Shown: positions 1-20,994 of the stretch, piece by piece | Layout: each line of letters opens with the position of its first letter | Position numbering within the stretch: the stretch's first letter is position 1 | IMG/VR virus record: IMGVR_UViG_3300009593_000154 | Location: 1 to 20,994 of that record | Length of the DNA stretch: 20,994 nt | Source of the DNA: a virus | Strand: one strand, 5' to 3' | Notes under the pieces: model-generated | What the model was told of the DNA's origin: nothing | The model's input: only the letters and a program-made list of their open reading frames with translations | The model's database searches: none | Made by a program: the position numbers and the translations under genes

Positions 1-417
1 AACTGTAATCGGACCTGCTGATACCCCATTTGTGCCACTTGGTATTGTTATATCTGCTGTAATCGAATTACCATTTGTTCTTATTATACTGTTATTCCCC
101 AGAAAAGGGTAGCGTGTATCTGATTCTGCTTTGGAATAACTATTAGCTATTGTGAAAGCATCATAAACAATTATCTCTACCACATCATTAAGGGAAGCTC
201 CTGTAACCAATACCATTGTTGTACCAGATGAAGCTGTATAATCTGTAGAAGGCTTTAATAATACCCCATTCTGAAAAACATCAACATATTCGGAGTCTGG
301 ATAAGAAAGCGAATTTGCATTGGCATCTGACCCACTAAACGAGGTCTGCCCTGCTGTGGCTTGGTATATAAACCTAGTCCTAACTCCTTGATTTGGGGCT
401 TTTCCTATATATGGCAT
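1..417 (-). CDS. Tail fibre protein, N-terminal part (runs off the left edge)
   Basis: The frame is open from an ATG at 417-415 to the window edge, giving 139 codons with no stop, so the C-terminus lies outside. The start is supported by AGGA 7 nt upstream (AGGATAACAATATG). The protein begins MPYIGKAPNQGVRTRFIYQA and continues with DVFQNGVLLKPSTDY and VEIIVYDAF. I know this N-terminal module from tail-fibre or structural proteins of marine phages, where it precedes variable C-terminal repeats. The predicted role is an external fibre part anchored through this N-terminal beta domain, with receptor binding outside the window. It is the last gene of the visible fibre cluster, 4 nt after the stop of the preceding 92-aa gene. 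The fibre assignment is inferred from family resemblance and context; the reading frame is certain. Confidence 0.85.
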   Translation of the reverse strand, partial: MPYIGKAPNQGVRTRFIYQATAGQTSFSGSDANANSLSYPDSEYVDVFQNGVLLKPSTDYTASSGTTMVLVTGASLNDVVEIIVYDAFTIANSYSKAESDTRYPFLGNNSIIRTNGNSITADITIPSGTNGVSAGPITV

Positions 418-421
418 ATTG

Positions 422-700
422 TTATCCTAATTTATTAGCTTTATCTCTAGCCACTCTGTCTTTATAGTCACCCCTTGCCACTACCAACTTTACAAAGTCA
501 GCTTGGTTGCTTGGGATTGGGTCAGTAAAAGAACTGTCGTTCATTAACTTAGTTGTCCACTCTCGTTGCATCCTTTTCCAACAGTTATTGATTTTACCTG
601 TCATTGCTTCTTGAACCCATGTGTTAATGTCCAACAAATCATTCTTTAGAATAGTCTGTTGAGTATCATCTACTTCTATTGTTAGTGTAAGTTTTGCCAT
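422..700 (-). CDS. Conserved small fibre-cluster protein, 92 aa
   Basis: The start is placed at the internal ATG (MAKLTLTIEV) rather than an upstream ATG at 739, because GAGGAGATAATA lies directly before it and the 13 extra residues of the longer form look like translated leader. The protein is small, soluble and charged, with a short beta-like N-terminus and a helical remainder containing DINTWVQEAM, KRMQREW and VVARGDYKDRVARDKA. I see no signal peptide, membrane segment or catalytic motif. Similar short proteins sit next to tail-fibre genes in marine phages, but I know of no established function. Its place between a C1q-like fibre-tip gene and a tail-fibre gene makes a role in fibre assembly or a minor tail role plausible; that is inference. 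Confidence 0.8.
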   Translation of the reverse strand: MAKLTLTIEVDDTQQTILKNDLLDINTWVQEAMTGKINNCWKRMQREWTTKLMNDSSFTDPIPSNQADFVKLVVARGDYKDRVARDKANKLG

Positions 701-739
701 TATTATCTCCTCTATGATAGGGTTATTTCGCCCTGACAA

Positions 740-1372
740 TTAACAGACTAAGTAGCCTGTAAAATGTAAAAATTCTGCGTCATTGTTTAATGTTGTCTGA
801 TTAGCCCCACCGTTTTGAGCAACTTGAGCTTTTGCTATATCACCTGAATCCATGTCTGCAAGAATTGAAAGACTAAACCCATGACTAGTATCACTACCTC
901 CATACAAGCTCATATTCATATACTTTAAGTATCTTCTATTAGATGTAAATATATCAATAAGATAATTAGTTGCACCAGTATCTAAATTTTGAAAAGGCAT
1001 ATTAATTGAAAGACAATATTTTCCATCTACAGGTGCAGTAAATTGGTTAGACCCAAAGTCTCCATTTACGTCAAATCTTTCACCATCAAAAGTTACTTGA
1101 GTAGTTGTACCTGCGTTCCAAGACAAAGCTGACCCAGTATTTGTAACACTAAAAGCAGGTTGCAAGGGCTTAGTAATAATCCCATTAGCATCAAAAACCA
1201 TGTGTGATGTAGTGCCTAACGCAGAGCCTAGACCTATAGTTAAGCTATCAGAACTATCGTCTAGTCCTATGTGAAAGTCTTGAGCATTGCCATCAAATAC
1301 AATAGCTGTATCATTAGCTGTGCCATCACCTAATGTGCCTAATCCACTTCCTCTAACTTTAGTTAAAGCCAC
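740..1372 (-). CDS. C1q-like fibre-tip / receptor-binding protein, 210 aa
   Basis: The start codon is GTG (1372-1370), preceded by AGGAG. Residues about 1-65 form a Gly/Asp/Thr-rich linker (LGDGTANDTAIVFDGNAQDF) of a type used to attach fibre domains. Residues about 70-210 look like a C1q/TNF-type jelly roll: KPLQPAFSV, then VTFDGERFDVNGDF, the FTAPVDGKYCLSI strand and a terminal FLHFTGYLVC strand. C1q-like domains trimerise and usually bind ligands, so host-receptor binding at a fibre tip is the natural reading. A second C1q-like protein (3048-3584) has the same hallmark strands but is otherwise divergent. The gene lies 9 nt after the stop of a chaperone-like gene (1382-1792), which may assist its assembly. 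The fold is inferred from motifs; receptor identity is unknown. Confidence 0.8.
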   Translation of the reverse strand: MALTKVRGSGLGTLGDGTANDTAIVFDGNAQDFHIGLDDSSDSLTIGLGSALGTTSHMVFDANGIITKPLQPAFSVTNTGSALSWNAGTTTQVTFDGERFDVNGDFGSNQFTAPVDGKYCLSINMPFQNLDTGATNYLIDIFTSNRRYLKYMNMSLYGGSDTSHGFSLSILADMDSGDIAKAQVAQNGGANQTTLNNDAEFLHFTGYLVC

Positions 1373-1381
1373 TTTCTACTC

Positions 1382-1792
1382 CTATGGTTTACTTGGGAAT
1401 GTTACACTACTCATGTCTAATGCACCATTACTATCTAGCTTTGGGTCAGAACTAGCAGGTAAATCTCTCAAGGCTTGTCTATAGGTTTTCATGTTGTTCG
1501 CCATAGTCACATCGCCTAACGCAGTCCAATCTGTTTCTGCCAGTAATCTATCTCGTTCTACACGAAGCAATCGCATTGGCTCACGGCTTTGCAATAACGT
1601 CTTTTCACCTGATACCTGCTCCCAGTTCACACCCCAGTCCTTTGGGTCAGAGCTTTCTATAGCTGTTCCATTACTATCTTCTCCTGTGACTTTGCGAAAC
1701 ATTGAGTTAAACTCTGCTTCGCTTGTAGGGTTTCCTCTAAGAACCCATTCTTTAATTCCTAAACTATTTAATGCTGTTGCGATTGATGTCAT
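1382..1792 (-). CDS. Tail-fibre assembly chaperone-like protein (Phage_tail_APC type), 136 aa
   Basis: The C-terminal half carries the signature of phage tail-assembly chaperone-like proteins: LRVERDRLLAETDW (residues about 76-89), then MKTYRQALRDLP (about 101-112), ending in a short SSVTFPSKP tail. The first 70 residues (SIATALNSLGIKEWVLRGN) are specific to this copy and may bind a partner. Family members are thought to help fold or trimerise fibre proteins; I infer that the clients are the adjacent C1q-like (740-1372) or MSTL-family (1789-2355) proteins. The ATG overlaps the stop of the upstream gene (ATGA), and GGAG precedes it by 8 nt. A shorter paralogue lies at 2804-3043 and shares the DW, YRQxLRD and SSVTFPxKP elements. 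Confidence 0.78.
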   Translation of the reverse strand: MTSIATALNSLGIKEWVLRGNPTSEAEFNSMFRKVTGEDSNGTAIESSDPKDWGVNWEQVSGEKTLLQSREPMRLLRVERDRLLAETDWTALGDVTMANNMKTYRQALRDLPASSDPKLDSNGALDMSSVTFPSKP

Positions 1793-2355
1793 TGTTTTAT
1801 CTCCATTACTGTAAGTTGTGACACACCTTGATGAGTGTAAGTTTGGTTATCATCTATTGGGGGACTATTGGTAACAATATAGGAAGACGATTGGTTTGTT
1901 TGACCTATTGATATTTTGTAAGTTATTGCACTTGTAGAGGAGGGTGAATCGATATATTGACCACTTGCGTTAGCCATTCTATAGGATTCATTATCTGTTT
2001 GACCAACAGTATTGGTACTAAACCAAACGGCTACTCTGTTACCAGAAAGATTAGAGTTAACTGCTATTTGTGTGCTATCCCTATACAATTTTACTCCAGA
2101 GTATCTCATTCCTTCATCTGTAGAACCTCCTGTGCTATTTTGACAAGACAAATTTATACTACAAGAAATATGGATTTTACTTGACGAAAATTTAGGAGTT
2201 ATTGCTATGCTCATAAAATCTGAAAAAGTTATTCCACTTACGGCTGTTATTGTATCACTCGTAACAGCTTGAACTTGAACTACAGAACCTGCAGGCATAG
2301 CCACAGTACCTGCCGTTGATTTACCCTGTATGGTATCTACTGTTAGTGTACTCAT
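1789..2355 (-). CDS. Virion/fibre protein of the MSTL family, copy 2 (188 aa)
   Basis: The start is set at MSTLTVDTIQGK (ATG 2355-2353), which has GGAG 8 nt upstream and overlaps the stop of the preceding gene as ATGA; an ATG 10 codons earlier (2385) lacks such support. The protein has an N-terminal VDTIQGK attachment-like segment, then a beta-rich domain: VVQVQAVTSD, SIAITPKFSSSKIHI, VKLYRDSTQI, STSAITYKISI and a final LTVMEIKQ strand. Copy 1 at 2352-2795 has the same element order with modest identity, so the two are tandem paralogues. I know this layout from marine phage structural proteins, but no molecular function is established. Context suggests a distal fibre or tip-decorating domain. 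No cysteine cluster or catalytic motif is visible. Confidence 0.78.
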   Translation of the reverse strand: MSTLTVDTIQGKSTAGTVAMPAGSVVQVQAVTSDTITAVSGITFSDFMSIAITPKFSSSKIHISCSINLSCQNSTGGSTDEGMRYSGVKLYRDSTQIAVNSNLSGNRVAVWFSTNTVGQTDNESYRMANASGQYIDSPSSTSAITYKISIGQTNQSSSYIVTNSPPIDDNQTYTHQGVSQLTVMEIKQ

Positions 2356-2795
2356 TGGGCAATCTCCATAAGAGTCATTGTACAAGCATTAAGAATTGGT
2401 GAATTAACTCCAACTGTCCCTGCACCATTTGTACGTTGTTGTGTCTTATAAGTTACTGAAGATGTAGTAGCAGGGCTGTCTAGTTTAGTAACATCTATAG
2501 TGCCATACCAATCTCCACCTTCACTCTCTCCAAAATATTGTTCTTCTAATGTAGTAGAATCTCTCACTAGACTCATTCTACCTGCACCATCAAGTGCTTT
2601 AGCTTGTTGATGAACCAAAACAAGTATTTTATTATTTGTAGATACGGGAGTTATTGATGCTGTCAATCCAGTATCTGCCATACTTGAACTTGTGCTTGTA
2701 GTTTCAGTTCCATAATCAACGCTTACAACCTGCACCACATACCTATTCGTACCTGCTGTCTGTCCTTGTAAGTTGTCTACTCTTAATGTACTCAT
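2352..2795 (-). CDS. Virion/fibre protein of the MSTL family, copy 1 (147 aa)
   Basis: The protein begins MSTLRVDNLQGQ and shows the same beta-rich plan as its downstream neighbour: VVQVVSVDYGTE, LTASITPVSTNNKILVLV, MSLVRDSTTLEE, TTSSVTYKTQQ, ending TMTLMEIAQ. It is about 40 residues shorter than copy 2, mainly in the middle loops. AGGA lies 7 nt before the ATG. The stop overlaps the start of copy 2 by ATGA, so the two are probably translationally coupled and made in similar amounts. The arrangement points to tandem duplication followed by divergence, as expected of receptor-facing domains under diversifying selection. The virion/fibre role is inferred from family resemblance and position. 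Confidence 0.78.
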   Translation of the reverse strand: MSTLRVDNLQGQTAGTNRYVVQVVSVDYGTETTSTSSSMADTGLTASITPVSTNNKILVLVHQQAKALDGAGRMSLVRDSTTLEEQYFGESEGGDWYGTIDVTKLDSPATTSSVTYKTQQRTNGAGTVGVNSPILNACTMTLMEIAQ

Positions 2796-2803
2796 TGTTT
2801 ATC

Positions 2804-3043
2804 CTATGACGGTTTAGTAGGGAAGGTTACAGATGATATATCAATGTGAGGTCCATCTTGTTTAATGGTAGCTACATCAATAGTCTTAGTCATATCTCTC
2901 AAAGATTGTCTGTATGTTTTCCATTCAGCTTTTTTACTATCAGATAAAGGACTATCATTAGCTTGAGTCCAATCAGAATCAGTTAATCTTCTATTTCTTT
3001 CGTACCTTAAATCTTGCATTTTATATTCGTCTGTAAGTGCCAT
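2804..3043 (-). CDS. Short tail-assembly chaperone-like protein, 79 aa
   Basis: This is essentially only the core of the chaperone-like domain: LRYERNRRLTDSDWTQ (residues about 12-27), WKTYRQSLRDM (about 41-51) and a C-terminal IDISSVTFPTKPS tail. It matches the C-terminal half of the 136-aa paralogue at 1382-1792, including the terminal SSVTFP(S/T)KP, but lacks that protein's 70-residue N-terminal part. AGGA precedes the ATG by 7 nt. It sits between a C1q-like gene (3048-3584) and an MSTL-family gene (2352-2795), the mirror arrangement of the other copy. I infer a helper for folding or attachment of the adjacent fibre-tip proteins. Confidence 0.75.
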   Translation of the reverse strand: MALTDEYKMQDLRYERNRRLTDSDWTQANDSPLSDSKKAEWKTYRQSLRDMTKTIDVATIKQDGPHIDISSVTFPTKPS

Positions 3044-3047
3044 ATCT

Positions 3048-3584
3048 TTATCCTATTAAATGTCCTTCAAAGTGAGAATATAAAGTATTGTTTTCTGAGT
3101 AGTATGAATTAGCAGTATCAGAACCATGATAAATATAAACACCAACTTGGGTGCTTGCTGTAAGTTCAGCAGTACAATTAGTTATCTGTGTCCCACTCCG
3201 AGCAGTAACATTGTTTGACTTATAAGTATGAGAAAGGAAAGTGGATTCATCAGTAGCAGGATTTGTAGTGCCAGTAACTATTGTTAGTCTAGCATTTCCT
3301 CCATCTGTGTGCATATAAACTCTTGCTGAGAAAAAATACAATCCGTCTACAGGACAAGTAAATCGGTATGTTGATGTATTGTAATTTCCACCAATATCAT
3401 ATTTCTCTGCGTTATAGGCTACAATTTGATGTTGTGCATGAGTTACTTCTGTCCATGCTGAAGACGCATTATTATATGCTCTAAAGGCAGGTCTTGCAGG
3501 AGTTAATACTCTTCCTGTGCTATCAATAGTCTGAGCCAAAGTGCCATTTGTATGCTTTATACTTTGTACTAATAAATTGCTCAT
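3048..3584 (-). CDS. C1q-like fibre-tip / receptor-binding protein, 178 aa
   Basis: Residues 1-28 form a short attachment segment (MSNLLVQSIKHTNGTL). Residues about 30-178 are C1q-like: ARPAFRAYN, KYDIGGNYN, a YRFTCPVDGLYFFSARVYM strand pair and the closing YSHFEGHLIG strand. The protein is predicted to trimerise as a jelly roll and bind a cell-surface ligand. It is the second such protein in the cassette; the copy at 740-1372 has a longer linker and different loops, so the two could recognise different receptors. The ATG overlaps the TGA of the preceding gene (ATGA) and has no clear ribosome-binding site of its own, so translation probably depends on coupling to the 149-aa gene upstream. Confidence 0.8.
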   Translation of the reverse strand: MSNLLVQSIKHTNGTLAQTIDSTGRVLTPARPAFRAYNNASSAWTEVTHAQHQIVAYNAEKYDIGGNYNTSTYRFTCPVDGLYFFSARVYMHTDGGNARLTIVTGTTNPATDESTFLSHTYKSNNVTARSGTQITNCTAELTASTQVGVYIYHGSDTANSYYSENNTLYSHFEGHLIG

Positions 3585-4030
3585 ATGATTGCTAAGTTGC
3601 CCCCTGAGTTTACTGTAACTGTAATCCCACTCGTAATGCCAACAGGACCTGTAACTGTAGCGTTTTCCGTAGCTTCTATCGTTGTACTAACATCTATTGT
3701 CTGAGAGTTAATCCTAAACATACCCCCATGCTTAAAATTACCCTTGTTTGTTTCTGGTGGCACAACAGAACTGTCAGCTAATCCCAGGTAGTTTACAAAG
3801 ATATTACTTGTGCCAGAAGAAGGTGCTTCTGAAAACACGAGGCTTGTACCACCTGTTATAGAATAAGCAGAGCTATCTTGAACAACGCCATCTACTGATA
3901 CAAGGACATCTTGTACGTTTCCTACGTTATTGGTCAAAGTAAATGCTGTGGCACTCCCATCGCCATTAAAACGCTGTACAGAGGGTATATCATGGAAGTT
4001 TGCTGAAACCGTATTACCGATGTATGCCAT
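3581..4030 (-). CDS. Tail-fibre-like structural protein, 149 aa
   Basis: The N-terminus MAYIGNTVSANFHDIPSVQR and the following block (FTLTNNVGNVQDVLVSVDGVVQ, then AYSITGGTSLVF and NIFVNYLG) match the beta-rich connector module found at the start of marine phage tail fibres. Unlike a typical fibre, the protein then ends quickly with a short domain (FKHGGMFRINSQTIDVSTTI) and a repetitive tail of the form TVTGPVGITSGITVTVNSGG. GGAG lies 8 nt before the ATG. It may be an adaptor joining distal tips (the C1q-like and MSTL-family proteins) to the particle, since its N-terminal module resembles those that anchor fibres. The stop overlaps the start of the next gene. Function is inferred from family and position. 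Confidence 0.78.
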   Translation of the reverse strand: MAYIGNTVSANFHDIPSVQRFNGDGSATAFTLTNNVGNVQDVLVSVDGVVQDSSAYSITGGTSLVFSEAPSSGTSNIFVNYLGLADSSVVPPETNKGNFKHGGMFRINSQTIDVSTTIEATENATVTGPVGITSGITVTVNSGGNLAII

Positions 4031-4359
4031 TAGGTGATCTCCATTATGCTTGCTACTGTATCTAAACTATTAGCCGTATTAGACGAAACTTGCAATGTAT
4101 GACCTGCCTCCATAATAATCTTGTTTCCTGCCATATACTCAAATGACGACCCAGAAGGTATCGGTATGTTTTTAGCAAGAAACACAGACTGTCCCGTGTT
4201 TAATTTTATATCAGCAGTTATTTGGCTTGTTGTTGTATTGGCTAACGTCAACCCTATAACAACCGTAGTTGTACTCGAAGGGGTAGTATACACACTTACT
4301 AACGCATTAGCAGAGGTATTTGCTCCGCTGTACACTTTGTTTTTAAAGGTATTAGCCAT
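4030..4359 (-). CDS. Small beta-rich virion protein, 109 aa
   Basis: The protein has an Ala/Thr/Ser-rich beta-sandwich pattern: SANALVSVYTTPSSTTTVVIGLTLAN, QITADIKLNTG, FLAKNIPIPSGSSFEYM, GNKIIMEAGHTLQVSS. Proteins of this size and pattern occur in marine myo- and podoviruses as structural proteins of unknown placement. It has no signal peptide, cysteines or catalytic motif. AGGAG is well placed before the ATG. It overlaps the next gene by one base (TAATG) and follows a 150-aa protein of similar composition. A fibre-base or capsid-decorating role is plausible; the sequence does not decide between them. Confidence 0.72.
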   Translation of the reverse strand: MANTFKNKVYSGANTSANALVSVYTTPSSTTTVVIGLTLANTTTSQITADIKLNTGQSVFLAKNIPIPSGSSFEYMAGNKIIMEAGHTLQVSSNTANSLDTVASIMEIT

Positions 4360-4368
4360 TATCTACTC

Positions 4369-4821
4369 CTACGCTACATCATCTAAGAGAGCCGCTACTA
4401 TACAATCTACTGTTCCAGATGATGATACTGCGTGAATAGCCCCTACCGTAGTTTTAGGTAATCTAGCACAAAAAAACTCATTTTGCCCAATATGTATACT
4501 AGCCGTGTCGGTAGAAGAAGGGGTGCTACCATCTATTGTAACGTATATACTAGCCGCAGAACTATTAACATTTTTTATAAATAAACACATTACCAAGTCG
4601 TTAGCGTGGATAGCAGTAGTAGCTGTTTCTGCATTCACGGCTGTGTAATCTAAAAAATCTCCAACCATTAAATCATCGTCACCTGTATCTACACTAGACA
4701 ATTTGTAGTACCATTTTTCAGTTGTGTCAGCAGGACTTACTGTCATTGTCGAAGTAAACACCTTTTGTATTTCATCAGGCAATCCTTGTACCTGTATTGT
4801 TGCTATTGCGTCATCTGCCAT
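4369..4821 (-). CDS. Beta-rich virion protein, 150 aa
   Basis: It starts MADDAIATIQVQGLPDEIQK with GGAG 8 nt upstream. The body alternates short polar strands, such as TEKWYYKLSSVD, LMVGDFLDYTAV, DLVMCLFIKNVNSSAASIYV and IHIGQNEFFCARLPKTTVGA. The two halves have the look of a single compact beta domain like those found between fibre genes in marine phages. Its acidic N-terminus and single-domain length resemble the 109-aa protein that follows 9 nt downstream. No enzymatic motif is visible. I call it a virion structural protein because all neighbours on both sides are structural; the exact location in the particle is unknown. Confidence 0.72.
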   Translation of the reverse strand: MADDAIATIQVQGLPDEIQKVFTSTMTVSPADTTEKWYYKLSSVDTGDDDLMVGDFLDYTAVNAETATTAIHANDLVMCLFIKNVNSSAASIYVTIDGSTPSSTDTASIHIGQNEFFCARLPKTTVGAIHAVSSSGTVDCIVAALLDDVA

Positions 4822-4836
4822 GTCTATTCTCCTTTA

Positions 4837-6333
4837 CTATCCAAGGGCAATCGCTAATGCGGTGGATTCGTCTCCAATAACTGTATTTAAAGCTGTTCCA
4901 TTTACAGTTATCGCATCTGCTTCTAATGTTCCATCTATGTCGGCATCTCCACTAATGTCTAAACTTGTTGCGTCTACTTCACCTGCTACGGTGAGTACCC
5001 CACTAGCAACTGTCATTAAATCTGTATCGCTTGTATGTCCTATAGTTGTGCCATTTATAATTACGTTATCTACTGTGAGGGTCGTCAGCGTTCCTACTGA
5101 CGTAATGTTAGATTGAGCTGCTCCAGTAACTGTTGCCGCAGTTCCACTGGCGTTTCCTGTTACATTTCCTGTTAAGTTGCCTTCTACATTTGCTACGATT
5201 GTGCCAGTAGTCATATCAAGGTTTCCTGTGCTACTTGCGTTATCTGTAGTAGTACCTAATGCAAACTTATCTTCTGACTCATCCCACATAAACAAAGCAT
5301 CATTACCTGTTGATCCCCTTTGTATAATTATTCCACAATCATTTGAATTAGAACCTGCTCCACTGTTTAACTCTAATAAACTATCTTTTACGGTAGTGTT
5401 TGTAGTATCGATAGTTGTTGTTGTTCCGTTAACTGTTAGATTTCCTCCTATCGTAACATTGTCTGTCACTGTGACACTATCCACATAGGAGTCTTTAAAC
5501 CTAACACTAGTCGAACCCAAATCAACATCACTATCAGTTTCAGGACCTAGAATACCGTCTGCCACATACACTTGCTCTGCATTGGAAGCAAAGAAATGTA
5601 TTTCATTTGCTGTTTCAAAATCTATCTTTGTTTCATCATCTTCACCAATCTTTATGTCTGTAGCCAATAAAGACGTTATTCCTGTTTGAGCCGCATCCAC
5701 AGCTAATGTTACTGTTGTTGATGTTGCACTTGAGGCTAGACCTGTACCACCTGCAATGGTTAATGACTCGCTGTCTAAGTCAATATCAATCGTACCACTA
5801 TCAGAAGCAACGTCTAAATCCTGTGCTGTTACCTGTGCGTCAACATATGCCTTAACAGACTGCTGACTTGGTATACCTGTGGCACTGTTAGAATCCATGC
5901 CGTCTTCATCCACAAAACTTTTGCCATCTAGAATATTTAACTCAGCAGCCGTTGAAGTAACAGCCGTACTATTTATTTTTAAGGAAGGAACATCTACTGC
6001 GTTAGAGGCATCTTTATAAACAACCTTAGTAGCAGGAAGTGTAATAAATACGTCTTTTGTTCCTGCACCTAAGTTAACTCTATTATTACTGTTTGAACTT
6101 GCTATTACATTACCATCGGTTCTTGCTATAGTAGTTCCAGATGAGGTAAATGTACCTAACCCGACTTCAAAGTCATTATTAGTATTATCAACAATCGCAT
6201 AATATGTTGTATCCGAGTTAGATAGATTTGCGGTAAAAGTCTCAAAATTTGCTACAGCACCTAAAAGAGATATCGTTCCTGTACCTGTGGTAGTGGTGGT
6301 TTCTCGTACTCTATCTGCAATCTTTAATGCCAT
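4837..6333 (-). CDS. Long repetitive tail-fibre-like protein, 498 aa
   Basis: The N-terminus MALKIADRVRETTTTTGTGT, with FEVGLGTFTSSGTTIART and KDVFITLPATKVVYKD, matches a module I know from many marine phage fibres. The remaining protein is low-complexity beta-helix or triple-beta-like sequence: TAAELNILDGK (about residue 130), VDLGSTSVRFKDSYVDSV, NVTIGGNLTVNG, then NLTGNVTGNASGTAATVTGA and a run of short DADIDGTLEADAI-type turns. Such repeats form rod-like trimers. Many relatives continue to a C-terminal self-cleaving chaperone (peptidase S74/IMC type); here the protein stops at STALAIALG without one. Folding help may come from the chaperone-like proteins further down the operon. AAGGA lies 7 nt before the ATG. 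Confidence 0.82.
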   Translation of the reverse strand: MALKIADRVRETTTTTGTGTISLLGAVANFETFTANLSNSDTTYYAIVDNTNNDFEVGLGTFTSSGTTIARTDGNVIASSNSNNRVNLGAGTKDVFITLPATKVVYKDASNAVDVPSLKINSTAVTSTAAELNILDGKSFVDEDGMDSNSATGIPSQQSVKAYVDAQVTAQDLDVASDSGTIDIDLDSESLTIAGGTGLASSATSTTVTLAVDAAQTGITSLLATDIKIGEDDETKIDFETANEIHFFASNAEQVYVADGILGPETDSDVDLGSTSVRFKDSYVDSVTVTDNVTIGGNLTVNGTTTTIDTTNTTVKDSLLELNSGAGSNSNDCGIIIQRGSTGNDALFMWDESEDKFALGTTTDNASSTGNLDMTTGTIVANVEGNLTGNVTGNASGTAATVTGAAQSNITSVGTLTTLTVDNVIINGTTIGHTSDTDLMTVASGVLTVAGEVDATSLDISGDADIDGTLEADAITVNGTALNTVIGDESTALAIALG

Positions 6334-6986
6334 TAGGCTATCCTTATTATTGCGTTACTTGCATCTGCTGCAGGGAAAACAACTGTAAAATCTCCTGAAG
6401 ACGATGTTTTATCTGCTCCAAAGTCTAAAACACATACTGATGGGTAATATAAAGTACCTGAAACATTCTTCTGCACCGAACTGTTGTATATCAACGCTCC
6501 CCTTGCTGTAATTGATGCAGAACTCCAGGTAACGTCTGAAAAATCCGTAAGAGCAGTGGTACTAGATGTTGTAGGAGTGACGTTTGTCAAAGCTCCCCCT
6601 GCCGCATCGTAATTTGTTCCTGATACTTCGTTACTTGTTGTATACCCTATCGTATCCGCTGCCAAACTTGCGCTGCTTGTATATAATGCAATTTTAAAGG
6701 TATCTCCTGAAAAAGTAGTACTTTGGTTACTTGCCGAAGCCGATGCGGTGTCAGTCATTTCAAAAGTTGTGGCATTAGTAATAGATAAAACTCTAGTACT
6801 GGTCTGGGTTTCTCCAGAAGAAACAATATTCATCCCCCTATGAATAGTTGCTGTACTATCCATAGTTGCTGTTCTATCGCCACTTGTATAATCACAAGAA
6901 GAATCTGAAACATTTGCTGAAAAGATGTGCATCCCCTGCATTAACTCTTTTTTAAAGGACGTACACATTGCTTGAGTTATAGCCAT
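6333..6986 (-). CDS. Marine-phage structural protein with an inserted beta module, 217 aa
   Basis: The ends belong to a family common in marine phages: MAITQAMCTSFKKEL at the start, then TFKIALYTSSASL, a TARGALIYNSS strand, VLDFGADKTSSSGDFTVVFP and a terminal AIIRIA. In relatives I remember, the first helix leads almost directly into FKIALYTSSA. Here about 68 residues (25-92) intervene, containing TATMDSTATIHRGMNIVSSG and RVLSITNATTFEMTDTA, which resembles a stand-alone adhesin-type repeat of other phage proteins. I read this as a domain insertion. AAGGAG lies 7 nt upstream of the ATG, and both ends overlap neighbouring genes by one base. It is probably a virion surface or tail protein. Confidence 0.78.
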   Translation of the reverse strand: MAITQAMCTSFKKELMQGMHIFSANVSDSSCDYTSGDRTATMDSTATIHRGMNIVSSGETQTSTRVLSITNATTFEMTDTASASASNQSTTFSGDTFKIALYTSSASLAADTIGYTTSNEVSGTNYDAAGGALTNVTPTTSSTTALTDFSDVTWSSASITARGALIYNSSVQKNVSGTLYYPSVCVLDFGADKTSSSGDFTVVFPAADASNAIIRIA

Positions 6987-7270
6987 TATAGTCTCCTTAT
7001 GTGTTCTGCAAGTTGGTCATAACCTGCATCTTTAATAGCATTATATATTGTAGTTCTATCAGACTTTATAGCTTCTTTCATATAAAAAGCTATAAGTTTC
7101 TCTAAGTGTGCTTTAAACGCTCTTGCCTGATCTCTTATAGCAGGAGGAGCTGTATCGCTAACTTCTACAATCTTTTCCACACACCTACTAGCTACTTCTT
7201 CAGGAGTAAATCCTCTTTTTTCCGTTGTATGGACATTTACTATTGGGTCTTTTGGTAATTCCATTAACAT
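6986..7270 (-). CDS. Conserved small helical neck-region protein, 94 aa
   Basis: The frame opens at a GTG (7279), but I place the start at ATG 7270-7268 (MLMELPKDP) because AGGTGG lies 5 nt before it. The protein is mostly helical: FTPEEVASRCVEKIVEV, a PPAIRDQARAFKAHLEKLI segment, YMKEAIKSDRTTIYNAIKDAG and a C-terminal LAEHIRRL. I know close look-alikes from marine phages in the same neighbourhood (after neck genes, before the MAITQAM protein), where they remain hypothetical. It has no membrane segment. Conservation of position suggests a head-tail joining or assembly-helper role; this is inference. It overlaps the following gene by one base. Confidence 0.78.
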   Translation of the reverse strand: MLMELPKDPIVNVHTTEKRGFTPEEVASRCVEKIVEVSDTAPPAIRDQARAFKAHLEKLIAFYMKEAIKSDRTTIYNAIKDAGYDQLAEHIRRL

Positions 7271-7271
7271 A

Positions 7272-7907
7272 TTATCCACCTACACTAACCTTATTCGCAC
7301 CAGATCTATAAGAATCTGTTACATTTCTAACTTCAGAAATATTTTGAAGTAACGTCATAGATTGTAAATATAATTTCTCATAATTTGCTATTACGTCAGG
7401 TTCTCCTTTTTGGAATCTTATAGCTTCTATAAGCGCACCATTTAAAAGGGCAGAATCAAAATCATCCCCAAGAAATGTAGTACTAGCGGTAACTATAGAT
7501 GTAGGATAATAACCATAATGTAGCTCAACATTATAAGCAGCGTCTGGCGTAGGACCTAATATAAAAAACCCATCAGACCATTGTGAATAATGTTTAGGTG
7601 TACCTGTGGTCGAAGGGTTTGGATAGGCTTCTCGCATAAAATTAACATCTTTATACAACAAAAAACTATGTACATTTGCAGATGATGTATAAATAGACAT
7701 ACTATAGGAATAAAGAAAGTCCGAAGGTATAGATAAATACTTATTACTTGATGTTAATGCAGAAGTTACATTCTTCCGCAACGCAGGTATCTGAACTGTA
7801 TTATAGATCTTTTGCTCTGCTTGCTGAGTAAACATAGCAAACTGATCGTCCGTAAACGTAGTTTCACATATATCTGCTATATTGGTTTTTAAAGATGTGT
7901 AATTCAT
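7272..7907 (-). CDS. Putative neck / head-tail connector protein, 211 aa
   Basis: The N-terminal helical segment MNYTSLKTNIADICETTFTD followed by FTQQAEQKIYNTVQIPALRK, then a YLSIPSDFLYSYSMSI strand and a C-terminal helix (LLNGALIEAIRFQKGEPDVI...YEKLYLQSM), is the layout of phage adaptor or connector proteins that dock under the portal. The order helix pair, beta domain, helix resembles the other candidate adaptor (8790-9479), and the two may form successive neck rings. A GGGA/AAGG element precedes the ATG. The start lies 3 nt after the stop of the 49-aa basic gene. It may also be called a tail tubular-type protein; podovirus-like packaging genes favour a neck role. Confidence 0.72.
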   Translation of the reverse strand: MNYTSLKTNIADICETTFTDDQFAMFTQQAEQKIYNTVQIPALRKNVTSALTSSNKYLSIPSDFLYSYSMSIYTSSANVHSFLLYKDVNFMREAYPNPSTTGTPKHYSQWSDGFFILGPTPDAAYNVELHYGYYPTSIVTASTTFLGDDFDSALLNGALIEAIRFQKGEPDVIANYEKLYLQSMTLLQNISEVRNVTDSYRSGANKVSVGG

Positions 7908-7910
7908 ACC

Positions 7911-8060
7911 TTATCCCATTGGTCCTCTAGCGTATAAGCCTTTTGTTGCTAAACCCCCACCACGCATCTTTACTTTCTTGCCAACCTTCTTGGCATACTT
8001 TTTAGCTTCTTCCTTGCCCTTTTTTGTGTAACTAAAATGTTTTTTTCCTACTTTTGGCAT
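7911..8060 (-). CDS. Small basic neck-region protein with Gly/Arg C-terminal tail, 49 aa
   Basis: This short gene runs from ATG 8060-8058 to TAA 7913-7911, with an ideal AGGAG 6 nt before the start. It encodes MPKVGKKHFSYTKKGKEEAK followed by KYAKKVGKKVKMRGGGLATK and GLYARGPMG. About a third of the residues are Lys or Arg and there is only one acidic pair. The N-terminal half should be a basic helix; the C-terminal half (KMRGGGLATKG) resembles the tails of three other proteins in this neck region (8425-8790, 9872-10087, 10091-10519). I recall similar small proteins in marine phages. Nucleic-acid binding, or a packaged minor virion protein, is plausible. No function is established. Confidence 0.82.
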   Translation of the reverse strand: MPKVGKKHFSYTKKGKEEAKKYAKKVGKKVKMRGGGLATKGLYARGPMG

Positions 8061-8068
8061 TTTTTCTC

Positions 8069-8422
8069 CTAACTTGTTGTCACTGTAACACTACCTACTG
8101 ATCCTGTAGCTTCTAAAGTATTAGGAGATAGTCCATAGTTATTATTCCCATCCCCAACAGGTTTCCACCCCCAATTTATATTTCTACTGCTCGGATATCC
8201 TGTAAAGTCAGGACGTGGATCACGTACTGCCTGGGGGTCACGTACAGGATATAACCCTAACTTGTTTTGAGGATGATCTTCTTCCCAACAATCAGGACAT
8301 GCTTTTAGGTTAGTATTCTTGCCTCGTTTAAACAAATTACGTAATTCTCGTAGTCTATAACGAAATCCGCAGACATCACATTCCGCTATTACTTTTTTAC
8401 TGGAAGCATACGCTACACTCAT
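8069..8422 (-). CDS. Zinc-ribbon-like neck-region protein, 117 aa
   Basis: The N-terminal 50 residues carry two CxxC pairs: C15-x2-C18 (ECDVCGFRYRLRELR) and C42-x2-C45 (ACPDCWEEDHPQ), spaced as in a zinc ribbon. A basic stretch (LRELRNLFKRGKN) lies between them. The C-terminal half is Pro/Asn/Gly-rich and probably extended (VRDPQAVRDPRPD). I recall proteins of this pattern near neck genes of marine phages, always of unknown function. Metal binding is a good inference; DNA binding or stabilisation of a neck assembly is a guess. The ribosome-binding site (AGGTAAAAATG) is formed by the last codon and stop of the upstream gene, so the two are coupled. Confidence 0.8.
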   Translation of the reverse strand: MSVAYASSKKVIAECDVCGFRYRLRELRNLFKRGKNTNLKACPDCWEEDHPQNKLGLYPVRDPQAVRDPRPDFTGYPSSRNINWGWKPVGDGNNNYGLSPNTLEATGSVGSVTVTTS

Positions 8423-8424
8423 TT

Positions 8425-8790
8425 TTACCTCATTTTAACAGGTCTTACGCCTTTTTTGGCAATACCCGATCCACGGACTTTTTTACTCTTTTTGACTTTA
8501 CCCCCTGCTTTTTTACCTTCAGGTAAGTCAGGTCTTTTCATCATGTTAAATATTGGAAACGTAGGATCATCACCCCCTGCGCTTCCTCCACCTTTACTCC
8601 GCGACGCTCTTCTTTGCTCACGCTCTTTTCTTTGTTGTTCAAACTTTTTTATGTCTGCTTGTCTCTTTAGTCGTTTAAGGTCTTGTGTATAATCTACACT
8701 TTGGAAGTACTTATCAAAAGCCCGTTCGGGACTCATGTTAGCAATATTTTTTAATTGTGCTTTTGCTATCCTTCTTCCTTCGTAACTCAC
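8425..8790 (-). CDS. Basic protein with shared C-terminal tail (copy C), 121 aa
   Basis: The start is GTG (8790-8788), with GGGAG 6 nt upstream, and it shares its G with the stop (TAG) of the preceding gene. The N-terminal 60 residues are helical and very basic (SPERAFDKYFQSVDYTQDLK, then KKFEQQRKEREQRRASRSKG). A GGGSAGGD linker and a PTFPIFNMMKRPDLPEG segment lead into the terminal module GKKAGGKVKKSKKVRGSG followed by IAKKGVRPVKMR. The last module is nearly the same as in the 142-aa protein at 10091-10519, and its DNA includes exact direct repeats with both other tail genes. Polycationic character suggests contact with DNA or with acidic virion surfaces; the function is unknown. Confidence 0.82.
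   Translation of the reverse strand: MSYEGRRIAKAQLKNIANMSPERAFDKYFQSVDYTQDLKRLKRQADIKKFEQQRKEREQRRASRSKGGGSAGGDDPTFPIFNMMKRPDLPEGKKAGGKVKKSKKVRGSGIAKKGVRPVKMR
8427..8506. repeat. Direct repeat unit, tail-coding end of gene 8425-8790 (pairs with 10093-10172)
   Basis: These 80 bp align without gaps to 10093-10172 with about 72 identities by hand count; the right-hand 36 bp (8471-8506) are identical to 10137-10172. The repeat encodes the shared C-terminal tail from KVKKSKKVRG to VKMR and includes the AGGTA that serves as ribosome-binding site for the next gene. Synonymous positions are also conserved in the identical block, so recent duplication or gene conversion is likely. Confidence 0.88.
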
Positions 8791-9479
8791 TATATTCTCC
8801 CTACTCGTGGTATAAACCGTTCAGATGTTTTCTCCCTGTCTTCTCCTGCGGCTAAAGCGTATTGCTCTTCGTAATCTGTTTTTAATGCAGGTATACGTGC
8901 TGCAAGTTCAGGAGTTTTCATAGCTATATTATAAGCAAGACCTGCTACCAGACAAGGTAAAAAACGAAAGTTTATATCAGGCGTTTCAGCTCCATTACCT
9001 GCGTCTTCTATTCTTCGTAAACGCCAATATACAAACGTATACGTCGTAGAAGAATCGGGTACGGGCCATAAGTTTATCTTAGGAGCGGGTTGTAGTCGTT
9101 CTACCCATACCTGAAGAGGTCTACCTTGTGTTAACTTGTTTGGTATAGCCGAGTAGCTACCCACACCAATACGTGTTACGGAAAGGTCTGATTGAGTAGT
9201 TGTATTCCCTGCGTTTGTCCGTATGACATGGTCTAAAAGATCTATGGTATCCGCGGGAAGTGTATATTGGGAAGTTCCTGCTGTTAAAGTCTGAGTTCCA
9301 CTATCAATAGTCCATAAGTTTAGACCTCTGTTCTGCCACTCAATAGTCAATAAATTCATAGACCTACGAGCAGTTCTTAAATCATACCCAGACTGTAATG
9401 GACGACCCGCACGTTCCCAGGCTTCTTCAGCGATCTCTGTGAAATCCATTTCAAATGCTGTAGTTCCTGACGTAGCCAT
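8790..9479 (-). CDS. Head-tail adaptor / neck protein (P22 gp4- or T7 gp11-like), 229 aa
   Basis: The pattern is that of the portal-adjacent adaptor: FTEIAEEAWERAGRPLQ and RTARRSMNLLTIEWQNRGLN form the first helices. These are followed by LWTIDSGTQTLTAGTSQYTL and a PADTIDLLDHVI segment, then a beta region with GRPLQVWVERL and KINLWPVPDSSTTYTFVYW. A C-terminal helix, PCLVAGLAYNIAMKTPELAA, closes the domain. Adaptors of this type bind the portal after packaging and start the tail. It is the best neck candidate in the window. Only a weak, distant ribosome-binding site (AAGGA about 13 nt away) precedes the ATG, so coupling to the upstream gene that ends 7 nt earlier is likely. The exact P22 or T7 equivalence cannot be settled by eye. 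Confidence 0.8.
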   Translation of the reverse strand: MATSGTTAFEMDFTEIAEEAWERAGRPLQSGYDLRTARRSMNLLTIEWQNRGLNLWTIDSGTQTLTAGTSQYTLPADTIDLLDHVIRTNAGNTTTQSDLSVTRIGVGSYSAIPNKLTQGRPLQVWVERLQPAPKINLWPVPDSSTTYTFVYWRLRRIEDAGNGAETPDINFRFLPCLVAGLAYNIAMKTPELAARIPALKTDYEEQYALAAGEDREKTSERFIPRVGRI

Positions 9480-9485
9480 TGGATA

Positions 9486-9854
9486 TTAATTTTCCTTGTT
9501 GGGGGTATGTAGAACTGAAGCAAAGTACTCGTCAACTTCTGCTAACAAATCACTTTTAGTTTTACGTCTATCCAATTCTATTCCATGATCTCTCATTAAA
9601 GATTCTAATTCTACTTTGGTCATAGATTCATAATTAGGAGCATCAGAAGTAATTGCTTTCTCAATAATTTCTTCTACAGCTCCTTCCGCTACTTCTTCTA
9701 CAGGGGCAGGTTCTGGTGTCCCTTCTATCATTGCTTTGGCTTCAGCTTCGGTCATTATAGTTGTAGTCACAAGTTTATCGTCCTCGTTCATAACGTTATA
9801 AACAGGATTGTCGTTAATATCCGTACCAACTTGAACCATTTTTAAATTTGACAT
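9486..9854 (-). CDS. Acidic protein with C-terminal HeH/SAP-like domain, 122 aa
   Basis: Residues 1-45 form a small beta segment (MVQVGTDINDNPVYNVMNED) with a following helix. Residues 46-72 are a Glu/Pro/Ala-rich acidic linker. Residues about 78-111 (SMTKVELESLMRDHGIELDR, then KTKSDLLAEVDEYF) have the helix-extended loop-helix pattern of HeH/SAP/LEM-type domains, including the GIxLxxxxTKxDL core. Such domains usually contact nucleic acid or protein partners and occur in several phage structural and packaging proteins. AGGAG lies 6 nt before the ATG. Its acidity contrasts with the very basic proteins immediately upstream (9872-10087 and 10091-10519), so an interaction with them is conceivable. 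The domain call is from pattern recognition only. Confidence 0.78.
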   Translation of the reverse strand: MSNLKMVQVGTDINDNPVYNVMNEDDKLVTTTIMTEAEAKAMIEGTPEPAPVEEVAEGAVEEIIEKAITSDAPNYESMTKVELESLMRDHGIELDRRKTKSDLLAEVDEYFASVLHTPNKEN

Positions 9855-9871
9855 AGTTATCTCCTAAATAA

Positions 9872-10087
9872 TTATCTGTACTTACACTTTTTTACACCCC
9901 GTTTAGCAATACCTGCTCCACGGACTTTACCACCTTTTTTGTAGGCTTTAATTTTTCCACCTGCTTTTTTACCTTCAGGTTCTATAATAACCCCTTTCGA
10001 CCTAGCATATTGCTGAAGACTCATTACATTCTGAATAGCGTCGTCATCAAAATATTCGTTACGTACCTGTTGTTCTTCTTCGTCCAT
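9872..10087 (-). CDS. Basic protein with shared C-terminal tail (copy B), 71 aa
   Basis: An acidic N-terminal half (MDEEEQQVRNEYFDDDAIQN, then VMSLQQYARSKGV) is followed by EPEGKKAGGKIKAYKKGG and the tail KVRGAGIAKRGVKKCKYR. The tail is shared with the proteins at 10091-10519 and 8425-8790 but carries a duplicated KKGGK element and a CKYR end instead of VKMR. At DNA level, its EGKKAGG coding stretch (9960-9980) is identical to that of 8425-8790, while its RGAGIAK stretch is closer to 10091-10519, so this copy is a mosaic. The ribosome-binding site AGG lies in the last codon of the upstream gene. The opposed charges of the two halves are unusual for so small a protein. Function unknown. Confidence 0.8.
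   Translation of the reverse strand: MDEEEQQVRNEYFDDDAIQNVMSLQQYARSKGVIIEPEGKKAGGKIKAYKKGGKVRGAGIAKRGVKKCKYR
9960..9980. repeat. 21-bp exact direct repeat shared with 8504-8524
   Basis: The 21 bp at 9960-9980 (71-aa gene) and 8504-8524 (121-aa gene) are identical and encode PEGKKAGG-type sequence just before each basic tail. Together with the 80-bp unit this shows that tail pieces have been exchanged among the three genes. Confidence 0.85.
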
Positions 10088-10090
10088 AAT

Positions 10091-10519
10091 CTACCTCATT
10101 TTAACGGGTCTTACACCCTGTTTAGCAATACCTGCCCCACGGACTTTTTTACTCTTTTTGACTTTACCCCCTTGGTTCAAGTTGCCCCAGCGTCCAGGAA
10201 ATTTTTCTTTTAACTCTCTTTTTGTCATATCGAGTTCTCCAGAAAGATTCATATCTTTAGCCTTAGTAGGGTCTATACCAAAACTTCTTGCTTTAGGGGC
10301 ATCCTTACCGTATTCCCTTCTTAAACCAACATCTTTAAGATGAGCATCTGATATTAGCTTCCTCTCTTCCCTTTTCATGTCTTTACCTGATTCTCCACGT
10401 CCTTCCCATCTAGCTCGACGCTCTTTATCCCACTCTTTTTTTCTTCCAAGCACGTCTAAACTTTCACCTCTTGGTCCGCTTCTTCGTCGTCTAATATTTC
10501 CTCTAAATCTATCACTCAT
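10091..10519 (-). CDS. Highly basic protein with shared C-terminal tail (copy A), 142 aa
   Basis: The N-terminus is arginine-rich (MSDRFRGNIRRRRSGPRGES). The centre is a charged helical region (KKEWDKERRARWEGRGESGK, then KREERKLISDAH) with a TKRELKEKFPGRWG segment. The last 26 residues, GGKVKKSKKVRGAGIAKQ then GVRPVKMR, form the shared tail. The net charge is strongly positive throughout and the protein has no cysteine. A role as a DNA-contacting internal or neck protein is plausible; a minor scaffold-type helper is an alternative. AGGAG precedes the ATG by 6 nt. Its 3' end, covering the tail, stop and downstream ribosome-binding site, is repeated almost intact at the end of 8425-8790. Confidence 0.8.
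   Translation of the reverse strand: MSDRFRGNIRRRRSGPRGESLDVLGRKKEWDKERRARWEGRGESGKDMKREERKLISDAHLKDVGLRREYGKDAPKARSFGIDPTKAKDMNLSGELDMTKRELKEKFPGRWGNLNQGGKVKKSKKVRGAGIAKQGVRPVKMR
10093..10172. repeat. Direct repeat unit, tail-coding end of gene 10091-10519 (pairs with 8427-8506)
   Basis: This is the partner of the 80-bp unit in the 121-aa gene, 1,666 bp away in the same orientation. Its left half also resembles 9898-9930 in the 71-aa gene (GTTTAGCAATACCTG shared), linking all three tail genes at nucleotide level. Confidence 0.88.
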
Positions 10520-10528
10520 TTTCTTCTC

Positions 10529-11131
10529 CTATCCATAAAATACGGTTAGCATATCAGTGACATCCAGAGTATATTGCACTGTCATACCACTATCAAACAA
10601 AACACCATTGTCAGGAATGGTTCTATCGGTATTTGTGTTTGCTGTTCCAATAGTTCTAGCTGTAAAAAGAACTGTGCCATCTTCTGGCGCACCGTTGTAA
10701 AACGATACTGTACCTGCTGTACCCCCAGAAACAATATTCATACCTTTAAGTCGTATTCTATTACTTCCTTCAACAGCTTGAGCGCAAAGAGACCCTGAAC
10801 CTACTGTTATATTATCTGCGTATTGTGCAGAACATTCAACTGCTGATACAGTCAAGAAATACTTAGCCCCTGCAACAGTTTCTGCTGAACTAGTTGACGT
10901 TATAACTTCTGTCATAGCATCACCAAAAACATCTGTACCTGTAATAGTACAGGTTTTAGCGTTATCACTTGTGCCTGCTGTAGTTACTGTAACATTTCTA
11001 GCCTGACCACCTGCGTGGGTAGTATTAGCCATAGTTGCTGAAGTATTGGGTCGGGCTGCAGTAACAAGACGAGTAGCACTAGCGGCATTTGTATCAGATA
11101 TTGTTAATACCTTTACGTCTGAAATCGCCAT
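10529..11131 (-). CDS. Beta-rich virion structural protein, 200 aa
   Basis: It starts MAISDVKVLTISDTNAASAT with AGGAG 7 nt upstream. The sequence is Thr/Ala/Gly/Val-rich with alternating strands: GQARNVTVTTAGTSDNAKTC, DVFGDAMTEVITSTSS, AGAKYFLTVSAVECS, NRIRLKGMNIVSGGTAG, TVQYTLDVTDMLTVFYG. This resembles two similar beta domains in a row, as in capsid-decorating or tail-tube-like proteins. I recognise the general type from marine phages but not a named family. It is separated from the upstream 301-aa gene by a GC-rich hairpin, which may set its level relative to that protein. The virion location is inferred from composition and position. Confidence 0.75.
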   Translation of the reverse strand: MAISDVKVLTISDTNAASATRLVTAARPNTSATMANTTHAGGQARNVTVTTAGTSDNAKTCTITGTDVFGDAMTEVITSTSSAETVAGAKYFLTVSAVECSAQYADNITVGSGSLCAQAVEGSNRIRLKGMNIVSGGTAGTVSFYNGAPEDGTVLFTARTIGTANTNTDRTIPDNGVLFDSGMTVQYTLDVTDMLTVFYG

Positions 11132-11150
11132 TTACATCTCCTATAAAGTT

Positions 11151-11171
11151 GGAGGGGGGGTTACCCCCTCC
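11151..11171 (-). terminator. GC-rich hairpin between two virion genes (terminator or attenuator)
   Basis: On the plus strand GGAGGGGG (11151-11158) faces CCCCCTCC (11164-11171) across a 5-nt loop, a perfect 8-bp stem. It lies just after the stop of the 301-aa gene and 20 nt before the next start. On the minus strand it is followed by AACTTTAT rather than a long U tract, so termination may be partial. The next gene's AGGAG lies only about 10 nt beyond the stem. It could also act as an mRNA 3'-end stabiliser. Confidence 0.6.
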
Positions 11172-11178
11172 TGATTAA

Positions 11179-12084
11179 TTAATGTATATTCATCCAAATG
11201 AGAGAATATTCTGTAGTAGCGTTAACAGCCATAACTTGCCCAATATTAACAAGTGTTGACCCTGAACTTGGCTCAACAGCTCCTGCCGTAGAATCTGATC
11301 TCATGCAATTATGCCCAAGAACTAGAGTTCCTTCTGTCAACAATGCCTGTGGACCAGATACTGTAAACCAAGCATAGTAATCTGCTGTCGTGTCAATAAC
11401 AGTAGCACCCATAACTGCTCCTGCTTCTGCTGTAGGAGCAACAACAACTTGCGAATATGGGTTATGGACTAAAGAAAGTTGAGAACTTGTTGTCAAGGCT
11501 GTTGCTACTGGGTCATAAGTTGTTATCACAACACTAGGGTCTGCTGAATGGTCATGTGCAGGGTTAGATTTTACCCTCATTGTCTGACCTTCACCATTAA
11601 CATCATTTGCCCATAAATAGCCATCAGCGTACTCATTAAGTGTTAAATCATTACCGCCTGTTTCCACAGATATAGCTGTTTCTCCTGCACTAACAGCAGA
11701 AGTAGCGGTCATGTTTAAGTGGTTTGAATCTTGAGCTTGATGTGCAACAAGTTTCCCTGCGGTAATAGCAGTACCACCATTCAAACCATAACGATAAACA
11801 TTATTACCATAAATAAGTATAGTTCCTAGTGGGAATAATTGGGTTGAACTTTCTGCCCAAGGGTTAGCTGTTCCGTACTGACTACCGCCTTTACCGATAA
11901 CTAAATCGGAAGGACCATAACCTGTAGCTGCAGCGTATTGTAAGTGTGAACCACCTTTTAGGTATAAATTACCTGATGAGTTCATGTTTGAGTATTCGGT
12001 ATAAGTACCTAAAGTACTACTTTTAGTAACAGTTTTAAAACCGTTCTCAGAGCGTACTGCTCCTTTAAATGTGGTATTAGCCAT
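11179..12084 (-). CDS. Virion structural protein, 301 aa (capsid-associated candidate)
   Basis: It starts MANTTFKGAVRSENGFKTVT with AAGGAG 7 nt upstream. The first 100 residues contain repeated Gly-rich turns (GNLYLKGGSHLQYAAATGYG, LVIGKGGSQYGT). The remainder is beta-rich with DNHLNMTATSAVSAGETAIS-like strands, LTLNEYADGYLWANDVNGEG, and a C-terminal TLVNIGQVMAVNATTEYSLI. No enzymatic motif, signal peptide or coiled coil is visible. Proteins with this MANTTFKGxVR start are structural in marine phages as I remember them. Position immediately after the major capsid protein, isolated by hairpins on both sides, suggests a separately tuned, probably abundant capsid component such as a decoration or head-fibre protein. 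Confidence 0.75.
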   Translation of the reverse strand: MANTTFKGAVRSENGFKTVTKSSTLGTYTEYSNMNSSGNLYLKGGSHLQYAAATGYGPSDLVIGKGGSQYGTANPWAESSTQLFPLGTILIYGNNVYRYGLNGGTAITAGKLVAHQAQDSNHLNMTATSAVSAGETAISVETGGNDLTLNEYADGYLWANDVNGEGQTMRVKSNPAHDHSADPSVVITTYDPVATALTTSSQLSLVHNPYSQVVVAPTAEAGAVMGATVIDTTADYYAWFTVSGPQALLTEGTLVLGHNCMRSDSTAGAVEPSSGSTLVNIGQVMAVNATTEYSLIWMNIH

Positions 12085-12154
12085 GTTTATCTCCTTGTCT
12101 TGGCTGTTGTCAGCTACACCATGTAACTGTCAAGGTAAGGGTAGTATAAAGTAA

Positions 12155-12184
12155 AAAGGGACAACCCGCAAGAGTCATCCCTTT
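12155..12184 (-). terminator. Intrinsic terminator after the major capsid gene
   Basis: AAAGGGACAAC (12155-12165) pairs with GTCATCCCTTT (12174-12184): 11 pairs including two G-U wobbles, across an 8-nt loop. Read on the minus strand, the stem is followed by UUUUUACUUU, a usable U tract. It sits 22 nt after the capsid-gene stop, within the 121-nt gap before the next gene. It probably lowers read-through or protects the capsid mRNA 3' end. The plus-strand reading also gives ATTTTT after the stem, but there is no plus-strand gene to terminate. Confidence 0.8.
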
Positions 12185-12205
12185 AATTTTTAATTAATCA
12201 AGCTA

Positions 12206-13114
12206 TTAAGCTCCTGGCGAACCATATATTCCTAATGGATCAGATACACCGAAAGAATATCTTTCTCTAGCCTTATATCGGCTATTGCCTGTATCAAAGT
12301 CAGCATCCATAGATGTCGCCATTGCAGCTCTGGTAAAGTGCTTAAGACCGTTAGGTACATCAGTTAACATGAACCATGCGTCAGTGTCAGTTAAATAATG
12401 ATTAACACTCCAACCTTCAGGAACAGCGCTCATGCTACGTAACGCATTGATATCGTTGTCCGCTGTAGATACTCGACCAGTAGACTCAAGTAATCTAGTC
12501 GCAACAAACTGTAAGTCTGCTGGAATGATTAACTTCTTAGGCTTTGCTGCGATAAGAAGTCCTCTTTCGTCTGTCCAACCTGCGATCTGAATAATAGCCG
12601 CTTCCAAGGAAGTTTCATTAAGATCAGCCGCGGTTGATGGTTCATTGGAGTTAGTACCACCTGAAACTAATGGGTGTGCAGTAGAACAAAGCTCCACTCC
12701 ATCTCCATAAGTAGTACCAGAGTCAAAAGCATTATTCAAAATTGAAGCTGCTTTAACCTGTTTTGTGTACGCCATAGCACGAGCAAGCGCTTTAGTATAA
12801 CGAGATGATAAAGAATCATACAAGTTATCCTCAATAGCCTCTTCAGTAATTGAAAAGCCCATTGCGATTGTCTCATGGTTATAGCGAGCTGTGAAAGCCT
12901 CTTGAGCATTGTCGTATTCGATGGCAGAGCCTTCGTCTTTGACTGGTGCTGCGGAGAAGCCTGATAGCTTAGTTTCCTCTTCAAAAGAACGGTCAGAACT
13001 TTCTGATTCGAAAATGTCCTTATGTTCCTCACCGTACTTTGCATACTCTAAACCGAATAATGCGTTCAAGCCAGGAAGTAGTTCTTTAAGGAGTTGTGCG
13101 CGTGAAATAGCCAT
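12206..13114 (-). CDS. Major capsid protein (HK97-type fold, Mu gpT-like family), 302 aa
   Basis: The position after portal, co-chaperonin and scaffold and the sequence pattern both support the major capsid protein. An N-terminal helix region MAISRAQLLKELLPGLNALF leads to an E-loop-like segment (EEETKLSGFSAAPVKDEGSA), then YNHETIAMGFSITEEAIED and a long spine-like helix (RYTKALARAMAYTKQVKAAS). After this come CSTAHPLVSGG, a PKKLIIPADLQFVATRLLES strand-helix and a C-terminal FGVSDPLGIYGSPGA. The HP and LIxPADL elements are typical of Mu gpT-like heads. The ribosome-binding site AGGAG is ideal, consistent with high output, and a terminator follows the gene. At 302 aa it fits the family's usual 290-310. 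No cleavage site or protease is apparent. Confidence 0.88.
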   Translation of the reverse strand: MAISRAQLLKELLPGLNALFGLEYAKYGEEHKDIFESESSDRSFEEETKLSGFSAAPVKDEGSAIEYDNAQEAFTARYNHETIAMGFSITEEAIEDNLYDSLSSRYTKALARAMAYTKQVKAASILNNAFDSGTTYGDGVELCSTAHPLVSGGTNSNEPSTAADLNETSLEAAIIQIAGWTDERGLLIAAKPKKLIIPADLQFVATRLLESTGRVSTADNDINALRSMSAVPEGWSVNHYLTDTDAWFMLTDVPNGLKHFTRAAMATSMDADFDTGNSRYKARERYSFGVSDPLGIYGSPGA

Positions 13115-13126
13115 TATTTATCTCCT

Positions 13127-13759
13127 CTATAAGCCAGTTGCTACTCTATACGCATGACCACCTACAGCAATATTACTGCTTTCATAAGGTGCGTTATACG
13201 CAAGAATAAGTTCAGCAAAAGCGTCGCTGCCTGTTTTTGTCTCTTCAACTACATCAATTATTTTAAACGGGTACGAAAGTGTAGTCCCGATTGAACTATT
13301 GATCGCTAATTTCGACCTGCCATTACTAGTAGTTAGTGTATTACTAATAATTTGGGCGTTGTTTCCGATACAAGTTAGTCCCAAGGTAGCCATAGTTGTA
13401 CCTGAAGAACATACTGCCGCTTTGAACAGTACATCAGGATCGTCAACAACAAACGCATAAATATCACTAGCAACAACGCTGCCAGGATATTGATTGTTAA
13501 ATGTTAACTGACTAGTATTTGGGTCAGTGTATTGACAGCCCATAAACACACCTAGTGTGCCTGTAGCTGGCAAAGCTGAAGTACTTCCGTCGCGCTCGAC
13601 TGTGCCATCACTTACGCGCTTTACTAGATCGCCCTTTCCAATAGCTGTACCATAGTTACTAGCTATTTTCATCTGGCGAGTAGAACCTGCGTAAGGTCGT
13701 CCTCCAATCAAACCAACAGGTACTAGCCCATAGGGGGCATCGATAGTTGGATAAGCCAT
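13127..13759 (-). CDS. Capsid-accessory / decoration protein candidate, 210 aa
   Basis: It begins MAYPTIDAPYGLVPVGLIGG and RPYAGSTRQMKIASNYGTAI. The middle (KGDLVKRVSDGTVERDG, then TGTLGVFMGCQYTDP) and the C-terminal SYPFKIIDVVEETKTG and AELILAYNAPYE strands give a compact beta fold. I know this protein from marine phage genomes beside the capsid gene, where it is described only as structural. The GDLV...G...GVFxG arrangement recalls beta-tulip or decoration-type capsid proteins. The start lies 9 nt after GGAG. Its gap from the upstream gene holds three AAAATT hexamers (13775-13792) running into that gene's stop codon. A capsid surface role is inferred, not shown. Confidence 0.75.
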   Translation of the reverse strand: MAYPTIDAPYGLVPVGLIGGRPYAGSTRQMKIASNYGTAIGKGDLVKRVSDGTVERDGSTSALPATGTLGVFMGCQYTDPNTSQLTFNNQYPGSVVASDIYAFVVDDPDVLFKAAVCSSGTTMATLGLTCIGNNAQIISNTLTTSNGRSKLAINSSIGTTLSYPFKIIDVVEETKTGSDAFAELILAYNAPYESSNIAVGGHAYRVATGL

Positions 13760-13790
13760 GATTTATATCTCCAAAAAATTAAAATTAAAA

Positions 13791-14240
13791 TTAATTACCT
13801 TTTCCGAAAGTGACCTTTGATTTTCGATCATTAAATATCGGCATTCTGGGGTCATTTTCTCGCATGAGGTTGTTATCAACTGAATGTATCTGGTTATCCG
13901 ATTGCTGTTTATAATAATCGGTACGCTCATCTACTAATTCTTGAGGAGCCTTACACAGCATTAAACCACCAATTATAACATTATCTGCGAATTTTTCATT
14001 CTCTACAGTAACTAACGTTATTTCTGGGTGATCGACTGCTTTCACAGGTTCCCAACCTTCACGTAATTTAGAGGACACATTGGTGGGATCTATTTGACCT
14101 TGTGTGCTTGTCCGTATCCAACGGTATGCGTATCCTGGCTCTGGCGTAGGTGAAGGTAAAACTTCAGGGCGCTGCCAAGCCTTTTTACGGGGTGTCTTTT
14201 CACGGGTTTCAAGTTCTCGGTTTATTCGATTCTCAGCCAT
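13791..14240 (-). CDS. Conserved procapsid-region protein, 149 aa
   Basis: The N-terminus is charged (MAENRINRELETREKTPRKK), followed by Pro-rich AWQRPEVLPSPTPEPGYAYR. The core WIRTSTQGQIDPTNVSSKLR, then EGWEPVKAVDHPEI and NVIIGGLMLCKAPQELVDER, forms a small alpha/beta unit. The C-terminus (DNNLMRENDPRMPIFNDRKS) looks extended and basic. Relatives of this pattern occur in marine phages between scaffold and capsid genes, without known function. It overlaps the scaffold stop by one base (TAATG), so the two are coupled. A capsid-assembly partner is a reasonable inference from position. No membrane segment or catalytic motif is visible. Confidence 0.78.
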   Translation of the reverse strand: MAENRINRELETREKTPRKKAWQRPEVLPSPTPEPGYAYRWIRTSTQGQIDPTNVSSKLREGWEPVKAVDHPEITLVTVENEKFADNVIIGGLMLCKAPQELVDERTDYYKQQSDNQIHSVDNNLMRENDPRMPIFNDRKSKVTFGKGN

Positions 14241-15271
14241 TATTCTTTCCTCATTTCTTCTGCAACCTTTTGGGCGTATAATTCAATCGGCACTCCAAGC
14301 CTTTTCGCTATAGCTACTTGTGTTTGCGTCAATTTAACCTTTTTAGGGGCTACGCTCCGCGTCGCGGGAGCAACCACATTAGCTTGTCGTTTTGGCTTTC
14401 CAGCCTCTGGTTCTGCAACTCCGTCCCCAAAGTTATCTGGGAAGAGCTGCCGCATACGAGTATCTATTGCCTCGTAGTATTCATCACTCTGCAAATCAAC
14501 TCCTTGCTTGGCAAGTTTGTTGTGCAAGCCCAGTGCCAGACTCGTCATCTCATCGTCTGTACCGAACCAAGTGTTCTTCGAAGCCCAGTCCTGTGCTTTT
14601 CTATCAACAACAGGCGGTGCTTCTTTACTTTTTACTTCATTTGGTTCCTCCTGTAAAGAAGGTAATTTAAAATTATTTAACTTATCAGTTTTAATCTTGG
14701 CACTTGTTAAGCTTTCCTGTGCTACTACAACAGCTTCTGCGTCGCCAGACTCATACGCATCCTTATACGCTTTTTTAGCCTGTTTCAACTCAGCATCTGC
14801 TGTTTTTTTAGCTTGGTCAAGCAACGCTGCTTGATTCTTATTAACACTGCCTTTTAGTTTATTATTCTCATCCTGAACAGATTTTACATACCGTTCAAGT
14901 TCTTCACGCTCTCTTAAGGCTGTTTCTTTTGCCCGCCTTTCGTCGTGATACCCTTTACTAAAATGTTGGATCCGCTTACGGACTTTTTCAGAATAATCCT
15001 CAAGTTCTTCATCAGTAACGTCTTCAGGTGGCTCAGAAGGTTTCTTATTTCTGTCAGCTTTCGGAGTATCATCAACCACTTCGACTTCAAGGTTATCCTC
15101 AGAAGCAGCCTTCTTGATTCCTTTATTTTCTTCTTTATCTGCTTTTGGTCCATCTTCTTTACTTTCTTTACCTGAAATATCAATCTCTACTGCGCTAGAG
15201 TCTTCGATTTCTATGTTAGGTTTCTTATTTTCCTCATCAGGAAAACTATATTCTACTTTTTGAAATGCCAT
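14240..15271 (-). CDS. Capsid scaffolding protein, 343 aa
   Basis: The composition is typical of scaffolds. The first 95 residues are acidic and disordered (IEIEDSSAVEIDISGKESKE, then EDVTDEELEDYSEKVRKR). Residues about 100-195 form a long coiled coil (RRAKETALREREELERYVKS, DQAKKTADAELKQAKKAYKD). A flexible linker follows, and a C-terminal helical and basic domain (KKVKLTQTQVAIAKRLGVPI, ELYAQKVAEEMRKE) probably binds the coat protein. It sits between co-chaperonin and capsid genes, the usual scaffold position. AAGGA lies 8 nt before the ATG. Sequence alone gives no protease motif, so removal of the scaffold is presumably by exit or by an enzyme encoded elsewhere. Confidence 0.82.
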   Translation of the reverse strand: MAFQKVEYSFPDEENKKPNIEIEDSSAVEIDISGKESKEDGPKADKEENKGIKKAASEDNLEVEVVDDTPKADRNKKPSEPPEDVTDEELEDYSEKVRKRIQHFSKGYHDERRAKETALREREELERYVKSVQDENNKLKGSVNKNQAALLDQAKKTADAELKQAKKAYKDAYESGDAEAVVVAQESLTSAKIKTDKLNNFKLPSLQEEPNEVKSKEAPPVVDRKAQDWASKNTWFGTDDEMTSLALGLHNKLAKQGVDLQSDEYYEAIDTRMRQLFPDNFGDGVAEPEAGKPKRQANVVAPATRSVAPKKVKLTQTQVAIAKRLGVPIELYAQKVAEEMRKE

Positions 15272-15282
15272 ATTTATATTCC

Positions 15283-15654
15283 TTATGCTCTCGCTATACC
15301 GCGAGGATCTGCTACAACAGCTTCTATAGAGTCATCATTCATTAAACGATACTCTTTTCCTGCCACTTTAAATCTTGTTCCACTATTAGCGCGAAACATT
15401 ACGAAATCACCTAATTTACACCAAGGAGTATCTCCAAACCTGTCTTTATCTTTATAGGCTTGTTCTCCTATGTCTACTACTAACCCCATTATAGACATGA
15501 CGTAATCGTGCATCATCTCCTTATCTGTCTTTAAGACACTGGTATCAGAGTAAGTTTTCTCTATTTCAGGTAACGCTACCAATACTCTATACCCTACAGG
15601 TCTTGGTAGTTGTTGTTCTAATTCGGCATCGTTTAATTGTACTACTTCAGTCAT
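15283..15654 (-). CDS. GroES-like co-chaperonin, 123 aa
   Basis: The second of two close ATGs (15654-15652) is chosen because GGAAG lies 6 nt upstream; the first ATG (15660) is too close to it. The GroES-type fold is visible as PRPVGYRVLVALPEIEKTYS (residues about 17-36), a VLKTDKEMMHDYV stretch where the mobile loop should be, MGLVVDIGEQAYKDKDRFGD, then KLGDFVMFRANSGTRFKVAG and EYRLMNDDSIEAVVAD. Co-chaperonins cap a GroEL ring during folding; phage versions such as T4 gp31 adapt the host chaperonin to fold the capsid protein. Its place between portal and scaffold genes fits that use. No GroEL gene is present here, so a host GroEL is presumably the partner. The IVL-like mobile-loop contact appears as SVL. 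Confidence 0.85.
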   Translation of the reverse strand: MTEVVQLNDAELEQQLPRPVGYRVLVALPEIEKTYSDTSVLKTDKEMMHDYVMSIMGLVVDIGEQAYKDKDRFGDTPWCKLGDFVMFRANSGTRFKVAGKEYRLMNDDSIEAVVADPRGIARA

Positions 15655-15844
15655 TATCATCTTCCATATAGTTGCGCGAGAGGTCTTCTATATACGCTAT
15701 GCTGGATTTTAGACCTCGTATCAATCCAACAATTTCCCTGTAATTCGCATAATCTTTAGCAGATCCTGCTTCAAGGAAACCCTGTGCAGAGGCTATATCA
15801 GCCTCGATTTTTTCTTTAAGCACGTCAAAGACGGTTTTAGCCAT
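15647..15844 (-). CDS. Small helical protein between portal and co-chaperonin, 65 aa
   Basis: The protein is helical and begins MAKTVFDVLKEKIEADIASA, followed by QGFLEAGSAKDYANYREIVG and LIRGLKSSIAYIEDLSRNYM, ending in acidic EDDND. Its heptad-like spacing suggests a short coiled coil or helical hairpin. The start overlaps the portal stop (TAATG) and its end overlaps the next frame by 8 nt, so it belongs to the same tightly coupled unit. Similar short helical proteins directly after portals are common in marine phages and have no assigned function that I know. A portal-assembly helper is possible. Confidence 0.78.
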   Translation of the reverse strand: MAKTVFDVLKEKIEADIASAQGFLEAGSAKDYANYREIVGLIRGLKSSIAYIEDLSRNYMEDDND

Positions 15845-18237
15845 TATTTACTCTTACTTGGTTGGTTTAATGTTTTAAACAACTCCATATCCAGTTTGTT
15901 GTCTTTCTCTACTTTATCAGCTTCAAGCTTAACGTTTTCTTTTTCTGCTTTTATCTGTACCTCGGCTTTATCTAGTTTTAACTTCTCAACCTGTATAGTA
16001 GCGTCAGCTTGGTCTTTCTTAGCTTTTCGCTCAACTTCTTGGGCTTTTATTTGAAGTTCAGCTTGCTGCATCTGGATTATTGGGTCTTTAGCCTGCTCTT
16101 GGGCTTTCTGCTGTGATGCTTCCTGCATATGTGCTTGAGCTAGTTGTTTACCTGCTTTAGCAATCATCCTAGATAGATCCACTTCTACTTCTTCGGGTAA
16201 GTCTTCATTCGGTAGCGGTAGCTCAACTCCAAGCCGTTCTTCCATATCTTTTCTATACTTAAACCCAAGATGTTCAGCTACATGAGCCTGTAGAGATGCC
16301 ATAATCTGTTTAGCCTGTGGATTCTGTCCTATCATCTGTGCAATCATAGGATCCTGCATAAAAGACATATGGGTCTCAATATGAGCATCCTGATCCTGAT
16401 ATATGAACGCTTTCATCGGTTTTCCCTGTAAAGCCGCCATATTTTCACTAATTGGGTCTACGGGCTTCATATCATCCTTAGTCGGAACAATTTTCTCTGC
16501 GTTCTTAACCCCAAGAACTTCTATCATCTGCCTATGTAACTGAGGTAAGTCATATATCTGTGGTGCAGCTTGAGCCATTTGGAGGACAGCTTGGTGCTGC
16601 ACCACTCTCTGTGCCATCGTAGAACTGTTAGGGTCAGACACAGGGATAACGTCAATCATTAAATAATCAGACTGTCTTGCGGACACATCACCTCTTGTAG
16701 GCTGATAAGCATACTCCGCGGAAGCGTATTCTGCCATTAATGCTTTTAGAAGTTTAAACTCTTGCTTCATGGCGTAATGAACACGAGCCTGTACAGCTGC
16801 CATAGGTTTTAAAGTACGCTCTAAGAGAGCTAGAGTTGTTCCTACAGGGGCATTAGCAGACATATCGGATATATTCATATCACTTACTGCCCCTAGTCTA
16901 CGCCCTTCCTGAGTGATCTGGTTCAATAAATTAAATAGAGTCTGACTAGGTTCTTTGTAAGGAAGAGGCATAATATTATCACGAATACTACCTGACGGAA
17001 CATCTACATCTTTCCACTCCCCAGGTTCAATAGGAGCGTCATCTCCTTTTATTCGTAACCCTCTGGCTTTTAGACCCCCAGGAAGGTTAGATAGTGTCCC
17101 TGCGTCTACAAGTTGCCGTATTATGGACGTACCTGCTTTAGCGTACCCCCCTATTATATGTATTAAACCAAGCCCATAAAACCCAAATCCTGGGACATAC
17201 ACATAATGTACAAAATGCTGACGTTTTAATCTAAGGTCATCTTCTGGGTCCCAATTTCGTCGTATAGATAATACTTCACTTGATCCACGCTCTATAGTTA
17301 CTACATAAGGTTTAGCAATATCTTCTTCTGAATCATCTATACCATCTATAACCAGATCCGCGTGAACCTCGTAAACGCTATATCTATCGTCATCTGTAAG
17401 AGAATACCCACCTTCTTCGGCTTTTCTTTCCTCAATATCACTATGGAACGGTTGTGGCTCACCAAGATCTACATCACGGTAAAACCCGTTAACCTGTAAC
17501 TTTCTCAATTCATTTTTAGTTTTTCGCATAACATGAGTTACACGCTCTGCTGTTTCTATATGAGAAGCCCCATAAGGTATAATCACATCTTCTGCGGGTA
17601 TATATAGAGCAACTTGTCGTCCTAGATTAGGATCATAATATACTTTCTTAAAAGCTGACCCTGCTAAACCAAGACTATATAGTAATCTTTCATGTTCAGA
17701 ACGATACTCTACCATATTCTCAGTTAACTGATAGTTCATATCCGCTTTAACTCGTTCAGAAGCTTCTAATTTTTCCCGTGTCTCCTGCCCTAATACTTTA
17801 GTCTTTACAGGTCCCGCTGCGGGAAACGTTTCACTCATAGTTTCTGCTTGGAACCGTATAGCTGCTTCCGCTAACACGTTAGAATATACTCCACAAGCAC
17901 CTTCCCAGGGTTCTGTACGTTCTTCATACTTAAATCCTAACACGTCAAGACCCTTTACAAAGGTATCCGCCCAGTCTTTACGGCTTTCTACATCTGAGTC
18001 AATTAATCCTGAAATATCAGTAGATAGTAAAGATAACTCATCTTCTTCCATAGATTCAGCAAGGTTTTCATCAAATTCACCTGAACTCTCCTTACCTCCG
18101 TCAGGAACTATGGTAATCTCCATACTACCATCATCTAGTGTGACCATATCTGGATTAACAACTTCAATTTCTAACTGTTCCGTCTCTTCTTCCTCTACAC
18201 CCTTCGGGGCTTGGAATAATCCTTTTTCTATTGCCAT
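15844..18237 (-). CDS. Portal protein, 797 aa (P22-like size)
   Basis: It follows the terminase large subunit with a one-base overlap (TGATG) and has the expected size for the P22-like class. The first 75 residues are acidic and probably disordered. The core shows EPWEGACGVYSNVLAEAAIR, EYRSEHERLLYSLGLAGSAF then KKVYYDPNLGRQVALYIPAE, the wing/stem region FGFYGLGLIHIIGGYAKAGT then RQLVDAGTLSNLPGGLKARG, and PLPYKEPSQTLFNLLNQITQ. The last 120 residues are a long charged helical region (KAQEVERKAKKDQADATIQV, EKLKLDKAEVQIKAEKENVK) suggesting a C-terminal barrel or coiled coil inside the capsid, as in podovirus portals. The dodecameric ring is the DNA entry gate and docks the terminase. Confidence 0.88.
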   Translation of the reverse strand: MAIEKGLFQAPKGVEEEETEQLEIEVVNPDMVTLDDGSMEITIVPDGGKESSGEFDENLAESMEEDELSLLSTDISGLIDSDVESRKDWADTFVKGLDVLGFKYEERTEPWEGACGVYSNVLAEAAIRFQAETMSETFPAAGPVKTKVLGQETREKLEASERVKADMNYQLTENMVEYRSEHERLLYSLGLAGSAFKKVYYDPNLGRQVALYIPAEDVIIPYGASHIETAERVTHVMRKTKNELRKLQVNGFYRDVDLGEPQPFHSDIEERKAEEGGYSLTDDDRYSVYEVHADLVIDGIDDSEEDIAKPYVVTIERGSSEVLSIRRNWDPEDDLRLKRQHFVHYVYVPGFGFYGLGLIHIIGGYAKAGTSIIRQLVDAGTLSNLPGGLKARGLRIKGDDAPIEPGEWKDVDVPSGSIRDNIMPLPYKEPSQTLFNLLNQITQEGRRLGAVSDMNISDMSANAPVGTTLALLERTLKPMAAVQARVHYAMKQEFKLLKALMAEYASAEYAYQPTRGDVSARQSDYLMIDVIPVSDPNSSTMAQRVVQHQAVLQMAQAAPQIYDLPQLHRQMIEVLGVKNAEKIVPTKDDMKPVDPISENMAALQGKPMKAFIYQDQDAHIETHMSFMQDPMIAQMIGQNPQAKQIMASLQAHVAEHLGFKYRKDMEERLGVELPLPNEDLPEEVEVDLSRMIAKAGKQLAQAHMQEASQQKAQEQAKDPIIQMQQAELQIKAQEVERKAKKDQADATIQVEKLKLDKAEVQIKAEKENVKLEADKVEKDNKLDMELFKTLNQPSKSK

Positions 18238-19790
18238 CAGTAATACCCACCTTTTTTCTGCTTGAAGTATATAATATCATCAGGTTCATCACTTGGTAGT
18301 CGTATAAACCCACCCTGCCTAAATCTCATCAATGCCATGACGGTGGAGTCAACCAAGTCATCATGGCTCATAAAGGGGAATCCTGCGATTTCCTCAATAA
18401 CTTCTTCAGCCCATCGCGTCTCTGGAACCCAACAAAGTCCTGATGATACAATATCCGTAACGGAGTTAAGTCTTGCTAGCTTGTCACCAGATCCTCTATG
18501 GGGCGTATATTCCTGTATCGGTATACCCATTCTCCTCATTTCTTGGTAAAGAGCCGTTCCTGCGCTCTTTTTCTCCACAATAAACGAATCAGGATCCCAT
18601 TCGCCATACTCTTCCATAGCTAACGCCTTCAACTCAGGGAACTCTAATCGTCGTTTTATGCTATTTAACAATATAATGTTATAATTGTCCACCTCTTCAT
18701 TCAAAAATACGCCCCAAGTCGTCAAAGCCGTGAAATCTGCGCGATTATGTGTCTCTGCTGCTGCATCTAAAGACATTATTATATACTCACAGGAAGGAGG
18801 ATGCTCTTTTTTCCATATTTGCCACCATTCTCGTTTAACCAAAGCGGCTTCTTCCGCTGTCGGCTCCTGCTGATACTGGGCATTCCACTGGAATACGGGC
18901 ATAGATGCCTTGGTTCTAAGCAATGCCTCAAGGTCAAAAAACTCAGGCCATAAAGGTTTTTGGGAAGATTTTTTAGTTTTTTTATCAGGAACATCCAAAA
19001 TAGCAGGGAATTCCACCACTTCGTACTGGTCAGACCGTTCGTTCTGTCCCATGTCCCGTACAACACGCCCTGTCAAGTCGTCCATATGCCAACGAGTCTG
19101 TATAATAGCTACCCGTCCCCCAGGCATTAAACGTGTTCTAGCACCAAATGTGAACCAATCATATGCTTTCTCAAATACTTCAAAATTCCCATTTATAACA
19201 TCCTGCTCGGAATGGGGATCATCAACGAGCAAGAGGTCAGCACCACGACCAGCAATAGAAGAACCAATACCACACGCATAATATTCACCTCCTGAATTTG
19301 TATTCCAACGTCCTGCCGACTTAGAATCTACAGCCAACGCCACTGTCGGAAAGATAGATTGATAGGCTTCTGTTGCAATTAAGTTACGCACTTTACGCCC
19401 AAAGTCCACAGCTAAGTCTGTTGTATGCGAAACCATCATAACTTTCTTGTTCGGATTACGCCCAAGGAACCAAGCGGGGAACATAATAGAAACAAGCTGC
19501 GATTTTCCATGCCTTGGAGGGATATTTACGCAAATTCTGTCTTTTTTACCCTGTTCTATGTCCATAAGCATGTCTGCAAGTATCCTATGGTGTTTTCCAA
19601 CGATATAATCAGGCTGCATATGCTTACAAAACTCGATTAAATCATCATAAGAGGCTTTATTATGTTGTCTTGTAGCCAATTCATCGACCATTTTGTCGAT
19701 TTCAGCCACTTCTTCGGGTGTATAATGGTCTAAATTGTCCAACATGACCTGAATATCGTCTTCGGAGAAGTCAAAAGCTGTATTATTCAC
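18237..19790 (-). CDS. terL: Terminase large subunit (packaging ATPase and nuclease), 517 aa
   Basis: The start codon is GTG (19790-19788) with GAGG 7 nt upstream; it overlaps the small-subunit gene by 8 nt. Walker A is PPRHGKS (residues 91-97), Walker B is LLLVDDPH (186-193) and the coupling motif region is IIQTRWHMDD (229-238). The RNase H-like nuclease follows: D342 in MSLDAAAETHNRADFTAL, E406 in FIVEKKSAG and the acidic pair in SHDDLVDS (475-482). All key residues are present, so the protein should be active. It powers DNA translocation through the portal and cuts concatemers. The GTG start may hold its level below that of the structural proteins. Confidence 0.95.
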   Translation of the reverse strand: MNNTAFDFSEDDIQVMLDNLDHYTPEEVAEIDKMVDELATRQHNKASYDDLIEFCKHMQPDYIVGKHHRILADMLMDIEQGKKDRICVNIPPRHGKSQLVSIMFPAWFLGRNPNKKVMMVSHTTDLAVDFGRKVRNLIATEAYQSIFPTVALAVDSKSAGRWNTNSGGEYYACGIGSSIAGRGADLLLVDDPHSEQDVINGNFEVFEKAYDWFTFGARTRLMPGGRVAIIQTRWHMDDLTGRVVRDMGQNERSDQYEVVEFPAILDVPDKKTKKSSQKPLWPEFFDLEALLRTKASMPVFQWNAQYQQEPTAEEAALVKREWWQIWKKEHPPSCEYIIMSLDAAAETHNRADFTALTTWGVFLNEEVDNYNIILLNSIKRRLEFPELKALAMEEYGEWDPDSFIVEKKSAGTALYQEMRRMGIPIQEYTPHRGSGDKLARLNSVTDIVSSGLCWVPETRWAEEVIEEIAGFPFMSHDDLVDSTVMALMRFRQGGFIRLPSDEPDDIIYFKQKKGGYY

Positions 19791-20376
19791 TTTTTTCCTC
19801 GTCTAACCCTAATTCTTTGTCCACATTCACAGGTTCACCGTCAATTATAGCCGCTTCTTCAACAGGATTTACCAATTTTGCCAGTTTAGACCTCAATTTT
19901 TCACGTAAATCATCCGTAGACTGATGTGTTATGGTCACTTCCGACTTCTCAGCGAACAATCCTACGTCTGAAATCTTACCTAACAGCTCTAAAGCACGTA
20001 TACGTACCCTCGGATCAGGGTTTTCCGTCTCTTCTATGAGCTTATTTGTTACAAGATGACGTATCTGAGTAGCACTCTCTACAACAGAGCGACCAAATTC
20101 CTTTAAAATATTGTCCGTTAAGACAAGAGAGGCAGGGGTCAAGGTTGATATTTTCTTTTCTGTAACTTTTTTTGAAACATCTGCAGGATCATCAGCGTAA
20201 GCAACGGATATTTTGGCGGCAACGTCTTTGTCTTCTTTAGTTGGTTCAAGATCAACGCCATGTTCGCCTAATTCCTTTGCCGTATTTGCAGCTGCTTTCA
20301 TACGATCTTTAAGATCAACCGAAGGCTCACCCTTTTCCATAGGTACATTCAGTTCTGGTTCTACTACAATCGTCAT
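19783..20376 (-). CDS. terS: Terminase small subunit candidate, 197 aa
   Basis: It is the first gene of the leftward operon and overlaps the large subunit, the standard small-subunit position. The N-terminal 75 residues are charged and probably flexible (LKDRMKAAANTAKELGEHGV). The central helical part, TPASLVLTDNILKEFGRSVV then ESATQIRHLVTNKLIEETEN and DPRVRIRALELLGKISDVGL, has the look of marine phage small terminases, with a C-terminal DDLREKLRSKLAKLV helix and an acidic end that could bind TerL. No clear helix-turn-helix can be defined by eye. The ATG has only a GAG element 6 nt upstream, and the leader from the predicted promoter is about 23 nt. Confidence 0.78.
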   Translation of the reverse strand: MTIVVEPELNVPMEKGEPSVDLKDRMKAAANTAKELGEHGVDLEPTKEDKDVAAKISVAYADDPADVSKKVTEKKISTLTPASLVLTDNILKEFGRSVVESATQIRHLVTNKLIEETENPDPRVRIRALELLGKISDVGLFAEKSEVTITHQSTDDLREKLRSKLAKLVNPVEEAAIIDGEPVNVDKELGLDEEKSE

Positions 20377-20405
20377 TTTATCTCGCAGGTTGTTAACCGT
20401 AACGC

Positions 20406-20435
20406 ATTATATAACGAAAAAAATTTTTTTGTAAA
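20406..20435 (-). promoter_or_regulatory. Sigma70-type promoter for the packaging operon
   Basis: On the minus strand the -35 box is TTTACA (20435-20430) and the -10 box is a perfect TATAAT (20411-20406), separated by 18 bp. The spacer is almost wholly a run of seven A followed by seven T, which should be bent. Expected initiation is near 20399, giving a leader of about 23 nt to the ATG at 20376. It is the only convincing promoter I found for the leftward genes. Confidence 0.75.
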
Positions 20436-20446
20436 GCAGTTTGGGA

Positions 20447-20491
20447 CTCCTATAGGGGGGGTGTTCCTATATAGAGGGGGGTGGGGGTAGG
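20447..20491 (+). repeat. G-run cluster with repeated TCCTATA...GGGGGGTG unit
   Basis: The plus strand carries G tracts of 7 (20455-20461), 6 (20476-20481) and 5 (20483-20487), plus GG at 20490-20491. Two imperfect copies of TCCTATA..GGGGGGTG lie in tandem, the second with an inserted TATAGA-like stretch. The tracts satisfy the pattern for a possible G-quadruplex if the 7-G tract supplies two runs. The first copy contains CTATAGGG, the initiation core of T7-type promoters. The sequence evidence is clear; the role is open. Confidence 0.65.
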
Positions 20492-20592
20492 AACTCAAAA
20501 ATATCGTAATCGTTTGTGTAAAATAATAATACAGAAGAAGCAAAGTGTCTTATGAAAAAAATGGGGTCATAGGGGTAGGGTATGGTTCGCTG

Positions 20593-20608
20593 TTAGGGAA
20601 TTCCCTAA
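20593..20608. promoter_or_regulatory. Perfect 16-bp palindrome, operator candidate
   Basis: TTAGGGAATTCCCTAA is a perfect inverted repeat with no spacer, centred on GAATTC and lying between the leftward and rightward promoters. Its length and symmetry suit a dimeric repressor or activator. The flanking bases do not extend the symmetry. No regulator gene is visible in the window. Confidence 0.55.
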
Positions 20609-20678
20609 TGAAAAGATACCAGTTACCATTATATGATATTATCTAATAAAGAATATAATTATATAATATGACTTACTA

Positions 20679-20708
20679 TTGTATAACACGTCAATATATG
20701 GTTATATT
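20679..20708 (+). promoter_or_regulatory. Weak sigma70-like promoter for the rightward gene
   Basis: TTGTAT (20679-20684) and TATATT (20703-20708) are spaced by 18 bp. The -10 box matches five of six consensus bases, the -35 box only three. Expected initiation near 20715 leaves about 47 nt before the ATG at 20762. The AT-rich surroundings make chance matches likely, so this is a tentative call. Confidence 0.4.
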
Positions 20709-20761
20709 AACTTATCAAGACGACAATTAAGTCTCTTGTGTATTTGAAAGGAATAACCATC

Positions 20762-20994
20762 ATGGTTAAGAAATCAAACAAGCCGACCATAGTCGAACCA
20801 TCAATCGCTGAGGCAGTACCTAATTGGTTACGATCAGGGAAAAAACTTATCACAACACTACGTGACGAGGGAAAAGTTTGGACAGACTTTTTATCTCCCA
20901 AGAATGATGATTGCACTAGCACTCAGGAATATTACGACGGAATGAAAGTTGTAATTGCAACAGGTCTTGACAAGTTAGACTTGTACAATGAAGA
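20762..20994 (+). CDS. Rightward gene of unknown function, N-terminal 77 codons (runs off the right edge)
   Basis: The ATG at 20762 has AAGGA upstream at a spacing of 8-9 nt, and the frame is open to the window end. The protein starts MVKKSNKPTIVEPSIAEAVP and continues NWLRSGKKLITTLRDEGKVW and TDFLSPKNDD, then EYYDGMKVVIATGLDKLDLY. I do not recognise a family. The segment looks soluble and helical, with a basic N-terminus and no signal peptide. It is the only plus-strand gene and divergent from the virion operon, so it probably opens an early or replication-phase transcription unit. A minus-strand frame through the same bases is an antisense shadow. Confidence 0.75.
   Translation, partial: MVKKSNKPTIVEPSIAEAVPNWLRSGKKLITTLRDEGKVWTDFLSPKNDDCTSTQEYYDGMKVVIATGLDKLDLYNE

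Follow-up and report, generated by a model that had tools for sequence, protein, structure and literature searches.

A C-terminal peptide shared by unrelated small proteins encoded around the portal and adaptor genes of an aquatic phage lineage: a possible, apparently undescribed docking tag

The organization of the head-tail module was analyzed in an IMG/VR record of 20,994 bases (the window, i.e. the whole stretch of DNA considered here). The minus-strand order in the head part is TerS, TerL, portal, GroES-like orf125, scaffold, orf149, orf210 and major capsid protein; it continues with orf301, orf200, A142, A71, orf122, adaptor 1 and A121, and then with orf117, B49, adaptor 2, orf97, orf217 and the fibre genes. 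Four of these genes encode proteins ending in a common peptide, hereafter the tag, which exists in several dialects designated by letters. The tagged genes, their tags and the neighbours that delimit them are as follows:

15844..18237, minus strand: portal protein (tblastn to isolate portals), flanked in relatives by E-type tags
12206..13114, minus strand: major capsid protein (position and family as in isolates), boundary of the A/D slot on the head side
10091..10519, minus strand: tagged protein A142, 142 aa, dialect A, without family in PHROGs or Pfam
10094..10144, minus strand: tag of A142, VRGAGIAKQGVRPVKMR-COOH
9872..10087, minus strand: tagged protein A71, 71 aa, dialect A, without family in PHROGs or Pfam
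9875..9925, minus strand: tag of A71, VRGAGIAKRGVKKCKYR-COOH
9486..9854, minus strand: orf122, without tag, sometimes located between the A/D slot and adaptor 1 (46 loci, gene order)
8790..9479, minus strand: adaptor 1, SU10_adaptor PF24175 (Pfam 1.3e-12), adjoining the A/D slot
8425..8790, minus strand: tagged protein A121, 121 aa, dialect A, without family in PHROGs or Pfam
8428..8478, minus strand: tag of A121, VRGSGIAKKGVRPVKMR-COOH
8069..8422, minus strand: orf117, conserved putative zinc-ribbon between adaptor 1 and B49 (homologues in 214 of 266 loci)
7911..8060, minus strand: tagged protein B49, 49 aa, dialect B, between orf117 and adaptor 2
7914..7967, minus strand: tag of B49, MRGGGLATKGLYARGPMG-COOH, predicted disordered (pLDDT about 41)
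7272..7907, minus strand: adaptor 2, SU10_adaptor PF24175 (Pfam 6.3e-20)

The major capsid protein shares family and position with the annotated capsid proteins of HTVC023P, HTVC027P and Pag-Yong1. Both adaptors exceed the curated Pfam cutoff of SU10_adaptor (49.1 and 72.9 bits vs 27). The AlphaFold model of window adaptor 2 is matched by Foldseek to the VP1, Pa223 and SU10 adaptors, and that of adaptor 1 from a relative has the solved podophage adaptor fold. We observed two SU10-family adaptor paralogues in one neck (7272-7907 and 8790-9479), compared to one in SU10, which points to a neck with two rings of adaptor stacked on each other or to paralogues with divided roles. A GroES-like co-chaperonin gene lies between the portal and scaffold genes (window 15283-15660); it is conserved across lineage members, and isolate annotations call it GroES.

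The proteins A142, A71, A121 and B49 end in GGKVKKSKKVRGAGIAKQGVRPVKMR, GGKIKAYKKGGKVRGAGIAKRGVKKCKYR, GGKVKKSKKVRGSGIAKKGVRPVKMR and KVKMRGGGLATKGLYARGPMG respectively, each directly followed by the stop codon. All four endings conform to R-G-x-G-x-A-x-x-G-x(7-8)-stop, within a tag of about 17 residues. The motif RGxGxAxxG was found at most 12 residues from the end in 4 of the 32 window proteins, compared to a mean of 0.001 and never more than 1 in 20,000 residue shuffles of the same proteins; together with an ORF check, which places all four on the minus strand, this bears out the initial annotation, which had described four proteins with such endings. The same annotation considered the bodies of the three A-type proteins to be unrelated, and BLASTP indeed finds no likeness among A142, A71 and A121. 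The tail of B49 had been taken for a looser version of the A-type tail; it is in fact a separate and equally strict dialect, of which each genome of the A and D lineages has exactly one copy.

At least five dialects were distinguished in public viral contigs: A, KVRGAGIARKGVRPxKMR; B, K(V/I)RGTGAATKGxxARGPM(A/G), whose first K is sometimes missing; C, RGxGAATxGxKFTRxG; D, SxR(G/A)DGIAQRGKTKGRMV; and E, RGxGAA(I/T/V)(R/K)GxKFxGVF/K. The position of the tag is highly constrained: among the matches listed, RGxGxAxxG occurs 504 times in 25,124 ORFs of 266 loci, lies at most 15 residues from the C-terminus in 496 of these occurrences, and stands at a distance of exactly 7 residues in 280 and exactly 8 in 200. 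Two other endings were seen in relatives. Small basic proteins encoded between orf117 and the B gene end in (M/Y)GRN(M/L)A(K/R)V(A/M)NQ..., possibly another tag-like end (L119 9631-9861, L131 4977-5156, L152 2967-3152, and L270 near orf117). A diverged ending, RGCGxVxxxRRKKTxxx, is perhaps a further dialect; its genes occupy the slot preceding adaptor 1 or that following the portal (L040 1047-1376, L146 43-366, L180 9157-9351).

Scans of viral contigs with the A, B and D tails gave at least about 600 stretches, and at least 636 distinct tagged proteins are present in public viral contigs when E is included. Among the matches listed, BLAST groups the bodies that are 40 residues or longer into 93, 111 or 137 clusters at E 1e-2, 1e-3 and 1e-5, figures obtained by single linkage, which together with low-complexity Gly/Lys stretches may merge clusters falsely, and by BLAST, which distant kinship can escape. 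The true count of body families, judged from sequence comparison, is thus uncertain (about 90-140 clusters) but greater than one, and a tail restricted to a single homologous family, the outcome named in the initial annotation as refuting its proposal, is not what was found. Hardly any family was found for 97 representative tagged proteins in PHROGs, Pfam and NCBIfam; the body of B49 matches phrog_33179, of unknown function. The tagged proteins are strongly basic, with a median pI of 9.9-10.9 according to dialect, compared to 5.2 in neighbours. An N-terminal membrane helix, considered as a theme common to the bodies, was dropped, being present in only 7 of 515 tagged proteins.

We then compared amino-acid and nucleotide conservation in tags that had not been searched for, i.e. 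B tags in contigs fetched with A or D and A/D tags in contigs fetched with B, because the searches themselves select on residues. Such tags, carried by contigs with unrelated bodies and still recognised via a core regular expression fixing about six positions, show 72-82% residue identity, whereas the fourfold-site third bases of identical residues are only 34-48% identical. This difference indicates selection on the peptide. In the window, two of the three A tags are identical at 43 of 51 DNA positions, and these two closest copies may result from a recent duplication within one genome.

The distribution of tagged genes along the module is strikingly regular. Of the contigs that were fetched with A or D and contain both orf117 and adaptor 2, 98 of 99 place exactly one B-tag gene in that interval. 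Reciprocally, in 30 of 31 contigs fetched with B and containing head genes and adaptor 1, the interval from the former to the latter harbours one to three A/D-tag genes. Over the loci, this A/D slot before adaptor 1 holds 1-5 tandem unrelated proteins with one common terminal peptide. The E and C dialects were scanned with a DNA pattern of tag plus stop, blind to neighbour genes: an ORF ends in the tag in 119 of the 120 loci obtained, the tag is internal in none, and the same head-tail module genes are present in 116 of the 119. E-tag slots lie between TerL and portal, portal and GroES, head genes and adaptor 1, adaptor 1 and orf117, and orf117 and adaptor 2; no tag gene was seen within the GroES-scaffold-capsid block of the loci examined. 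In 18 long records (45-70 kb) the general pattern matched almost exclusively in slots flanking portal or adaptor genes, and the sole off-slot match, at 12415 in one of them (G006), looks like chance. The B tag, searched in 84,980 prokaryotes (one genome per species), gave two matches, both in metagenome bins, one of them on a 62.8 kb contig with the full phage module. Taken with the selection on the peptide and the strict C-terminal position, this strict coupling to portal and adaptor genes strongly supports the earlier proposal of a C-terminal address tag shared by differing neck-region proteins, now with at least 636 carriers in about 90-140 body clusters.

Tags are almost confined to one phage lineage, characterized by SU10/T7-type adaptors and an HTVC023P-like portal, which is very common and consists mostly of uncultured marine and freshwater phages. 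The initial annotation mentioned similar endings in other marine phages; the carriers are a single lineage with several dialects, not marine phages in general, and its freshwater members are no poorer in tags than the marine ones. The dialects track the portal tree, on which they require 8 parsimony changes compared to 51 on average with shuffled labels; dialect A occupies one clade almost by itself, and another clade is made up of D and A. The loci of this tree were gathered by tag, and the share of tag-less members is not to be read from it. Isolates and deposited genomes were found through portal or adaptor likeness and not through the tag. HTVC023P, whose host is SAR11, carries tags on gp32 and gp51 and a divergent one on gp30, the Planktothrix phage Pag-Yong1 has a tagged protein, UMO75986, ending in GRDGCAKRGRTKGRFI, and 023Pt_psg01 a diverged tag. 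No recognisable tag was found in HTVC027P, CRP-901, Caulobacter RW, QDWS535 and three environmental genomes identified in the same way, nor in SU10. Since lineage members such as HTVC027P and CRP-901 lack a recognised tag, it is not universally needed. As a side observation, orf117 is longer (199-314 aa vs roughly 105-173) in HTVC027P, CRP-901 and 023Pt_psg01 (L177, L178, L180), which are without the standard tag, as if the extension took the place of tagged proteins.

The nearest known parallel concerns gp7.3 of T7. The C-terminal loop of this protein, residues 84-98 of 99, is its only ordered part (PMC11784390; PDB 9jyz); six copies fit between the nozzle subunits where nozzle and adaptor meet, their lysines placed on the DNA end, and the basic, disordered N-terminus surrounds the DNA (PMC11784390). 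The tagged proteins resemble gp7.3 in being small and basic and in having a gene near the portal. In gp7.3 the N-terminal part is basic and disordered and about 15 C-terminal residues do the docking; the tagged proteins have a high pI and a tag predicted to be disordered, but one D body is a confident fold. The differences are that T7 has one such protein per phage, with no set of unrelated carriers, and that its terminal sequence, GKKSLSVARSSGGGINI, differs from the tag. No sequence relation between the tag and gp7.3 was found. No gp7.3-like family was found for the tagged proteins in PHROG and Pfam scans, and the tag matched no solved chain of the PDB.

We consider it somewhat probable that the tag is a C-terminal docking peptide which anchors basic proteins to the portal/adaptor connector in the manner of gp7.3. 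The tag would be a short linear motif, and its carriers small, basic and mostly flexible proteins that are presumably parts of the virion. It would dock at a repeated site between subunits of the portal, adaptor or nozzle ring, while the basic Gly/Lys-rich stretch preceding it would line the channel and contact the DNA end. The variable bodies could then be exchangeable cargo or local accessories, with B as the constant member, having its own site near adaptor 2, and A, D and E as variable members. Such an anchor would work as the gp7.3 loop does, but would serve many proteins. Structure prediction is consistent with a flexible tag: in the D protein of a relative the tag has a pLDDT of about 36-43 and body residues 11-46 form a confident fold, and the body of B49 is a small strand-helix element with the tag as the low-confidence part. 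Two AlphaFold models were built in which the stop codon was read through only as a device to join the tagged protein to its adaptor; the tag is low-confidence in this adaptor-joined monomer, which cannot form a site between ring subunits. The differing terminal sequence of gp7.3 and the lineage members without a recognised tag speak against this reading, and gene neighbourhood points to the binding partner only indirectly. More tentatively, and less likely than not, a single ring-shaped connector receptor might take any protein ending in the dialect of its lineage, with a second constant site for B.

The main rival to the docking anchor is a head-loading signal. In this view the tag would bind the scaffold, the capsid protein or the inner barrel of the portal while the prohead assembles, and would bring variable internal proteins into the head, to be ejected later with the DNA. 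Such a signal would mirror, at the C-terminus, the T4 capsid targeting sequence, which is N-terminal, about 10 residues long and packages almost any protein (PMC7697877). The T4 signal is a short terminal peptide directing several differing proteins to a common virion; for the tag, sharing by unrelated proteins is seen at the level of the genes of one genome. The hypervariable slot, with its tandem unrelated proteins and one terminal peptide, has the layout expected of exchangeable cargo, and the slots are also close to portal and capsid genes. The T4 signal is however N-terminal, cut off by the prohead protease and without sequence likeness to the tag, which is C-terminal in nearly all occurrences (496/504 among the matches listed); moreover, the tag genes seen all lie outside the GroES-scaffold-capsid block, and the membrane helix typical of some pilot proteins is rare (7/515). 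We regard head loading as rather unlikely; both functions could coexist.

The remaining explanations dispense with a receptor in the virion. That the basic end touches or condenses packaged DNA directly, with no protein partner, accords with the high pI and the richness in Gly, Lys and Arg, but pure electrostatics needs neither an invariant R-G-x-G-x-A-x-x-G nor a fixed C-terminal distance, and leaves unneeded the lineage-specific dialects and the near-invariant ARGPM(A/G) end in slot 2; we find it improbable. A degron or host-targeting end of late proteins, without role in the virion, is very improbable given the strict coupling to portal/adaptor genes and one portal lineage, with no carrier elsewhere in the genomes. 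Finally, a DNA-level repeat or recombination sequence translated by happenstance is hardly credible: it would account for the 43/51 DNA identity of two window A copies, but not for third bases far more diverged than residues (34-48% vs 72-82%), nor for a reading frame and C-terminal position that are the same throughout.

Among phages of known neck structure, SU10 (adaptor gp11, nozzle gp17; PMC9509320) has the adaptor family of the window and a short tail, but one adaptor gene; it lacks the tag, and its capsid and adaptor genes enclose no tagged slot. The HTVC023P-type pelagiphages (PMC9599517) have the same head-tail module, with tags on HTVC023P proteins, and a text search of PMC9599517 gave no mention of a C-terminal feature. 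No such tag is known in Pfam, PHROGs, NCBIfam or the PDB, and no described tag, tag peptide or experiment on it was found in the literature searched, most subscription papers lying outside the search. The tail alone and B49 gave no tblastn match to isolate phages, probably because of the low-complexity filter. The peptide looks like an apparently undescribed docking tag for virion neck proteins. Through its sequence, hundreds of proteins without known function can be grouped as likely components of a single assembly, and it predicts which small proteins should belong to the virion neck; it is also a candidate signal by which fusion proteins might be loaded onto the phage connector. If a single connector receptor does take every protein with the right dialect, the lineage could swap unrelated neck or ejected proteins from a large stock as plug-in parts, which would be a general, programmable way of loading a phage neck.

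Two further features of the module were noted. Adaptor 2 of the window starts 3 nt past the stop codon of B49, and exactly this spacing, with the frame kept, was observed in about half of the contigs (window 7907-7913, 174 relatives); it probably reflects a tight coupling of translation in one lineage. The data do not support a programmed read-through from the B stop codon into adaptor 2, only 92 of 174 adjacent pairs being in frame, all of which share one arrangement. In the fibre region of the window, several genes look duplicated (1789-2385, 2352-2795, 1382-1792 and 2804-3043): two genes have an MSTLxVDxxQG-like start, and a WTxxxD...YRQxLRD motif is common to two small proteins.
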